A DNA stretch of 64,000 nucleotides, taken from Wenyingzhuangia fucanilytica. Lineage in GTDB: Bacteria > Bacteroidota > Bacteroidia > Flavobacteriales > Flavobacteriaceae. Below the pieces are notes generated by a model, which worked only from the letters and a program-made list of their open reading frames with translations, was not told where the DNA came from and did no database searches. Shown piece after piece: positions 1 through 64,000 of the stretch. Made by a program: the position numbers and the translations under genes. Each line of letters opens with the position of its first letter. Position 1 is the stretch's first letter. Location: assembly GCF_001697185.1 (NCBI RefSeq), contig NZ_CP014224.1, forward strand, positions 3,208,501 to 3,272,500, written 5' to 3'.

Positions 1-42
1 TGATTTATCTGCAATTGTCGTAACTAAATCTGCTTTCGTCAT
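1..42 (-). CDS. HU-family DNA-binding protein, N-terminal 14 residues (cut by window edge)
   Basis: The reverse strand starts ATG and reads MTKADLVTTIADKS before the window ends. This matches the usual N-terminus of Bacteroidota HU/IHF-type histone-like proteins, which bind and bend DNA in the nucleoid. A TATATTTG -7 box lies about 40 bases upstream at 83-90, which supports this start. The rest of the gene is outside the window, so the exact paralogue cannot be told. Confidence 0.75.
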   Translation of the reverse strand, partial: MTKADLVTTIADKS

Positions 43-82
43 TTCTTATTAATTTATTGTTTCTAGAAAAAAATTGAGGACG

Positions 83-90
83 CAAATATA
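83..90 (-). promoter_or_regulatory. -7 promoter box for the HU gene
   Basis: The reverse strand reads TATATTTG followed by CG, a perfect match to the Bacteroidota -7 consensus TAnnTTTG. It implies a leader of about 35 bases. No clean -33 TTTG was seen. Confidence 0.6.
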
Positions 91-146
91 GGATAATTAA
101 TTAATTCTAAAAAGATTAACCATCAATTTTTAATAGAAGTTTTATG

Positions 147-154
147 TAAGTTTG
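147..154 (+). promoter_or_regulatory. -7 promoter box for mutY
   Basis: TAAGTTTG matches TAnnTTTG and lies 20 bases before the mutY ATG. It would start a transcript that may run through the mutY-ssb-gldE-gldD genes. Confidence 0.5.
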
Positions 155-173
155 CATTCCTAAGAACAAAGAT

Positions 174-1214
174 ATGAAATTTTATAAGATACTGGAAATG
201 TGGTATTTAAACAACAAGAGAGATTTGCCTTGGCGAAATTCTTCTAATCCGTATTTTATTTGGCTCTCAGAAATTATATTACAACAAACCAGAATTCAGC
301 AAGGTTTGGACTATTACAAGGTATTTATAGAGCACTATCCTACTGTTCAAGACTTAGCAAATGCAAGCGAAGATGAAGTCTTAAAAGATTGGCAAGGATT
401 AGGCTATTACTCTAGAGCAAGAAACCTACATTTTTCTGCTCAATATATATGTAACGAATTAAATGGTGTTTTTCCATCAACCTATAAAGAATTATTAAAA
501 CTAAAAGGAGTTGGAGATTATACAGCATCGGCAATTGCCTCGATTTGTTTTAACGAAAAAACCGCTGTAGTAGATGGTAACGTTTATAGAGTACTCTCTA
601 GATACTTTAATATAAACACACCCATCAACTCACCAAAAGGGATTAAATATTTTAAAGAACTAGCTCAAGAACTTATTAAAGACGCCAATCCAAAAGATTA
701 TAATCAAGCTATTATGGATTTTGGGTCTATGGTGTGCAAACCTGCAAACCCAACCTGCGATACTTGTGTTTTAGCAGATGGCTGTATTGCTAAAGCCAAA
801 AATCTTATTAATGATTTGCCTGTAAAAGAGAAAAAGCTAAAAGTTAAAAACAAGTTTTTTAACTTTATAGTTATAGATAATGGTGATTTTACTGTCATTG
901 AAAAAAGAACGGGTAATGGAATTTGGAAAAACCTATATCAATTTCCTTTAATCGAAACAGATAAGCCTGTAGATGACCAAGCTTTAATTGAAGATCCTTT
1001 TTTTAAAAATAACTATACCAAAAATCCCGAATTAACCCTATACAACCCAGAACCATGGGTTCACAAATTAACACATCAACACCTACATACTCATTTTTGG
1101 ATTTTAAACACAAATTCTATTGATAATTTTGAAACTACTCCTTGGAGTAATATTGATGATTTTGCGGTTCCTAAACTGATACACAATTTCTTGGAAGAGT
1201 ATAATAGCAAATAA
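174..1214 (+). CDS. mutY: A/G-specific adenine glycosylase MutY
   Basis: Base-excision repair glycosylase that removes adenine mispaired with 8-oxoguanine. The HhH-GPD fold is clear: the catalytic Glu is in SEIILQQTR (Glu33), the helix-hairpin-helix is LKGVGDYTASA (about 110-120), and the catalytic Asp is in VVDGNVYR (Asp134). Four cysteines (188, 195, 198, 204) have the C-x6-C-x2-C-x5-C spacing of the [4Fe-4S] cluster. The C-terminal third is the NUDIX-like 8-oxoG recognition domain, ending with the typical HQHLHTHFW stretch. Its 346 residues are normal for the family. The order mutY-ssb-gldE-gldD is conserved in Flavobacteriia. Confidence 0.95.
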   Translation: MKFYKILEMWYLNNKRDLPWRNSSNPYFIWLSEIILQQTRIQQGLDYYKVFIEHYPTVQDLANASEDEVLKDWQGLGYYSRARNLHFSAQYICNELNGVFPSTYKELLKLKGVGDYTASAIASICFNEKTAVVDGNVYRVLSRYFNINTPINSPKGIKYFKELAQELIKDANPKDYNQAIMDFGSMVCKPANPTCDTCVLADGCIAKAKNLINDLPVKEKKLKVKNKFFNFIVIDNGDFTVIEKRTGNGIWKNLYQFPLIETDKPVDDQALIEDPFFKNNYTKNPELTLYNPEPWVHKLTHQHLHTHFWILNTNSIDNFETTPWSNIDDFAVPKLIHNFLEEYNSK

Positions 1215-1222
1215 ATTTTCGT

Positions 1223-1230
1223 TATTTTTG
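1223..1230 (+). promoter_or_regulatory. -7 promoter box for ssb
   Basis: TATTTTTG in the 33-base gap between mutY and ssb fits TAnnTTTG, so ssb probably has its own promoter besides read-through from mutY. Confidence 0.45.
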
Positions 1231-1247
1231 ATTGAAAGATTATAATT

Positions 1248-1655
1248 ATGGCTGGTACTTTAAACAAGGTGATGCTTATAGGTCACTTAGGAGACAATGT
1301 TAAAACTCACTATTTTGATGGAGGTGGTTGCGTAGCTAGATTTCCATTAGCCACCAACGAAACTTACACCAACAAAACTACTGGTGAAAAAACTACAACA
1401 ACTGAATGGCATAATATTGTAGTTAGAAATAAATTAGCCGAAATTTGCGAGAAATTTTTAACCAAAGGAGATAAAGTTTATTGCGAAGGAAAAATTAAGA
1501 CTAGAGAATGGGAATTAGAAGGGGTAAAAAAATACACTACCGAAATTCACGTTGTTGAAATGAATTTTTTATCTTCAAAGAACGAAAATAAACACGATAA
1601 TTCTGCTCCAGGAAAATCAGAACCTGGACAAATTATTGACGATTTACCATTTTAA
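1248..1655 (+). CDS. ssb: Single-stranded DNA-binding protein SSB
   Basis: Coats single-stranded DNA in replication, recombination and repair. The first 110 residues form the OB fold (NKVMLIGHLG, FPLATNE, TEWHNIVV, GDKVYCEGKI). A short polar linker follows, then the acidic tip DDLPF that docks partner proteins. At 135 residues it is slightly short but normal for Flavobacteriia, which often carry more than one SSB. It sits between mutY and gldE on the same strand. Confidence 0.93.
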   Translation: MAGTLNKVMLIGHLGDNVKTHYFDGGGCVARFPLATNETYTNKTTGEKTTTTEWHNIVVRNKLAEICEKFLTKGDKVYCEGKIKTREWELEGVKKYTTEIHVVEMNFLSSKNENKHDNSAPGKSEPGQIIDDLPF

Positions 1656-1669
1656 AAACCCACAGAACA

Positions 1670-2980
1670 TTGCCTGAGCCCATATACGATACCGGAATAC
1701 CAATAAACACAATTATAGATTGCCTTATTACTTTAGGCTTATTAATCTGCTCTGCATTAATCTCTGGATCTGAAGTTGCATTCTTCTCTTTAACCAAATC
1801 AGAATTAGACCATTTAGAAAGTTTAGATAATGGTAACGCGAAAAAGTTATCCAAACTAATTTCTAAACCCAAAAGACTTCTGGCAAATATTTTAGTTGCT
1901 AACAATGCCATTAATATTTTAATTGTTTTGCTTTTTGCAAGTCTTGGAGAAGTGTTTTTTAGCGATTTAACCTACAAATTAAACCTTATACTTTTTAAAG
2001 TAAACATCCGATTCTTGATAGAAGTAGTACTTATTACATTTATCATTTTAATTTTTGGAGAGGTTTTACCTAAAATTTACGCAACTAGAAATGCTAAAGA
2101 ATTTGCACTTTTAATGAGCCCTGTACTTCTTTTATTAGACAAAGTTTTTATCTTATTAACTGGTCCTTTAACTGGAATTTCTAATATTATAGAAAAAAGA
2201 TTAAGAAGTAGTAAAAGTAATTTTTCTGTGGATGATTTATCTCAAGCACTAGAGCTTACCTCCGAAGAGGAAACTACTGCAGAACAAAAAAATATTCTCG
2301 AAGGAATTGTAAATTTTGGAAACACAGAAACGGTGCAAATTATGAATCCTAGAATGGATATATGCGCTATTTCTAAAAAAGCAAGTTTTATAGAAGTTTT
2401 AGAAATTATTTCAGACAAAGGTTTTTCTAGAAATCCTGTATACGACAATAATATTGATGAAATTATAGGGGTATTATACACAAAAGATTTACTCCCTCAT
2501 TTACATAAAAAAACATTTAACTGGATTCCACTTATTAGAGAACCCTTTTTTGTTCCCGAAAATAAAAAACTTGATGACCTGCTAATCGATTTTCAAGAGC
2601 GTAAAAACCACTTAGCCATTGTCGTTGATGAATATGGTGGAACTAGCGGATTGGTTACCTTAGAAGATGTTATTGAAGAGATTGTTGGAGATATTAGCGA
2701 TGAATTTGATGAAGTAGATTTATCTTATTCCAAAATTGATGAAAAAAATTATGTTTTTGATGGTAAAATAAACCTTAAAGATTTTTGCAAAGTTTTAGAA
2801 CTTGATGAAATTTCTTTTGAAAAGGACAAAGGAGAATCTGAAACTTTAGCAGGGTTATTGCTTGAATTGTCTGGTAGATTCCCAAGAAAATTTGAGAAAA
2901 TTGACTATCAAAACCTTACGTTTACTGTAGAAGCTATAGATCGTAAACGAATCAAACAAATAAAAGTAGCCATTGCCTAA
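1670..2980 (+). CDS. gldE: Gliding motility-associated membrane protein GldE (CNNM/CorC-type)
   Basis: Hemolysin C/CorC-like membrane protein. In Flavobacterium johnsoniae GldE is linked to gliding and is thought to support GldD. An N-terminal CNNM (DUF21) domain has about four membrane segments (residues 15-180), with SGSEVAFFSLTKSEL and LVANNAINILIVLL. A tandem CBS pair follows (about 200-330; MNPRMDI, VDEYGGTSGLVTLEDVIEEIVGDI), then a C-terminal CorC/HlyC domain. The start is a TTG 15 bases after the ssb stop, a choice supported by the conserved PEP near the N-terminus. gldD follows after 13 bases. Confidence 0.9.
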   Translation: MPEPIYDTGIPINTIIDCLITLGLLICSALISGSEVAFFSLTKSELDHLESLDNGNAKKLSKLISKPKRLLANILVANNAINILIVLLFASLGEVFFSDLTYKLNLILFKVNIRFLIEVVLITFIILIFGEVLPKIYATRNAKEFALLMSPVLLLLDKVFILLTGPLTGISNIIEKRLRSSKSNFSVDDLSQALELTSEEETTAEQKNILEGIVNFGNTETVQIMNPRMDICAISKKASFIEVLEIISDKGFSRNPVYDNNIDEIIGVLYTKDLLPHLHKKTFNWIPLIREPFFVPENKKLDDLLIDFQERKNHLAIVVDEYGGTSGLVTLEDVIEEIVGDISDEFDEVDLSYSKIDEKNYVFDGKINLKDFCKVLELDEISFEKDKGESETLAGLLLELSGRFPRKFEKIDYQNLTFTVEAIDRKRIKQIKVAIA

Positions 2981-2993
2981 AAGCACTTTTTAA

Positions 2994-3548
2994 ATGAGAA
3001 TATTTTCAGCTTTCCTTAGTTTTTCATTACTCCTTATGAGTTGTGAGCAAGATGTTATGCCAAAACCAAATGCATATTTAAAACTAAGCTACCCCAAAGC
3101 AAATTATCAAAAAAGCAATATTCAACTTCCTTATCATTTTCAATATTCTAATCAAGCCATTTTAAGTCGTCAATATCAATTTTGGTCAGATTTACACTAC
3201 CCTAAATTAAATGCTGATATTAATATGACCTATCAAAAAGTTGAAAACAACTTAACGCAACTGATGACTGATGCTGAAAAACTAACCTATAAACACGCTT
3301 TAAAAGCAGATCATATTGAAATGCATCCATACGAAAACGCTAACAAAAAAGTATATGCTAAATTATTTGAGGTTTCTGGAAATGCAGCTTCTAGTATTCA
3401 ATTCCAAGCCACAGACTCTACCAAACACTTTTTAAGTGGAGCCTTATATTTTGATGCACGACCAAATTACGACTCAATTTTACCCGCAATTGATTATATA
3501 AAGAAAGATATTGAAAAACTAATTGAAACCTTAGAGTGGAAAAATTAA
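2994..3548 (+). CDS. gldD: Gliding motility lipoprotein GldD
   Basis: Small lipoprotein required for gliding in F. johnsoniae. A short signal peptide ends in a lipobox (LLMSC, Cys17), and the conserved PKPNAYLKLSYP motif of GldD follows at about 23-34. Its length of 184 residues is typical. It comes directly after gldE, as in other gliding Bacteroidota. The stop codon overlaps that of the convergent heme A synthase gene in a shared TTAA. Confidence 0.92.
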   Translation: MRIFSAFLSFSLLLMSCEQDVMPKPNAYLKLSYPKANYQKSNIQLPYHFQYSNQAILSRQYQFWSDLHYPKLNADINMTYQKVENNLTQLMTDAEKLTYKHALKADHIEMHPYENANKKVYAKLFEVSGNAASSIQFQATDSTKHFLSGALYFDARPNYDSILPAIDYIKKDIEKLIETLEWKN

Positions 3549-4576
3549 GATGAAAATCTTTTTAATCTAAGAGAAGTAAAAAGCATATAAAGCAACACTC
3601 CAAACAACATTGCTCCTGTTAACAAATGTACCGCTTGAGTTCCAAAAGGGAAATTTACGTAGTACATTAATACTCCAGAAAGAGCCTCAAACAACAACAA
3701 AAACACCACATACTTAACCCCTCTAAATCCTAAATTGTATTTCTGATTTACCCAATATAAAAGTGCGTTAACCACAATAATAGCAATGGTAAATGACCTA
3801 TGGAAATAAAACTTAAAACTAGGGTTTAGCAATCTAAATTCTTTTTGCTCAAAACCAAATAACTTTACTTGCTCATCTACATATTGTCTTACCTGCGTTC
3901 CTAATAAAATTTGACCAATCATCATGATTAACGAAATGATTAACAACACATGAAAAGTTTTATTGTATTTATTACTAAATGATGGTGTTGCCTCTAATAA
4001 AAACTTAGCTCGTAATAACAAACCTATAATCAACAGACCTCCAATCATATGTAAAGTAATAATATATGGAGTTAAAAAACTATCGACTACTACTTTACCT
4101 AACCAAGCCTCAAACAACATTCCTAAAAAGGCAATATATACCAAAGGAGCTACTCCTCTTCTTTTATTAGAACCAAAAGTTACAGTCCATAACAAAGCCA
4201 AAAACACAAAACCAGAAAGCACAGATGCCAACCTATTTATATATTCGGTATAAGTATGATATACATTAAACTTAGCATACTCATGCTTTTTATATGCTGA
4301 CCAATTTTCTGGGTTAAATTGAGATGAAGTAGTTAAACTAGTATTTGCCACAAAAAGCGCATCATTATGAATAATGATATACCCTTTTTTAAAAGGTGTA
4401 TTAGGTTTCCAAGTTAATTGTTCTTCTGAAGTTGGTGGAATATAATGACCAAAACATTTAGGCCAATCCGGACATCCCATTCCTGACCCAGTCATTCTAA
4501 CCACAGAACCTGCTAAAAAAATTAAATAAACAGATACTATGGCAATATTTAATGTTTTGGATAAACTCAACTTCAT
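3545..4576 (-). CDS. ctaA: Heme A synthase (COX15/CtaA family)
   Basis: Integral membrane enzyme that oxidises the heme O methyl group to make heme A for cytochrome c oxidase. About eight hydrophobic segments are visible. The N-terminal GSGMGCPDWPKC loop carries the conserved cysteine pair, and HTYTEYINRL and HMIGG contain conserved His/Glu residues of the heme sites. The large first loop is of the Bacteroidota type. It ends in a 4-base overlap with gldD. A cysteine-rich HMA lipoprotein lies 76 bases upstream on the same strand, which hints at a shared role in metal supply to the oxidase (inference). Confidence 0.9.
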   Translation of the reverse strand: MKLSLSKTLNIAIVSVYLIFLAGSVVRMTGSGMGCPDWPKCFGHYIPPTSEEQLTWKPNTPFKKGYIIIHNDALFVANTSLTTSSQFNPENWSAYKKHEYAKFNVYHTYTEYINRLASVLSGFVFLALLWTVTFGSNKRRGVAPLVYIAFLGMLFEAWLGKVVVDSFLTPYIITLHMIGGLLIIGLLLRAKFLLEATPSFSNKYNKTFHVLLIISLIMMIGQILLGTQVRQYVDEQVKLFGFEQKEFRLLNPSFKFYFHRSFTIAIIVVNALLYWVNQKYNLGFRGVKYVVFLLLFEALSGVLMYYVNFPFGTQAVHLLTGAMLFGVLLYMLFTSLRLKRFSS

Positions 4577-4652
4577 TTATTAGGCATTACAACTTTTATG
4601 ACTTTACTTGGCAACAAAAATCATTCCTTTACATAGCAATACAAGGAAAATT

Positions 4653-5255
4653 TTATTTACTCTCAGTTGAGCAACAAGGTTTTTCGCAACCAGGTTTACA
4701 AGTTTCATTTTTAGTAGAACTCTTTGCACATGTTTCACCTTCTTTATGCTCACATTTTTCTGCACAAGCTTTAGAACATTCTTTAGCTTTATCTGTAGCG
4801 CAACAAGATTCTTTTTTAGTACTGCATTTTTCGCAAACCTCTCCTACTTTATGACCACACTTTTCTGCACAAGCTTGTGTACACTCCTTTACTTCTTTAT
4901 TGGCACAACATGATTTTCCTGCACTTGCAGTATAAGTTTTACCATCCAATAATCCATTAATAGTACTTATGATACTAGCCTCTGAAGTTTTATTAGAATC
5001 AAAAGTAAAAGTTCCTTTTTTAGCTTCAAAATCTACCTTAGACTCTGTAACTCCCTCTATTTTAGAAATTTTAGATTCAATAGTTTTAGCACAACCTATT
5101 TCGCAAGTCATCCCTTCAATATCTATTGAAGCTGTTTGCATTTTTACAGGTAAATCTATTTGTTGTTCAGCGCTTTTTTTATCAGATGGTTTACATGCTG
5201 ATAATGTAATGAATGCTAAGAAAGCAATACATAAGTATTTTGTTGTTATTTTCAT
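4653..5255 (-). CDS. Lipoprotein with HMA metal-binding domain and cysteine-rich tail
   Basis: A lipobox (LSAC, Cys21) marks a lipoprotein. Residues about 40-108 form a heavy-metal-associated (HMA) domain, but the usual GMTCxxC is GMTCEIGC, with Cys51 and Cys55 spaced C-x3-C. This variant is common in Bacteroidota. Residues about 115-200 hold 17 cysteines in two imperfect repeats of about 30 residues built on ECxxACAEKCxHKxGExC, followed by a CKPGCEKPCC end that resembles a metallothionein. It probably binds copper or another soft metal outside the cytoplasm, and the next gene downstream is heme A synthase. The tail function is inferred. Confidence 0.7.
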   Translation of the reverse strand: MKITTKYLCIAFLAFITLSACKPSDKKSAEQQIDLPVKMQTASIDIEGMTCEIGCAKTIESKISKIEGVTESKVDFEAKKGTFTFDSNKTSEASIISTINGLLDGKTYTASAGKSCCANKEVKECTQACAEKCGHKVGEVCEKCSTKKESCCATDKAKECSKACAEKCEHKEGETCAKSSTKNETCKPGCEKPCCSTESK

Positions 5256-5312
5256 TTTATTAGGGTTTTCTTTACAAAGTAAGCCAAAGGTACAAAAGTT
5301 TACAAACCCTTG

Positions 5313-5984
5313 CTATTCAAAATCAGAGATACTTACCTCCTGATTTAAAGAGATAGATCTCACATTATAAACAATTTCTTTATTCTTAATAATGCTTCTA
5401 TAAGTAACAGGGAATTTAATTCCTTTTACTTCTTTGTAATCTATATAATAAGTCTCTTGTAAAATCTTTTGTCCACCAATTAACTTGATATTGCTTCCTT
5501 TTAACTTTAAACCAGATAATACATCGTAATAAATTCGCTTTTCTCCAACACCTAAAACATTGCAGATTCTACCCATTACTTCTTTCTTTCCTAAAAAAAC
5601 AGCTTTTTTTAAATAGTAAAACTCAGGAAAAATTGATATCTGACCTATTTTATTATAAATCTCAGATTTAGTGTAGCTTTTTTTTACCTTTCCTATTATT
5701 TCGTATCCCGTTTCACCATTAAAAACTTTCTTAGACAAAAACTTTCCGTTCTTATTTATAATGATAGATTTTAAATTAGGTCTTTGTTGTTTGTTATAAA
5801 TAGTAAAGTCCTCTCCATTGATTTGCATTTCAGAAACAGAGTAAAAAGTATTTACCTGATCTATCATCTCTATTCCTCCAATAGAATTAAAATAGGCGTC
5901 AATAACATCTTTAACACTGGTTTGTGCAGACAACATTACTGGAAAACAACAGCTTAAAAATAATATTTTAAAAATACTTTTCAA
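5313..5984 (-). CDS. Secreted protein of unknown function, LolA-like appearance
   Basis: A TTG start at 5984 gives a compact signal peptide (MKSIFKILFLSCCFPVMLSAQ), with cleavage expected after SAQ. Upstream ATGs would add an unlikely N-terminus, and the one at 6110 would run through the rplU promoter. The mature part begins DVIDAYFNSIGGIEMIDQV and has a beta-rich pattern, seen in Bacteroidota proteins resembling outer-membrane lipoprotein carriers. No catalytic motif is visible. It is divergent from rplU. Function unknown. Confidence 0.55.
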   Translation of the reverse strand: MKSIFKILFLSCCFPVMLSAQTSVKDVIDAYFNSIGGIEMIDQVNTFYSVSEMQINGEDFTIYNKQQRPNLKSIIINKNGKFLSKKVFNGETGYEIIGKVKKSYTKSEIYNKIGQISIFPEFYYLKKAVFLGKKEVMGRICNVLGVGEKRIYYDVLSGLKLKGSNIKLIGGQKILQETYYIDYKEVKGIKFPVTYRSIIKNKEIVYNVRSISLNQEVSISDFE

Positions 5985-6084
5985 CAAATACAATGGTTTA
6001 TAGCTATCTGTAAATATATAAAAACCAGCATAATAAAGATTAAAAAAATATTTTTTTAGTTGCATTTTGTTGAAAAATAAAATG

Positions 6085-6092
6085 TATATTTG
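6085..6092 (+). promoter_or_regulatory. -7 promoter box for rplU-rpmA
   Basis: TATATTTG followed by CG matches TAnnTTTG, and a TTTTG sits about 15 bases upstream. It shows that rplU begins at the ATG at 6130, not at an upstream in-frame codon. Confidence 0.65.
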
Positions 6093-6129
6093 CGTCCATT
6101 TTATTAACAAGCATTTTAAATATTTAAGT

Positions 6130-6441
6130 ATGTACGCAATTGTAGAGATAGCAGGGCAGCAGTTTAAAGTAGCGCAAGATCAAAAAGTATACGTTCACCG
6201 TTTACAAAACGAAGAAGGAGAGTCAGTTTCTTTTGACAACGTTTTATTAGTAGACAACAATGGTGATGTTACTATTGGCGCCCCAGCTATAGAAGGAGCT
6301 TCAGTAAAAGCTAAAGTTTTAGGTCACTTAAAAGGTGATAAAGTAATCGTTTTCAAGAAGAAAAGAAGAAAAGGTTACAAAAAGAAAAACGGACACCGTC
6401 AGTATTTAACTGAAATCCAAATTGAAGCTATCAACGCTTAA
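6130..6441 (+). CDS. rplU: 50S ribosomal protein L21
   Basis: Large-subunit ribosomal protein. MYAIVEIAGQQFKV at the N-terminus and KKKRRKGYKKKNGHRQ near the C-terminus are diagnostic of L21, and the 103 residues are normal. The start follows the -7 box at 6085 and agrees with family alignments. It forms an operon with rpmA 58 bases downstream, as in nearly all bacteria. Confidence 0.97.
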   Translation: MYAIVEIAGQQFKVAQDQKVYVHRLQNEEGESVSFDNVLLVDNNGDVTIGAPAIEGASVKAKVLGHLKGDKVIVFKKKRRKGYKKKNGHRQYLTEIQIEAINA

Positions 6442-6499
6442 TTTGAGTGTCTAATTTAAATTATTAAAGAAAAAAATAACCTTATAAAAACACAATATT

Positions 6500-6760
6500 A
6501 TGGCTCATAAGAAAGGTGTCGGAAGTTCGAAGAACGGTAGAGAATCAGAATCGAAACGATTAGGTGTAAAGATCTTTGGTGGACAAGCTGCTTTAGCTGG
6601 TAACATCATAGTACGTCAAAGAGGTACTACTCACAACCCAGGTGAAAATGTTTACATGGGAAAAGATCATACTTTACATGCAAAAGTTGATGGAATCGTA
6701 GAATTCCAAAAGAAAAGAGACAACAAATCTTATGTTTCTATTACTCCTATAGAGGCTTAA
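6500..6760 (+). CDS. rpmA: 50S ribosomal protein L27
   Basis: Large-subunit protein whose N-terminus reaches the peptidyl-transferase centre. It starts [16 protein letters not shown] and has the family signature [15 protein letters not shown]. There is no N-terminal extension of the kind cleaved in Firmicutes. It is the second gene of rplU-rpmA and is followed by a strong terminator. Confidence 0.97.
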
Positions 6761-6781
6761 TAAAACAAAGATTTAACTTAT

Positions 6782-6819
6782 AAAAAACCGAATACAATTT
6801 ATTTTGTATTCGGTTTTTT
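6782..6819 (+). terminator. Rho-independent terminator of rplU-rpmA
   Basis: Perfect 16-base arms (AAAAAACCGAATACAA and its complement) end in a T run, 21 bases after the rpmA stop. Confidence 0.9.
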
Positions 6820-6863
6820 ATTTTACTTAATTTACATCTCATGCAAGAGAGAATCTATGGTAT

Positions 6864-6899
6864 AAAAAAAGCTTCATAATTTCTTATGAAGCTTTTTTT
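6864..6899 (-). terminator. Rho-independent terminator of the suf operon
   Basis: Perfect 16-base arms (AAAAAAAGCTTCATAA and its complement) lie just past the sufD stop on the reverse strand. It can act in both directions. It shows that sufS and sufE are not co-transcribed here. Confidence 0.85.
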
Positions 6900-6920
6900 A
6901 TATTTTGGATAATCAGTTTT

Positions 6921-8225
6921 TTAGATTTCGTCAAAACGGATATTTACTCCTAATTTATCAGCCATTAACTGGTTAATCTTACGCTTTAAAGCAGGAATCT
7001 TTACCTCTTTAATAGCATCAGAACAGAAAGCAAACATTAATAATGCTTCTGCCTCAACCTTAGGAATTCCTCTTTGTTGCATGTAAAATAAAGCAGATTT
7101 ATCTAACTGCCCAATTGTACATCCGTGAGAACATTTTACATCATCTGCAAAAATTTCTAACTGAGGTTTAGAGTTAATTGTTGCTGTATCAGAAATCAAC
7201 ACAGAATCGTTTTGTTGATATGCATTAATTCTTTGAGCAGCTTGATCTACAATTACTTTACCATTAAAAACTCCTGTAGATTTACCTCCGTAAATTCCTT
7301 TGTAAGTTTCATTAGACTGGCAATCTGGTGATTTATGATCTACTAAAGTATGATTATCTACCAACTGATCTCCTTCTAAAATAGTAACACCATTTAAGAT
7401 AGAATCGCAACCAGGTCCATTTTGAGAGAACGACAAGTTATTTCTAGTAATATTACCGCCAAAAGAAAAAGTATATACAGAAGCAACTGTATCTCTTTCT
7501 TGAGCCACAAAAGTTGCATCAACTAAAGAAGCATCATTTTTATCATTCTGAATTTTATACAAATCAAAAATTCCATTCTGACCTACAAAAACTTCAGTTA
7601 CTACATTGTTAAAAGTAGCTACATCTGCTAAAGATTGATGACGTTCAATAAACTTAACTTGAGCATTTTTTCCTACAATAATTAAGTTTCTAGGTTGTAA
7701 CAACATTGCAGTTGTTTCTCCAGAAGCTAAATAAACCAACTCTACAGGCTTAGAAACAACTTTGCTTTTAGATACTTCAATAACGACTCCTTCGTTTGTA
7801 AAAGCAGTGTTTAAATCCGTTAAACTAGTTTTTCCTTTAGCTAAGCTATTGTATTTGTTTTTGAAAATATCTTCATAAGCAGCATCTTCTATTGCTTCTG
7901 ACAATAATTTTACAGAAACCTCATCAATAGTATCAGATAATGAAGCATTAAAAACACCATCAACAAAAACCATTTTATAAGAATCTAACCCCTCTACCAA
8001 ATAAGGAGCAATGGTTTCTGCAGTTACAGATGTTGCTTGTGCAGACTCAATTCCGTATTCGTTTTTTAAGATACTTCTTAAGCTTGTGTATTTCCACTCC
8101 TCATCTTTGGTTGTTGGAAAACCTTTTTGAGAAAACGCTTCAAAAGCTTCTTTTTTATAATTTTCTACAGTTACGTTCTTAGCTGTTCCCTTAAACGCTT
8201 CTGCCAATTTATTTTGTAAACTCAT
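6921..8225 (-). CDS. sufD: Fe-S cluster assembly protein SufD
   Basis: Part of the SufBC2D scaffold that builds Fe-S clusters in the cytoplasm. The C-terminal half has the family core with SPDCQSNETYKGIYGGKSTGVFNGK and CSHGCTIGQLD (conserved Cys and His), followed by a C-terminal helical bundle. Its 434 residues are normal. It is the last gene of the operon. The 93-base gap to sufC is filled by an AAGTT-rich imperfect palindrome. Confidence 0.95.
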   Translation of the reverse strand: MSLQNKLAEAFKGTAKNVTVENYKKEAFEAFSQKGFPTTKDEEWKYTSLRSILKNEYGIESAQATSVTAETIAPYLVEGLDSYKMVFVDGVFNASLSDTIDEVSVKLLSEAIEDAAYEDIFKNKYNSLAKGKTSLTDLNTAFTNEGVVIEVSKSKVVSKPVELVYLASGETTAMLLQPRNLIIVGKNAQVKFIERHQSLADVATFNNVVTEVFVGQNGIFDLYKIQNDKNDASLVDATFVAQERDTVASVYTFSFGGNITRNNLSFSQNGPGCDSILNGVTILEGDQLVDNHTLVDHKSPDCQSNETYKGIYGGKSTGVFNGKVIVDQAAQRINAYQQNDSVLISDTATINSKPQLEIFADDVKCSHGCTIGQLDKSALFYMQQRGIPKVEAEALLMFAFCSDAIKEVKIPALKRKINQLMADKLGVNIRFDEI

Positions 8226-8233
8226 ATTGTTTA

Positions 8234-8313
8234 GTTTATAAAGTTGAAAGTTAAAAAGTAGAAAAGTAGAAAAGTAGGACTTTAATATCTTTGTACTTTA
8301 TGAACTTTATAAC
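8234..8313. repeat. AAGTT-rich imperfect palindrome between sufC and sufD
   Basis: The left arm (8234-8258) and the complement of the right arm (8289-8313) both read GTT(T)ATAAAGTT...AAAG. Between them lie three copies of the 8-base unit (G/A)AAAAGTA. The same AAGTT vocabulary flanks the four-helix-bundle gene in this operon, so this may be an empty copy of the same element (inference). Confidence 0.55.
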
Positions 8314-8318
8314 ACATC

Positions 8319-9056
8319 TTACTTTAACCAGTCGTAACCTTTAGCTTCTAATTCTAAAGCCAATTCTTTACCTCCTGATTTTACTATTTTACCATCTGCT
8401 AAAACGTGTACAAAATCTGGAACGATATAATCTAACAAACGTTGATAGTGAGTAATTACAACTACTGCATTATCTTTAGATTTTAACTTATTTACTCCGT
8501 TAGCTACAATTCTTAAAGCATCAATATCTAATCCTGAATCTGTTTCATCCAAAATTGCCAATTTAGGCTCTAACATTGCCATTTGAAAAATTTCGTTACG
8601 CTTTTTTTCTCCTCCAGAAAATCCTTCGTTTAAAGAACGAGACAAGAAAGTTTTATCAATTTCTAATAAAGCTGCTTTTTCTTTAATTTTCTTTAACATT
8701 TCAGCCGCAGGCATATCTTCTAAACCTTGAGCTTTACGCTTAGCGTTAATAGCGGTTTTAATGAAGTTTGTTACTGTTACACCTGGAATCTCTACAGGAT
8801 ATTGAAAAGATAAAAACACTCCTTTATGAGCTCTTTCATCTGGTCCTAATTCACTTAAATCCTCACCCTCTAAAGTAATAGATCCTTCAGTTACTTCATA
8901 ATTTTCATTTCCAGTAACTACAGAAGCAAGCGTACTTTTACCAGCTCCATTTGGTCCCATAATAGCGTGAACCTCACCTGCTTTTACTTCAATATTCAAT
9001 CCTTTTAAGATATCGTTATCTTCTACTTTTGCGTGTAAATTTTCTATTTTTAACAT
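8319..9056 (-). CDS. sufC: Fe-S cluster assembly ATPase SufC
   Basis: ABC-type ATPase of the SufBC2D complex. Walker A is GPNGAGKST (about 34-42), the ABC signature is the SufC-specific FSGGEKKR, and Walker B is LAILDETDSGLD. Its 245 residues are standard. It is separated from sufB by the inserted four-helix-bundle gene rather than following it directly. Confidence 0.96.
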   Translation of the reverse strand: MLKIENLHAKVEDNDILKGLNIEVKAGEVHAIMGPNGAGKSTLASVVTGNENYEVTEGSITLEGEDLSELGPDERAHKGVFLSFQYPVEIPGVTVTNFIKTAINAKRKAQGLEDMPAAEMLKKIKEKAALLEIDKTFLSRSLNEGFSGGEKKRNEIFQMAMLEPKLAILDETDSGLDIDALRIVANGVNKLKSKDNAVVVITHYQRLLDYIVPDFVHVLADGKIVKSGGKELALELEAKGYDWLK

Positions 9057-9063
9057 TCTATGA

Positions 9064-9526
9064 ATAGTTTTAAAGTTAAAAGTTGCAAAGTTATCAAGTA
9101 ACTTTATAGAACTCCAACTCTATTTATTTAAATATTTTATTAAACCACTTATAATTTTTGAAATCTCTAAAACTTCATTTATTAATTTGTCAAATTGTAT
9201 TTCATCAATATATTTTAAATCAAAAGCTAAATATAATTGTGACCTAACTTCTCCTGCTGATGCTTTTGCTATATATAAAAAATGAATAAATTCTTTATTT
9301 GTATTTCGTTCAAACCCTTCTGCTATATTAGAAGATATTGAAACTGAAGCTCTTCTTATTTGTCTTGCTAAATCAAAATCTTTAGAAAAAAACCCATCAT
9401 TTGTAATTGTGTAAATTACTTTGTTGAATAGTCTTGCTTTTTTCCAAGCTTCAATTTCCTCAAAAGAACTAAACCGAGCCAAACTTAAAACACTTTTTAC
9501 TTTATAACTTTTTAACTTGACAACTC
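9064..9526 (-). mobile_element. Possible insertion unit carrying the four-helix-bundle gene
   Basis: The ORF is bordered on both sides by AAGTT-rich sequence. At the left, AAAGTTA-TCAAG-TAACTTT (9087-9105) is itself a palindrome. At the right, the reverse strand reads GTCAAGTTAAAAAGTTATAAAG in inverted orientation to the left side. The hexamer CAACTC occurs at 9115-9120 and 9521-9526. It interrupts an operon that is usually contiguous. There is no transposase, so mobility is an inference. Confidence 0.4.
9120..9482 (-). CDS. Four-helix bundle protein (S23/IVS-type)
   Basis: The 120-residue protein has the family pattern: FEEIEAWKKARLFNKVIY, then ARQIRRASVSISSNIAEGFERNTNKEFIHFLYIAKASAGEVRSQL, split here over helices 2-3. 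This family (S23 ribosomal protein/IVS ORF, related in fold to the Avd protein of diversity-generating retroelements) is very common in Bacteroidota and often sits in odd places. Its role is unknown. The start is a TTG giving MARFSSFEE. It lies between sufB and sufC on the same strand and would be co-transcribed. No other retroelement part is nearby. Confidence 0.8.
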   Translation of the reverse strand: MARFSSFEEIEAWKKARLFNKVIYTITNDGFFSKDFDLARQIRRASVSISSNIAEGFERNTNKEFIHFLYIAKASAGEVRSQLYLAFDLKYIDEIQFDKLINEVLEISKIISGLIKYLNK

Positions 9527-9533
9527 ATTTTTA

Positions 9534-10982
9534 TTATCCAACACTTCCTTCTAAACTGATTTCTAATAATTTTTGTGCTTCTACAGCAAACTCCATTGGT
9601 AATTTATTTAATACCTCTTTACTAAATCCGTTTACAATTAATGCAATCGCTTTTTCAGTATCTATACCACGTTGGTTACAGTAAAACAATTGATCTTCAC
9701 CAATTTTACTTGTAGTTGCCTCATGCTCTATTTTAGCCGATTTGTTTTTAACCTCTATATATGGAAAAGTATGTGCTCCACATAAATCACCCATCAACAA
9801 AGAATCACATTGAGAGAAGTTACGAGCATTTTCTGCTTTAGGATTTACCCTTACCAAACCTCTATAACTATTGTGAGAATGTCCAGCAGAAATACCTTTA
9901 GAAATAATTGTACTCTTAGTATTATTCCCTAAGTGTACCATTTTTGTTCCTGTATCTGCTTGTTGATAATTATTTGTTACTGCAATAGAATAAAATTCTC
10001 CAGTAGAATTATCACCTTTTAAAATACATGATGGATATTTCCAAGTTACCGCAGAACCTGTTTCTACTTGTGTCCAAGATACTTTTGCGTTCTTTTCACA
10101 AACAGCTCTTTTGGTTACAAAATTGTAAACCCCACCTTTACCAGCAGCATCTCCAGGGAACCAGTTTTGAACAGTTGAATATTTAATTTCAGCATCATCT
10201 AAAGCTATTAACTCTACCACTGCTGCATGCAATTGATTTTCATCTCTACTTGGTGCAGTACATCCTTCTAAATAACTTACAAAAGAACCTTCATCAGCAA
10301 TTACCAATGTACGCTCAAACTGCCCCGTTCCACTTTCGTTAATACGGAAATAAGTAGACAATTCCATTGGACAAGTAACTCCTTTTGGAATATAACAGAA
10401 AGAACCATCTGTAAACACAGCTGAATTTAATGCTGCATAAAAGTTATCTGTTTTAGGAACTACAGAACCCATATATTTCTTTACCAATTCTGGATGCTCT
10501 TTAATTGCTTCAGAAATTGGACAGAAAATAATTCCTTTTTCGTTTAGGGTCTTTTTAAATGTTGTAGCTACAGAAACAGAATCCACTACAATATCTACTG
10601 CAATGTTTTGTAATTTCTTTTGTTCATCAACAGAAATTCCTAGTTTTTTATACATTTCTAACAACTCAGGATCTACATCATCTAAGCTTTTGTTAGGATC
10701 CGCTTTTTTAGGTGCAGAATAGTAACTAATGTTTTGAAAATCTGGTTTTTCGTAACGTACGTTTGCCCATTCTGGCTCGGCCATAGCCTCCCATTTGCGG
10801 AAAGCATCTAAACGCCATTCCGTCATCCATTCTGGCTCTTCCTTTTTTAAAGAAATTGCTCTGATTACATCTTCATTAAGTCCTTTAGGAAATGTTTCTG
10901 CATCTAAATAAGTATAGAATCCATATTCATACTCTTTAGTTTTTAATTCTTCCCTTAAGTCGTCTTCTGTATATTTACTCAT
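9534..10982 (-). CDS. sufB: Fe-S cluster assembly protein SufB
   Basis: Scaffold subunit of SufBC2D on which clusters assemble. The N-terminus ([20 protein letters not shown]) fixes the start at the internal ATG at 10982, giving 482 residues. The core shows [24 protein letters not shown] and [23 protein letters not shown], with the conserved cysteines of the family. Downstream is the four-helix-bundle insertion, then sufC and sufD. Confidence 0.96.
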
Positions 10983-11076
10983 TACTTCGTAATTAAAAAT
11001 TGAATATTCTAAACTCAAGTGCTATACTTAAATTTATCCTATTTCTCTCTTTTCTTATTTTTTTAATAAAACTTGA

Positions 11077-11406
11077 TTATAGTGAAAAACTTTCACCACA
11101 ACCACAAGTTCTGTTAGCATTAGGATTGTTAAAAACAAATCCTGTTCCGTTCAATCCTCCAGAATATTCCAAAGTTGTTCCTACTAGGTATAAAAAGCTT
11201 TTCTTATCAACAACAATCTTAACTCCGTTGTCTTCAAAAACTTTATCTCCTTCTTGTTGCTCTTTATCAAACTTTAAATCGTACGATAACCCAGAACATC
11301 CTCCACTCTTTACTCCCACTCTAACAAAATCATTAGCAGCATCATAACCATCATCGGTCATTAATTCTACAACTTTTTTCTTAGCGATATCCGATACTTT
11401 TATCAT
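11077..11406 (-). CDS. sufA: HesB/IscA-type iron-sulfur assembly protein (SufA-like)
   Basis: A-type Fe-S carrier that passes clusters to apoproteins. The three cluster cysteines are visible: GGCSGLSY near the middle, and CGCGESFSL at the C-terminus. The 109-residue length is typical. It is the first gene of the suf operon, 94 bases before sufB. Assignment to SufA rather than ErpA or IscA rests on the operon. Confidence 0.9.
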   Translation of the reverse strand: MIKVSDIAKKKVVELMTDDGYDAANDFVRVGVKSGGCSGLSYDLKFDKEQQEGDKVFEDNGVKIVVDKKSFLYLVGTTLEYSGGLNGTGFVFNNPNANRTCGCGESFSL

Positions 11407-11435
11407 AACTTAAATAGATTAAATCTAAACGTCCG

Positions 11436-11443
11436 CAAATTTA
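11436..11443 (-). promoter_or_regulatory. -7 promoter box for the suf operon
   Basis: The reverse strand reads TAAATTTG followed by CGG, a perfect TAnnTTTG, 29 bases upstream of the sufA-like start. Confidence 0.6.
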
Positions 11444-11519
11444 CCATTTTTAAACTGATTTTTATCATTAGAGATATGAATAATATTTATTATACAATAG
11501 ACTTCCTCAATGTAAAATG

Positions 11520-11527
11520 TATCTTTG
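11520..11527 (+). promoter_or_regulatory. -7 promoter box for thiL
   Basis: TATCTTTG followed by CG matches TAnnTTTG. It overlaps the upstream in-frame TTG at 11525, so translation must begin further downstream (ATG at 11597). Confidence 0.6.
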
Positions 11528-11596
11528 CGAATTATTAGTGATTTCTTATACTTCATTAGTAGTTTAAATACACAAACCTTTCAAATTTCAAAGTAT

Positions 11597-12661
11597 ATGT
11601 TAGAAGATAAAGCGCCTCAAAAAACAGACATTGCAAGTCTAGGAGAATTTGGTTTAATTTCTCACTTAACACAATATTTTACCATTACTCAAAATTCAAC
11701 TGTTAAAGGTGTAGGTGATGATTGTGCTGTTTTAGATGCAAAAGGTTTAAAAACCCTTGTTACTACAGATTTGTTAGTAGAAGGAATTCACTTTAACTTA
11801 TCGTACATGCCATTAAAGCATTTAGGATATAAAGCCGTAATGGTTAATTTATCTGATGTATATGCCATGAATGCAGAAGCTAGTCAGATTACAGTATCTA
11901 TTGCTTTGTCAAACAGATTTCCTTTAGAAGCTGTAGAAGAATTGTACAGTGGAATTCAATTAGCTTGTGAAAAATACAATGTTGATTTAGTTGGAGGTGA
12001 TACTACCTCATCTACCAAAGGGTTGCTAATAAGCGTAACTGCAATTGGGCATGCCGAAGATGATAAAATTACTTACCGTAACACCGCAAAAGAAAATGAT
12101 TTACTAGTGGTTACTGGTGATTTAGGAGCTGCTTATTTAGGTTTTCAAGTTTTAGAACGCGAAAAACAAGTGTTTGAAGTAGATCCAAACAATCAACCTG
12201 ATTTAGATGAATACACTTATTTAATTGAACGTCAATTAAAGCCAGAAGCTAGAAAAGATATTGTTAAAATTTTACATGATTTAGAGGTTGTACCCACTTC
12301 TATGATTGACATTTCTGATGGTTTATCATCCGAAGCCATTCATATTTGTCAGCAATCAAAAGTAGGATGTAATATTTATGAAGATAAACTTCCTTTAGAC
12401 CCTCAAGTAATTTCTACTTGCGAAGAATTTGATTTAAACAGCACCACAGTTGCCCTAAATGGTGGAGAGGATTATGAATTATTGTTCACCATTGCTCAAA
12501 GTGATTTTGATAAAATTAAAGGAAATCCACACTTAACTGTTATTGGTCACATGACTGATGAGGCTAGTGGAATGAATTTAATTACTCGTGGATCTAATCA
12601 ATCTGTACCTTTAACTGCACAGGGTTGGAATGCTTTGTTAGATCAAAATACTGATTCGTAA
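11597..12661 (+). CDS. thiL: Thiamine-monophosphate kinase ThiL
   Basis: Phosphorylates thiamine monophosphate to the active pyrophosphate. Motifs: GVGDDCAVL (metal/ATP site), TTDLLVEGIHF, NLSDVYAMNA, LVGGDTTSS and MIDISDGLSSE, all typical of the PurM-like fold. The ATG at 11597 (MLEDKAPQKTD) gives 354 residues. A longer reading would cover the promoter. It is a single gene with its own promoter and terminator, divergent from the suf operon. Confidence 0.93.
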   Translation: MLEDKAPQKTDIASLGEFGLISHLTQYFTITQNSTVKGVGDDCAVLDAKGLKTLVTTDLLVEGIHFNLSYMPLKHLGYKAVMVNLSDVYAMNAEASQITVSIALSNRFPLEAVEELYSGIQLACEKYNVDLVGGDTTSSTKGLLISVTAIGHAEDDKITYRNTAKENDLLVVTGDLGAAYLGFQVLEREKQVFEVDPNNQPDLDEYTYLIERQLKPEARKDIVKILHDLEVVPTSMIDISDGLSSEAIHICQQSKVGCNIYEDKLPLDPQVISTCEEFDLNSTTVALNGGEDYELLFTIAQSDFDKIKGNPHLTVIGHMTDEASGMNLITRGSNQSVPLTAQGWNALLDQNTDS

Positions 12662-12700
12662 ACAATGATGATGATTTACATCTACATCATCTAATAAATA

Positions 12701-12734
12701 AAAAAGTCCAAACTGATAAAGTTTGGACTTTTTT
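12701..12734 (+). terminator. Rho-independent terminator of thiL
   Basis: Hairpin arms AAAAAGTCCAAAC and GTTTGGACTTTTTT with a 7-base loop, 40 bases after the stop. Confidence 0.88.
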
Positions 12735-12741
12735 ATTTTAC

Positions 12742-12811
12742 AAGTTCTTGACTTCGCTCGCCCTCCTTAATCTCAAAACAGGTCATCGAGCGGAGACGAG
12801 ATGAGAAACTT
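12742..12811. repeat. GC-richer imperfect inverted repeat of the Bacteroidota dispersed type
   Basis: CTTGACTTCGCTCG on the left pairs with CGAGCGGAGACGAG on the right, with AAGTT/AACTT at the outer ends. The TCGACTGCGCTCGA-like core resembles short dispersed intergenic palindromes common in Flavobacteriia genomes. It is clearly richer in GC than its surroundings. No ORF is inside. Confidence 0.55.
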
Positions 12812-12851
12812 TTAAATTAGAGAACTTATTCCGAGAAAAGTCTTCCTATAA

Positions 12852-13562
12852 TTATTTAGCAACAAAAACCACATCCTCATCACTAACAATTTTTTCATTG
12901 TTAAAACGCAAATACACCCTTGCCAAAGCCAAAACATCTTGTTCACAATAACGAACAATTCTAGGTAGGTCATCTTGTTCATAAAAAACAGTTCCTACTT
13001 GGCTACCATCTATATCTCCTTTGGGACTTGGAACCCCTAATAAATGTGTTAATAGCTTTAAGGAAGTATAGTGTTTGTAATCTCCAAACTTCCACAACTC
13101 CAAAGTATCTAAATGTGGTATTTCCCATGGTTTTTTTCCAAACAAGTTTAATTTAACAGGTAAATCTAACCCGTGCACAATCATTCTACGAGCAATAAAA
13201 GGGAAATCGAACTCTTTAGCGTTATGACCACATAAAAGCTGTTGTGGTTGATTAAAATGAACTTCTAACAACTTTTTAAAACCTATTAAAATTTCTTTCT
13301 CGTCTTTAGAGGCAAAAGAGGTGATTCTTAATTCTTGGTTAACAAAATACCCAACAGATATACACACAACTTTTCCAAATTCTGCCCAAATTCCTGCATT
13401 GCTATAAAACTCTTCCGCACTTATTTCCTCGCCTCTTTTATAAGCCGTTTTGTTTTCAAACAAGTCTTTTTCAACATCAGGAACTTCAGAAAACGTTTTG
13501 TACAATGGAACTGTTTCAATATCTAAAAAGAGAATATTTTCTTTTTGAGTTTTAAAATTCAT
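12852..13562 (-). CDS. 3'-5' exonuclease, PolB-exonuclease-like (DnaQ fold)
   Basis: Predicted DEDD-type exonuclease of the PolB-related family. The first catalytic pair is in FLDIETVP, the second region is LCGHNAKEFDFPFIARRM, and the third is RYCEQDVLALARVY. At 236 residues it is a stand-alone exonuclease domain without a polymerase. Its substrate is unknown; a role in DNA repair or RNA processing is inferred. It is a single gene, with its ATG at 13562. Confidence 0.8.
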   Translation of the reverse strand: MNFKTQKENILFLDIETVPLYKTFSEVPDVEKDLFENKTAYKRGEEISAEEFYSNAGIWAEFGKVVCISVGYFVNQELRITSFASKDEKEILIGFKKLLEVHFNQPQQLLCGHNAKEFDFPFIARRMIVHGLDLPVKLNLFGKKPWEIPHLDTLELWKFGDYKHYTSLKLLTHLLGVPSPKGDIDGSQVGTVFYEQDDLPRIVRYCEQDVLALARVYLRFNNEKIVSDEDVVFVAK

Positions 13563-13604
13563 AACTAGCTTTTTCTTTTAAAGATAAAAAAAACTAAAAC
13601 GCAC

Positions 13605-13636
13605 AAAAAACCCCACCTTTAAAAAGGTGGGGTTTT
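13605..13636 (-). terminator. Rho-independent terminator of the beta-helix lipoprotein gene
   Basis: AAAACCCCACCTTT pairs perfectly with AAAGGTGGGGTTTT just past the stop of the reverse-strand gene. It can also serve as a roadblock for the opposite direction. Confidence 0.88.
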
Positions 13637-13658
13637 GATATTTTATAAAATATTAACC

Positions 13659-14780
13659 TTATTGGATGTCAGAAGCCCAAGATGGTTTAGCAGCTCCATT
13701 TCCAGCTCCTGTAGCAGTTGTAGCACCTGAAAAAGTAGCTACATTTAAATCTGCTCCTACCTCAGTAAATTGATAGTCAGTAATTGTAAAATCACCTGCA
13801 GAAACTCTTGCAGCAGCAGCTGTATCGTCTCCAGAAATTTTACAAGCAGTAGCTATACCATCAACAAATAAATTTGTATAAGCTTGCTTACCTCCTCCTT
13901 CTTTAAAGTTGATCGCTTGTTCTGAAGCTGTAAAGTCTGTACCTCCTTTTACAATAGAAACATTGTTAATTGTAGCATCTGTCATTGGAGTAACAGCTCC
14001 ATCATTACCGTTGTTAGATCCTTCAATACCTGCTTTTGTTACACCTGAAATATAAACATAGTTTATAGTACCTACATATCCATCTGCAAAATCTAAAGAA
14101 TCGTCATATGCATTTTCTATAACAAGATGATCAGCATTTACTGCACCTCCAAAAAACTCAATTCCATCATCACCTGATTCATAAGCATAGATATGATTAA
14201 CTGTAGTACCAGAACCAACTGCAAAGAAAGAAACTCCATTAAACTCTTTGCTTGCCGTAAATTTAGCACCTGTATATTCTATTCTTAAATATTCAATAGT
14301 ACCTGAAGAATCTGAATTATCAGAACCTCCATAACTTAATGCTCCTACTTCAGAAGTACCATCTGCTCCTGTATTAGCAATACCGTTACCGCAAATTACT
14401 AAACCTCCCCAATCACTTTGAGCTTTTGATGATTTTCCAGAAGTCATAACCACAGGATTACCTGCTACACCATTAATATTAATTGTTGCATTTCTTTCTA
14501 CAGCAATATATAAAGATGTTGCCTCTTCTGTTGCAGAAGATTCGATTCTTGTTCCTGCAGGAATTGTTAATGTTGCTCCAGATCTAACAACTAAAGCTCC
14601 TGTTAAAGTGTATGTTTCTGAAGCATCTAGAGTAACAACTCCTTCTGTGATGTCTCCTTTTAAATCATTTACTTTTAACTCAAAAGAGCCATTATCTCCT
14701 CCATTGTCATCGTTATCTTTATTACAACTTGTGAAGGTTAATGCTGCAATAGCTAACATTGATAAAATTGATTTTTTCAT
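13659..14780 (-). CDS. Surface lipoprotein with right-handed beta-helix repeats
   Basis: The ATG at 14780 gives a signal peptide with lipobox (FTSC) followed by an acidic NKDNDDNGGDNG linker typical of surface-exposed Bacteroidota lipoproteins. The rest is a Gly/Asp/Ala-rich parallel beta-helix (SGATLTIPAGTRIESS, WGGLVICGNG, GDDGIEFFGG, YDDSLDFADGY). No catalytic motif is clear. It lies directly after a large TonB receptor. Its upstream region holds three TTAAG repeats at 11-bp period, which suggests common control with the PhoB-like regulator next door. A role as a receptor partner or phosphate-compound binder is inference. Confidence 0.7.
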   Translation of the reverse strand: MKKSILSMLAIAALTFTSCNKDNDDNGGDNGSFELKVNDLKGDITEGVVTLDASETYTLTGALVVRSGATLTIPAGTRIESSATEEATSLYIAVERNATININGVAGNPVVMTSGKSSKAQSDWGGLVICGNGIANTGADGTSEVGALSYGGSDNSDSSGTIEYLRIEYTGAKFTASKEFNGVSFFAVGSGTTVNHIYAYESGDDGIEFFGGAVNADHLVIENAYDDSLDFADGYVGTINYVYISGVTKAGIEGSNNGNDGAVTPMTDATINNVSIVKGGTDFTASEQAINFKEGGGKQAYTNLFVDGIATACKISGDDTAAAARVSAGDFTITDYQFTEVGADLNVATFSGATTATGAGNGAAKPSWASDIQ

Positions 14781-14855
14781 CTTAAATAAAATTTTGTTTT
14801 GTTTATGTTTCAAATTTTTGTTGTCACAAAGAAAATACAAACACCTCTATATCAT

Positions 14856-14884
14856 CGTTAAGGACTTATTAAGTTGTTGTTAAG
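14856..14884. promoter_or_regulatory. Pho-box-like triple direct repeat upstream of the beta-helix lipoprotein
   Basis: CGTTAAG, TATTAAG and TGTTAAG begin at 14856, 14867 and 14878, exactly 11 bases apart. Direct repeats of 11 bp are the architecture bound by PhoB/OmpR-family regulators. The array is about 23-50 bases upstream of a weak -7 box on the reverse strand (14826-14833). Confidence 0.5.
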
Positions 14885-14913
14885 TATGATTTGAATATTG
14901 TAAAATTATTGTT

Positions 14914-14949
14914 AACAAAAAAGGTGGACATATGTCCACCTTTTTTGTT
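14914..14949 (-). terminator. Rho-independent terminator of the large TonB receptor gene
   Basis: A perfect palindrome centred on CATATG: AAAAAAGGTGGACATATG and its complement, with A and T runs on each side, 21 bases beyond the stop. Confidence 0.9.
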
Positions 14950-14970
14950 TTATCTTTATAAGCTAAGTCA

Positions 14971-17733
14971 TTAAAAAGTATACCCTAACGACAAACTAAA
15001 ACTTGTTCCTGTTTTATATGAACTAACCAATATATCATCTACAATACTACCTGGTACATCACTTTGCACTTGTTCTCTCTTATAAACTGGATTTAATATG
15101 TTTTTTATCGATAGTCCAACTTTAAGTTTCTCCGAAAGATTAGATTTTAATATAAAATCTAATTGATTAATTGATTTATCAACTAAGTTCCCTCTATTAG
15201 AAGTACCTAAAACGGCTAGTTTATCTGAGAAATACCCATATGAAAGTGTTGCTGTTAAATCCTTGTTTTCTGAAATCTCTCTAAAAAAACTAACATCTGC
15301 ATTTGCTAAAACATCAGAAGCTCCTGCAAGTCTAGAGTTCTCAAATGTAAAATCAGCAGAAATTTCATTTTCTCTCTTTACTTTTTCAGAATCTAATTCT
15401 TGATCATGATATATATATGATGCATTTAATCCGAATGATAATTTTGTTTGTAACAAATCTTCGTTTTCTACAACAAAAAGATTTTTTCTTAATTCAAATT
15501 CTACCCCAATGGCTTTTGCAACATCTCCACTATTCACATAACTAATATCTGTTGATGGACTAATAAACACCGCATTAATTGGGTTTTGAATGATTTTTCC
15601 AAAAGTTGTTACAGAAACTAATTCACCATTTCCTGGAAATAATTCCCACCCTAAATCTAAGTTGTAATTTGTAGACTCATATAAATCTGGATTTCCAATA
15701 TATGCTTGGTTAACTTCCTCGAACAACATTTTTACTTTTTCCTTAAACTGTGGTAAAGTATATGTTTGACTAAAAGCTAGTTTTAAATTTTGTTTATCAT
15801 TTAATTTAAATTTTGAAATTAAACTTGGTAAAACTTTTAATGCTGTAAAATCTGAACTATCTCCTGCTGGCTGCAATGAAGTTTTATAATCAATTAACTG
15901 ACTAACTGATTCTATTCTAGTACCCAATATAGTTGTTAACCTAGGCGTTAATTTGTATTGTAAACTTAAAAACAATGAGTTTACAAAAAGTGACCCCTCG
16001 TATGAGTTATTAATTGCTCTTACTACATCACTTCCGTTAAACATAGATGGATTAAAAAAAGAATCTACATTATGTATGTCTTGTTTTGAAAAATTAAATT
16101 TATTTTCTTTAGGAAAAAATGAATACTGATTTGACACAAAATCTATTGATTTAAACCTCCCTGAATACCCTACTGTGAATTTCCCTTTATAATCTTCCTC
16201 ATCACTAGCAAATTTATATGATGCTGAAAGATTCGTTGAAAATTCATTTTCGTTTAAATCCTGAAAGAATCTATGATTATGAATAGACGAATTCACATAA
16301 AAAGTATAGTTATCTGAACCATCTCTAGAAGGAACGAAAGTATTTTGCATACGATCCGGAATAACATTGTTTAAGAGACTGTATCCAACAGCCCAATCAA
16401 TATCTAACTTTTCATTTAAGTTATGTTTACCTACTAATTGATTAACGATTAACTGAGTTTTATCAAATGTACCTCTTTTAATGAACCCACTAAAATCTGT
16501 ACTATTTACACCTCCATCAAAATCTTGATTTGTTCCTTCATACTCACTATATTCTTGAGATGTTGAATTTAAAAACAACGTAGTAAATAAAATTGAATTC
16601 TGTTGGTTAATTTTATAATCTGCTGTTCCCATAACAGTAGTATTGGTACCATATTTATACGATTTTTTATTAAAATCAGAATTGATAAAACCTTGTGCAC
16701 TAATATTACCTCTACTCACTCCTTCTACATATTTATTATCTGCATCGAATGAACCTGTAATAAAAGCGTTTATTTTACCCGCTTCTCCCAAATCAAATTT
16801 CTTTCCACCAGATAAAGAAACACTATTATTCAATGTGTTTTTTCTTGTTTGTCTATCCCAACTAGTTGAGTAATTCGGAGATAAAGGATTAGATGGTCTT
16901 TCTACAGTTTTAAATCCAAAATAACTTGGACCATCTTGTAAATAAAAATTATCCAAACCTATTACATTACTGTTAGCTCCTAATCCTAAACCTATTTTAG
17001 CATATGGAGTTCCTGAGAATTTCTTTGCATTAATATTAATATTTGCTCCCCCAAAGTCTGCATAATTTTGAGATTCAAAAGTTTTGCTTATCCCAACATA
17101 TTCAACGATATCTGTAGAAAAAATATCAAGACTTATGTTTTTGTTTGATGGATTGTTTGATGGTAATGGTAATCCATTTAAAGTAGTAACATTATATCTA
17201 TCTCCTAAACCTCTTACAAAAATACTTCCAGAACCCCCTTCTTGTTTAGTAACCCCAGCAGCCTTTGTAACAGCCGTTGCAACATCTCCAACTCCTTTTT
17301 TAGAAAGTTCTTCTGCTCCAATTGCTGTTACAATTTCAACAGCATCTTTTTGCACTTCCATTAAAGCCTCTTCACTCTCTTTATTGATAACAGCGGTTAA
17401 AACTACTGCATCTAAGGCATCGGCAACAGATTTCATTACGATAGTAATGTTTTGTGTAGCTCCTGCTTTTACGGTAACTTGTTTTTTTACAGTTTCGTAC
17501 CCAACAAAATCAAAAACAAGAGTATGCACTCCTGCTGTTAATTGAATGGAGTAATTTCCATCAAAGTCTGAAGTAGTACCAACGCTATTGTTTGTACTAT
17601 CATAAACACTAACAAAAGGTAAAGGCTCTAAGCCCATATCCTGATCTTGAATTTTTCCTGAAATGGTTCCTTTTGATTGTGCAACTGTTAATACACTCAC
17701 CAAAGTAAAAAATGTAACTAATAAATTTCTCAT
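14971..17733 (-). CDS. TonB-dependent outer-membrane receptor, likely phosphate-regulated
   Basis: A 920-residue receptor. Signal peptide (ending TVAQS), carboxypeptidase-like regulatory domain (about 25-110; GTISGKIQDQDMG, SVYDSTNNSVGT), plug domain (about 135-250; GSGSIFVRGLGDRYNVTTLNG), then a 22-strand-type barrel ending in FSLSLGYTF. There is no SusD partner, so this is not a classic glycan-uptake pair. It is divergent from a PhoB/PhoR-like two-component system, and the shared region has 11-bp TGTTAA repeats. Uptake of a phosphorus compound is therefore a reasonable inference. ATG 17733 is preferred over the TTG two codons upstream. Confidence 0.85.
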   Translation of the reverse strand: MRNLLVTFFTLVSVLTVAQSKGTISGKIQDQDMGLEPLPFVSVYDSTNNSVGTTSDFDGNYSIQLTAGVHTLVFDFVGYETVKKQVTVKAGATQNITIVMKSVADALDAVVLTAVINKESEEALMEVQKDAVEIVTAIGAEELSKKGVGDVATAVTKAAGVTKQEGGSGSIFVRGLGDRYNVTTLNGLPLPSNNPSNKNISLDIFSTDIVEYVGISKTFESQNYADFGGANININAKKFSGTPYAKIGLGLGANSNVIGLDNFYLQDGPSYFGFKTVERPSNPLSPNYSTSWDRQTRKNTLNNSVSLSGGKKFDLGEAGKINAFITGSFDADNKYVEGVSRGNISAQGFINSDFNKKSYKYGTNTTVMGTADYKINQQNSILFTTLFLNSTSQEYSEYEGTNQDFDGGVNSTDFSGFIKRGTFDKTQLIVNQLVGKHNLNEKLDIDWAVGYSLLNNVIPDRMQNTFVPSRDGSDNYTFYVNSSIHNHRFFQDLNENEFSTNLSASYKFASDEEDYKGKFTVGYSGRFKSIDFVSNQYSFFPKENKFNFSKQDIHNVDSFFNPSMFNGSDVVRAINNSYEGSLFVNSLFLSLQYKLTPRLTTILGTRIESVSQLIDYKTSLQPAGDSSDFTALKVLPSLISKFKLNDKQNLKLAFSQTYTLPQFKEKVKMLFEEVNQAYIGNPDLYESTNYNLDLGWELFPGNGELVSVTTFGKIIQNPINAVFISPSTDISYVNSGDVAKAIGVEFELRKNLFVVENEDLLQTKLSFGLNASYIYHDQELDSEKVKRENEISADFTFENSRLAGASDVLANADVSFFREISENKDLTATLSYGYFSDKLAVLGTSNRGNLVDKSINQLDFILKSNLSEKLKVGLSIKNILNPVYKREQVQSDVPGSIVDDILVSSYKTGTSFSLSLGYTF

Positions 17734-17813
17734 TATCAATGCTATATTTGTTTAAAAGCGGTGCAAAAGTCTATAAATAATGCCTTAAAACGTGCAATAT
17801 ATCATTACCTTTA

Positions 17814-17880
17814 TGTTAAACTATTGTTAACAACAACCCAATATTAGGTTAAGTAAAGCTTACTGTTAAATGATTGTTAA
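17814..17880. promoter_or_regulatory. Two Pho-box-like direct repeats between the TonB receptor and the response regulator
   Basis: TGTTAA occurs at 17814 and 17825, and again at 17864 and 17875, each pair exactly 11 bases apart. A GGTTAA at 17847 is also in register with the first pair (22 bases on). The second pair lies about 28 bases before the regulator -7 box, a position suited to class II activation. The first pair is on the receptor side. Confidence 0.55.
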
Positions 17881-17907
17881 CAAACTCTTTTGTATCTTGT
17901 AAAACAG

Positions 17908-17915
17908 TAATTTTG
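17908..17915 (+). promoter_or_regulatory. -7 promoter box of the PhoB-like operon
   Basis: TAATTTTG fits TAnnTTTG, with a TTTTG about 15 bases upstream, 20 bases before the ATG. Confidence 0.55.
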
Positions 17916-17935
17916 CACAGAATAAGAACAAAAAA

Positions 17936-18625
17936 ATGGAAACAAATCAAATTAAAATACTTTTAGTAGATGACGAACCAGACATCTTAGAAATTGTTGG
18001 TTATAATCTTAAAAAAGAAGGATATGATATTTACACTGCCGAAAATGGTTTAGAAGCTGTAAATCAGGCAAAAAAAATACAACCTCATTTAATTTTATTA
18101 GATGTAATGATGCCCGGAATGGATGGTGTTGAAGCTTGCGAAAAAATTAGAGAAATTCCTGATTTAGGAGATGTAATCATTTCTTTTTTTACTGCTAGAG
18201 GTGAAGATTATAGCCAAGTTGCTGGGTTTGATGCTGGAGCAGATGACTATATTACCAAGCCTATTAAGCCAAAATTACTTATTAGTAAGATTAAATCTTT
18301 ATTAAGAAGAGTTAAAGAAGAAGGAAGTAATAATAGTACTGAATTAGGAGGAATTACCATAGACCGTGATGAATACCTAATTATTAAAGATGGTGATAAA
18401 ATTGTATTGCCTAGAAAAGAATTTGAACTTTTTTCTTTATTAACATCTAAACCAGGTAAAGTTTTCAATAGAGAATCTATCATGAAAAAAGTTTGGGGTA
18501 GCGATGTAGTTGTAGGAGACAGAACTATTGATGTACATATTAGAAAACTACGCGAAAAAATTGGTGACGATTACTTTAAAACCGTTAAGGGTGTAGGATA
18601 TAAGTTTATTTTACATGAAAATTAA
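17936..18625 (+). CDS. Response regulator, OmpR/PhoB family
   Basis: Two-component regulator of 229 residues. The receiver domain (1-125) has the acidic pair VDDEPD, the phospho-acceptor Asp in ILLDVMMPGMDG, Thr in FFTARGED and Lys in DDYITKPIKP. The C-terminal winged helix (about 135-228) ends TVKGVGYKFIL. The family in Bacteroidota includes PhoB- and RprY-like regulators. It overlaps the kinase gene by 11 bases, so the two are translationally linked. The 11-bp direct repeats in its own promoter suggest autoregulation. Confidence 0.9.
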   Translation: METNQIKILLVDDEPDILEIVGYNLKKEGYDIYTAENGLEAVNQAKKIQPHLILLDVMMPGMDGVEACEKIREIPDLGDVIISFFTARGEDYSQVAGFDAGADDYITKPIKPKLLISKIKSLLRRVKEEGSNNSTELGGITIDRDEYLIIKDGDKIVLPRKEFELFSLLTSKPGKVFNRESIMKKVWGSDVVVGDRTIDVHIRKLREKIGDDYFKTVKGVGYKFILHEN

Positions 18626-19655
18626 AAACTTTTTACTTTTTTCTATTCTCCTCTCTTTTGTACTTGTTGCTTGCATTAATGCTGCCATTATCTTTTTTAT
18701 GTATAATACATTAGAAAAGGTTAACATTAACGCACTGCTTCTTTTTTCTGGAATACTATTTATATTGCTTTCTATAATATTAAATAGTGGTATAAATAAT
18801 TATATTAATTACAGAATTGATAAAATTTACAACCAAGTAAACTCTCTAAAAAAAAGAAGAATTTCTAGAATTAATGTTAATGCTGATGAATTTGATTTTT
18901 TAGCAAGAGACATTTTAAAATACTCGTACAAAAAGAAAAGAGAAATTAGCAAGTTAAACTATCGTGAAAATTACAGACGTGATTTTTTAGGAAACGTTGC
19001 TCACGAACTAAAAACACCTTTATTTACCGTACAGGGTTACTTACTAACTTTAATTGAAGGAGCTGCCGAAAACAGAGAAATTAGAGAAAAGTATTTAAAA
19101 AGAGCCAATCTTGCTATTGAAAGACTTAGCGAAATTGTTAGTGATCTAGACTTAATCACAAAACTAGAAACCAATGGTTTAAAACTAAAAATGGATACTT
19201 TTAATATTCTTAAAGTCATCCAAAAAGTTTTTGATTTACTAGAAATGCAAGCCAAAAAGAAAAACATTAAACTTACTTTAGATAAGTTCTATGATATTCC
19301 TGAATTTGTTTTGGCTGATGAAACTAAAATGGAACAGGTTTTAATTAACCTGGTAATGAACTCCATTAAGTACGGAAAAGTTGGAGGAACTACTATTGTT
19401 TCTGTTGACTATGAAGATGAAGACAAATTAATTGTTAAAGTTACCGACAACGGTGAAGGGGTTGCAGAAGCAGATGTTCCTAGATTATTTGAACGCTTTT
19501 ATAGAGTAGATAAAAGTAGATCTAGAGATCAAGGAGGTTCTGGTCTTGGTTTGGCTATTGTTAAACACATTATAGAGGCCCACGAACAAACTATCGATGT
19601 AACAAGTACTGTTGGTCAAGGATCAACTTTTTACTTTACACTTGAGAAAGCTTAA
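18615..19655 (+). CDS. Sensor histidine kinase, PhoR-like
   Basis: Two adjacent membrane segments (about 6-30 and 38-58) leave almost no extracytoplasmic loop, as in PhoR-type kinases that sense through a transporter or PhoU. The HisKA box is FLGNVAHELKTPLF (His about 131), and the HATPase has N (NLVMNSIKYG), G1 (VTDNGEGV), F (LFERFYR) and G2 (GGSGLGLAI) boxes. It pairs with the preceding regulator. Its last 20 bases overlap the convergent glycosyltransferase gene. Confidence 0.9.
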   Translation: MKIKNFLLFSILLSFVLVACINAAIIFFMYNTLEKVNINALLLFSGILFILLSIILNSGINNYINYRIDKIYNQVNSLKKRRISRINVNADEFDFLARDILKYSYKKKREISKLNYRENYRRDFLGNVAHELKTPLFTVQGYLLTLIEGAAENREIREKYLKRANLAIERLSEIVSDLDLITKLETNGLKLKMDTFNILKVIQKVFDLLEMQAKKKNIKLTLDKFYDIPEFVLADETKMEQVLINLVMNSIKYGKVGGTTIVSVDYEDEDKLIVKVTDNGEGVAEADVPRLFERFYRVDKSRSRDQGGSGLGLAIVKHIIEAHEQTIDVTSTVGQGSTFYFTLEKA

Positions 19656-20700
19656 AAGCATTTTTTAAATAAACAGAAATATGATGTTGAGGACTCTTTT
19701 TAAAAGATACCTCAACATTTTTTTTGCTTAATAATGCTATCTTAAAATCCTTTTCACAACTAGAATTGGCCATCTCTTTTTCTCTTAAATACTCAGCCAA
19801 ATACTCTTGTTCGGTTTGCCCTGGAGTCGGAATATAAAATGCCGATTTTTCTAAGATCAACAAATCCATCACCGTACTATAACCCGATCTTGATATCACT
19901 TGCTCAGAAGCGTTAATAGCTGTTTGTAACTCATTAGACAACAAATAATCAACTACCTCAACATTGGGCGGAAAAACCCTATCAGAAGCTTTTAAACTCC
20001 CTCTTACCAACAACACCTTTCCTTTAAAATGTTTTAATTCATTATACATTAAATCTTCCAAAGCTTTTCTTTGCCCTTCTACCCCAGACAACAAGACCAA
20101 TAAATTGTATTTAATTGGAATATTTTGTTTTTTAAACCTAGATAAAATTCCAATATATTGAACAGTTAAATTTGATGTGTTTTTTGATAAATCTCCCGAA
20201 AACAAACTACTTTCTACATCAGGAACCCAACATTCTTTATGTTTTTTAATGAAATAATGATGCGCTTTATTTACCCATTTAGAAAAAAATCCCGCTTTAA
20301 TATTTAATTGATGAGTAATATAAACCGATGAAATTTGAGGATGATAAATCCCTAATCTATTATCTGATATTATTCCAACTATTTCCTTTTTATTTAAAGA
20401 GATGTATTGTTTAATAACTGAATGCTCTCTAATAATTCCAGCAAGTATTTTAGGTAAGTTTAAACACATTGATAAGCTAAAACTTTTTCCGTATTTAATA
20501 CCATAAGAAGGCAACGCTATATATTCTAGTGTTGGAAATTCTTTTTGCAAAAAAGCCAAAGCAGCTCCATCTGATGCAATTACAGGTACATAATCTAAAT
20601 TGATAATTTCTCTAATAATAGGAATGCAACGACTTGCGTGTCCCCAACCCCAGTTTAAAGGAGCTACTATTATTTTTTTAGAAACTATTTTATTTGACAT
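19636..20700 (-). CDS. Glycosyltransferase-like protein of the MurG/GT28 type
   Basis: The 354-residue protein opens with IIVAPLNWGWGHASRC, a Gly-rich N-terminal loop like those of GT-B enzymes with the GT28 fold. The C-terminal domain has VISRSGYSTVMDLLILEKSAFYIPTPGQTEQEYLAEYL, typical of the nucleotide-sugar binding half (Gly-Tyr-Ser loop, Pro-x-x-x-Gln-x-Glu-Gln motif). Acceptor and donor are unknown. No signal peptide. It overlaps the convergent kinase gene by 20 bases. Confidence 0.7.
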   Translation of the reverse strand: MSNKIVSKKIIVAPLNWGWGHASRCIPIIREIINLDYVPVIASDGAALAFLQKEFPTLEYIALPSYGIKYGKSFSLSMCLNLPKILAGIIREHSVIKQYISLNKKEIVGIISDNRLGIYHPQISSVYITHQLNIKAGFFSKWVNKAHHYFIKKHKECWVPDVESSLFSGDLSKNTSNLTVQYIGILSRFKKQNIPIKYNLLVLLSGVEGQRKALEDLMYNELKHFKGKVLLVRGSLKASDRVFPPNVEVVDYLLSNELQTAINASEQVISRSGYSTVMDLLILEKSAFYIPTPGQTEQEYLAEYLREKEMANSSCEKDFKIALLSKKNVEVSFKKSPQHHISVYLKNAFKLSQV

Positions 20701-20746
20701 GCTTAAAAGTAAGAAAAGTAGCTAGAAAGAATCTTTTAGAAACTAC

Positions 20747-20783
20747 AAAATCGCTTTGTCTAACCAATAAACAAAGCGATTTT
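20747..20783 (-). terminator. Rho-independent terminator after purD
   Basis: AAAATCGCTTTGT and ACAAAGCGATTTT form a 13-base perfect stem with an 11-base loop, 22 bases past the purD stop. It closes the long reverse-strand operon. Confidence 0.88.
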
Positions 20784-20805
20784 AAAATATTATTAATTAT
20801 AAAAA

Positions 20806-22080
20806 TTACATCAAATCAAAACCGATGTCTTTTCTATAATTCATTTTATCAAAAGAAATTTTATCAATAGTTCTGTAAGATTTTGCCAAAGCAGAAGGAA
20901 TATCATCTCCAAAAGAAGTAACCGCTAAAACACGACCTCCGTTTGTAACAATTTCTCCATCTTTTACAGTAGTTCCTGCATGATAAACAATAGACTCTTC
21001 TTCGTTTTCTGTTCCTGTAATTACATCTCCTTTTCCATAAGCTTCTGGATAACCACCAGCCACCACAACAACAGTTGTTGCTGTTCTAGGATCTACTTCA
21101 TAAGATTTAGATTCTAAGGTTTGATTAGCTACTCCTTCAAATAAATCTAACAAATCAGAAGTAATACGTGGTAAAACAGCTTCGGTTTCTGGATCTCCCA
21201 TACGTACATTGTATTCAATTACATAAGGATCTCCACCAATGTTCATCAATCCGATAAAGATAAATCCACGGTAATCTATACCATCTTTTTGTAAACCTTC
21301 TACAGTAGGTTTAACCACTCTATCTTCAACTTTTTTAATAAACGCTTCATCAGCAAATGGTACTGGAGAAATAGCTCCCATACCCCCTGTGTTTAAACCA
21401 GTATCTCCTTCTCCAATTCTTTTATAATCTTTAGCCGATGGCAATACTTTGTATCCTTTTCCATCAGTTAAAACAAAAACAGATAATTCAATTCCGTCTA
21501 AATATTCTTCAATCACTACTTTAGAAGATGCTACACCAAATTTTTCGTTGGTTAACATATCTGCTAATTCCTCTTTAGCCTCTTGTAAGTTGTCAATAAT
21601 CAACACTCCTTTACCCGCGGCCAAACCATCTGCTTTTAATACAAATGGTGGTTTTAACGTTTCTAAAAACGCTTGTCCCTCGGCAACTGTATCTTTTGTA
21701 AAAGCTTCGTATTTTGCAGTAGGAACTCCATGTTTAAACATGAATTTTTTAGAAAATTCTTTAGAACCTTCTAATTCTGCTCCATCTTTTTTAGGTCCAA
21801 TAACAGGAATATCTTTTAAATCTTCATCAGCTAAGAAAAAATCGTGAACCCCAGCAACTAAAGGAGCTTCTGGCCCAACTACCACCATGTTGATGTTGTT
21901 TTCTAAAACGGCTTTTTTAACCGCTGGAAAATCAGTTGGATCTATGGCAATATTGTTTGCTATTTTAGCAGTACCAGCGTTTCCTGGTGCTAAAAATAAC
22001 TTAGACAATTTTTTACTTTCAACTAACTTTTTTGCAAATGCGTGTTCTCTACCTCCAGAACCTAAAATAAGAATATTCAT
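20806..22080 (-). CDS. purD: Phosphoribosylamine-glycine ligase PurD
   Basis: Second step of purine synthesis, ATP-grasp fold. MNILILGSGGREHA at the N-terminus, KADGLAAGKGVLI (ATP loop), EEYLDGIELSVF, the loop GEGDTGLNTGGMGAISP and EYNVRMGDPE(T) are all diagnostic. The length of 424 is normal. It is the last gene of the run, 3 bases after the sugar transferase gene. Confidence 0.96.
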   Translation of the reverse strand: MNILILGSGGREHAFAKKLVESKKLSKLFLAPGNAGTAKIANNIAIDPTDFPAVKKAVLENNINMVVVGPEAPLVAGVHDFFLADEDLKDIPVIGPKKDGAELEGSKEFSKKFMFKHGVPTAKYEAFTKDTVAEGQAFLETLKPPFVLKADGLAAGKGVLIIDNLQEAKEELADMLTNEKFGVASSKVVIEEYLDGIELSVFVLTDGKGYKVLPSAKDYKRIGEGDTGLNTGGMGAISPVPFADEAFIKKVEDRVVKPTVEGLQKDGIDYRGFIFIGLMNIGGDPYVIEYNVRMGDPETEAVLPRITSDLLDLFEGVANQTLESKSYEVDPRTATTVVVVAGGYPEAYGKGDVITGTENEEESIVYHAGTTVKDGEIVTNGGRVLAVTSFGDDIPSALAKSYRTIDKISFDKMNYRKDIGFDLM

Positions 22081-22083
22081 AAT

Positions 22084-22659
22084 TTATTTACCTTTTCCTT
22101 TAATAACCACTACTATGGTATATAAGATGATTTTAATATCAGTCCACAAAGATAGGTTATCTAAATAAACTAAATCGTACCTAGCTCTAATTTTCATTTG
22201 AGCAAATGTATCGGCATAACCAAAACGTATTTGACCAAGTGATGTAATTCCAGGTTTTAAACATTGCAAATCGGCATAATTAGGGATTTCTTTAATAATA
22301 TTGTCTAAAAACTGTTGTCTTTCGGGTCTTGGCCCCACAATACTCATATCACCAATTAACACATTAATAAACTGTGGAAATTCATCAATTCTATACTTAC
22401 GAAGAAACTTTCCCATTTTAGTAATCCTAACTGTTTCTTCTGCCGATAATAAAGGATCATTCACAGGAGGGTAACCCTTCATCGTTCTTAATTTAAAAAT
22501 ATTAAAAAGCTTTCCCTGTTTCCCCACTCTTTGTTGAAAAAAGAAAGGTTTTTCACCTGTGGTGATTAAAATTAAAATAGCAATTAAAGGTATTAACCAA
22601 ATTAAAATAGTTGCTACAACAATTAAAGAAAATAGAATATCAAATATTCGTTTTAACAT
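22084..22659 (-). CDS. Bacterial sugar transferase (initiating polyprenyl-phosphate glycosyl-1-phosphate transferase)
   Basis: Short form (191 residues) with one N-terminal membrane helix (about 8-32) and the catalytic domain: QQRVGKQGKLFNIFKLRTM, RKYRIDEFPQFINVL and MSIVGPRPER. Such enzymes load the first sugar onto undecaprenyl phosphate for O-antigen, capsule or A-LPS-type glycans. It is 9 bases downstream of the DUF6909-like gene. Co-direction with porZ, whose product delivers A-LPS in type IX secretion, is suggestive but not proof of a link. Confidence 0.88.
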   Translation of the reverse strand: MLKRIFDILFSLIVVATILIWLIPLIAILILITTGEKPFFFQQRVGKQGKLFNIFKLRTMKGYPPVNDPLLSAEETVRITKMGKFLRKYRIDEFPQFINVLIGDMSIVGPRPERQQFLDNIIKEIPNYADLQCLKPGITSLGQIRFGYADTFAQMKIRARYDLVYLDNLSLWTDIKIILYTIVVVIKGKGK

Positions 22660-22668
22660 GAATACGTG

Positions 22669-24321
22669 TTAATAATTAAAAATTTGCCCCAAAATAGCTT
22701 CTGTAATGGCATATGTTGGTTTAACACCTTTCATTCCCAATCCACCAGAAGCTAATGTACTTCCTGAGTGTAATGGATTATCCGATGCATAATAAGCATA
22801 CCTTACTTTTACTTTTTTAGATATATGGTTTCTTACTTGGGAGGCAATTTGAATGGCTTTTTGATAATGAGCCCCTTCCATTTCTAACCCAACAGTATTC
22901 CAACTAGTACTTTTAAAATAGTTAAGAATAGATTTGTTTTGTAATGATGTTCCTAACACCGTAACCATATTTCCTGTAAAAGTATTCAAATTTAATTTTT
23001 TGAATTGATTTTCGTTCAATTCATTAGTAAAAAAATAATTATCAGCCGTTCCTTCTAAAATATGTGCAGTAGGAATCATAACATCTCCCTTGTCTCCAAA
23101 CAAAATTCCGGCTTTCCCCATAATAGAAACAGATTCCACATCTAACTTTATTTCATCCTCTAAACCGTGATTGTATGGTTTTAACAATTCATCCATGGTT
23201 TCATAGGCTTGTTCTCCAAAAGCATAGTCCATTACAATAATTACCGGAGCCTTTTCTTTACTACTTTGATTAATAAAAGATGTATCAATAATTTGAACAT
23301 CAATATTAGCTCCAGAAGTATCATTCACTTCTGTTAGTCCATTTTTTAAAGCGTATTGCAACACTTTATCTCTTTCTGCTTTGCTTTTTACTTCACTCAA
23401 TTGCTTATACAGCATAAAAACATCTTCGCTTTTATAGTTTAATGCTTTTTTGGCGTATAAAACATTTAAAACAGAATGCATATTAGAGCTAATAATATGG
23501 ATAGGTCTGCCTAACATACCTTTATTAAAAAGTACATTTTTAATATTTCTTGCCCAAATATTACCGTATATATGCTTTCCTACTTGATCTATCAAACCAT
23601 CGCTAAAGCGAATTAATCTATATTGATTGTTTACTTTTTCTTGTGCAGCTAGGGTTCCTAAACCATAAATAATTTTAAAAAATTTATCTGGATTTTTTTT
23701 GGTTGATAACTGCTTGTAAACACTTTTAACCTCATCAAAACTTCTACTCAATAAATTAGACAAGTAAACAAATAACACTTCTCTATCTTCTTGAGTAATT
23801 TCATCCTTAGAAAGCACTAATTCTTGCAGTTTTTCCCACTCATGAGAAATTTCGTTTTTATACCCCACAAACATTCTGTTTAATAGCTTGTGAGATTCTA
23901 AGTACATAAAAGTTAAATGAGTTAAAACATCATAAATATCAGATCTACCACGAGTAATTTCAATATTCATCTGTTCTCCATCAATTCTATAACAATTTCG
24001 TCTTCTTTTTGGAGGAACTATTCTAGTAAAATGACCTTCGTCTAAACCTTCGGTTGCAGTTAAATTAATAAATCGACAACTTTCTATTCCTTCGGGTAAT
24101 CTATCTAAAACATATAACAATCCTTGTAATTCAAACTTTTTGGGATCTGATATAGAACCATAAATTTCTGGTTCTAGCTCTAACAATGCTTTTCTTAGTG
24201 ATGAACCAGACATTCCCATAGGTTTATAATGCCCTCTGTTAAAAAGGTGCAACATGGTTATGTACATGGTTTCTATAGCTCTTTTAGACTTTTGAGCCAG
24301 TATTTTTTCTTTGTGTTCCAT
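22669..24321 (-). CDS. DUF6909-like conserved protein with nucleoside-phosphorylase-like C-terminus
   Basis: A 550-residue cytoplasmic protein conserved in Bacteroidota (recognised from memory as DUF6909, not checked). The N-terminal half is helical and starts AIETMYITMLHLFNRGHYKPMG. The C-terminal half (about 385-550) has IMGKAGILFGDKGDVMIPTAHI, VLGTSLQNKS and VGLEMEGAHYQKAIQIA. The GxEMEGA segment resembles the base/ribose-binding motif of nucleoside phosphorylases and AMP nucleosidase. A purine-related activity is an inference. purD lies two genes downstream. Confidence 0.6.
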   Translation of the reverse strand: MEHKEKILAQKSKRAIETMYITMLHLFNRGHYKPMGMSGSSLRKALLELEPEIYGSISDPKKFELQGLLYVLDRLPEGIESCRFINLTATEGLDEGHFTRIVPPKRRRNCYRIDGEQMNIEITRGRSDIYDVLTHLTFMYLESHKLLNRMFVGYKNEISHEWEKLQELVLSKDEITQEDREVLFVYLSNLLSRSFDEVKSVYKQLSTKKNPDKFFKIIYGLGTLAAQEKVNNQYRLIRFSDGLIDQVGKHIYGNIWARNIKNVLFNKGMLGRPIHIISSNMHSVLNVLYAKKALNYKSEDVFMLYKQLSEVKSKAERDKVLQYALKNGLTEVNDTSGANIDVQIIDTSFINQSSKEKAPVIIVMDYAFGEQAYETMDELLKPYNHGLEDEIKLDVESVSIMGKAGILFGDKGDVMIPTAHILEGTADNYFFTNELNENQFKKLNLNTFTGNMVTVLGTSLQNKSILNYFKSTSWNTVGLEMEGAHYQKAIQIASQVRNHISKKVKVRYAYYASDNPLHSGSTLASGGLGMKGVKPTYAITEAILGQIFNY

Positions 24322-24345
24322 AATGATGGAAGATAAGAATTCTGC

Positions 24346-24729
24346 TTAAAATTCTGTAGCAGGAAGCGAAGATTTAAACTTTAAGAAGAGTTTTTTTAAC
24401 TTAGACTCAACCTCAACATAATTAGGCATTTTATTACCCATGTAAATAAACATAATGTTGTAGGTTTTATTGTTTCCTTCAAAAAATTCATGTTGATGTA
24501 ATCTGTAGGCTTCTCTTAACAACCTTTTGATTCTATTTCTATCCACCGCATGTTTAAAATTTCTTTTAGGAACAGAAAAAGCCACTTTAATTTCTGGATT
24601 TTCATTTTTATCCATTGGTAAATAAATCATTTTTAAAGGAAAACTCTTGGCAGACTGTCCCTCTATAAACAATTGAGCAATTGCTTTTCTACTTTTTAAT
24701 TTTTGATTCTTACCTAAAGTGAATTTCAT
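24346..24729 (-). CDS. rnpA: Ribonuclease P protein component RnpA
   Basis: Protein subunit of RNase P, which matures tRNA 5' ends. It begins MKFTLGKNQKLKSRKAIAQLF at the ATG at 24729 (127 residues; a TTG three codons earlier is less likely). The family signature is RNRIKRLLREAYRLH, with VAFSVPKR upstream of it. rpmH and dnaA are not adjacent, unlike in many other phyla. Confidence 0.93.
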   Translation of the reverse strand: MKFTLGKNQKLKSRKAIAQLFIEGQSAKSFPLKMIYLPMDKNENPEIKVAFSVPKRNFKHAVDRNRIKRLLREAYRLHQHEFFEGNNKTYNIMFIYMGNKMPNYVEVESKLKKLFLKFKSSLPATEF

Positions 24730-24770
24730 AGAGTGCAAAAATAAGCAAACAAGTGTTTACAAACTTACTT

Positions 24771-27200
24771 TTAAAATGAATATGCTACTGCAGCAGAGAA
24801 ATTTCTTCCTGGAGCGCTAATAGAAGAGGCAAATTCTTTATAATGAGCATCTAAAATATTTTGAATTTGAAATTGTATTCTCAAATTTTTACTAAAGTGG
24901 TAATTACTATTAAAATTTAACAAACTCCAACTTGGTGTACCTTCTTCATTAGGTGTTTCATCAATATTATCAATCCCTTCGGTTAAATTATAATCCTTTA
25001 ATTTTTTAGCCATAGAAAAACGATAATCCAAAGCCACATCAAACAATTTTTTATACATTCCCAATGATAAGTTTCCAAATAAAGGTGGAATAGAAGATAA
25101 AGGTTCATCACTTTCATAAGAAATTCCTTTTGTGTAAGTAACTCCTCCGTTTGTTTTTATATCCTTTAAAAACTCCCAACTAGCGCTAATAGTAGCTCCA
25201 TAAATAGCTGCTTTACCAATATTGGTATTGGCTAAAATATTTTCATTTTCAAAATTTTCTCCATCATAAGTAATAGAAGTTCCGAATTCAGATGATGGAG
25301 CTCTACCAATATAATTTTCTAACAAAGTGTAGTAAACATTGCTATCAAAATAAATTTTATGAACAGGCATATTTTTAACAAAACCAATTTCTGCACTATA
25401 TAAATGTTCTGGATCTAAACTTGTATTAGGAACTGTTAATTTACCCGACTTAGACCTAATTTTACCTACATCATCAACATTAGGAGCTCTAAAACCTTTA
25501 GACAATACTACACTTATTTTATCTGTAGGATACGGTTTAAAAATATATCCTAAAGAACCTGTTAAAGCAGTATTGTTTAATCTTAACTCATTATTAGGAA
25601 TGTTAATAGATACATTTTGATTCCAATCTGCCGTTAACACCGTTGAAGTTAACCTTACTCCAGCATCAATAATGTGTTTTTTACTTAACTCTTGTCTATA
25701 TGATGTATAAACCGCAGCACTACTATAGGTGCTACCTCCATCGGGATAACGAGTATCTGCGTTGAAATGACTTGCTACTCCAGTAATTTTATTTCCCGAA
25801 AAAGACAAAGTTTCTCCCTTTGCTGTTGAATTAACATCATTATGAACCAATTCTAATCCATAGAATAATTTATTTCTTTTTGATGTTCCTACAGGAATAA
25901 AAAAATCGCTATTTAAAGAGTAGACATCAACCTCTTCAAAACGAGAAGTTCTATCTAAAGAACCAAAATCTCTATTAATTCTAGATTCTAAAATATTTTG
26001 ATAAGCCAAAGTAATGGCTCCATTTTTTAGAAAAGATTTATAATCTTTAAACTTAGTTTGAGCAGACACTAATAACCTTTGTTGAGGCCCATAATACCAC
26101 TCTGCAAATTTTAAATCGCCATTTTTATAATCGTTTAATTTTCCAAAATTTGGAATATCATTGGTTGTACTAAACTGACCATTGATGACTAAATCTATAT
26201 TTTGATGTAAAGGCAACATCAATTTTTGTAATATATCTAACTGATGATATCCTGTGTTTTTTTGAATATTTGGATTTGGATTAGTTGTACTAGTATCCTC
26301 GTAGTAATCATCGGTGTTTTTTGAATATTGATAAACCTTTCCCCAATCTTGATAACCATGAGTTCTATTTTTTCCCATTCTTAAATCTCCAAAACTACTA
26401 TAAGAAACATTGGTAAGCGAAGCCCATTTTTGATGAGAAACTTGACTACTAAAACTAGTACTATGTTCATTATTTACAGTACTATGTCTATAAAAAACTT
26501 GATTTTTAAAACTAATATTTTTACTGTAGTTTAAGTTTTTGGTATAGTAATGAACAACTCCTCCTAAGGCATCAGAACCATAACTTACAGAGGCTGGTCC
26601 AAAAACAACTTCGGTCCTTTCTAAAGCAAAAGGACTTACTGATATTGAATTTTGCAAATGGCCATTTCTATAAATCGCATTGTTCATTCTCACCCCATCT
26701 ACCACCAATAACACTCTATTAGATTCCATTCCTCTTATTACGGGAGAACCTCCTCCAAATTGTGATTTTTGCACTCTAATTCCTGGAATATTTCCTAATA
26801 AATCTGCCGAAGTTTGTGGAGAAATATAATCAATATCCTTTCTAGCAAGAATTTCTATATGCTCCGGAATACTTTGTTTTTTTTCTGCAGCCCTTGAAAC
26901 GGATAACACCACACTTTCTAAACCTTCGGAGGTTGGTTCTAAAAAAATGGTTCCATCATAAGTACCATAAGTTATTTCTAAATGATCATAATTTTGATGC
27001 TCAAAACTCAGTACTGTTTCTGGCTTAAGACCCTTAAAAAAAGCTAGACCAAATTTGTTGGTTATCTTTTTATTCTTTGTGGTACTCTCTTCAATCTCAA
27101 CACCTTCAATTTCTTTTTGTGTATAAGCATCTACTACCCTAATTTGTTGTGCAAAAGAGCTGATAGAAAAACAACATAAAACAATTAACAATCGAAGCAT
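24771..27200 (-). CDS. TonB-dependent receptor of the heme/hemoglobin type
   Basis: An 809-residue outer-membrane receptor. Signal peptide (SFAQQ), short carboxypeptidase-like domain, plug (PGIRVQKSQFGGGSPVIRGMESNRVLLVVDGVRMNNAIYRNGHLQN, quoted here as separate family motifs), then the barrel ending in Phe. The FRAP box is present as GFRAPNVDD, and the usual NPxL appears as NTSLDPE; both belong to heme receptors of the HmuR/HemR class. Heme or another iron chelate is the likely ligand. Its ATG overlaps the recO stop (TAATG), so translation is coupled. Confidence 0.8.
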   Translation of the reverse strand: MLRLLIVLCCFSISSFAQQIRVVDAYTQKEIEGVEIEESTTKNKKITNKFGLAFFKGLKPETVLSFEHQNYDHLEITYGTYDGTIFLEPTSEGLESVVLSVSRAAEKKQSIPEHIEILARKDIDYISPQTSADLLGNIPGIRVQKSQFGGGSPVIRGMESNRVLLVVDGVRMNNAIYRNGHLQNSISVSPFALERTEVVFGPASVSYGSDALGGVVHYYTKNLNYSKNISFKNQVFYRHSTVNNEHSTSFSSQVSHQKWASLTNVSYSSFGDLRMGKNRTHGYQDWGKVYQYSKNTDDYYEDTSTTNPNPNIQKNTGYHQLDILQKLMLPLHQNIDLVINGQFSTTNDIPNFGKLNDYKNGDLKFAEWYYGPQQRLLVSAQTKFKDYKSFLKNGAITLAYQNILESRINRDFGSLDRTSRFEEVDVYSLNSDFFIPVGTSKRNKLFYGLELVHNDVNSTAKGETLSFSGNKITGVASHFNADTRYPDGGSTYSSAAVYTSYRQELSKKHIIDAGVRLTSTVLTADWNQNVSINIPNNELRLNNTALTGSLGYIFKPYPTDKISVVLSKGFRAPNVDDVGKIRSKSGKLTVPNTSLDPEHLYSAEIGFVKNMPVHKIYFDSNVYYTLLENYIGRAPSSEFGTSITYDGENFENENILANTNIGKAAIYGATISASWEFLKDIKTNGGVTYTKGISYESDEPLSSIPPLFGNLSLGMYKKLFDVALDYRFSMAKKLKDYNLTEGIDNIDETPNEEGTPSWSLLNFNSNYHFSKNLRIQFQIQNILDAHYKEFASSISAPGRNFSAAVAYSF

Positions 27201-27922
27201 TATTCAAGAATTTTTGAAAGGATCTCTAAAGACTTTGGTCTTCTAAAAGATGATAAATGTAATTGGTAATATTTTAATAAAATATCTAAAACAATTGCTC
27301 TTTGATTTTTACTAAACAACCTTGTTTCTAGTTCATCAAATTTTATGCCCAACGCTTGATTGAAAAGACTTAAAGCTTCACCTTGAATAACATTTGCTCC
27401 ATTTCTATTTACATACTTCCCTTCACTTAAATCAAAAAAGTAACCTTTTTCTTGATGAGAAGTATCTGGATAAAATCCTAAACATTTTGTTAGCTGAATT
27501 AAAAACACGAGATGGAAATTTGCAACATGATTATGATGATCTAACCAAACGATGGTGTTTTCTAAAAAATCAAATAAAACTTCATTCTCTCCTTCCTCTT
27601 CGCTGATGATTGAACTTAAAAATTCTGATACAAAAAAGACAATAGACTGTTTAATTAAATCTACGTGAAGTGTTAAAAAAGGATGTAATACTCTTGCTTC
27701 TGATATACTGTTTAAACTTCCTTTATTATTATGAGAAGCATTTATTTGAAGGATAGATAATGGAAAAAACAAAGACTTATTGACCTTTCCTTTTTTTCTT
27801 TTTAAAATACCTTGTAACAAATACGATTTTAAGCCGTCTTGATGAGTGTAGCACTTTACAATAAGACTACTATCACCATACTTAACAGCACTAATAACAA
27901 TTGCTTTGGTGTTAACTTGCAT
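27200..27922 (-). CDS. recO: DNA repair protein RecO
   Basis: RecFOR-pathway protein that loads RecA onto SSB-coated DNA. It starts with the OB-fold stretch MQVNTKAIVISAVKYGDSSLIVKCYT. The helical C-terminal part follows, with LTKCLGFYPD. There is no complete zinc-finger, as is usual in Bacteroidota. The 240 residues are normal. It overlaps both neighbours by a single base, between porZ and the TonB receptor. Confidence 0.9.
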   Translation of the reverse strand: MQVNTKAIVISAVKYGDSSLIVKCYTHQDGLKSYLLQGILKRKKGKVNKSLFFPLSILQINASHNNKGSLNSISEARVLHPFLTLHVDLIKQSIVFFVSEFLSSIISEEEGENEVLFDFLENTIVWLDHHNHVANFHLVFLIQLTKCLGFYPDTSHQEKGYFFDLSEGKYVNRNGANVIQGEALSLFNQALGIKFDELETRLFSKNQRAIVLDILLKYYQLHLSSFRRPKSLEILSKILE

Positions 27923-30279
27923 TAATTTACAATGGCAATTTTAGTTGTTGTACTTTCTGAACCATCTGCTTTTGACAACAAAACAATGTACACTCCAGAT
28001 ACAACAGGGTTTCCTCTTAGGTTTGTTTTGTTCCAAACAATTTTACCTCCAAAAGATTGATTAGATTGGTTTACATTAGTTTCGTAAACCAACTTACCAG
28101 ACACATCCATTATTTTTACGTTAGTACCATCAGGAATACCGTTTCCATCTTTGGCTACAATCGTAATATTTTCATGTCCAACTTGATTTCTAATTGCAGG
28201 GTTAGGATAAGCAATGATAGGAGTAATACTAGTTCCAAAAGGTTCGTTTTTACTATTATAGGACAACATTCCTTTTTCAGTGACCATATAAATTTCCCCT
28301 GTAATTTCATCTAACTCTAAATCTATTACTATATTATCAGGTAATGGTGAGTTTGATGTATTAAAAATATTATAAGTTGTTTGTCCATCCGAAGAAGTTT
28401 GTATAACTCCCGCTCCTTGGGTAGCAAACCATTTATTACCTGCTAAATCTATAATAATATCATTTACTTGAGTGTCTGCCAACAATTCTCTAGCCGCACC
28501 GTTTTCTTCAATAATAAGTGTATTAGCGGGTCTTTTTGTAGCACTATACAAATTATCATAATCATCAAACACAACTAATCCTAGACCAGTTCCAATCCAA
28601 ACTCTATCGTTTTCATCAGCAACCACAGAAAAAACATAATTAGATTTTAACTGTCCTTTATTTGCTTGATCATTTAAAACTGTTATTTCTCTTTTACTTT
28701 CGTCAGAAACTGGATCGGCATTAAAAACAAACAGCCCTGTTCTTGCAGTAGCTGCATAAACATTATTATTACGATCTACATACATTTTATTAAACCCTCT
28801 AACAAACCCTTCACTACCACCAATATCAGGAAATGTAATTTTTGTTTCCCATCTATCAACATCATTTTTTTCACCATTATACCTTGAAAAAAACTTATTA
28901 TCTACTGCACTAGAATTTGCTGTCCATATCATATTATTTTTATCAATAATCATATTTCCAACAAAAGCCTCTCCAGAAATATAGTGTCCTGGTAAAATAT
29001 TATTAGTATTATTTTTTACCCATCGTTTAACGAAATTAAAATCATTTAACTCTGTAACTCCGTCTCTAATACTCGCAATTAAAACCCTAGAACTATCAAA
29101 AGGATCAACAATTATCTTTAAATAGTCTTTTTTACTACCAATTTCATTATTTTTTAAATAATTCCATGTTCCATTTACAAAATAATCGACACCTCTATAT
29201 CGGTTTAACCCATTATAAGATGGATTAAAACCTCCATAAGAAATCCATTTTTGACCATTACTTACAGTAATGCTAAAAATATCATTTGCAGAAGGACCAT
29301 CAGGGTGTAATTCTGTATAATTTACCTTATCAGTTAATGGCGTATTTAAAATCCCAAAATTGGTTGTATTTACATAAACTTCATTATTACTAATAATTGC
29401 TTTTGTAGTTGTAAAATTATAGTTCGCTGCTGAAGATAAATTTACTTGGTCTGTTTTTGTAAAAGTTGAAGTTTCATATAAAGTTACCAAATTAGACATG
29501 GTAATGATTAATTCACTTGATGATGGATTAAAATTTATGTTTAAAATATTATTAGATTCGCTTATAACACTTGTTGTAGGATTTGTTATTTCAAAAACAC
29601 TAGATCCTTTTGTAAAATAAACCTCGCCATTTAAATTTAGTAAACCGGTTATGTTACCAGAAGTTACTTGTGTCCAATTATTAAAAATTATTGGATTTAA
29701 GCTTAAATCTATTTTATATAAACCATTGTTTGTTGCAGCATAAAGAGTATTATTCTCTATTGCGATTTGGTTTACTGAATAAGAACTACTTGAATTACTC
29801 AATTTATAAGTATCTCCAAACTCAAAATTTGCTATATCTAACTCAACAATTCCAAAATCCCCAAAAACATATGATTGATTTTGAGCGCTATATACTCCTT
29901 TAACAATTTTATCAACCAAAATAAGGTTATCTCTTATTCCCGTTAATGGAACTACCACATTATCATCAGAAATAAGTTCAATTAATCCATTTTCATAACC
30001 TATGATAATATTTGATGATATATCGTCAAAAGAAATACTTGAAGTTGTTGTTCCCGACAAACCGTTTACTGAAGAAAATTTTTGAGTATCATCAGTCTCA
30101 ATATCATATACAAACATTGCATTATTTGATATAGCATACAATTTATTTCCTACTATTGTAAAATCTTTAACGTTATTATATGAATATAAATCTTGCCATT
30201 GATTAGAATAATCTCTTTGGGCAAAAACTAAATTTGTAAAACAAAATAGGAAAGCAAATAAATATCTCATTTTCTTCAT
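27922..30279 (-). CDS. porZ: Type IX secretion system protein PorZ
   Basis: Surface component of the T9SS attachment complex; in Porphyromonas PorZ delivers A-LPS to the sortase PorU. Signal peptide ending VFAQR, then about 650 residues of two seven-bladed propellers with repeats such as ENNTLYAATNNGLYKID and DENDRVWIGTGLGLVVFDD. The C-terminal type-A sorting domain has ITPIIAYPNPA and GVYIVLLSKADG. Its 785 residues match the family. It sits first in the reverse-strand operon with recO, an arrangement seen in other flavobacteria. Confidence 0.92.
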   Translation of the reverse strand: MKKMRYLFAFLFCFTNLVFAQRDYSNQWQDLYSYNNVKDFTIVGNKLYAISNNAMFVYDIETDDTQKFSSVNGLSGTTTSSISFDDISSNIIIGYENGLIELISDDNVVVPLTGIRDNLILVDKIVKGVYSAQNQSYVFGDFGIVELDIANFEFGDTYKLSNSSSSYSVNQIAIENNTLYAATNNGLYKIDLSLNPIIFNNWTQVTSGNITGLLNLNGEVYFTKGSSVFEITNPTTSVISESNNILNINFNPSSSELIITMSNLVTLYETSTFTKTDQVNLSSAANYNFTTTKAIISNNEVYVNTTNFGILNTPLTDKVNYTELHPDGPSANDIFSITVSNGQKWISYGGFNPSYNGLNRYRGVDYFVNGTWNYLKNNEIGSKKDYLKIIVDPFDSSRVLIASIRDGVTELNDFNFVKRWVKNNTNNILPGHYISGEAFVGNMIIDKNNMIWTANSSAVDNKFFSRYNGEKNDVDRWETKITFPDIGGSEGFVRGFNKMYVDRNNNVYAATARTGLFVFNADPVSDESKREITVLNDQANKGQLKSNYVFSVVADENDRVWIGTGLGLVVFDDYDNLYSATKRPANTLIIEENGAARELLADTQVNDIIIDLAGNKWFATQGAGVIQTSSDGQTTYNIFNTSNSPLPDNIVIDLELDEITGEIYMVTEKGMLSYNSKNEPFGTSITPIIAYPNPAIRNQVGHENITIVAKDGNGIPDGTNVKIMDVSGKLVYETNVNQSNQSFGGKIVWNKTNLRGNPVVSGVYIVLLSKADGSESTTTKIAIVN

Positions 30280-30301
30280 TACTTATAATTTGGTAATGTA
30301 A

Positions 30302-30309
30302 CAAATGTA
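30302..30309 (-). promoter_or_regulatory. -7 promoter box of the porZ operon
   Basis: The reverse strand reads TACATTTG, matching TAnnTTTG, 22 bases before the porZ ATG. Confidence 0.5.
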
Positions 30310-30344
30310 AAACATAATAAACAAACTAATATTGATTAAGCAAC

Positions 30345-30818
30345 ATGAATTATACAGAAATTGAACGTAAGTTTTTAGTAAATAATTTAAGCTTTATAAA
30401 AACTAGTTATGATAGCAATCGAATTGAACAAGGTTACTTAAATTCTAACAAAGACAGAGCAGTAAGGGTTAGAATAAAAAACAACAAGGGTTTTTTAACC
30501 ATTAAAGGAGCTTCTAACGAAAGTGGAACCACTCGTTTTGAATGGGAAAAAGAAATTTTGGTAACAGAAGCCACTCAATTATTAGCCATTTGTGAACCTG
30601 GAGTAATCAGCAAGACAAGATATTTGGTAAAATTAAATCAACATACTTTTGAAGTTGATGTTTTTGATGGAGATAACAAAGGATTAATTGTTGCCGAAGT
30701 TGAATTAACCTCAGAAAATGAAGTTTTTGAAAAACCTGATTGGTTAGGAAAAGAAGTTACAGGAGAAGTAAAATATTACAACTCACAATTAAGTAAAAAC
30801 CCATATAAAAATTGGTAA
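30345..30818 (+). CDS. CYTH-domain protein (triphosphatase-like)
   Basis: The ExExK signature is in EIERKF (residues 5-10), and the tunnel-fold pattern continues with RVRIKNNKGFLTIKG, FEWEKEI, KTRYLV, FEVDVFDGDNKGLIVAEVEL. This single-domain form (157 residues) matches bacterial inorganic tripolyphosphatases rather than class IV adenylate cyclases. The substrate is unproven. It is divergent from porZ and ends one base before the convergent hemolysin III gene. Confidence 0.88.
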   Translation: MNYTEIERKFLVNNLSFIKTSYDSNRIEQGYLNSNKDRAVRVRIKNNKGFLTIKGASNESGTTRFEWEKEILVTEATQLLAICEPGVISKTRYLVKLNQHTFEVDVFDGDNKGLIVAEVELTSENEVFEKPDWLGKEVTGEVKYYNSQLSKNPYKNW

Positions 30819-31463
30819 TTATTTTATGGTGTGATAATAAATTACAATAAAATGACACAAACTACCTAATAACACCAAAATGTGAAAAATAGCGTGGTTG
30901 TATTTTATTTTATTGGCCGCGTAAAAATACGCCCCTATGGAGTAAAAAATCCCTCCCCACAACAACCAACGTTGTCCCCAAAGAGGTAGATTCTGAATTA
31001 AAGATTTTAAAAAGAATAAGATAATCCAGCCCATAAAAACATAAGATAATACTGATATTACTTTATATCTACCTATAAAATAAATTTTAAACACAATTCC
31101 CAAAATAGCCACCAACCACGAAATTCCAAAAACCAACCATCCAATTTTTCCTTCTAACACCACCAAAGAAATTGGAGCATAAGAACCTGCTATTAAAACG
31201 TATACTGCTGAATGATCTAAAATATTAAGATAATATCTTACTTTTTGATTAATTGCACTGTGATACAAAGTAGAAGCTGCATACAAAACCATCATACTAA
31301 TTCCATAAATAGCATAACTTAAAATAGCTGCTCCACTATTAGATGCAATGGCTTTATACATCAAAAAAGGAAACATAATAAGGCTGAGAAAAAATCCGAT
31401 GGCGTGAGACCATACGTTCCATTTTTCCTCTAGTGGCTCATAATATGTCACCTTAAAATCCAT
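30819..31463 (-). CDS. Hemolysin III family (PAQR) membrane protein
   Basis: Seven membrane segments with the family motifs NVWSHAIGFF (conserved His, about residue 20), STLYHS and DHSAVYVLIAGSYAP, and a C-terminal HAIFHILVLLGSLCHFIVIYY. The ATG at 31463 (MDFKVTYYEPLEEKWN) fits the family; the upstream ATG would add 11 residues. Despite the name, the bacterial members are not established toxins; a role in membrane homeostasis is likely. Confidence 0.88.
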   Translation of the reverse strand: MDFKVTYYEPLEEKWNVWSHAIGFFLSLIMFPFLMYKAIASNSGAAILSYAIYGISMMVLYAASTLYHSAINQKVRYYLNILDHSAVYVLIAGSYAPISLVVLEGKIGWLVFGISWLVAILGIVFKIYFIGRYKVISVLSYVFMGWIILFFLKSLIQNLPLWGQRWLLWGGIFYSIGAYFYAANKIKYNHAIFHILVLLGSLCHFIVIYYHTIK

Positions 31464-31572
31464 TTCAAATATTTCTATATAATATACAAAAAACAAGTAG
31501 TACTAACAATTGTTAAGTCAACTCATTTGCAAATAAATTACAAGCTTTACTGTATATATTTTTATGAAAGTG

Positions 31573-31580
31573 TACTTTTG
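31573..31580 (+). promoter_or_regulatory. -7 promoter box of trpS
   Basis: TACTTTTG followed by TG fits TAnnTTTG, 25 bases before the ATG at 31606, and rules out an upstream ATG at 31564 as the start. Confidence 0.5.
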
Positions 31581-31605
31581 TGCCAAACATTATTTTTTAG
31601 AGGAA

Positions 31606-32574
31606 ATGGCAAGAATTTTAACAGGCGTACAAAGTACTGGGACTCCTCATTTAGGAAACTTATTAGGAGCAATTATCCCTGCTATTGAAATGGCAAACAA
31701 TCCTGAAAACGAATCTTTTTTGTTTATCGCAAATTTGCATTCTTTAACGCAAATTAAAAACAGCGAAACATTAAAACAAAACACATATAGCACAGCTGCA
31801 GCTTGGTTAGCTTTTGGACTAGATATTAATAAAACGGTTTTTTACAGACAAAGTGATGTACCACAGACTACAGAGTTAACTTGGTACTTAAATTGTTTTT
31901 TTCCATATCAAAGATTAACACTTGCGCATTCTTTTAAAGACAAAGCAGATAGATTAGAAGATGTAAACGCTGGTTTATTTGATTATCCTATGCTAATGGC
32001 AGCCGATATTTTGTTATACGATGCAGAAATTGTACCTGTAGGAAAAGATCAATTGCAACATTTAGAAATTACTAGAGATGTTGCTAGTAGATTTAATCAT
32101 CAAATGGGAGAAACTTTTGTGTTACCTGAAGCTAAAATTCAGGAATCTAGCAAATACGTTCCAGGAACCAATGGTGGTAAAATGAGTAAATCTCAAGGAA
32201 ATATTATTGATATTTTTCAAGATGATAAAAAATTGCGCAAGCAAGTCATGAAAATAGAAACGGATAGTACGCCTTTAGAGGAACCTAAAAATCCTGATAC
32301 TTGTAATTTATTTGCCTTGTACAAAATATTAGCTTCAGACGAGCAAATTGCAGAAATGAGAGCTAATTACGAAGGTGGTAACTACGGATACGGACATGCT
32401 AAACAAGCTTTTTACGAATTGTTAGTTGATAAATTCTCTGAACAACGTGCCAAGTATAACTACTACATGGAAAATTTAGAAGAAGTAGATAAAGCCTTAG
32501 CTATTGGAGCAAAAAAAGCCGGAGCTATTGCTGATGAAGTTTTACAAAGAGTAAGAACCAAAATAGGTTATTAA
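31606..32574 (+). CDS. trpS: Tryptophan-tRNA ligase
   Basis: Class I aminoacyl-tRNA synthetase. MARILTGVQSTGTPHLGNLLGA holds the HIGH-type motif (TPHLGN), and GGKMSKSQGN is the KMSKS loop. PVGKDQLQHLEITRD is also typical. The ATG at 31606 with an AGAGGA ahead of it gives 322 residues, the usual size. Single gene. Confidence 0.96.
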   Translation: MARILTGVQSTGTPHLGNLLGAIIPAIEMANNPENESFLFIANLHSLTQIKNSETLKQNTYSTAAAWLAFGLDINKTVFYRQSDVPQTTELTWYLNCFFPYQRLTLAHSFKDKADRLEDVNAGLFDYPMLMAADILLYDAEIVPVGKDQLQHLEITRDVASRFNHQMGETFVLPEAKIQESSKYVPGTNGGKMSKSQGNIIDIFQDDKKLRKQVMKIETDSTPLEEPKNPDTCNLFALYKILASDEQIAEMRANYEGGNYGYGHAKQAFYELLVDKFSEQRAKYNYYMENLEEVDKALAIGAKKAGAIADEVLQRVRTKIGY

Positions 32575-32577
32575 AAC

Positions 32578-32612
32578 AAAAAAGAGCTGACATTAAAAAT
32601 CAGCTCTTTTTT
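32578..32612 (+). terminator. Terminator shared by trpS and the convergent P450 operon
   Basis: AAAAAAGAGCTGA and TCAGCTCTTTTTT form a 13-base perfect stem. A and T runs on each side let it serve both convergent units. Confidence 0.88.
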
Positions 32613-32618
32613 GTTTGT

Positions 32619-33416
32619 TTACAATTGATTAAAAAACCTCAACGTATCTTTTATATGTGTTTCCCAATATACCCATTCGTGTTTTCCTAAAAACTCTTCA
32701 TAAATATGTGGAATATTAGCTGTTTTTAATTGTTCATGCAAAACTCTGTTGTGCTCAATCAATTCATCGTCTTTTCCACAATCAAATCTAAAAGGAGGTA
32801 AAATGGTTTTATTTTTTTGCATAAAACTTATAACAGATTCGTTGTTTACATCTTCTTGCTTATAATTTTCTAAACCTTCTTCTACAAACAACTCCATTTG
32901 TGGTAAATCGGTAATAGAGCTATGTCCTGATATTCCTTTAAATATCTGTGGATACTTTGCCCCTATTCTTAACGCTCCATAGCCTCCCATAGAAAGTCCC
33001 GAAATATAAACAGGAGAGTTATTTGTTACCTCAGCTATATTCTCTTTTACCGCAGCAATTACATCCTCTGCAATCCATGCTTCAAAATTTAAAGTATTGT
33101 GTGGCAAATAAGCAGATCCATCTCCCCACAAACCATCAGAAGGCATGGCAATAATCATCGGTTTAATTTCTTTGGATTCCATCATTTTTTGAGCCGTTCT
33201 ATGTACGCCTGCCTTTTGAGACCAAATCCATGCACTACCATACACACCATGTAACAAAACAACCAAAGGGGTATTTTCTGATAATTCTACCTTAGGAACA
33301 AATAAACAAATGTCTCCTCGTCCTTTTAAGTTTGATGTTTTTACGGTAATAAACCTAAGATTATCCGATTCAAACCTTGGGTCTGATATTTCTGTTGTTC
33401 TAAATTTAGATGCCAT
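32619..33416 (-). CDS. Cytoplasmic esterase of the esterase D / S-formylglutathione hydrolase-like family
   Basis: Alpha/beta hydrolase of 265 residues. The nucleophile elbow is GLSMGGYGA (Ser142), the acid is in CGKDDEL (about Asp216), and the catalytic His is in GKHEWVYW (His246). The oxyanion region is LLHGVYG. No signal peptide is present, so it acts in the cytoplasm. It starts 2 bases after the GH2 stop and is the last gene of the P450 operon. Possible roles are hydrolysis of a formyl-thiol from the formaldehyde released by demethylation, or removal of acyl groups from the sugar; neither is shown. Confidence 0.75.
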   Translation of the reverse strand: MASKFRTTEISDPRFESDNLRFITVKTSNLKGRGDICLFVPKVELSENTPLVVLLHGVYGSAWIWSQKAGVHRTAQKMMESKEIKPMIIAMPSDGLWGDGSAYLPHNTLNFEAWIAEDVIAAVKENIAEVTNNSPVYISGLSMGGYGALRIGAKYPQIFKGISGHSSITDLPQMELFVEEGLENYKQEDVNNESVISFMQKNKTILPPFRFDCGKDDELIEHNRVLHEQLKTANIPHIYEEFLGKHEWVYWETHIKDTLRFFNQL

Positions 33417-33418
33417 TT

Positions 33419-35920
33419 TTAACGTATCTTTAGTACTGTATTTGTTGCTTGTAACTTTTGGGTTGATGTTTTTAAAATCACTTTTCCTTTTTGAGTTGAT
33501 TGCACAAAAATAACTGCCTGACCATTAAAAAACTTTCTTTTAGGCTTAGACAAATTTTGCATATTGGTAGGATCTCCATTTCCAGAAGCTAAAAATGTGG
33601 CAGCTCCACTTACTTCAATATCCATATTGTCATTAAAATGAGGACATAAATTTCCATTTTTATCTACCACAGAAACTACATATACCCCTACTTCTCCTTC
33701 TTTAATGGTTTTTATTTCTGGCTCAATAACAATATGATCTGGAGCCCCTGCTGTAACTCTTTTTACCTCTGCTACCTTTTTATTTCTCTTGTTATAAGCC
33801 ACAATTTTTACTTCTCCAGGCTCATATATCACATCGTCCCAAACAATAGCATAAGCTTTTAATAAATCCCAATTTCCACCACCTGATGCTGGAACATCAA
33901 TAGTATTGCTTTCAAAGCTTAATTCTTTTAACGGTTTTTTAGTTCTAATCCCATAACTTTTTCCGTTTACAAACAATTCTGCTTTTTCATAAGACGTATA
34001 ACAAACTACAGGAAATGATTTTACTTTTAATGCCGGCCATGTCCAATGCGGGAAAAAGTGAAGTACGTCTTTGTCTTTTCTCCATTGTGTTTGATATAAA
34101 TAGTATTTATCTTTTTCCAAACCAACAAAATCAACAGGAGCAAAATAAGAACTTCTTGATTTTGCATTGTGATAAGGTGATGGCTCTCCTAAATAATCAT
34201 AACCTGTCCAAACAAACTCTCCATAAACCGTTTTGTTTTTTTCTTGTGCTGCAAATTCTTTAAATGGAGGATATCCCCAAGGTACATTAGTGGTTTCAAA
34301 ATTTCCTGGATCTCCATCAGCGTATACATGTGTATGTAAAGAGTTTCCTCTCTTATTTTTTAAAGTATCAAAAACAACAGGAAACTTATAGCTATTACGA
34401 ACACTTACAGAACCTCCTGTTTCACTAGCATAAAACTTTAAGTTTGGATATTTTTTACGAATAGCCCCATAAATCCCAGGCTTATAATTAAAAGCAGCTA
34501 CATCTACCACTTCTGCCATACCACTTTCTAAAGCTCCTTTAGATAAATTAAACCCTGCTGTGGTAGCTCTGGTAGTGTCTACAGATTTAACAATGTCGTG
34601 CAAATATTTGGTGATATGATTAGGATCATGGTGATATTGCTCCATAATTTCATTTCCTATACTCCACATAATTACACTTGGATGATTTCTATCTCTTAAA
34701 ATCATGTCTGTTAAATCAGTTTTTGCCCACTTGTCAAAATGTGTTGCATAACCATTTGTAACTTTTCCTATTTGCCACTCATCAAAAGCTTCGTCAATAG
34801 CTAATAAACCTAAAGAATCACAAATTTCTAGAGCTTCTGGTGCTGGTGGGTTATGAGAAAAACGAATAGCATTTACCCCCATTTCTTTCATTTTTAACAT
34901 TTGTCTTAAAAACAATTCTTTATGAAATGCTGCTCCAGTAGGTCCTAAATCGTGATGCATGTTTACTCCTTGGAATTTTATTTTTTTATCATTTAAATAA
35001 AATCCATCTACTTCAAAACGTATATTTCTAATTCCAAAAGTGGTTACATACGTGTCAATTTCTTTTTTTCCTTGTAAAATAGTCGTTTTAAGTTGATACA
35101 AATTTGGGTGTTCTAAACTCCACAAATCGGGTCTAGAAATTTTAAACTCCTCGTTTAACAAAGTATTTCCCTGGATATTAACTTGTTTTTCTGTGGAGCT
35201 AACTTCTTTCCCTTTTGCATTAAAAATTTGATTTTTAACCGTATAATCTCCATTTCCTAACAACTCTAAATTCAACTTTGCAATGGCTTTTCTTTTAGTA
35301 ATTACTGGAGTTGTTACAAAAGTTCCCCAAGTTTTTACATGTGTTTTATTGGTTTTAATTACCGATACTTTTCTGTACAAACCTGCTCCGGGATACCAAC
35401 GTGATTGACTGTTAAAATTCTCTAACCTTACTGCAATACTATTATTTCCTTCTTTTAAAAACGGTGTAATATCAAAATAAAAAGAAATGTATCCAAAAGG
35501 TCTTTCGCCAACATATTGCTCGTTTACATAAACTTTTGCATTACTCATGGCTCCATCAAAAAGTAATTGAACCTTTTCTTTTAACGCTGCTGATGACATT
35601 TGATAATGAGTTCTATACCACCCAATACCCACATACGGCAAAGCTCCACTTCTACCTGCTCTGTATTTTGGTTTAGATTCTCCATCTTGCACCACCATGG
35701 TTAATTGCAAATCATTGGCAAAATCAAAATCTCCTTTAACCGCCCAATCGTGTGGTATGGTTACTTGCTCCCAATCTGCATCATCAAAATTTTCTTGAAA
35801 AGCAGCTCCATAATCATATTGAGAAAACTTCCAATTTTTTAACAATTCTACTGTTCTACTTTGAGCCATCACAATATTAATAGAACAAATAAGTATAAAA
35901 ATGGTTGTATATTTTTTCAT
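33419..35920 (-). CDS. Glycoside hydrolase family 2 (beta-galactosidase-type)
   Basis: An 833-residue enzyme with an N-terminal signal peptide (SINIVMAQS). Sugar-binding jelly roll (about 25-190), Ig-like domain, TIM barrel (about 300-600), then C-terminal domains of the DUF4982 type. The acid/base is Glu424 in WSIGNEIME and the nucleophile Glu500 in FYASETGG, so the active site is intact. Retaining exo-acting beta-galactosidase or related activity is expected. Its place in the P450 demethylase operon suggests it releases galactose or 6-O-methylgalactose from red-algal galactan oligosaccharides (inference). Confidence 0.85.
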   Translation of the reverse strand: MKKYTTIFILICSINIVMAQSRTVELLKNWKFSQYDYGAAFQENFDDADWEQVTIPHDWAVKGDFDFANDLQLTMVVQDGESKPKYRAGRSGALPYVGIGWYRTHYQMSSAALKEKVQLLFDGAMSNAKVYVNEQYVGERPFGYISFYFDITPFLKEGNNSIAVRLENFNSQSRWYPGAGLYRKVSVIKTNKTHVKTWGTFVTTPVITKRKAIAKLNLELLGNGDYTVKNQIFNAKGKEVSSTEKQVNIQGNTLLNEEFKISRPDLWSLEHPNLYQLKTTILQGKKEIDTYVTTFGIRNIRFEVDGFYLNDKKIKFQGVNMHHDLGPTGAAFHKELFLRQMLKMKEMGVNAIRFSHNPPAPEALEICDSLGLLAIDEAFDEWQIGKVTNGYATHFDKWAKTDLTDMILRDRNHPSVIMWSIGNEIMEQYHHDPNHITKYLHDIVKSVDTTRATTAGFNLSKGALESGMAEVVDVAAFNYKPGIYGAIRKKYPNLKFYASETGGSVSVRNSYKFPVVFDTLKNKRGNSLHTHVYADGDPGNFETTNVPWGYPPFKEFAAQEKNKTVYGEFVWTGYDYLGEPSPYHNAKSRSSYFAPVDFVGLEKDKYYLYQTQWRKDKDVLHFFPHWTWPALKVKSFPVVCYTSYEKAELFVNGKSYGIRTKKPLKELSFESNTIDVPASGGGNWDLLKAYAIVWDDVIYEPGEVKIVAYNKRNKKVAEVKRVTAGAPDHIVIEPEIKTIKEGEVGVYVVSVVDKNGNLCPHFNDNMDIEVSGAATFLASGNGDPTNMQNLSKPKRKFFNGQAVIFVQSTQKGKVILKTSTQKLQATNTVLKIR

Positions 35921-35984
35921 GAATTAGGATTTCAAAATTTATTATTTTTTAAGATCTACAGCGTATATAGTAGTTGGCTTCCTT

Positions 35985-37109
35985 TTAATTAAAAGTAATC
36001 ACCCCTTTTGCATTCTTACCACTTAACATATCATCAAAAGCTTGTTGTAAATTATCTAGTGTATAAGTGTTGGTAATCATTTCGTCTAACATCAAATCTC
36101 CTTTGTCATACAATGCCTCTAGTTTAGGAAAATCTACCTCTGGCCTAGCAGCTCCATACAAAGGATTGATGTATTTTTTATCCCACTCAAACAAACGCAT
36201 GTCTACGGTAATTTCTTCTTCAATACCACTTACCTGAACGGCAGTTCCTGCATTTCGTATCATGGCCAAAGGAGCAACTCCTAAAGCAGGTACAGCAGTA
36301 CATTCAAAAGCAAAATCGGCACCTCTTCCATCGGTCATTGCTTTTACAATTTCGGCAGCTTGCATCAAACCTTTGTCATTTTTATCAGCTAAAATCACAT
36401 CCGTAGCACCAAAATCTTGAGCCATTTTTAATCGATTTTCATTGATGTCTATGGCTATAATTTTGGCAGCACCAGATATTCTAGCAGCCTGAATAACGTT
36501 TAAACCAACACCACCAGTTCCCAATACCACTACCGAACTACCCAGAGTTACGTTAGCTGTATTAAAAACAGATCCACAACCAGTCATCACTCCACAACAA
36601 ACAATAGAGGCAGACTCAAAAGATAGTTTTTCACTACGTTTTTTTACTACTGCTGATGAACGAACCAAAGTATATTCTGATAAAGTTCCAATATTAAAAG
36701 AGCGCTCAATAGGCTTTTCGTTCCACGTAGTTCCTTCTATGGCCACATGTCCGCCAGGTAATTTACCAGCATGGTTGGCAATTACAGGAGAATTGCTTTC
36801 ACAAATATGTTGATTTCCCTCTTGACATTGAAAACAAGTGTAACAAGGCGTTGCCCAGTTTAAAATTACTTCATCACCAATCTTTACATTTTCTACATCT
36901 TCACCAATTGCCTCAACAATTCCAGCTCCTTCATGACCTAAAACAATTGGCATTCCCCAAGTTAACGAATCGTGATCTGTATGACACAAACCAGAAGCTT
37001 TCATTTTTACTAAAACCTCATCTTTTTTAGGTTGTTGTACCTTAATATTTTCAATTGTAAATTTTCCGTCACCAATAGAAATGGCTGCTTTACATTCAAT
37101 TACGCTCAT
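35985..37109 (-). CDS. Zinc-dependent alcohol dehydrogenase of the methylgalactose-demethylation cluster
   Basis: Medium-chain dehydrogenase of 374 residues. The catalytic zinc ligands are in ASGLCHTDHDS and VLGHEGAG. The structural zinc loop is CYTCFQCQEGNQHIC. The Rossmann motif is GTGGVGLNVIQAA. A homologue beside the P450 system is conserved in porphyran-using Flavobacteriia; published work on Zobellia found it is needed for growth on 6-O-methylgalactose but is not a formaldehyde detoxifier. It lies 15 bases after the ferredoxin reductase gene. Confidence 0.85.
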   Translation of the reverse strand: MSVIECKAAISIGDGKFTIENIKVQQPKKDEVLVKMKASGLCHTDHDSLTWGMPIVLGHEGAGIVEAIGEDVENVKIGDEVILNWATPCYTCFQCQEGNQHICESNSPVIANHAGKLPGGHVAIEGTTWNEKPIERSFNIGTLSEYTLVRSSAVVKKRSEKLSFESASIVCCGVMTGCGSVFNTANVTLGSSVVVLGTGGVGLNVIQAARISGAAKIIAIDINENRLKMAQDFGATDVILADKNDKGLMQAAEIVKAMTDGRGADFAFECTAVPALGVAPLAMIRNAGTAVQVSGIEEEITVDMRLFEWDKKYINPLYGAARPEVDFPKLEALYDKGDLMLDEMITNTYTLDNLQQAFDDMLSGKNAKGVITFN

Positions 37110-37124
37110 CTAACTTAATTTTTA

Positions 37125-38357
37125 CTAGTTCACTACTATAGACTTTAAATCTATTTCTGGATTGACTAATTTATCTTTATCTATAATTGTTTTTGTTTTG
37201 ATGTATTTGGTAGCAAACACATATGCTTTTGCATTGTTAACAGCATCTACCGCCAACAATTGTTCTCCTTTAAAATACCAAATAGAAAACTTTTTATCTT
37301 CTTCTTTTCTTACTACGGTATTATCAAAACCTTGCGACAATCCTACAATTTGCAATTTCACATCATATTGATCGGACCAAAACCAAGGTATGGCATTATA
37401 AACCGTTGGTTTTTCACAAATATTTGCAGCAGCTACTTTTGCTTGATCTACGGCATTTTGAACAGATTCTAATCGCACATAAGTATTATACATTGTGTTA
37501 TAGTGATAACTACAATCTCCAATAGCATAGATTCCTTCTTCTGATGTTTTTGCAGTGGTGTCAACTTCAATTCCATTGTTAATGGTCAACCCAATTTCAG
37601 AAGCCAATTCTGTATTTACTTTTATTCCTACCCCAACAATAACCATATCTGCTTTGTAGGTTGAACCATCGGAACAAACAACAGTATTTTGATGGTTCTC
37701 TGTTTTAATTTCTGTAACTCCTTTGTTTACACAAATTTCAACATTATTGGCTTGATGAAGTTTGGTGAAAAATTCTGATAAATAAGGAGTTGTTACACGT
37801 GCTAAAACTCTTTCTTCTCGCTCCAAAACAGTAACATCAGCTCCCAATTTTTTTAATGATGCAGCAGTTTCTAAACCAATATATCCACCTCCAATTACCA
37901 CAATTTTCTTTTCTTGACTGGCATGAAAAGCTTGGCGAATGTTAGCTACATCATTGGCATTACGTAGGGTAAAAATATTATTAGCCTCATTAATTCCTTT
38001 AATTGGAGGCACAAAAGCCCTAGCTCCTGTGGCAAATACCAATACATCATAATTTTGAGAAGTTCCATCCTCTAAAACCAATACTTTGTTTTCTTTATCA
38101 ACACGAGCAACTCCTAGTCCTAATGCCAAAGAAATATTTTCTTTCTCGTAACTTTCAATAGGTTTTAAAAAATTATTCTGAATACTATCTTCTAGCTCTA
38201 AATATTTTTTAGATAAGGGCGGTCTATGGTAAGGAGTTGTGTTGTCTTTATCAAACAAAATAATATCCCCTTGCCAACCTTCTTTACGCAAAGAAAACGC
38301 AAAATTTACTCCAGCATGGCTCGCGCCAATAACAACGCATATTTTGGTGTTTGACAT
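37125..38357 (-). CDS. FAD-dependent ferredoxin reductase (P450 redox partner)
   Basis: Putidaredoxin-reductase type of 410 residues. The FAD-binding motif is VVIGASHAGVNFA near the N-terminus, the NAD(P)H motif is VVIGGGYIGLETAASL (about 150), and the second FAD contact is EGIYAIGDCSYH. It passes electrons from NAD(P)H to the small ferredoxin encoded 11 bases upstream. Its position between ferredoxin and dehydrogenase genes fits the three-component class I P450 layout. Confidence 0.92.
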   Translation of the reverse strand: MSNTKICVVIGASHAGVNFAFSLRKEGWQGDIILFDKDNTTPYHRPPLSKKYLELEDSIQNNFLKPIESYEKENISLALGLGVARVDKENKVLVLEDGTSQNYDVLVFATGARAFVPPIKGINEANNIFTLRNANDVANIRQAFHASQEKKIVVIGGGYIGLETAASLKKLGADVTVLEREERVLARVTTPYLSEFFTKLHQANNVEICVNKGVTEIKTENHQNTVVCSDGSTYKADMVIVGVGIKVNTELASEIGLTINNGIEVDTTAKTSEEGIYAIGDCSYHYNTMYNTYVRLESVQNAVDQAKVAAANICEKPTVYNAIPWFWSDQYDVKLQIVGLSQGFDNTVVRKEEDKKFSIWYFKGEQLLAVDAVNNAKAYVFATKYIKTKTIIDKDKLVNPEIDLKSIVVN

Positions 38358-38368
38358 GATTAAATTAA

Positions 38369-38677
38369 TTATTTAGCAACGGTTAATTCTACTCCATCAA
38401 TGGCTTCAGAAATTTCTATTTGACAACACAAACGACTAAATTCATTTGCATCATCTGCTAGTTCTAACATATCTGTTTCTATTTCGCTAGCTACCCCTAC
38501 TTTTTCCATGTCTGATGCTGCTACAAATACGTGACAAGTAGCACAAGAACATACACCTCCACAATCTCCATCAATTCCACTTACCCCATTGTTTACTGCT
38601 AATTGCATTACATTTCCAGAAGTTCCTTCTAAAGTTACTTTCTCATTATCGCTAGTAATAAAAGTTATTTTTGCCAT
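38369..38677 (-). CDS. [2Fe-2S] ferredoxin (P450 redox partner)
   Basis: Putidaredoxin/adrenodoxin-type ferredoxin of 102 residues. The cluster cysteines are in DCGGVCSCATCHVF (C-x5-C-x2-C), with the fourth in SRLCCQI. It shuttles single electrons from the reductase to the P450. The P450 gene ends 30 bases upstream and the reductase begins 11 bases downstream. Confidence 0.94.
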   Translation of the reverse strand: MAKITFITSDNEKVTLEGTSGNVMQLAVNNGVSGIDGDCGGVCSCATCHVFVAASDMEKVGVASEIETDMLELADDANEFSRLCCQIEISEAIDGVELTVAK

Positions 38678-38707
38678 AATTTTTCTTTTATAATATTCTT
38701 GTTAGTT

Positions 38708-39871
38708 TTAGTATTTATTAAATTTTACAGTGATTGAATTGTATCCTACTTTTCGGTTAAATTCACCCAATTCTTCAATATTTTCATCTGTATCTACAAT
38801 ATCAATTGTAGCCACTTTGTTCGCTAAAATTTCTAATAAAGTTCTCATAATCTGACGTGCATGAGTAGCTCCCAAACAATTATGTGTTCCAAATCCAAAA
38901 CTTACATGTGGATTCATTTTTCTGTTAAAATCTACTTCGTTTGGATTTTCAAAAACAGTTGCGTCTCTGTTTGCAGATGCCCAACATAAAGAAACTCTTG
39001 TATTTGCTTTTACAGCATGTTCGCAAACCTGAGTATCTTCTGTAACCACTCTACCCATATGTGTTAATGGAGCAAAATAACGAATCAACTCTTCTACAGC
39101 ATTGTTAATCATTTCTGGATTTTCTTTAATGGCCTGTAAAGATTTAGGATGCTCTGCAAAATAAGCGATTGAGTTTGTTAACGCATTGATAACAGTATCT
39201 CTACCTCCTGCAAAAGTTAAAATCATGATTCCTTTTACCTCTTCGTGTGTTAATTTGTTACCATTAACTTCAGAATTTAGTAGTACCGAATACAAGTCTT
39301 CTCCTGGATTTTTAGAAGCTTCTATTATTTTTTCATCAATGTAATTGTATAAAACATTGGCTTTGTCTGCATCTAAACTTTCCCCCTCGCTTCTAAACAC
39401 ATGTGTTCCCCAAGAAATCCACGTTTCTGATTCTGAAAAAGGAGTATTTAATAATAAGGTTAAAGCTCTAGACTGCAGTTTTAAAGAAAAATCTCTTACT
39501 ACCTCAACTTCGTCTTTATTTAAAACTTCATTGACCAGAGTTTCTATTTGAGCTGCTAATTTTGCTTGATATTCTTCTCCATTTGGTCTTTTAAACCATC
39601 CATCTAACAAATTTCTAAACTCTTTGTGTAATGGAGGATCTACCTCAAAAGGAATTTGTCTTGTATCTCTAATTGCTACTTCTGATGGAATCACAATACG
39701 TCCAACTTCATCACCTCCTGACTGAAAGGTTTTCCAGTTATGAGCTGTTTTTCTAACATCCTTATGTCTTAATAAAATAGTAACAGGATCGTTTTGATCA
39801 TCCATGTTTCCATATCCTTTTTCTACTCTCGCTTTTTCAAACGGATCTGAAATTTTACTTTTTTCCATCAT
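38708..39871 (-). CDS. Cytochrome P450 monooxygenase, likely 6-O-methyl-D-galactose demethylase
   Basis: Soluble bacterial P450 of 387 residues. The heme ligand is Cys332 in FGFGTHNCLGATHAR, the I-helix motif is TFAGGRDTVINA and the K-helix ExxR is in EELIRYF. With ferredoxin, reductase and alcohol dehydrogenase genes in the same operon it matches the CYP236A system of Formosa agariphila and Zobellia, which oxidises the methyl ether of 6-O-methyl-D-galactose to galactose and formaldehyde. The family name is from context and memory; substrate is inferred. It is the first gene of the operon. Confidence 0.82.
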   Translation of the reverse strand: MMEKSKISDPFEKARVEKGYGNMDDQNDPVTILLRHKDVRKTAHNWKTFQSGGDEVGRIVIPSEVAIRDTRQIPFEVDPPLHKEFRNLLDGWFKRPNGEEYQAKLAAQIETLVNEVLNKDEVEVVRDFSLKLQSRALTLLLNTPFSESETWISWGTHVFRSEGESLDADKANVLYNYIDEKIIEASKNPGEDLYSVLLNSEVNGNKLTHEEVKGIMILTFAGGRDTVINALTNSIAYFAEHPKSLQAIKENPEMINNAVEELIRYFAPLTHMGRVVTEDTQVCEHAVKANTRVSLCWASANRDATVFENPNEVDFNRKMNPHVSFGFGTHNCLGATHARQIMRTLLEILANKVATIDIVDTDENIEELGEFNRKVGYNSITVKFNKY

Positions 39872-39933
39872 CGTGTCAAAATATATTTTACAAAGTTGAT
39901 GTAATTATTTCTTGAAAATTTTTCTGATATTGC

Positions 39934-39961
39934 ATATAAGTTGAACTATATTAACTTATAT
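39934..39961. promoter_or_regulatory. Inverted repeat between P450 operon and AraC gene (candidate operator)
   Basis: ATATAAGTT and AACTTATAT form a 9-base perfect inverted repeat with a 10-base spacer, in the 127-base divergent region. It lies 63 bases before the P450 ATG and 38 before the regulator start. It is a plausible site for the AraC-type regulator. Confidence 0.45.
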
Positions 39962-39998
39962 ATCGACTTTTAAACCAAAACTGTAAATACAATCTATT

Positions 39999-40850
39999 TT
40001 GAAAGCCATAAAAGAACAGATAAATCAACCATTTGATAGTTCATTCACCATTAATGAATTTGAACAACCTTATTTTGATTCCCCTTGGCATTTCCATACA
40101 GAGTATGAACTTACCTACATAAACAAGGGCTACGGAACTAGATTTGTGGGTACAAATTCAGAATTATTTAAAGAAGGAGATTTGGTTTTAATAGGCTCTT
40201 TGGTTCCTCATTATTGGAGATGTGATAATGATTTTTACCATCAAGAAAATTTAAAATCTCACAGTATTGTTATTCAATTTAAACCTGAACTATTTTTTAA
40301 CAATCCGCTGCCAGAAATGAAGAACATTCATTTACTGCTTAAAAAATCGGCAAGTGGCATACAGTTTAAAAAAAGCAAAAAATATAAAGATGATTTTTTT
40401 GAATTGTTACAAAAAGGAGGATTAGAACAATTGTTTTTATTGTACAAATTGTTAGACAAACTAAGCTTAGATAAAAATCAGAAAACCCTTTCTATTACAC
40501 AAGATTCACAGTTATATCAGGCAAAAGACAGTAAAATATTTCAGGAAGTTATTAATTATATTTTCGCAAATCTGAACAATGATATTTCTTTAGAAACTAT
40601 TTCTAATAAAGTGCATATGTCTACCCCTGCATTTTGTAGGTATTTTAAAAGTAGAACTAAAAAAACATTTACTGAATATGTAAATAATCTTAGGGTTATT
40701 CAAGCAGCAAAATTATTAATAGAAACTGACTTGAGTATTTCTCAAATTTGTTTTGATTGTGGCTACAATAGCTTAAGCTATTTTAATAGACAATTTAAAA
40801 AATATAAAAAAATGGGGCCAAAAGAGTATAAAAAACTCTATAAAGAATAA
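39999..40850 (+). CDS. AraC-family transcriptional regulator
   Basis: N-terminal cupin (about 20-110; FDSPWHFHTEYELTYINKGYGTRFVG, VPHYWRCD) and C-terminal double HTH (about 185-283; ISLETISNKVHMSTPAFCRYFK, ISQICFDCGYNSLSYFNRQFKKY). The start is a TTG (MKAIKEQINQPFDSSF), consistent with relatives. It is divergent from the P450 operon and has its own terminator, so it most likely senses a sugar such as methylgalactose and activates that operon (inference). Confidence 0.88.
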   Translation: MKAIKEQINQPFDSSFTINEFEQPYFDSPWHFHTEYELTYINKGYGTRFVGTNSELFKEGDLVLIGSLVPHYWRCDNDFYHQENLKSHSIVIQFKPELFFNNPLPEMKNIHLLLKKSASGIQFKKSKKYKDDFFELLQKGGLEQLFLLYKLLDKLSLDKNQKTLSITQDSQLYQAKDSKIFQEVINYIFANLNNDISLETISNKVHMSTPAFCRYFKSRTKKTFTEYVNNLRVIQAAKLLIETDLSISQICFDCGYNSLSYFNRQFKKYKKMGPKEYKKLYKE

Positions 40851-40879
40851 AAAAAGCACCTTAATAAGGTGCTTTTTTA
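40851..40879. terminator. Terminator between AraC regulator and aldo/keto reductase
   Basis: AAAAAGCACCTTA and TAAGGTGCTTTTTT pair perfectly. It begins right after the AraC stop and ends 7 bases before the convergent gene stop. Confidence 0.88.
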
Positions 40880-40885
40880 TGTTTG

Positions 40886-41926
40886 TTACGGAGCTGGATT
40901 GGGTTGTAATTTTTGAATTTCATCAATTTTAGTTAATACCTCATCAGATAATTCAACATCTATAGAAGCAATATTTTCTTGTAATTGCTCAATTTTTGTT
41001 GCTCCAATAATATTAGCCGTTACCCATGGTTGATGATTTACAAATGCCAAAGCCAAATGTGTTAAACTCAAACCTAATTCTTTGGCTAAATTTGCATATT
41101 GCTGGGTTAAAAAAGCCGACTGCTCACTATTGTATCTAGAAAACTGAGGATATTTATTAACTCTATCGTTTTCTGTAGCATTTCCGCCCTCTAAATACTT
41201 TCCTGATAAAACACCAAAAGCCAAAGGAGAATAAGCTAATAAACCTACTTCTTCTCTCATTCCAACCTCAGCCAAACCAACTTCGTAAGTTCTGTTTAAC
41301 AAAGAATATGGATTTTGAATGGTTTTACATCTGGTTAAATTATTTTGATCTGATTCTTGTAAATGCCTCATCACTCCCCAAGGCGTTTCATTAGACAATC
41401 CGTAGTGGCGAATTTTTCCTTGTTTTACCAAATCATCTAAAGCAGAAATGGTAATATTTATGTTATCAACCCATTCATTTTCAGCCTCATGTTTGTAATT
41501 TAATTTTCCGAAAAAATTGGTTTTTCTGTCTGGCCAATGCAATTGATATACATCTATATAATCCGTTTGTAAACGTCTAAGATTATTTTCTATAGCACCG
41601 TGAATCAATTCTTTAGAAAATTGTTGAGGCTCTCTAATATATGATAAACCAGGATTTGGACCTGTAACTTTGGTAGCCACGACCAAATCTTCTCTTTTTT
41701 GATCTTTTAACCAAGAACCAATAAATCTTTCTGTGCTTCCTTGAGTTTCTTTTCTACCAGGAACAGAATACATTTCTGCTGTATCAATAAAATTAACACC
41801 TTTAGAAACCGCAAAATTTAATTGTTCGTGTGCTTGTGCCTCGGTGTTTTGTTCTCCAAACGTCATGGTTCCTAAACAGATTTTAGAGACTTTAATATCT
41901 GTTTTTGGAATATGGGTATACTTCAT
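40886..41926 (-). CDS. NADP(H)-dependent aldo/keto reductase, Tas-like
   Basis: TIM-barrel oxidoreductase of 346 residues. Catalytic tetrad: Asp in FIDTAEMY, Tyr in the same segment, Lys in VVATKVTG and His in YQLHWPD. The inserts WPDRKTNFFG and NPYSLLNRTYEVG are typical of the Tas/YajO branch. It is convergent with the AraC gene and cut off from the P450 operon by terminators, so it is probably a general carbonyl reductase, although sugar metabolism cannot be excluded. Confidence 0.85.
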   Translation of the reverse strand: MKYTHIPKTDIKVSKICLGTMTFGEQNTEAQAHEQLNFAVSKGVNFIDTAEMYSVPGRKETQGSTERFIGSWLKDQKREDLVVATKVTGPNPGLSYIREPQQFSKELIHGAIENNLRRLQTDYIDVYQLHWPDRKTNFFGKLNYKHEAENEWVDNINITISALDDLVKQGKIRHYGLSNETPWGVMRHLQESDQNNLTRCKTIQNPYSLLNRTYEVGLAEVGMREEVGLLAYSPLAFGVLSGKYLEGGNATENDRVNKYPQFSRYNSEQSAFLTQQYANLAKELGLSLTHLALAFVNHQPWVTANIIGATKIEQLQENIASIDVELSDEVLTKIDEIQKLQPNPAP

Positions 41927-41960
41927 CTTAATTGTTCATTTTAAGTCATTAAAGCTACAT

Positions 41961-41993
41961 AAAAAAAAGCGCTTCGAAAATTCGAAGCGCTTT
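41961..41993 (-). terminator. Rho-independent terminator of pgk
   Basis: AAAGCGCTTCGAA and TTCGAAGCGCTTT pair perfectly around a 2-base gap, with a T run on the reverse strand, 33 bases past the pgk stop. Confidence 0.9.
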
Positions 41994-42025
41994 AGATTTT
42001 ATTTCTAAAAGTATGTTAACTTTTC

Positions 42026-43213
42026 TTAAGCATCTTGTAAAGCTGCAATACCTGGTAAGGTTTTTCCTTCCATGTATTCTAATAATGCTCCACCTCCAGT
42101 AGATACGTAAGATACATCATCACCAAAACCTAAGTTGTTGATTGCTGCAGCAGAATCACCACCTCCAATTAAAGAGAATGCACCACCTTCTGTAGCTTCT
42201 TTTACTGCTTTAGCTACCTCAATAGTACCTGTTGCATATAAAGGAATTTCTGAAACTCCCATTGGTCCATTCCAAATAACTGTTTTAGACTCCTTAATTA
42301 TGTTAGAGAAGTGCTCAATGGTTTTTGGTCCAATATCAAAACCTTCCCATCCATCAGGAATTTGTCCTCTTAATACTACTTGAGTATTTGCATCATTAGA
42401 GAAAGCATCACCTAATAAGTTATCAATAGGGAAAATTAACTTAACTCCTTTTGCTTTTGCTTTTTCTTCTAATTCTAAAACGTAGTCTAATAAATCATTT
42501 TGGCATAAAGAGTTACCAATGCTTCCTCCTTCTGCTTTTGCAAAAGTATAAGACATTCCTCCACCAATAATAATGTTATCAGCAACGTCTAATAATTTTT
42601 CAATAATTAAAATTTTATCAGAAACTTTTGCTCCACCCATAATAGCAGTAACAGGTTTAACACCACCTTTTAATACCTTATCAGCGTTTACTAATTCAGC
42701 TTCTATAACCAAACCAGCTAATTTATCTTTAAAGAATTGAGCTACAATAGTAGTAGATGCATGAGCACGGTGAGCAGTACCAAAAGCATCGTTTACATAA
42801 ACATCACCTAATTTAGATAATTGCTCAGAAAAAGCTAAATCACCTTTAGTCTCTTCTGCAAAGAAACGTAAGTTTTCTAATAATAAAACTTCACCTGGTT
42901 GTAAAGCAGCTACAGCAGCTTCTGCCTCTGCACCAACAGTTGCAGCTACAAATTTAACTTCTACTCCAATAATTTCTGAAGCTGTTTTTACTATATGTCT
43001 TAAAGAAAATTGATCTTCAACTCCTTTTGGGCGTCCTAAGTGAGACATTAATACAGCAGCACCTCCATCTTCTAAAATTTTGATGATTGTTGGCTTAGCC
43101 GCTTTTAATCTTGTTGTATCTGTTACATTAAACTCAGCGTCTAAAGGAACATTAAAATCTACTCTTATTAAGGCTTTTTTGTCCTTAAAGTTAAAATCAT
43201 TGATTGTTTTCAT
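42026..43213 (-). CDS. pgk: Phosphoglycerate kinase
   Basis: Glycolytic enzyme that makes ATP from 1,3-bisphosphoglycerate. RVDFNVPLD at the N-terminus, LMSHLGRPKG, LLLENLRF, NDAFGTAHRAHAS, MGGAKVSDK, WNGPMGVSE and the C-terminal GGGDSAAAI are all diagnostic. Its 395 residues are standard. A perfect TATATTTG -7 box lies upstream. Not paired with gapA here. Confidence 0.97.
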   Translation of the reverse strand: MKTINDFNFKDKKALIRVDFNVPLDAEFNVTDTTRLKAAKPTIIKILEDGGAAVLMSHLGRPKGVEDQFSLRHIVKTASEIIGVEVKFVAATVGAEAEAAVAALQPGEVLLLENLRFFAEETKGDLAFSEQLSKLGDVYVNDAFGTAHRAHASTTIVAQFFKDKLAGLVIEAELVNADKVLKGGVKPVTAIMGGAKVSDKILIIEKLLDVADNIIIGGGMSYTFAKAEGGSIGNSLCQNDLLDYVLELEEKAKAKGVKLIFPIDNLLGDAFSNDANTQVVLRGQIPDGWEGFDIGPKTIEHFSNIIKESKTVIWNGPMGVSEIPLYATGTIEVAKAVKEATEGGAFSLIGGGDSAAAINNLGFGDDVSYVSTGGGALLEYMEGKTLPGIAALQDA

Positions 43214-43238
43214 ATGTCAAATCTAAGTTGATGGATTA

Positions 43239-43246
43239 CAAATATA
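43239..43246 (-). promoter_or_regulatory. -7 promoter box of pgk
   Basis: The reverse strand reads TATATTTG, a perfect TAnnTTTG, 25 bases before the ATG. Confidence 0.6.
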
Positions 43247-43338
43247 ATGCTTGCTACTTATTTTAAAATTAGTAAAGGATGAAATTAACTAAAACGTTTT
43301 AATTATTATAAATATATAAGCACTGATTATTAAAATTG

Positions 43339-43346
43339 TAAATTTG
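43339..43346 (+). promoter_or_regulatory. -7 promoter box of holB
   Basis: TAAATTTG fits TAnnTTTG, 26 bases before the ATG. Confidence 0.5.
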
Positions 43347-43372
43347 AAATTCTTTTAAAGGAACTAAATCTT

Positions 43373-44515
43373 ATGCTATTTAACCATCTTATTGGGCAAC
43401 AACACATTATTAATCACTTAAAAAGAACGGCTGATACCGGTAGAATTGCACATGCGCAACTATTTGTTGGAGCCAATGGTGTAGGAACTTTAGCTGCTGC
43501 AATAGCCTATGCACAATATATTCTTTGTAATAATGATGACGCTTGCAATGTAAGAGTTGCTAAATTACAGCATCCTGATTTACATTTTGCTTTCCCTACT
43601 GCGGTGAACGAAAATGTAAAAAAACATCCGGTAAGTAAATTGTTTTTAGATGAGTGGAGAACTTTTATAAAGGAGCATCCATATGGTAGTTTATATCAAT
43701 GGTATCAACAATTAGGGATAGAAAACAAACAAGGGCAAATTGGAGTTGATGAAGCCGAAGAAATTGTAAAATCTTTAAAGTTAAAATCTTACGAAGGAGG
43801 ATATAAAATTATGATTATTTGGATGGCAGAAAAAATGAACAATGCTGCTGCCAATAAATTGTTAAAATTAATTGAAGAACCACCTGCAAAAACCATTTTT
43901 TTATTGGTTGTAGAACATCCGGAACAATTGATTAACACGATTTTATCTCGTTGTCAAATTTTAGATTTTCCTTTATTAAGCGAAGAAAATATTGCAGAGG
44001 CTTTAATTGAACGTGAAAATTCTTTTCCTGCCGAAGCTCAAAAAATAGCGCATAGAGCAGAAGGAAGTTATCAAAAAGCATTAGACCTTTTAAAAAGTGA
44101 GGGAAATGATTTAGAGTTTGAACAACTTTTTATTACTTGGGTACGTGCTGCATTTAAAGCCAAAGGAAACGCCAGTGTTATTCAAGATTTAATTGCTTGG
44201 TCTGATACTATTGGAGCTATGGGGCGTGAAAAACAAAAACAATTTTTAAATTTTTGCTTGCAATTTTTTAGACAAGCACTTTTGTTTAATTATGGAGCCA
44301 AAGACTTGGTTTTTTATGAACCTCAAACCAGTGGATTTAGCATAGAAAAATTTGCTCCTTTTATACACAGCGCCAACATAGAAGCTATTAATAACGAACT
44401 AAATGATGCTATTTATCATATAGAAAGAAATGGAAATGCAAAATTAATTTTGTTAGACACTTCTATTAAATTAACAAGGTTGTTACACGCTAAAGAACAA
44501 GAACTAAATTCTTAG
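43373..44515 (+). CDS. holB: DNA polymerase III subunit delta'
   Basis: Clamp-loader stator subunit. The N-terminal AAA+ domain starts FNHLIGQQHIINHLKRT and has the altered P-loop GANGVGTLAAAIA, in keeping with loss of ATP hydrolysis in delta'. MAEKMNNAAANKLLKLIEEPP and TILSRCQILDFPLL (sensor 1 and SRC motif) are typical. The C-terminal helical domain follows; 380 residues is normal for Bacteroidota. It overlaps the convergent hybrid kinase gene by 4 bases. Confidence 0.9.
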   Translation: MLFNHLIGQQHIINHLKRTADTGRIAHAQLFVGANGVGTLAAAIAYAQYILCNNDDACNVRVAKLQHPDLHFAFPTAVNENVKKHPVSKLFLDEWRTFIKEHPYGSLYQWYQQLGIENKQGQIGVDEAEEIVKSLKLKSYEGGYKIMIIWMAEKMNNAAANKLLKLIEEPPAKTIFLLVVEHPEQLINTILSRCQILDFPLLSEENIAEALIERENSFPAEAQKIAHRAEGSYQKALDLLKSEGNDLEFEQLFITWVRAAFKAKGNASVIQDLIAWSDTIGAMGREKQKQFLNFCLQFFRQALLFNYGAKDLVFYEPQTSGFSIEKFAPFIHSANIEAINNELNDAIYHIERNGNAKLILLDTSIKLTRLLHAKEQELNS

Positions 44516-46593
44516 GAAACTTGTTGTTTAATAGGATGGGTTCCAAATCTTTTTTTGTATTGATTAGCAAAATAAGAGGTATGTAAAAATCCTACTTTTA
44601 AAGACAATTCTTTTAAAGAAAGATTGCTGTTTTGTTCAACAATTTTTCTTGCTTCTAACAATTTAATTTCGTTGATAAACTCATTAGGAGTTAATCCCGT
44701 TTCCATTTTTACTTTTCTGTAAAAAGTACTTTTAGAAATATTAAAATGTTCTGCAATTTCTATTTGATTTAATTTTGGATCATCGCAATTTTTAACAATG
44801 TACTTTTTTAGTTTTAGAACCCATTTTTGATTTTCTTGAATTTCTAAAGTAGTTACCTCTTCTTGCTGAACAAAAAGATTTCTGTTATGATGATTTTTTA
44901 AGATATTTTGAATTCTAACTAAAAGCTCATCTTTATCAAAAGGTTTGCTTAAATAGTCTGCTATACCCAATTTTAGAACTTGAAGTTTACTATTATAATC
45001 GCTCCTTGCCGTTAGCATTAATGTTGGAATGATGATATTGTTTTTATTCATATACGTAATCAATTCAAAACCATCCATTTTAGGCATCATATAATCTGTA
45101 AGTAAAAAATCAATTTTTTTCTTTTTTAATTTCTTAATGGCTTCTTCTCCATTTTCGGCTTCAAAGCAGTTATAACCTATCAACAATTCTTTTAAATAGT
45201 TTCGCATTTCAAAAGAATCATCAACTATTAAAACTGAAATATTTTTATCTGTTTGCGCATTACTTTCTTCAAGAATTAAAGGCTTTTGATCAATTTCCTT
45301 TTTTGGTATTAAAACTTTATTTTCTCCTTTTACACAAGGAAAAATTAAAGTAAAAACAGATCCTTTTTCTGGTTGACTAGTTACTTTAACATCACCCTCT
45401 AATAGATTTACAATTTCTTTTGTAAAAGCCAGTCCTACTCCACTTCCTCCTGTTTTATTAAAATCGTTATTTACCTGATAAAACCTATTAAAAATTTTGT
45501 GAAGATTACTCTTATCAATTCCAATTCCAGTATCAGAAACACTTAATTTAATCTTATTGTCTTTTTTAATCAGTTTTACAATTACCTCTCCTTTTTTATT
45601 GGTGTATTTATAGGCGTTTAAAATTAAATTATTGATGGCTCTTTCTAAATACAAAGCATCGGCAAGTATATAACAGTCATCTGTTGTGAGTAAACAATTA
45701 AATGTGATCTTTTTTTGATCAAATAAAGAATCAAAAGAAGTTTGAAGTTTAAGCATCAATTTTTTTAAATCAATCACTTCTTTATGTAGTGTAAAATTGT
45801 CATCACCCATTTTAGAAAGGTCGATTACATCATCTACAATTTTTTGAATATTGCTGATTTGTTGGTTTATTTTATGCTTAACCGTATCAAGATCTTTTGT
45901 ATCATAAAAATTATCAACTTGTCCTTTAATAAGTGTTAACGGTGTTTTTATTTCGTGAGAAATATTAATAAAAAATTGTGATTGAAATTGATTTACTTCT
46001 TCTAATTCTAAAGCTTTTAATTCTAATAATTTCTCATTTTTAGAATTGTTAGACTTAAAATAGTAAACTAAAAAAAAGACAACAGTAAACAATACAAGAG
46101 AGAAATAATCATCTTGTAGATATTGATTTGGATAAAAATTAAAAATTTTATTAGGTAGTATAAATCCCAAATAAGAAGCAACAAAACCAATAGTGATTAA
46201 AAATTTGTTTTCTGTAAAAATTAAAATGATTGGAGGTACAAACAAAAAGAAATACTCTGCATATCTACCAGGAGATAAATAATTAATAAACATAGTGTTT
46301 AATACAAAAACCAAACTTATAAAAAAGATTATGGCTGTTTTTTGTTTCTTTTTGTAAACAAAAAACACTACAAATAAAAGTCCTAATAAAATGAGTAAAT
46401 GGCCTATTAATAAAGGGGTCTTTTTATACAATACTATTATTACAAATATTGATATTATGGTTTGAATAGCCCAAACCAAGCTAAAAATTAACAATAATCT
46501 AATCCTTTTTTGGTCAGTTTTAGAAAAATTATTGTAATTTAATAAAGAGCTTATAAAGGGAGGTCTTTTGATAATCATTGATTTAATAGACAT
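44512..46593 (-). CDS. Hybrid sensor kinase with receiver and AraC-type DNA-binding domain
   Basis: A 693-residue one-protein two-component system anchored in the membrane. About six hydrophobic segments (residues 30-185) replace the periplasmic sensor common in hybrid systems. Then HisKA (FFINISHEIKTPLTL), HATPase (NLILNAYKYT, DTGIGIDK, GGSGVGLAF), receiver (VLIVDDSFEMRNY, DFLLTDYMMPKMDG, LSKPFDKDEL) and an HTH_18 domain (about 590-690; IAEHFNISKSTFYRKVKMETGLTPNEFI). The absence of a large ligand domain points to an intramembrane or cytoplasmic signal. The target genes are unknown. Confidence 0.88.
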   Translation of the reverse strand: MSIKSMIIKRPPFISSLLNYNNFSKTDQKRIRLLLIFSLVWAIQTIISIFVIIVLYKKTPLLIGHLLILLGLLFVVFFVYKKKQKTAIIFFISLVFVLNTMFINYLSPGRYAEYFFLFVPPIILIFTENKFLITIGFVASYLGFILPNKIFNFYPNQYLQDDYFSLVLFTVVFFLVYYFKSNNSKNEKLLELKALELEEVNQFQSQFFINISHEIKTPLTLIKGQVDNFYDTKDLDTVKHKINQQISNIQKIVDDVIDLSKMGDDNFTLHKEVIDLKKLMLKLQTSFDSLFDQKKITFNCLLTTDDCYILADALYLERAINNLILNAYKYTNKKGEVIVKLIKKDNKIKLSVSDTGIGIDKSNLHKIFNRFYQVNNDFNKTGGSGVGLAFTKEIVNLLEGDVKVTSQPEKGSVFTLIFPCVKGENKVLIPKKEIDQKPLILEESNAQTDKNISVLIVDDSFEMRNYLKELLIGYNCFEAENGEEAIKKLKKKKIDFLLTDYMMPKMDGFELITYMNKNNIIIPTLMLTARSDYNSKLQVLKLGIADYLSKPFDKDELLVRIQNILKNHHNRNLFVQQEEVTTLEIQENQKWVLKLKKYIVKNCDDPKLNQIEIAEHFNISKSTFYRKVKMETGLTPNEFINEIKLLEARKIVEQNSNLSLKELSLKVGFLHTSYFANQYKKRFGTHPIKQQVS

Positions 46594-46734
46594 TAAGAAC
46601 TGGCAAAAATAACAATTCCTAAGACCTATACTCTAAAAAAAATAACATTTATCATTAAATTTGAAACGTTTGTGCGCATTATTGGTCTATAATTGACATA
46701 TGGAAGCCGTTAATTTGCATTATAAATAATGTAG

Positions 46735-46893
46735 ATGTTTATACAAAAAAAGTGTCCTATTTGTGAATCAGAAAAAAACACTAAAGTACCTAAAAAAGGT
46801 GTTTTAAGACTTTTATTCTTTTTTGATTTATACAACTGTAGACACTGTAAAAGCAGATTTTTATATTCTAAAATACTTAACAAGAGTTATTAA
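46735..46893 (+). CDS. Small zinc-ribbon protein, 52 residues
   Basis: An ATG opens a 52-codon frame with two CxxC knuckles: CPIC at residues 7-10 and CRHC at residues 35-38. Together they make a plausible four-cysteine zinc site with a basic C-terminus. The cysteine spacing is not random, and this is the only ORF in a 395-base gap between two reverse-strand genes. A near-match to the -7 box (TTAATTTG) lies 25 bases upstream. Function unknown; a short transcript-associated or regulatory protein is possible. Confidence 0.55.
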   Translation: MFIQKKCPICESEKNTKVPKKGVLRLLFFFDLYNCRHCKSRFLYSKILNKSY

Positions 46894-46920
46894 TAGTATT
46901 TGAAAAAGAGAGATTTTACA

Positions 46921-46985
46921 GCCCCAATCGGTTTACTTTGATAGTTTTCTTTAATAGGTTATTCTTTTATAAGTTAGGTTGGGGC
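46921..46985. terminator. Long imperfect hairpin after the zinc-ribbon gene and TonB receptor
   Basis: GCCCCAA at the left and TTGGGGC at the right pair around a 51-base loop, with partial pairing further in. It sits between the two convergent stops. There is no clear T run, so termination is uncertain. Confidence 0.3.
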
Positions 46986-46988
46986 TTC

Positions 46989-49562
46989 TTAAAAATTTAG
47001 CCTAAATAATAAATTGGGAACAAATCCTAATGATATTTTATCTGTTTCTACCAATACTTCTTTTTCTGTTCTGTTAGGACCTTGACCAGTTATTATTGTT
47101 TCAATTTCATAATCTCTGCTAAGAATATTTCTTTTTCCTAAAATATTTTGAAGTGTTAATCCTAACTGACCTTTAATTTTTTTATTAGCATCAAAATAAA
47201 ATTTATATCCGGCAGAAAAATCTAATCTTTTATAGTTTGGTAATCTTTCGGAATTTAATTCGTTAAACACAATTCTTAATTTATTGTTATTGTTTAACTC
47301 TGCCGTTTTAACTGTGTAGGGAATTCCAGAACGAAATCTCCATCCTAAGGATAATTCTAATTTTTTAATGTTATAGTTGTGTGACCATATTAAACTATGT
47401 GGCGTATCAAAAGAACCGTTAAAATCATTGTTGTTGTTTAAATTCTCAAAATGATAAATACTTTTTGATAAAGTATAACTAACCCAAGTATTATAATTAT
47501 TCCAATCTTTTTTAATTAACAAATCAAGTCCGTTAATTTTATTGCTTCCACTAAAATACTTTTGCGCTCTTGTTTTTTGATCAAACAAAAACAAAATACC
47601 ATCAATGTTTTTGTTATAAAGTTCTACATCTAAAGTCCAACCATTTTTTTGATAATCTGCCCCAATACTAGTTTGAAAACTTTTTAATACAGGAAAGTCA
47701 TTTTTATTAGCCAAAGCCCAAAAACGATCGAACAAACCGCCTAAACCATCGTTTCTAAAATCTATAACTTGTGAAATTGATTGATGTTTTAATTCTGTTG
47801 AAAACTTAAAGTTTAAATATTTATTGGTTTTGTAATTTATATTAAACCTAGGCTCTATAAAACTTTTAGCAACACTACTAAAATGTTGCCATCTTAAACC
47901 TAAATTAATAATCCAATGATTGTTTGTATTGATTTGATATTCTGAAAAAAGCGCATAATTATTAGCTTTTCCGCTAATATTGTCTTCAATAGCATCTTCT
48001 TGAATGGAAGTATCTCTTTTAAAATCATATGCCAATTTTGAATGACTAAACTGAGCTCCAAACTCCCAATTATTGTTGTTTTTAGTTTGTTTTACAAAAG
48101 AATATTCGGCACTGGTTTCTTGTACAGTATTGTCTTTATCAAACAAAACATTTTCTTGACTTCCGTTAGCTCTATTTATTAGTCTTGAACCATCGTAAAT
48201 TTTAGAAAAATCTGTTTTACTAAACGCAATTGTATGCACTCCTTTTTCTATTTCTCCCAACTCCCAATCAACATGAAAACCTTTGTTTTCTATAACAATA
48301 TCATCACTTAAAATTTGTTGAGTTCTTAAATTTTCGCCTTTAAAAGTTAAATCGTTAAGATTGTACAAATAGCTAAATGATAATTTGTTTTTTGAATTCG
48401 GTGCTACAATAATTTTAGAGTGATAATCTTGATAAAAAAAATCGTTTTCTGCATTGGTAATTCTTAAATTTTCTTGATCTAATCCATCGGAAATTTTACT
48501 GTTCTGAAAAGCAACTTTTGCATATTGTTGATTGGTAATTGTATTGGCAACATCTGTAAAAGATCTGCGTGCAGAAAAAACAAATCCTACTTTATTATTA
48601 AACAAAGGAGCTTTTATAAAAAAATCGGCATGGGTTAAAGTACTCCCAAAACCGGCTGATAATTTATTGGGTGTGTAATCATCGGTACTAATATCTAAAA
48701 CCCCTCCAACATTGTTACCATACTTAGCGTGAGTTCCAGAACGATATAGTTTTATATTATTGGTGATATACGGATTAAAAGCAGATATCAACCCAAAATA
48801 ATGTGAAAAATGATACATTTTCATTCCATCAAAAACCACTAAATTTTGATCGGGAGTGCTCCCTCTAATATGAATACCCGAAGCGGTTTCATCTGGACTT
48901 TGAACTCCAGGAATTAATTGTAAAGATTGTAAAACATCTGGCTCTATAACACCAGGTAAAATTCCTGTTTTTTTAGGGTTGATGACTATGCTTCCATCAT
49001 TTTTTTTGTTAAAACCAGTAGTTAAATAATCTGTAATTACAACTTCTGATAATTGATGTACTTCTTCAGTTAAAAAAATATTTTTGCAATCTGAATTAAA
49101 ATCTTTGACCAAAATTTTTAGGGTATGATATCCTACACCTTTTATAACAATGATATCATCTTCTAAAACATCTTTAATTTCAAACTTTCCTAATTGATTT
49201 GTTACAACGGTTTTATCATCAAAATAAACGTTTACAAACGCTAATGTTTCTTTAGTTTTTTCGCTAAATACTACACCACAAATGTTTTTTGTTTTGTTGT
49301 TTTTATTTCTGATGATATAATTTTCATCATCAATTTTTTCAAAAATCAACTGGGTTTGTAAAGACAAACTAATTAAGGTAGCCTTTAAATCTGTTTCAGA
49401 ATCAAACTGAATATGGTTAAACTGCCTAACTTGATTTTCGTTATAAGAAAAATCAATATTATATGTTTTAGACAATTGATTTAATACTTGCTTTAAACTT
49501 CTGTTTTCTTGAGAAAAAACAGCAACTGTAAACAGATAAAAAATCAATAAAAACTTTTTCAT
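46989..49562 (-). CDS. TonB-dependent receptor with secretin/TonB N-terminal domain (FecA-type transducer)
   Basis: An 857-residue receptor. Signal peptide (VAVFSQ), then an STN domain (about 20-90; LKQVLNQLSKTYNIDFSYNENQV), which signals to an anti-sigma factor. A carboxypeptidase-like domain follows (CGVVFSEKTKETLAFVNVYF), a plug (LQLIPGVQSPDETASGIHIRGSTPDQNLVVFDG, recognised as separate motifs) and a barrel ending LFRLNF. With FecR and an ECF sigma gene just upstream it forms a cell-surface signalling system. No SusD is present. Ligand unknown. Confidence 0.87.
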   Translation of the reverse strand: MKKFLLIFYLFTVAVFSQENRSLKQVLNQLSKTYNIDFSYNENQVRQFNHIQFDSETDLKATLISLSLQTQLIFEKIDDENYIIRNKNNKTKNICGVVFSEKTKETLAFVNVYFDDKTVVTNQLGKFEIKDVLEDDIIVIKGVGYHTLKILVKDFNSDCKNIFLTEEVHQLSEVVITDYLTTGFNKKNDGSIVINPKKTGILPGVIEPDVLQSLQLIPGVQSPDETASGIHIRGSTPDQNLVVFDGMKMYHFSHYFGLISAFNPYITNNIKLYRSGTHAKYGNNVGGVLDISTDDYTPNKLSAGFGSTLTHADFFIKAPLFNNKVGFVFSARRSFTDVANTITNQQYAKVAFQNSKISDGLDQENLRITNAENDFFYQDYHSKIIVAPNSKNKLSFSYLYNLNDLTFKGENLRTQQILSDDIVIENKGFHVDWELGEIEKGVHTIAFSKTDFSKIYDGSRLINRANGSQENVLFDKDNTVQETSAEYSFVKQTKNNNNWEFGAQFSHSKLAYDFKRDTSIQEDAIEDNISGKANNYALFSEYQINTNNHWIINLGLRWQHFSSVAKSFIEPRFNINYKTNKYLNFKFSTELKHQSISQVIDFRNDGLGGLFDRFWALANKNDFPVLKSFQTSIGADYQKNGWTLDVELYNKNIDGILFLFDQKTRAQKYFSGSNKINGLDLLIKKDWNNYNTWVSYTLSKSIYHFENLNNNNDFNGSFDTPHSLIWSHNYNIKKLELSLGWRFRSGIPYTVKTAELNNNNKLRIVFNELNSERLPNYKRLDFSAGYKFYFDANKKIKGQLGLTLQNILGKRNILSRDYEIETIITGQGPNRTEKEVLVETDKISLGFVPNLLFRLNF

Positions 49563-49563
49563 A

Positions 49564-50472
49564 TTATTCAGAAATCGTAATAACGTCTTTGTTTATAGCG
49601 TAATTGATATTCATAGGTTTACAAATCACTTTTACCGCTTTTTCTAAATTATTTGTAACTAGTTTTCCTGAGTAAAGTTGTGACAAATCAATCCCATTAT
49701 TTTTAACTTTTACTTTGTAAACATTTTCTAAATCTTTAAAAACAACACTTAAAGGCACTGCATTGTATTGATAATTATTTGTTACCCAATTAGGTTCTGT
49801 GCTGTTGATTTGATAATTCTCTTTTTTATTTTCTAAAAACTTTACTCCTTTACCTGGAGTTAATACAGATTCGTACTTGCTATTTTTAACATTTACTTTT
49901 CCTTCGTAACACTCTACAGCCAAATAATTTTTTAAAGTTTGTACATTAAATTGGGTTCCTAAAACGGTTACAGTTCCTTGATTTGTACAAACAGAAAAAT
50001 TAGATCCTTTTTTTACTTTAAAATATCCTTCCCCCTCTAATTCCAAAGTTCTGTTTCCTTTTTGCCATTTTTTTTCGCTAAAAGTAAGTGTAGAGTTTCC
50101 ATTTAATCTAACTTCAGATCCATCGGGTAATACATAGGCTAATTGCTCTGCTGTATTACAAATAATTTCTGTTTTGGAAGTCATAAAATAAGACAAACCA
50201 AACATTATTAAAATTGCGGCTGCCACACCATAAACCCAATTAGACACAAGCTTACGTACTTTTGGTTTTTGGTTTTTAATTTTTTCTTGAAGATTTTTAA
50301 AAGATTGTTCTTCATTAAAATTTGGAACAGTAAACAAAGTGCTTTTCTTAGCTATTTTTTGATACAAAGGATAATCTTCCGATTGTTTAAAATCGGCCAA
50401 CTCCTCATCGGTCAATTCGTTATTTAACCATCTGGCTAAAAAAGTATCGTCTATTTTATAATTTTGTTTCAT
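49564..50472 (-). CDS. FecR-type anti-sigma factor
   Basis: A 302-residue single-pass membrane regulator. The N-terminal cytoplasmic part (FLARWLNNELTDEELADF) binds sigma; one membrane helix lies at about 82-100. The periplasmic FecR domain has LPDGSEVRLNGNSTLTFSEKKW and LEGEGYFKVKKGSNFSVCTNQGTVTVLGTQFNV. The C-terminal domain that contacts the receptor STN follows. It lies 1 base before the receptor gene and 68 bases after the sigma gene. Confidence 0.9.
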   Translation of the reverse strand: MKQNYKIDDTFLARWLNNELTDEELADFKQSEDYPLYQKIAKKSTLFTVPNFNEEQSFKNLQEKIKNQKPKVRKLVSNWVYGVAAAILIMFGLSYFMTSKTEIICNTAEQLAYVLPDGSEVRLNGNSTLTFSEKKWQKGNRTLELEGEGYFKVKKGSNFSVCTNQGTVTVLGTQFNVQTLKNYLAVECYEGKVNVKNSKYESVLTPGKGVKFLENKKENYQINSTEPNWVTNNYQYNAVPLSVVFKDLENVYKVKVKNNGIDLSQLYSGKLVTNNLEKAVKVICKPMNINYAINKDVITISE

Positions 50473-50540
50473 CTAGTTTCTTTATATATATAACCAAATA
50501 CTTAGTTTATACCCTACTCTATTTTTTGATTTTTAGGGAT

Positions 50541-51056
50541 TTAAATATTTTTTCCGATACTTTTTCTAAGTTTTACCAAAGCACCATGCATTCTTTTTTC
50601 TACTGCTTTAACAGATATCCCTAACATTTCTGCTATTTCTCTATATTTTTTGCTTTCTATTCTATTTAATAAAAAGACCTCTCTTTCACCAGGAGTTAAA
50701 TCATCAATAGCCAATTGGAGTTTGTCCATAAACTCTTTTTCTTCTAACAAAAAATCTGGACTTTCTATATTGCTATCATCTTTACTGTTGTGTTGCTCGT
50801 ATTTTAATTTTACTTTAAAATGAGCCACTTCATTTAAAAACTGATGATTGGCAATGGTATATAAATAAGATTTTGCTTTTTCAAAAATCACCTTTGCACA
50901 ATTGTTCCAAAGTTTAATAAAAGATTCTTGAACTAAATCATTTGCTCTATCGGCATCACCACATTTAAAGTACATAAAACTGTAAAGAGATTTGCTGTAC
51001 TTTTTATATATGGATTCATATACTTTAGCTTCGCAAACAGATATTTTTTTAGACAT
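50541..51056 (-). CDS. ECF-type RNA polymerase sigma-70 factor
   Basis: A 171-residue FecI-like sigma factor. Region 2: YKKYSKSLYSFMYFKCGDADRANDLVQESFIKLW. Region 4: LTPGEREVFLLNRIESKKYREIAEMLGISVKAVEKRMHGALVKLRK. It is the first gene of the sigma-FecR-receptor unit and is divergent from the repeat lipoprotein at 51140, which may be one of its targets (inference). Confidence 0.92.
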   Translation of the reverse strand: MSKKISVCEAKVYESIYKKYSKSLYSFMYFKCGDADRANDLVQESFIKLWNNCAKVIFEKAKSYLYTIANHQFLNEVAHFKVKLKYEQHNSKDDSNIESPDFLLEEKEFMDKLQLAIDDLTPGEREVFLLNRIESKKYREIAEMLGISVKAVEKRMHGALVKLRKSIGKNI

Positions 51057-51139
51057 TTAATAAAATAATTAGCTTTAAAGGTAGGGTAATTGTAAAAATA
51101 GCGGTTTCAGTTATATAAACCTTAAAAAAATTAAATATC

Positions 51140-52012
51140 ATGAAAATCACAAAAACATTAGTTGCAATACTTTTTTCGGCTAGCATCATGGTTAGCTGTT
51201 CAGAAAGCACATCAGACATTAGTACCGAAGACAGCTCTATAACATCATCAGAGGAGTTGACATCAGAAGAATTATCAACAGCTTTAAAAACCGTTATTAT
51301 TAATTACCCAGTAACTGCCGTTAATGATGATGATACTACCCAAGAAGTTAATTCGGATGAAGAATTAGAAGAAGTTATTACTAGAAATAATAGACCTAAT
51401 ATTGAATTCCCTTTTGATATTACTATTGATGGAGAAATTATTACCATTGAAAATATTAGAGATTTAAAAGAACTTGTTAAAAGGCCAGTACGCAGAAGGC
51501 CTCCTTTTAAATTAGTGTTTCCGGTAACAGTTATTAACGAAGATTTATCTACTACAGAAATTGCTGATAGCGAAGCGATGAAAGCTTACAAAGATGGTTT
51601 AGATGAAGGAGTAAAACCTACTTTACAATTCCCTATTTCTATTGAAGAAAAAGATGGAACTATTATAGAAATGGCTGATGAAGATGCTTTAGAAGCTTAT
51701 ATTACAGAGCAAAGAGAGGAAATTAAAAATGACAGAGCAGATGCTAACAGACCTCCTTTTAAATTGGTTTTTCCTATAACAGTTATTAACGAAGATTTAT
51801 CTACTACAGAAATTGCTGATAGCGAAGCAATGAAAGCTTATAAAGATGGTTTAGAAGAAGGAGTAAAACCAACATTGCAATTCCCTATTTCTATTGAAGA
51901 AAAAGATGGAACTATTATAGAAATGGCTGATGAAGATGCTTTAAAAACCTATTTACAAGAAAACAGACCAGAAAGAAAAAACAAAGGAAATAGACCTAAT
52001 AGAAGAAATTAA
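51140..52012 (+). CDS. Lipoprotein with six internal FP-x-(T/S) repeats
   Basis: Signal peptide with lipobox (MVSC, Cys20). After an acidic Ser/Thr linker, a unit of about 24 residues occurs six times, starting near residues 56, 90, 127, 164, 211 and 248. Its pattern is (F/Y)P(V/I/F)(T/S/D)(V/I)..., then D-x-T-x-x-E, then a short acidic helix. Units 3-4 and 5-6 are nearly identical, a recent 252-base duplication. The N-terminus is acidic and the C-terminus very basic (ERKNKGNRPNRRN). Function unknown. It is divergent from the sigma factor gene. Confidence 0.65.
   Translation: MKITKTLVAILFSASIMVSCSESTSDISTEDSSITSSEELTSEELSTALKTVIINYPVTAVNDDDTTQEVNSDEELEEVITRNNRPNIEFPFDITIDGEIITIENIRDLKELVKRPVRRRPPFKLVFPVTVINEDLSTTEIADSEAMKAYKDGLDEGVKPTLQFPISIEEKDGTIIEMADEDALEAYITEQREEIKNDRADANRPPFKLVFPITVINEDLSTTEIADSEAMKAYKDGLEEGVKPTLQFPISIEEKDGTIIEMADEDALKTYLQENRPERKNKGNRPNRRN
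51500..51952 (+). repeat. Tandem duplication inside the lipoprotein gene
   Basis: Two copies of about 200 bases begin at 51500 and 51752 (period 252) with long identical stretches, for example AACGAAGATTTATCTACTAC in both. This points to a recent in-frame duplication or gene conversion. Confidence 0.8.
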
Positions 52013-52033
52013 TCACTTTTATTTTTTAAAATT

Positions 52034-52067
52034 AAATCCCTGCAAAATATACCTTGCAGGGATTTTT
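52034..52067 (+). terminator. Rho-independent terminator of the repeat lipoprotein gene
   Basis: AAATCCCTGCAA and TTGCAGGGATTTTT form a perfect stem 22 bases after the stop. Confidence 0.88.
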
Positions 52068-52098
52068 GTTTTTAATCACCTTTGTAAAAATTAAAAAT

Positions 52099-52461
52099 AT
52101 GGTTCTTTCTATTTTATCTTTTTTATTTATTTCTTTTGGATATTCTTTGTTTGAAAAACTAAAAGATAAAAAAGGATATACCTCTTTTTTAGACCATCAT
52201 TTAAAACAAGAAAAATTAGCCAATTTCTTTTGGTGGTTTTTAGTATTTATAAACAGCATTACTACCCTATTTTTAATTTTAGGAATTTTCTCTTTGATTT
52301 TTAATTTTCAGCTATTCCCAATTCTTATTGTTTTTAAAATTTGTGTTCTTAATATTCTAATTTTACTAATTGGTCAAAGAATAGCAGGAGATTTTCAGGG
52401 AGCAGCCAATTTGGGAATTTATATGATTTTAACCATTTTAGGATGGTATTTAATTATATGA
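52099..52461 (+). CDS. Small integral membrane protein, possibly DoxX-like
   Basis: The ATG at 52099 gives 120 residues with about four hydrophobic segments (1-17, 42-64, 68-95, 101-119). The segment GQRIAGDFQGAANLGIYMIL resembles the end of flavobacterial DoxX-like proteins, but the match is weak and from memory. An upstream in-frame ATG would overlap the terminator of the previous gene. Function unknown. Confidence 0.5.
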   Translation: MVLSILSFLFISFGYSLFEKLKDKKGYTSFLDHHLKQEKLANFFWWFLVFINSITTLFLILGIFSLIFNFQLFPILIVFKICVLNILILLIGQRIAGDFQGAANLGIYMILTILGWYLII

Positions 52462-52520
52462 TTATCTACTAAATACTCATTTAAAACAGTTAAATTCTAA
52501 TTTAAGCAAGCATATTATAT

Positions 52521-52553
52521 TTAAGTACTTTACTTTAGTCAAAAAGTACTTAA
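52521..52553. promoter_or_regulatory. Paired AAGTACTT sites just upstream of the secreted-protein/kinase/LytTR operon
   Basis: AAGTACTT, itself a palindrome, occurs at 52523 and 52544, 21 bases apart. Together they form 11-base perfect inverted arms (TTAAGTACTTT and AAAGTACTTAA). Two sites 21-22 bases apart is the usual layout for LytTR regulators. The second copy ends 3 bases before the ATG, so an RNA hairpin over the ribosome site is also possible. Confidence 0.45.
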
Positions 52554-52555
52554 CC

Positions 52556-53620
52556 ATGAAGAAATATTTTTTTATTGTTTGTTTCCTCTGTTTTTGTCAT
52601 CATTTTGTGGCACAAAAAATTATTAATAACCCAGATTGTGTTGCTAATAATATAAGTGGTTCTGTTACCAAAATTGAGCTTACTGATAAAGAAACTATTT
52701 TACATCTTCATATTAGAGGGAATTTAGGAGGTTGGATTGCCATTCCTAAAGAAACATATATAGAAAACTCAGGAGATGGCGAAAAAAGATTATACATTAC
52801 TAAAACAGAAGGAATTACTTTAACAGGTAGAAATTATTTTACAAACTCCGACGAGAAAAGGTTTAAACTATATTTTCCTCCTTTACCAAAAGAAATCAAG
52901 CAAATAAATTATGGGGAATCAAACGTTGGAGGAAACTGGTTTATTTATAAGTTAGACTTAACCAAAGACGGAAAGAATTTTATCACAAAAAACAACAAGC
53001 CTTTTGTGATTGGTAATCCTATGCCCGATAAAATTACCATTACAAAAACAAATAATAAAAACTTAGATATAAAAACGCTTAACACTAGCGATTTACCTAA
53101 AGATTTTTTTGGCAATTGGTACGATAAATATGGTACTTTATTAATGATTACTACTCCAGATTATATTGTGTCTGACAACAGAATTAAATACTATTTAAAT
53201 ATTGAAAAAATAGGAACCCACAAATACAAAATACTTACAACATCTAACGCTATTGAAATACTTAGTTTAGATGATGAAACCATAACCATTAGAACCAATA
53301 GATTACTTAGCTTACACAAAAAGAAAAACAAACAAAAAGTTCCTGATTTTATCAAAGGAAAATGGACTCACTGGGATGGAGTAAAAGAAATTACAATTAC
53401 TGATGATTATTTTTACAACAACGATAAAGATTATCATGGAGCTTATAGAGAAACTATTAAAAACAAAATAGATTGGATTGCTAGCTCTGATAACAAAGAA
53501 ATATTTTGGTTTGTTCTTTATCATCAAGGAGATTATAACATCTATTTTATCAAAAAAATTAATGATGAATACGTTTTACAACCTAGAGGTTTTGCAGATG
53601 CCAAATACATAAAAAATTAA
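52556..53620 (+). CDS. Secreted two-module protein sharing its C-terminal half with the adjacent kinase sensor
   Basis: Signal peptide ending in HFVAQK. The N-terminal module (about 22-150; ETILHLHIRGNLGGWIAIPKETYI, FKLYFPPLPKEIKQINYGES) resembles a domain seen in Bacteroidota upstream of thioredoxin-like modules (from memory). The C-terminal half has two GxW-type segments: LPKDFFGNWYDKYGTLLMIT at about 181 and VPDFIKGKWTHWDGV at about 265, a lipocalin-like look. The periplasmic part of the next gene product has the same two segments in the same order. It is followed after 18 bases by the kinase. Role unknown; a ligand-binding partner of the kinase is inferred. Confidence 0.6.
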   Translation: MKKYFFIVCFLCFCHHFVAQKIINNPDCVANNISGSVTKIELTDKETILHLHIRGNLGGWIAIPKETYIENSGDGEKRLYITKTEGITLTGRNYFTNSDEKRFKLYFPPLPKEIKQINYGESNVGGNWFIYKLDLTKDGKNFITKNNKPFVIGNPMPDKITITKTNNKNLDIKTLNTSDLPKDFFGNWYDKYGTLLMITTPDYIVSDNRIKYYLNIEKIGTHKYKILTTSNAIEILSLDDETITIRTNRLLSLHKKKNKQKVPDFIKGKWTHWDGVKEITITDDYFYNNDKDYHGAYRETIKNKIDWIASSDNKEIFWFVLYHQGDYNIYFIKKINDEYVLQPRGFADAKYIKN

Positions 53621-53638
53621 CATTTAACTCAACATCTT

Positions 53639-54997
53639 TTGAACCTTAAAAAAGTTTTATTCCCTATTTTGTTAATGCTTTTCCCTATCTATTTATTAGG
53701 GCAAAGAGTAAGTTTATTACCTACACATTTTCCAAAAAATATTTATGGAACTTGGATAAATAACAAAACAGATATTAGCCTTATAATTACTCCAGAATAT
53801 ATTGTTATTCAGAATGAACTTTATGGTTACAACGAAATTGTAAAGGAGCAAAACAGTTTAGATTTTACTTGCGTAAACAACTATAACAACGACATAAAAT
53901 ACATCAATATAAATATTTTAGACTCTAATAATATTGTGTTAGATGAAGGTTATAAAATTTCTAAACTCACCAAACTTAACCACAACTTTTCTAAAATAAT
54001 TCCTAGTATTTTACGAGACTTTTGGTTTAACGATAACAGTAAAATTGAATTAACCAAAAACAAAATTCTTTTTAAAGATCAATCATATAATGTAGATTAT
54101 GTGGCAAGTTCTAATAAATTCAATTATCAAATAATTATATACAACAACAGCGAATACACTTTATTACATAATTATATTAATGATCATGGACATTTTTTAA
54201 ATGCAAATTTTTTAAAAACAGAAGTCTACAAAAAAGCTACTTTTTACCAAACTCATAAACGTAAAATTCTAGTTTTTATCCTTTTATTCTCTTTAACTAT
54301 TGGATATTTTTTAGTTCAGTGGAAAATAAATATTTCTAAAAAAAGAGAAGTAAACAAGCGCTTAATGGTAGAAATGCAATTAAAAAGTATTCGTTCTCAA
54401 ATGAATCCACATTTTTTATTTAATGCCTTAAGTGCCATTCAAAACCTAATAAACAGAGGTGATAACGAAAAAGCAAATCATTATTTAACCGAGTTTTCGC
54501 AATTAATGAGGTTAACTTTAGACAAAAGCGAAAAAGGATTGGTTCCTTTAGATGATGAAATCAAATCCATCAAAAAATATTTAGAAATAGAAAAATTACG
54601 CTTTTCTTTTGATTACAAAATAGAGGTAGATCAAAATATCAATAGTCAAGAAATAGAAATTCCTGCCATGTTAATTCAGCCTATTGTAGAAAATGCTATT
54701 ATTCATGGATTACACCAAAAAGAAGGAACTAAAAATTTATGGATTGAGTTTAAAATAAAAAACCATCATTTAATTTGTACCGTTACAGACAACGGAGTAG
54801 GAATTCATAAAACCCATCAAAAAGATGGAGTAGATTTAAACAGACAAAAATACGGATTGAAATTAGCTAAGGATAGAATTAAATTAATAAATGAGAGTTA
54901 TCAAACTCAAGGAAAAATTAGCATGGTAGATTTATCCGATAAAAACGCTGATGAAACTGGTACGCAAGTAATTATTTCTATGCCCATAAAATATTAA
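53639..54997 (+). CDS. LytS/YehU-type sensor histidine kinase with lipocalin-like sensor domain
   Basis: A 452-residue kinase starting at TTG. Signal peptide (LLGQR), periplasmic domain (about 25-205), one membrane helix (about 210-229), His_kinase domain (SIRSQMNPHFLFNALSAIQN, His at the NPHF position) and HATPase (QPIVENAIIHGLHQKEG, VTDNGVGI, YGLKLAKDRI). The periplasmic domain has FPKNIYGTWINNKTDISLII and IPSILRDFWFNDNSKIEL, clearly related to the preceding secreted protein. This is not a 7TM or tetratricopeptide sensor as in most LytS-type kinases of the phylum. The LytTR regulator follows after 5 bases. Confidence 0.85.
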   Translation: MNLKKVLFPILLMLFPIYLLGQRVSLLPTHFPKNIYGTWINNKTDISLIITPEYIVIQNELYGYNEIVKEQNSLDFTCVNNYNNDIKYININILDSNNIVLDEGYKISKLTKLNHNFSKIIPSILRDFWFNDNSKIELTKNKILFKDQSYNVDYVASSNKFNYQIIIYNNSEYTLLHNYINDHGHFLNANFLKTEVYKKATFYQTHKRKILVFILLFSLTIGYFLVQWKINISKKREVNKRLMVEMQLKSIRSQMNPHFLFNALSAIQNLINRGDNEKANHYLTEFSQLMRLTLDKSEKGLVPLDDEIKSIKKYLEIEKLRFSFDYKIEVDQNINSQEIEIPAMLIQPIVENAIIHGLHQKEGTKNLWIEFKIKNHHLICTVTDNGVGIHKTHQKDGVDLNRQKYGLKLAKDRIKLINESYQTQGKISMVDLSDKNADETGTQVIISMPIKY

Positions 54998-55002
54998 AAC
55001 CG

Positions 55003-55761
55003 ATGATGATTAATTGTATTTTAATTGATGACGAAGTTCATAATTTAGAAAATTTAGAATGGCTGTTAAACAAAAATTGTCCACTGGTAAATATTGTAGG
55101 CAAAGCAAATTCTGCCAAAGAAGGAATAGAATTAATTAAACAACATCAGCCAGATTTGGTGTTTTTAGACATAGAAATGCCTCATAAAAATGGTTTTGCT
55201 ATGTTAGAAAGTATAGACCATATTAATTTTGAGGTCATTTTTGTAACCGCCTACAATCAATATGCATTAAAAGCCATTAAATTTTGTGCTTTAGATTATT
55301 TAATGAAACCTGTTGCAATTCAAGATTTAAAAGAAGCTGTTAATAGGGTAGAAAATATTATTTCCAAAAAAAATGAAAATCAGAAATTAAAAATTTTGGT
55401 AGATAATTTTAGCAACAATCATCAAACCAAAAAAATTGCTTTACCCACTTCTGAGGAATTATTTTTTGTAGCTATAGATGAAATTATAAGATGTAAAAGT
55501 GAAAATAATTACACTGTTTTTTACCTTATTAATGGCGATACAATTTTAGTGTCTAAAACTTTAAAAGAATGGGATGATTTATTGTCTTCGCATCATTTTA
55601 TAAGAACACATCAGTCTCACTTAATTAATAGTATACATGTAAAATCTTATGTTAAAAAAGATGGTGGATATATTTTAATGAACGACGACTCTACAATAAG
55701 TGTATCTAGAAATAAAAAAGAGGATATTTTAAACAAACTAGCATCGTTACATAAATTCTAA
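55003..55761 (+). CDS. LytTR-family response regulator
   Basis: A 252-residue regulator. The receiver (1-120) has IDDEVHN, the acceptor Asp in LVFLDIEMPHKNG, Thr in FVTAYNQYALKAI and Lys in LDYLMKPV. The LytTR DNA-binding domain (about 148-248) has IDEIIRCKSENNYTVFYL, FIRTHQSHLINSIHVKSYVKKDGGYI and ISVSRNKKEDIL. It pairs with the kinase just upstream. The paired AAGTACTT sites ahead of the operon may be its own target. Confidence 0.93.
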   Translation: MMINCILIDDEVHNLENLEWLLNKNCPLVNIVGKANSAKEGIELIKQHQPDLVFLDIEMPHKNGFAMLESIDHINFEVIFVTAYNQYALKAIKFCALDYLMKPVAIQDLKEAVNRVENIISKKNENQKLKILVDNFSNNHQTKKIALPTSEELFFVAIDEIIRCKSENNYTVFYLINGDTILVSKTLKEWDDLLSSHHFIRTHQSHLINSIHVKSYVKKDGGYILMNDDSTISVSRNKKEDILNKLASLHKF

Positions 55762-55884
55762 ATTGATAATATTTTAATTATCAAAACACGAAACTACTCG
55801 TTACTTTATTTTTTATCTGATTTTGGTTTATGAAGAAAAAATCTATATATAAATAAAATCTATATCATTTTATTTTCCAATAAC

Positions 55885-55923
55885 AAAAACCCTTTAAAAA
55901 ACAATCTTTTTTAAAGGGTTTTT
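55885..55923 (+). terminator. Rho-independent terminator of the kinase/LytTR operon
   Basis: AAAAACCCTTTAAAAAA pairs perfectly with TTTTTTAAAGGGTTTTT, 123 bases after the stop. It may also serve the convergent methyltransferase gene. Confidence 0.82.
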
Positions 55924-55987
55924 AAGCAATATTATTAAAACAACCACAAAACACACCTAATAGATGTAAAAACAGGCTTAAAAGTGA

Positions 55988-56995
55988 TTATAATTCGTTT
56001 TTCATGTTTCTAAGCAAGTAAATTAAAGAAGAATACTCTCCAGTGCTTTTTGCAGATCTATTTGACTTAATTCCATTAATAATTGCCTTGATAAAATTCT
56101 TTTTACCTGTTTTATATTCTTCGCTTAAAAGAGAAACATAAAAGGCATCAAATTTCATAGGAATGGTTTTTACCACTTTCATTAATTCTGTAGCAAACAA
56201 TCTGTGAATAGAAGTTTGAGAAAAATGCCATAAATGTCTTGGTACATCAAAAGCTGCCCAATACTCTTTGTAAAATTCAGCATCGTAACTTTTGTAATTT
56301 GGAACGGCAATTACCAAAACACCATCTGGTTTTAATAATTGTTTTAATCTGTAAATATACATATCCAAATCATGCACATGCTCTAAAACATGCCACATGG
56401 TAATTACGTCAAATTTATAAGGTTTGTTTTCTGGTGTATAATCATCACTAAACTTTAAAACTTCTTTTTCTATATTTTTAGTTTCGTGTTCTGCATGATG
56501 ATATAATTTTGTTTGCTTATAGCTTTGTTTATAATCTAAATCTTTTTCTTCTCCAGCAAAATCATCTTCAAAAAAAGCGTGTAAATCAGAATAAATATAA
56601 GTTCCTTTATTTAGTTTTTCTAAACCTTTTTCTCTTGCTTTTTCACTAGGTTCTATTCCGGTTACCTTCCACCCTGCTTGTTGGCATACTTTTAAAAAAT
56701 CTCCAGTTCCACATCCAATATCTAAAACATTTTTTTCTTCAACAGGAAAAGAATTTAAAAGTTCTAACTTTTTATTTAACGTATATTTTTTAACCAAACT
56801 GTACACAACTTCTGTTACAGATTTTTTACGATCTGTATGAGAGATATAATTTTCAGTTTCGTAATACTTTCCTAAATTTTCTTTTTTAGGTCTAGGATTG
56901 GTAATCAATAAATCAATCCTATCATCTAATAACAATTCAAAATTTTCTTTTGAAACTGAAAAATCTTTGGTTTTTAAATAAGTTTCTAATGCCAT
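55988..56995 (-). CDS. Class I SAM-dependent methyltransferase
   Basis: A 335-residue protein. An N-terminal part (about 1-85) contains LLITNPRPKKENLGKYYETENYISH, typical of this flavobacterial group. The SAM site is VLDIGCGTGDFLKVCQQAGWKVTGIEPSEKAR, here identified by its DIGCGTG core. The later motif FDVITMWHVLEHVHDLDMYI carries the second SAM contact. An acidic insert of about 60 residues (160-195) separates the first and second motifs. The acceptor is unknown. It lies downstream of mnmG on the same strand but beyond a terminator. Confidence 0.85.
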   Translation of the reverse strand: MALETYLKTKDFSVSKENFELLLDDRIDLLITNPRPKKENLGKYYETENYISHTDRKKSVTEVVYSLVKKYTLNKKLELLNSFPVEEKNVLDIGCGTGDFLKVCQQAGWKVTGIEPSEKAREKGLEKLNKGTYIYSDLHAFFEDDFAGEEKDLDYKQSYKQTKLYHHAEHETKNIEKEVLKFSDDYTPENKPYKFDVITMWHVLEHVHDLDMYIYRLKQLLKPDGVLVIAVPNYKSYDAEFYKEYWAAFDVPRHLWHFSQTSIHRLFATELMKVVKTIPMKFDAFYVSLLSEEYKTGKKNFIKAIINGIKSNRSAKSTGEYSSLIYLLRNMKNEL

Positions 56996-57103
56996 TATTT
57001 ATATAATCATTAAACAAATAATATTGTTTTTTCCTCTTTAATCTACCCTCAAATATAGTTTCAAAAAAGAGAGTCAACAACAAAAAACATTTTATTTTAA
57101 AAT

Positions 57104-57137
57104 AAAATACCGACACTTTTTAAAGCATCGGTATTAA
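57104..57137 (-). terminator. Terminator of mnmG
   Basis: AATACCGA and TCGGTATT form a stem around an AT-rich loop, with a T-rich tract following on the reverse strand, 35 bases past the mnmG stop. Confidence 0.7.
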
Positions 57138-57149
57138 ATATTTACATCT

Positions 57150-57165
57150 TGTTCCACGTGGAACT
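57150..57165. promoter_or_regulatory. parS-like ParB-binding site 1
   Basis: TGTTCCACGTGGAACT matches 15 of 16 positions of the ParB consensus TGTTnCACGTGnAACA, with a perfect 14-base palindrome core. It lies between the mnmG stop and its terminator. Confidence 0.8.
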
Positions 57166-57171
57166 TATATT

Positions 57172-59049
57172 TTATCGCCCCATATAAACTAACAAAACAG
57201 AAACATCTGATGGAGAAACTCCACTAATTCTACTTGCTTGAGAAATGGTTACAGGTTGAATTTTAGTTAATTTTTGTTGAGCTTCAATAGATAAAGATTT
57301 TACTTTATAATAGTCAAAACTTTTAGGAATAGATATATTTTCTAAACGTTGAAGTTTATCAGCATTATTCTTTTCTTTTTCTATATAACCAGCATATTTA
57401 ACTTTTACCTCGGCTTGTTCAATCGCTTCTGCATCTATATTATTTTCTTCAACAAATTGAGCTACACCTGGAAAAGTTACAACATCTTTAAAATCAATTT
57501 GTGGTCTAGAAGCAACCTTAAACATCTTTACAGATTGGTTGATAACAGCAGAACCTTTAGCTTCTAAAATAGGATTTATATCAGCAGGTTTAATACTGGT
57601 TTCTTCTAAAAACTGAACCAATAAATCAGATTTTTTTACCTTTTCTTTTACTCTTTCTAAACGCTCATCAGAAGCCAATCCAATAGCATTTGAAATTGGA
57701 GTTAAACGAATATCAGCATTATCTTGTCTTAATAAAGTTCTGTACTCTGCTCTAGAGGTAAACATTCTATAAGGCTCTTCCGTTCCTTTTGTAATTAAAT
57801 CATCAATTAAAACCCCTATATAAGCCTCATCTCTTTTTAAAATAAAAGGAGGTCTTTGTTGCACTTTTAAAGCAGCATTAATACCCGCCATTAATCCTTG
57901 CGAAGCTGCTTCTTCATAACCAGTAGTACCATTAATTTGTCCTGCAAAAAACAAATTCTTTACCAACTTAGTTTCTAAAGTATGTGTTAATTGCGTTGGT
58001 GGAAAATAATCATACTCTATCGCATAACCATAACGTAAGAATTTTACATTTTCAAAACCAGCAACTTTACGCAAAGCTTTATCTTGAACATCTTCTGGTA
58101 AAGATGTAGAAAAACCATTTACATAAATTTCAACTGTATTCCATCCTTCAGGTTCTACAAAAATTTGATGTCTATCTTTAGTAGCAAAACGATCAATTTT
58201 ATCTTCTATAGAAGGACAATATCTTGGACCTGTAGATTGAATTCTACCATTAAACATTGGAGACCTATCAAAACCAGAACGCAATAAATCATGTACTTCT
58301 TGAGAAGTATAACTCATATAACAAGAACGTTGTTCAGTTAATGGTTTTGTAATTGGTAAATAAGAAAATTTTTCAGGATTTTCATCCCCAGGTTGTTCTA
58401 TCATTTTAGAAAAATCCAAAGAACGTGCATCAACTCTTGGAGGTGTTCCTGTTTTCATTCTTCCAGCTTCAAAACCAACTTTTACTAAATCTTCGGTAAT
58501 ACCTGTAGAAGCACTTTCACCAGATCTTCCTCCTCCAAAAGATTTTTCACCAATATGAATCAATCCATTTAAAAAAGTACCTGCAGTAATAATTACAGAT
58601 TTTGCTTTTATATCGAAACCTAAACCAGTTTTTACACCTTTAATTTCTCCATCTTCTATAATCAAACCTTTGATCATATCCTGATAAAAATCTAAATTAT
58701 CAGTTTGCTCTAACATATTTCTCCACTCCTCTGCAAAACGCATTCTGTCAGACTGAGCTCTTGGACTCCACATAGCAGGTCCTTTAGATTTGTTAAGCAT
58801 CTTAAATTGTATAGCAGTTTTATCTGTAACAATTCCACTATACCCACCTAACGCATCAATTTCTCTTACAATTTGTCCTTTAGCAATTCCTCCCATTGCA
58901 GGATTACAACTCATTTGCGCAATGTTTTGCAAACTCATGGTAACCAACAAAGTTTTAGAACCCATGTTAGCAGCAGCAGCAGCAGCTTCTGAACCAGCAT
59001 GTCCAGCTCCAACAACAATTACATCATAAGTATCGGTAAATAAACTCAT
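57172..59049 (-). CDS. mnmG: tRNA uridine-5-carboxymethylaminomethyl modification enzyme MnmG (GidA)
   Basis: FAD enzyme that, with MnmE, modifies wobble uridine of several tRNAs. FAD motif DVIVVGAGHAGSEAA, the conserved NPAMGGIAKGQIVREIDALGG stretch, FGGGRSGESASTGI, the conserved Cys segments (SCNPAMGG and GPRYCPSIEDK), and the C-terminal helical domain ending in the typical SRISGVSPSDVSVLLVYMGR pattern. The ATG at 59049 (MSLFTDTYDVI) gives 625 residues. It lies between two parS sites. Confidence 0.96.
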   Translation of the reverse strand: MSLFTDTYDVIVVGAGHAGSEAAAAAANMGSKTLLVTMSLQNIAQMSCNPAMGGIAKGQIVREIDALGGYSGIVTDKTAIQFKMLNKSKGPAMWSPRAQSDRMRFAEEWRNMLEQTDNLDFYQDMIKGLIIEDGEIKGVKTGLGFDIKAKSVIITAGTFLNGLIHIGEKSFGGGRSGESASTGITEDLVKVGFEAGRMKTGTPPRVDARSLDFSKMIEQPGDENPEKFSYLPITKPLTEQRSCYMSYTSQEVHDLLRSGFDRSPMFNGRIQSTGPRYCPSIEDKIDRFATKDRHQIFVEPEGWNTVEIYVNGFSTSLPEDVQDKALRKVAGFENVKFLRYGYAIEYDYFPPTQLTHTLETKLVKNLFFAGQINGTTGYEEAASQGLMAGINAALKVQQRPPFILKRDEAYIGVLIDDLITKGTEEPYRMFTSRAEYRTLLRQDNADIRLTPISNAIGLASDERLERVKEKVKKSDLLVQFLEETSIKPADINPILEAKGSAVINQSVKMFKVASRPQIDFKDVVTFPGVAQFVEENNIDAEAIEQAEVKVKYAGYIEKEKNNADKLQRLENISIPKSFDYYKVKSLSIEAQQKLTKIQPVTISQASRISGVSPSDVSVLLVYMGR

Positions 59050-59094
59050 ATATTTATTCAATTTAATATTGATAAAAACATCAATATTGATTTT

Positions 59095-59110
59095 TGTTCC
59101 ACGTGGAACA
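59095..59110. promoter_or_regulatory. parS-like ParB-binding site 2
   Basis: TGTTCCACGTGGAACA is a perfect 16-base palindrome and a full match to TGTTnCACGTGnAACA. It lies in the 67-base gap between ybeY and mnmG. Confidence 0.88.
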
Positions 59111-59116
59111 ATAAAT

Positions 59117-59530
59117 TTATTTTTCTAAAACAGTTATATATTGTTCTTCTTTTAAACGCATCTGTTTAGCATCCTCATCGGTCTTATCTTTAAAACCACA
59201 ATAATGCAAAACACCATGAATAATAACTCTTGGTAATTCCTCATCAAAAGAAATTTTTAAATCCTTGGCATTATCTTTTACCCTTTCTACAGAAATAAAA
59301 ATATCACCAGAAATTAGTTTACCCATAGTATAATCAAAACTAATAATATCAGTTAAAGTGTCGTGATCTAAGAATTCTACATTCAATTTATGTAAATATT
59401 CATCATCACAAAAAATATAATTGATATCTCCTTCTTCAAAACCTTCGTTAGCAATAGTTTCAGAGATCCAAGAACTATATTTTTCTTCATTAACTAATTC
59501 AAAATCAGTTTCATAATTAAAAACAATCAT
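59117..59530 (-). CDS. ybeY: Endoribonuclease YbeY (rRNA maturation)
   Basis: Single-strand RNase for 16S rRNA 3' maturation. The metal site is RVIIHGVLHYCGFKDKT. The third position, His in most bacteria (HGxLHLxGYDH), is KD here, as in other Bacteroidota. INYIFCDDEYLHKLNVEFLDHDTLTDIISFD is the family N-terminal motif region. The length of 137 is normal. A parS site separates it from mnmG. A TACCTTTG -7 box lies 18 bases upstream of its ATG. Confidence 0.92.
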   Translation of the reverse strand: MIVFNYETDFELVNEEKYSSWISETIANEGFEEGDINYIFCDDEYLHKLNVEFLDHDTLTDIISFDYTMGKLISGDIFISVERVKDNAKDLKISFDEELPRVIIHGVLHYCGFKDKTDEDAKQMRLKEEQYITVLEK

Positions 59531-59548
59531 ATACCAAATTTAGTTTTG

Positions 59549-59556
59549 CAAAGGTA
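59549..59556 (-). promoter_or_regulatory. -7 promoter box of ybeY
   Basis: The reverse strand reads TACCTTTG, matching TAnnTTTG, 18 bases before the ATG. Confidence 0.5.
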
Positions 59557-59624
59557 GTAAAAAGGATAATACCATAATACACAATAAAATAAAGTATATA
59601 TAATTAATAATTTAAGAGATAAAG

Positions 59625-59632
59625 TATATTTG
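59625..59632 (+). promoter_or_regulatory. -7 promoter box of gltX
   Basis: TATATTTG followed by CA is a perfect TAnnTTTG, 41 bases before the ATG. Confidence 0.6.
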
Positions 59633-59673
59633 CAAGCAATAAAAACAACCAAACAATTCTAAAAATCACCATC

Positions 59674-61188
59674 ATGGAAAATGTACGTGTACGCTTTGCA
59701 CCAAGTCCAACAGGACCTTTACATATTGGAGGAGTAAGAACAGCATTATTTAATTATTTATTTGCTAAAAAAAACAATGGAACATTTGTATTAAGAATTG
59801 AAGATACAGACCAAACTAGGTATGTAGCAAATGCAGAAAAATATATTATTGATGCTTTAGATTGGTGTGGAATTCCTTTTGATGAAGGTCCAGGAAAAAA
59901 CGAAAAATTTGGTCCATACAGACAATCAGAAAGAAAAAATCTTTATAAAAAATATGCTGATGCTTTGGTAGCAAGTAACCAAGCATATTATGCTTTTGAT
60001 ACTGCAGAAGAATTAGATTCTTTAAGAAAAGAAGCAGAAGAAAATAAATCAGTTTTTGTTTATAACAACGTTTCACGTGAAACCTTAAACAATTCTATCC
60101 ATTTATCTAAAGAAGAAGTTGATCAAAAATTGGCTAATGGAGATAAATATGTAATACGTTTTAAAACTCCAAAAGATCAAAAATTGATTTTGGATGATAT
60201 GATTCGTGGAGAAATAATTATTGATACCAATACTTTAGATGATAAAATTTTGTTTAAATCTGATGGGATGCCAACCTATCATTTAGCAAATATTGTAGAT
60301 GATCATTTAATGCAAATAAGTCATGTAATTCGTGGTGAAGAATGGTTACCTTCACTTCCACTTCATAGTTTATTATATGAAGCTTTTGGTTGGATTGCTC
60401 CAAAATTTGCACACTTACCGTTAATTTTAAAACCAGTTGGTAAAGGAAAATTAAGTAAGAGAGATGGAGATAAATTAGGATTCCCAGTATTTCCATTAGA
60501 ATATACAAACCAAGAAACCAATGAAGTTTCTAGAGGATATAAAGAAGATGGTTATTTTAACGATGCTTTTATAAACATGTTAGCCTTATTAGGATGGAAT
60601 CCTGGAACAGAGCAAGAAATATTTTCTTTAGAAGAATTGGTAAAAGAATTTGATATCAAACGTGTTTCTAAATCGGGAGCTAAATTTAGTGCAGATAAAA
60701 CTAAGTGGTTTAATCAGCAATACATGCAAGAGAAAAATGACGATGAAATAGCAAGTGAATTTGTAAAATTATATCAAAATGAATTAAAAGATTTTGATTT
60801 AAGCTTTGTTACAAAAGTAGTTTCTCAAGTGAAGGAAAGAGCAGTTTTTACAAAAGATTTATGGGATTTAGCAGATTACTATTTTGTGAATCCAACATCA
60901 TACGATGAAAAAGCAGCCAAAAAACAATGGAAGCCAGATACCAAAGATATTATGTTAGAGGTTAAAGAAATCATTAAAGAAATTGAAGATTTTTCAAGTT
61001 TAACCATTGAAACAAAAGTTAAAGAATATCTAACCGAAAAAGAATTAGGATTTGGAAAAGTAATGCCTCCTTTAAGATTATGTATTGTTGGAGAAATGAA
61101 AGGTCCTCACCTATTTGATATTATTGAAATGATAGGTAAAGAAAAAAGCTTATTAAGAATTGATAATGCAATTGAAAAATTAGCTTAA
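59674..61188 (+). CDS. gltX: Glutamate-tRNA ligase
   Basis: Class I aminoacyl-tRNA synthetase. RFAPSPTGPLHIGGVRTALFN contains the HIGH motif at about residues 7-20, and GKLSKRDGDKLG is the KMSKS loop. The anticodon-binding C-terminal domain runs to LRIDNAIEKL. Its 504 residues are normal for Bacteroidota. A parS-like palindrome lies inside the coding sequence at the codons for NVSRET (about residues 133-138). Confidence 0.96.
   Translation: MENVRVRFAPSPTGPLHIGGVRTALFNYLFAKKNNGTFVLRIEDTDQTRYVANAEKYIIDALDWCGIPFDEGPGKNEKFGPYRQSERKNLYKKYADALVASNQAYYAFDTAEELDSLRKEAEENKSVFVYNNVSRETLNNSIHLSKEEVDQKLANGDKYVIRFKTPKDQKLILDDMIRGEIIIDTNTLDDKILFKSDGMPTYHLANIVDDHLMQISHVIRGEEWLPSLPLHSLLYEAFGWIAPKFAHLPLILKPVGKGKLSKRDGDKLGFPVFPLEYTNQETNEVSRGYKEDGYFNDAFINMLALLGWNPGTEQEIFSLEELVKEFDIKRVSKSGAKFSADKTKWFNQQYMQEKNDDEIASEFVKLYQNELKDFDLSFVTKVVSQVKERAVFTKDLWDLADYYFVNPTSYDEKAAKKQWKPDTKDIMLEVKEIIKEIEDFSSLTIETKVKEYLTEKELGFGKVMPPLRLCIVGEMKGPHLFDIIEMIGKEKSLLRIDNAIEKLA
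60070..60083. promoter_or_regulatory. parS-like ParB-binding site 3, inside gltX
   Basis: GTTTCACGTGAAAC is a perfect 14-base palindrome. With flanks it is CGTTTCACGTGAAACC, 14 of 16 matches to TGTTnCACGTGnAACA. It is read through as codons of gltX. Confidence 0.65.
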
Positions 61189-61206
61189 TTACAACATTGA
61201 AAAAAT

Positions 61207-61238
61207 AAAAGCCCTGAGTTAAAACTCAGGGCTTTTTT
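61207..61238 (+). terminator. Rho-independent terminator of gltX
   Basis: AAAAGCCCTGAGTT and AACTCAGGGCTTTTTT form a perfect stem with a 2-base loop gap, 18 bases after the stop. Confidence 0.9.
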
Positions 61239-61272
61239 GTTTATAAAACAGTATCTTTAAAAGAAAAAAATC

Positions 61273-62181
61273 ATGATATCAACTTATACAATAGTAGCAC
61301 TAATCGTCATTATATTAGTGTTAGGAATTTTTACAGTAAAACAACAAACCACAGCTATTATAGAAAGGTTTGGAAAATTTGTAGGAACGAGACAAGCGGG
61401 TTTAAATTTTAAAATTCCTTTTATTGATAAAATTGCAGGTAGAGTTAGTTTAAAAATTCAGCAATTAGATGTATTGGTAGAAACCAAAACCAAAGATGAT
61501 GTTTTTGTACAGATGAAAATATCAGTACAATTTCAAATTCAAAGAGAAAAAGTAGAAGATGCTTTTTACAAATTACAAAATCCGCATGACCAGATAACAG
61601 CATATATTTTTGATGTCGTACGTGCAGAAGTACCTAAAATGAAGTTAGATGATGTTTTTGAGAAAAAAGATGACATTGCTTTAGCCATAAAAAGAGAATT
61701 AAAAGAAGCTATGTTAAGTTACGGATATGACATTGTAAAAGCTTTAGTAACAGATATAGATCCTGATGCACAAGTAAAAGCAGCAATGAACAGAATTAAT
61801 GCTGCAGAACGTGAAAAAATTGCCGCTCAATTTGAAGGAGATGCGCAACGTATTTCTATAGTAGAAAGAGCCCGTGGTGAAGCCGAAAGCAAACGTTTAC
61901 AAGGAAAAGGTATTGCAGATCAACGTAGAGAAATTGCTCGTGGTTTAGAAGAATCTGTAGATGTGTTAAACAAAGCTGGAATTAACAGTCAAGAAGCTTC
62001 TGCATTAATTGTTATCACCCAACATTACGATACATTACAATCTATAGGATCTGAAAGTAACAGTAATTTAATTTTATTACCTAACAACCCAAATGCAGCT
62101 AGTAGTATGTTAAATGATATGGTTACAAGTTTAGTTGCTGCCAATAAAATTAAAGAGAGTTCTAATAAAACAAAAGAATAA
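61273..62181 (+). CDS. SPFH/Band 7 membrane protein (stomatin/prohibitin-like)
   Basis: An N-terminal membrane helix (about 5-25) is followed by the SPFH domain: TTAIIERFGKFVGTRQAGLNFKIPFIDKI opens it and FDVVRAEVPKMKLDDVFEKKDDIA follows. A coiled-coil stretch rich in Arg/Glu/Ala (RINAAEREKIAAQFEGDAQRI, about 176-245) is typical of oligomer-forming stomatins. No NfeD partner is adjacent. Probable role in membrane microdomain organisation. It is convergent with the DUF5723 gene, 5 bases apart. Confidence 0.9.
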   Translation: MISTYTIVALIVIILVLGIFTVKQQTTAIIERFGKFVGTRQAGLNFKIPFIDKIAGRVSLKIQQLDVLVETKTKDDVFVQMKISVQFQIQREKVEDAFYKLQNPHDQITAYIFDVVRAEVPKMKLDDVFEKKDDIALAIKRELKEAMLSYGYDIVKALVTDIDPDAQVKAAMNRINAAEREKIAAQFEGDAQRISIVERARGEAESKRLQGKGIADQRREIARGLEESVDVLNKAGINSQEASALIVITQHYDTLQSIGSESNSNLILLPNNPNAASSMLNDMVTSLVAANKIKESSNKTKE

Positions 62182-62186
62182 CTTTA

Positions 62187-63698
62187 TCAATTGCTTATCT
62201 GCTTTTCTTTTAATTTAGGAGGGTGGATAAGCTGATAATCCAAAGAATTTTTATATTGTTTATTTACTTTTTTATTGTACACAGGAATTTTTATCCCTAA
62301 AAAAAAATCACCTTCTTTAGAATAAGTAGTTAGGTTCGTAAATAATGATGAACTACCAACAAAAAAATATCCTGTTCTAAAACCAATTCCTGCTTTAAAA
62401 ATTCCAAACCTATTAATACTTACAGGTAAAAAAGCAGAAAAATGTTTAGATTCGTAACGAGGACTAACAACAAAATTTGATATATATTTTATTTGTTTTC
62501 TACTGCTATTGCTCAACATATAAACATCAACATTTGAATTGATAAAGTAATTTTTTAAAATATTATAATCAACATTTATTCTTGCGGTGGTGGGTAAAAA
62601 ATAAGTTTGACTTGTAGTTTTTAACGAAGTAATATGAATATAATCTCTAATGTTAAAAGTGTAATTTTCACTATCCAAATTAACATTAATCAGATTTGGA
62701 TTTTCTGAATTTGTCCTAACATTATTATATTTTAAAAAACCTAAATCGGTAATTGCCACTCCTATTTTATAAGAATATGGGGCTTTGCTATAATAAACAC
62801 TTCCATTATCATCTCTTAAATTAATAGGAAATGTTTTGTTTCTTTTTTCATAAACAAAACCAAAATCTAATCCCATTCCAAAATTTGCTCCCAAACGTGA
62901 ATAAGAATTGGTTGCTTTACCTGTAAAATTTAAAGTACTGTTTTCAGGATCATCTTCATCATAATTAAAATCTAATTTTAAATCATCAGAATAAACAGCA
63001 ACCTTTCTGATACCTCTTAAAAGTTTTAAGGTAAAACCAAATTTTAGAAAATCATTAGCAGTTTGTTTTGCTATTCCTGCATAAGAAAAACCAATTTCTG
63101 CCCACGAAAAAACTTGTGAAGAATTGGTACTGTTTATAGCTAATTGATTCATAAACTCATTTAATTCATCTTTAGAATCAAAATCCTTATTTACAAACAT
63201 CTTATCTAAAATTTGATTGTATAATTTGGTATTTAAATTAAAAGCATGACCATATGTTTTAATACTACTAGAAAACGCAACAGCATTATAATTATTAATA
63301 GTCCATAAAAAAGAAGGCCCTAAAACAACAGCATTTCCATAAAAATTACTGTTTTCAGATGTACTTTTGGATATTAAATATTTATTGATGTTTCCTATTC
63401 CAAAACTAGACTCTAATTTTCTATTGTATTTATAAGCACTATAAGTAGGTTTAATATCATTTAGACCAAAATTTAAATCACCTAAAACTTTAAAAGGATC
63501 TAAGGAATAATAATTATTACCTGCATTGGCATTAAAAGAAAGTATATTAACATCATATTGATAAGGTGTATCTAAGATGTTGGCAGGATTAAGCAATACG
63601 GTTTGTATCCCAGAATAGTTATCTATAAAACCAATTGGACTTTGACTAAATAATGAACTACTGAGTAAAAAAAAATAGCTAAATATCTTATTTACCAT
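62187..63698 (-). CDS. DUF5723-type outer-membrane beta-barrel protein
   Basis: A 503-residue protein with signal peptide (SSSLFSQ) and the N-terminal GIQTVLLNPANILDTPYQYDVNI segment that I recognise as DUF5723. The rest alternates polar and hydrophobic residues in a barrel-like pattern (FGIGNINKYLI, FGMGLDFGFVYEKR, FRTGYFFVGSSSLF). Function is unknown; related barrels are often near adhesion or OmpA-like genes. A -7 box is suggested at 63706-63713 on the reverse strand, very near the ATG, so the leader would be short. Confidence 0.75.
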   Translation of the reverse strand: MVNKIFSYFFLLSSSLFSQSPIGFIDNYSGIQTVLLNPANILDTPYQYDVNILSFNANAGNNYYSLDPFKVLGDLNFGLNDIKPTYSAYKYNRKLESSFGIGNINKYLISKSTSENSNFYGNAVVLGPSFLWTINNYNAVAFSSSIKTYGHAFNLNTKLYNQILDKMFVNKDFDSKDELNEFMNQLAINSTNSSQVFSWAEIGFSYAGIAKQTANDFLKFGFTLKLLRGIRKVAVYSDDLKLDFNYDEDDPENSTLNFTGKATNSYSRLGANFGMGLDFGFVYEKRNKTFPINLRDDNGSVYYSKAPYSYKIGVAITDLGFLKYNNVRTNSENPNLINVNLDSENYTFNIRDYIHITSLKTTSQTYFLPTTARINVDYNILKNYFINSNVDVYMLSNSSRKQIKYISNFVVSPRYESKHFSAFLPVSINRFGIFKAGIGFRTGYFFVGSSSLFTNLTTYSKEGDFFLGIKIPVYNKKVNKQYKNSLDYQLIHPPKLKEKQISN

Positions 63699-63734
63699 AA
63701 CTTAACAAAGTTATGAAAACAAAATGGCTAAAAA

Positions 63735-64000
63735 TTACTTCTTTAAACTATTGTAAAAATTAGCAAAAACTACATATTGTATCGGAGCAATTAACAAGGT
63801 TAATAAAACCAAGTTTAAAAGGATTAATACAACAGATATTAGTACAAAAATTAAGAATAAGTATACCAACTTAATCTCGTTACCTTTAATCATTTCTTTA
63901 CTTAACTTAAAGATTTCTAAAGGTTCTAAGTTTGGATTTTCTACTAAAATAAAGAAAGATTGAGATAGCCAAATAGCAATAATAATTCCTGGAACTATAA
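63735..64000 (-). CDS. Membrane protein, C-terminal 88 residues (cut by window edge)
   Basis: The reverse strand has an open frame through the window edge ending KK-stop at 63735. Two strong hydrophobic segments are seen: VPGIIIAIWLSQSFFILVEN and a longer one, LVYLFLIFVLISVVLILLNL plus LLTLLIAP. The arrangement LEIFKLSKEMIKGNEIKLVYL between them resembles DUF975/glycerophosphodiester phosphodiesterase-type membrane domains (from memory). The start is outside the window. Confidence 0.55.
   Translation of the reverse strand, partial: IVPGIIIAIWLSQSFFILVENPNLEPLEIFKLSKEMIKGNEIKLVYLFLIFVLISVVLILLNLVLLTLLIAPIQYVVFANFYNSLKK

Follow-up and report, generated by a model that had tools for sequence, protein, structure and literature searches.

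A predicted 6-O-methyl-D-galactose demethylation operon as the very probable D-galactose end of a genomically split porphyran pathway in Wenyingzhuangia fucanilytica

We found a six-gene operon in Wenyingzhuangia fucanilytica CZ1127 that very probably forms the D-galactose end of a split porphyran pathway, possibly serving methylated agar as well. We regard it as one half of a pathway divided across the genome, because the same chromosome holds a porphyran-type locus (1.69-1.71 Mb) at a distance of 1.5 Mb, orthologues from that locus adjoin the P450 cluster in other genomes, and P450 and PorB-like genes co-occur. The operon was examined within a window of 64,000 nucleotides (genome positions 3208501-3272500); the genome comprises 3,427,057 bases in one contig and is taken as that of strain CZ1127. 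The endo-fucanase FunA of this strain has been placed at 2492018-2493244 on the complementary strand, with 408 residues (PMC7401878), and a 408-codon ORF on the minus strand occupies these positions and includes the sequences of the two FunA primers given in PMC10778895.

The operon consists of six minus-strand ORFs at window positions 32619-39871, with gaps of 2, 64, 15, 11 and 30 bases in coordinate order, transcribed as P450, 2Fe-2S ferredoxin, ferredoxin reductase, zinc alcohol dehydrogenase, GH2 and esterase. All six are full length and carry the expected active-site motifs; together with the divergent regulator gene they match the Pfam families p450, Fer2, Pyr_redox_2 plus Reductase_C, ADH_N/ADH_zinc_N, the GH2 domains, Esterase and HTH_18. 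ORF coordinates and Pfam matches agree with a preliminary description of this DNA, which had noted six co-directional genes with gaps of 2-64 bases, a divergent AraC gene and redox partners beside the P450. A near-perfect, bidirectional terminator-like hairpin (32573..32617; -21.5 kcal/mol on one strand and -23.6 on the other), absent from that description, is shared by the esterase gene and the flanking gene and closes the operon against the latter, which we take to be trpS from that description and from the gene's own sequence. This flank is kept in all seven genomes of the genus, while an aldo-keto reductase gene and then pgk follow on the other side. The housekeeping flanks (trpS, pgk) and the lack of a SusC/SusD pair, sulfatase or porphyranase within 64 kb had already been described, and the profile searches concur: neither SusD nor sulfatase, GH16 or GH86 was matched within the 64-kb window, and no free-sugar transporter is found among the operon genes. 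Of 30 homologous loci, nearly all keep the gene set together, a co-location far beyond chance. Its GC content (0.32-0.39) is too unremarkable to point to recent import. The P450 tree conflicts in places with those of reductase, esterase and AraC, with support too low to speak for or against horizontal transfer. In two loci, those of G180 (L064) and MAG 710 (L003), reductase, esterase and AraC resemble those of the window and the P450 groups elsewhere, again with low support; the P450 gene may have been swapped within the operon there.

The first gene (38708..39871, minus strand) encodes a cytochrome P450 of 387 amino acids, which its 6g5o match, tree position and motifs mark as a putative CYP236A-type 6-O-methyl-D-galactose O-demethylase. 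Its best solved relative is 6g5o/6g5q (631 bits, 72% identity; next PDB match 156 bits), and 6g5o is CYP236A2 of Zobellia galactanivorans. In a tree of 33 P450 sequences 6g5o is nested inside the same clade as the window P450, and no clustering with a different substrate group, which the preliminary description had named as evidence against its assignment, appears. The haem ligand Cys332 is intact, as had been noted, and lies in FGFGTHNCLG; the I-helix carries AGGRDT, and the acid-alcohol pair Asp225-Thr226 is invariant. Judged by these sequence features, membership of the window P450 in the 6g5o enzyme group, as a predicted CYP236A-type demethylase, is well supported. The likely electron donors follow directly: a 2Fe-2S ferredoxin as P450 electron carrier (38369..38677, minus strand; Fer2), in which Cys39, Cys45, Cys48 and Cys84 are available as cluster ligands, and an NAD(P)H:ferredoxin reductase (37125..38357, minus strand; Pyr_redox_2 and Reductase_C). 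In all mapped loci the ferredoxin gene adjoins the P450 gene and the reductase gene adjoins the ferredoxin gene. Such a P450 and its redox partners convert 6-O-methyl-galactose to galactose and formaldehyde, and a structure of the Zobellia P450 with 6-O-methyl-galactose exists; in Zobellia, P450 knockout abolishes growth on this sugar and ADH knockout strongly impairs growth (PMC10033563).

The zinc-dependent alcohol dehydrogenase (35985..37109, minus strand) is of the FoADH/ZoADH type: its best solved relatives, 8h2a and 8h2b (613 and 584 bits; next match 203), correspond to FoADH and ZoADH, respectively (PMC10033563), and its zinc ligands Cys42, His59 and Cys172 are invariant. The grouping of the P450 with 6g5o and of the dehydrogenase with FoADH/ZoADH bears out the proposal that the gene set matches the CYP236A-type 6-O-methyl-D-galactose system. 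The GH2 protein (33419..35920, minus strand; 833 amino acids), which has GH2 domains and a signal-like N-terminal sequence, is a predicted exo-beta-D-galactosidase with the motifs of acid/base E424 and nucleophile E500 present; its best solved relative is 5t98, and it scores 758 bits against the GalB model, below the cut-off of 900. The last gene (32619..33416, minus strand) encodes a predicted cytoplasmic alpha/beta-hydrolase esterase (PF00756), in which Ser142 (GLSMGG), Asp217 and His246 are invariant in 29 orthologues. Divergent from the operon stands an AraC-family gene (39999..40850, plus strand; HTH_18/HTH_AraC with weak Cupin_2), as in most P450 loci; identity is 63-75% in the five closest loci outside this genome, and its product is the probable operon activator.

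This arrangement contains the complete flavobacterial 6-O-methyl-galactose cluster core of Brott 2023, that is P450, ferredoxin, reductase, ADH and esterase. The same five-gene core is found in Z. galactanivorans and Formosa agariphila, whose clusters are also the source of the best PDB matches for the window P450 and ADH. In F. agariphila and Algibacter lectus, GH2 and GH16 have been reported between ADH and esterase, whereas the window has GH2 in this place. The window operon differs from the Zobellia and Formosa clusters in its position between housekeeping genes, with neither SusC/D nor sulfatase or GH16 nearby, and in that 1.5 Mb of the chromosome separates it from the strain's depolymerase and transport genes. 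CAZymes, sulfatases and SusC/D are frequent but not universal companions of these clusters and were not taken as defining: the window has GH2 only, and several other loci likewise have none of them within 20 kb. The porphyran locus of Bacteroides plebeius deploys endo-porphyranase, sulfatase, GH29 and GH2 in the same order on methylated porphyran, but this anaerobe has no P450 and stops at 6-O-methyl-galactose (PMC12316285).

The rest of the pathway appears to be encoded elsewhere on the chromosome. A search for porphyranases in the whole genome, as the preliminary description had suggested, yielded a PorB orthologue (1701259-1702191; 523 bits to 3juu, Zobellia porphyranase B), further GH16 genes and two GH86 genes. 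Beside the PorB orthologue lie a second PorB-like GH16 gene, a third GH16 gene (1702173-1703120), SusC/SusD, two sulfatases, GH29 and sugar-acid catabolism genes. The third GH16, a candidate endo-6-O-methyl-beta-porphyranase (GH16_14), carries VSGFW, with glycine two residues before the FW-tryptophan; from this tryptophan to the ExDxxE glutamate it is 11 residues. This matches the spacing of Gly132, Trp134 and Glu145 in BpGH16C, where the methyl pocket has glycine instead of Ser/Thr. Threonine occupies this position in PorB and the second PorB-like gene, and the pocket glycine has been tied to 6-O-methyl tolerance in porphyranases (PMC12316285). The same study names AXE80_06940 of W. fucanilytica an endo-6-O-methyl-porphyranase, which, from the locus-tag spacing to AXE80_07365 (primer near 1.812 Mb), should be the GH16 at 1702173-1703120; two porphyranases of W. 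fucanilytica have been characterized before. By the GH29 gene, at 1705034-1712336, lie genes for a zinc dehydrogenase, altronate-dehydratase-like and mannitol-dehydrogenase-like proteins, an amidohydrolase, an SDR and an MFS protein, for which L-galactose catabolism linked to porphyran is a plausible role. A large, sulfatase-rich locus at 2500000-2546000 with three GH16 genes, GH127, 2-keto-3-deoxy-galactonokinase and SusC/D was rejected as a porphyran locus: its GH16s (2.50-2.55 Mb) reach at most 55 bits to PorA/PorB, have 9ijc as best solved relative and show Ala or Ser where the methyl-tolerant type has its pocket glycine. Across the genome there are 20 SusD and 84 sulfatase matches; one SusD-family match (2021543-2022490) has an internal TAA stop and is possibly a broken gene.

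In other genomes, the two halves are found side by side. In G134, SusC and SusD follow the P450 cluster and share 80 and 81% identity with their counterparts at 1.69 Mb; orthologues of the GH16b (80%), the GH29 (80%) and both sulfatases (77-83%) of that locus lie around the cluster. Two sulfatases (77 and 87% identical to that locus) flank the cluster in G061, as do a sulfatase (76%) and GH29 (69%) in G002. Among 397 genomes of the family, relatives included, 26 have both a P450 of this group and a PorB-like gene, two only the P450, three only a PorB-like gene and 366 neither, with a PorB-like threshold of E <= 1e-30 that admits GH16s of about 36% identity. This co-occurrence (Fisher p = 3e-35, ignoring relatedness) involves positives in more than 20 genera and recurs within the genus (4/4 versus 0/3).

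The operon site itself varies between close relatives. In Wenyingzhuangia sp. 2_MG-2023 (G399), the nearest named relative, the operon (L002) occupies the same trpS site in the same order (P450 91%, ADH 94% identical), but includes an additional PorB-like GH16 gene with the pocket glycine, which the window lacks; at the corresponding position, the window has the 64-base gap between ADH and GH2 (35921..35984, minus strand). Of the remaining genus members, G397 has GH2 and GH16 at trpS, G398 has GH2 and other genes, G228 unrelated genes, and G383 and G400 do not have the operon there; in G397 and G398 the P450 gene (73-74% identical) is located elsewhere, with no ADH and esterase beside it. In G228, three tandem, near-identical lipoprotein-like genes (L073:7593-9275; 172-176 amino acids) replace the operon. 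Since the operon also adjoins trpS in G180, outside the genus, and contents within the genus are mixed, the site is both old and variable. The PorB-like GH16s in or beside the trpS-site operon of two Wenyingzhuangia genomes (L002:13896-14762 and L075:7617-8540) have GGGFW, with glycine in place of the PorB threonine, and are predicted from this motif to be methyl-tolerant porphyranases in G399 and G397, in G399 inside the demethylation operon. Protein queries were used for GH16, because the GH16 Pfam model at E <= 1e-8 missed the sister strain's porphyranase-like gene.

Could the methylated galactose derive mainly from agar, in which galactose can also be 6-O-methylated, rather than from porphyran? 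The two GH86 genes, at 358 and 372 kb, speak for this, and their products may act on agar, since the first is closest to the solved 'beta-agarase' 8h97 (1120 bits); moreover, agarobiose units are also methylated, and demethylation genes occur in agarose loci of aerobic bacteria (PMC12316285). Yet the neighbours that P450 clusters share across genomes are of the porphyran type (GH29, sulfatases, GH16b), and P450 presence tracks PorB-like genes, which makes a mainly agar-derived supply rather unlikely. It seems very unlikely that the P450 has a different methylated sugar, or methylated oligosaccharides still intact, as its substrate: 72% identity leaves room for an altered pocket, but 119 of about 386 alignment columns are invariant in 33/33 members, position 316 is the one site at which the window P450 deviates from a residue that all others share (Asn for Asp, near the C-terminal haem region), and its gene company is that of the characterized systems.

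From the stand-alone operon, the preliminary description had concluded that the strain may scavenge methylated galactosides released by others. The absence of SusC/D, sulfatase and porphyranase genes within 64 kb and of the sister strain's GH16 from the operon would fit a strain that takes up such galactosides and does not depolymerize porphyran itself. This is highly improbable for a chromosome that also has the PorB orthologue, porphyranase-like GH16s, two GH86 and the SusC/D and sulfatase genes counted above, in a species whose porphyranases are already characterized. The strain need not live on the leftovers of other microbes, because the rest of the pathway is in the same genome; it may still scavenge in addition to its own degradation. 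Two other genomes with the P450 cluster, G119 (L082) and G184 (L083), in which no PorB-like GH16 was found at E <= 1e-30, would be better candidates for scavenging, notwithstanding the GH29 and sulfatases that adjoin the cluster in G184. A decaying operon left behind at trpS, as its loss or reduction there in close relatives and the missing GH16 might suggest, is scarcely credible with six full-length ORFs and intact catalytic residues.

For the split porphyran pathway, which we prefer, homology suggests the following course. Enzymes encoded elsewhere would cut porphyran, SusC/D would import the oligosaccharides, and sulfate and L-galactose would be removed. The operon GH2, with its signal-like N-terminus, would then free D-galactose and 6-O-methyl-D-galactose from the non-reducing end outside the cytoplasm, and a sugar importer encoded elsewhere would bring the freed sugar into the cytoplasm. 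There, electrons would pass from NADH via reductase and ferredoxin to the P450, which would hydroxylate the O-methyl group and thereby yield D-galactose and formaldehyde, as shown for homologues. The AraC protein probably senses a sugar and switches the operon on, and the operon would be co-regulated in trans with the transport and depolymerase genes 1.5 Mb away.

The dehydrogenase passes neither class III ADH model of the thiol-dependent formaldehyde route (226 bits against a cut-off of 544 for TIGR02818, 228 against 513 for TIGR03451), and the esterase falls far below the S-formylglutathione hydrolase model TIGR02821 (35 bits, cut-off 282). A hexulose-6-phosphate synthase of the RuMP route was not found in the genome; the single match (34 bits, cut-off 200) looks like a ribulose-phosphate 3-epimerase by sequence and neighbours. 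In the Zobellia study, the dehydrogenase did not oxidize formaldehyde with the thiols tested (PMC10033563). Only tentatively can dehydrogenase and esterase be proposed as a formaldehyde-disposal step that would act on the formaldehyde adduct of a carrier. With no RuMP synthase found, W. fucanilytica is a useful place to test their role, because the RuMP route, which Zobellia induces, would not hide it.

The operon is a well-identified representative of a known system, for which the biochemical reading of the preliminary description stands and its scavenging inference does not. The new details are the variability of the trpS site within the genus, the glycine-type porphyranase of the sister operon and the failure to find the RuMP hexulose-phosphate synthase. 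Our results add an example with genetically separated halves, from a strain that is the source of well-studied polysaccharide enzymes. With two pathway halves 1.5 Mb apart, the local neighbourhood of a gene cluster does not reveal the capacity of the strain. 6-O-methyl-galactose reportedly accounts for up to 28% of porphyran (PMC10033563), and demethylation therefore decides which share of this algal carbon is usable.
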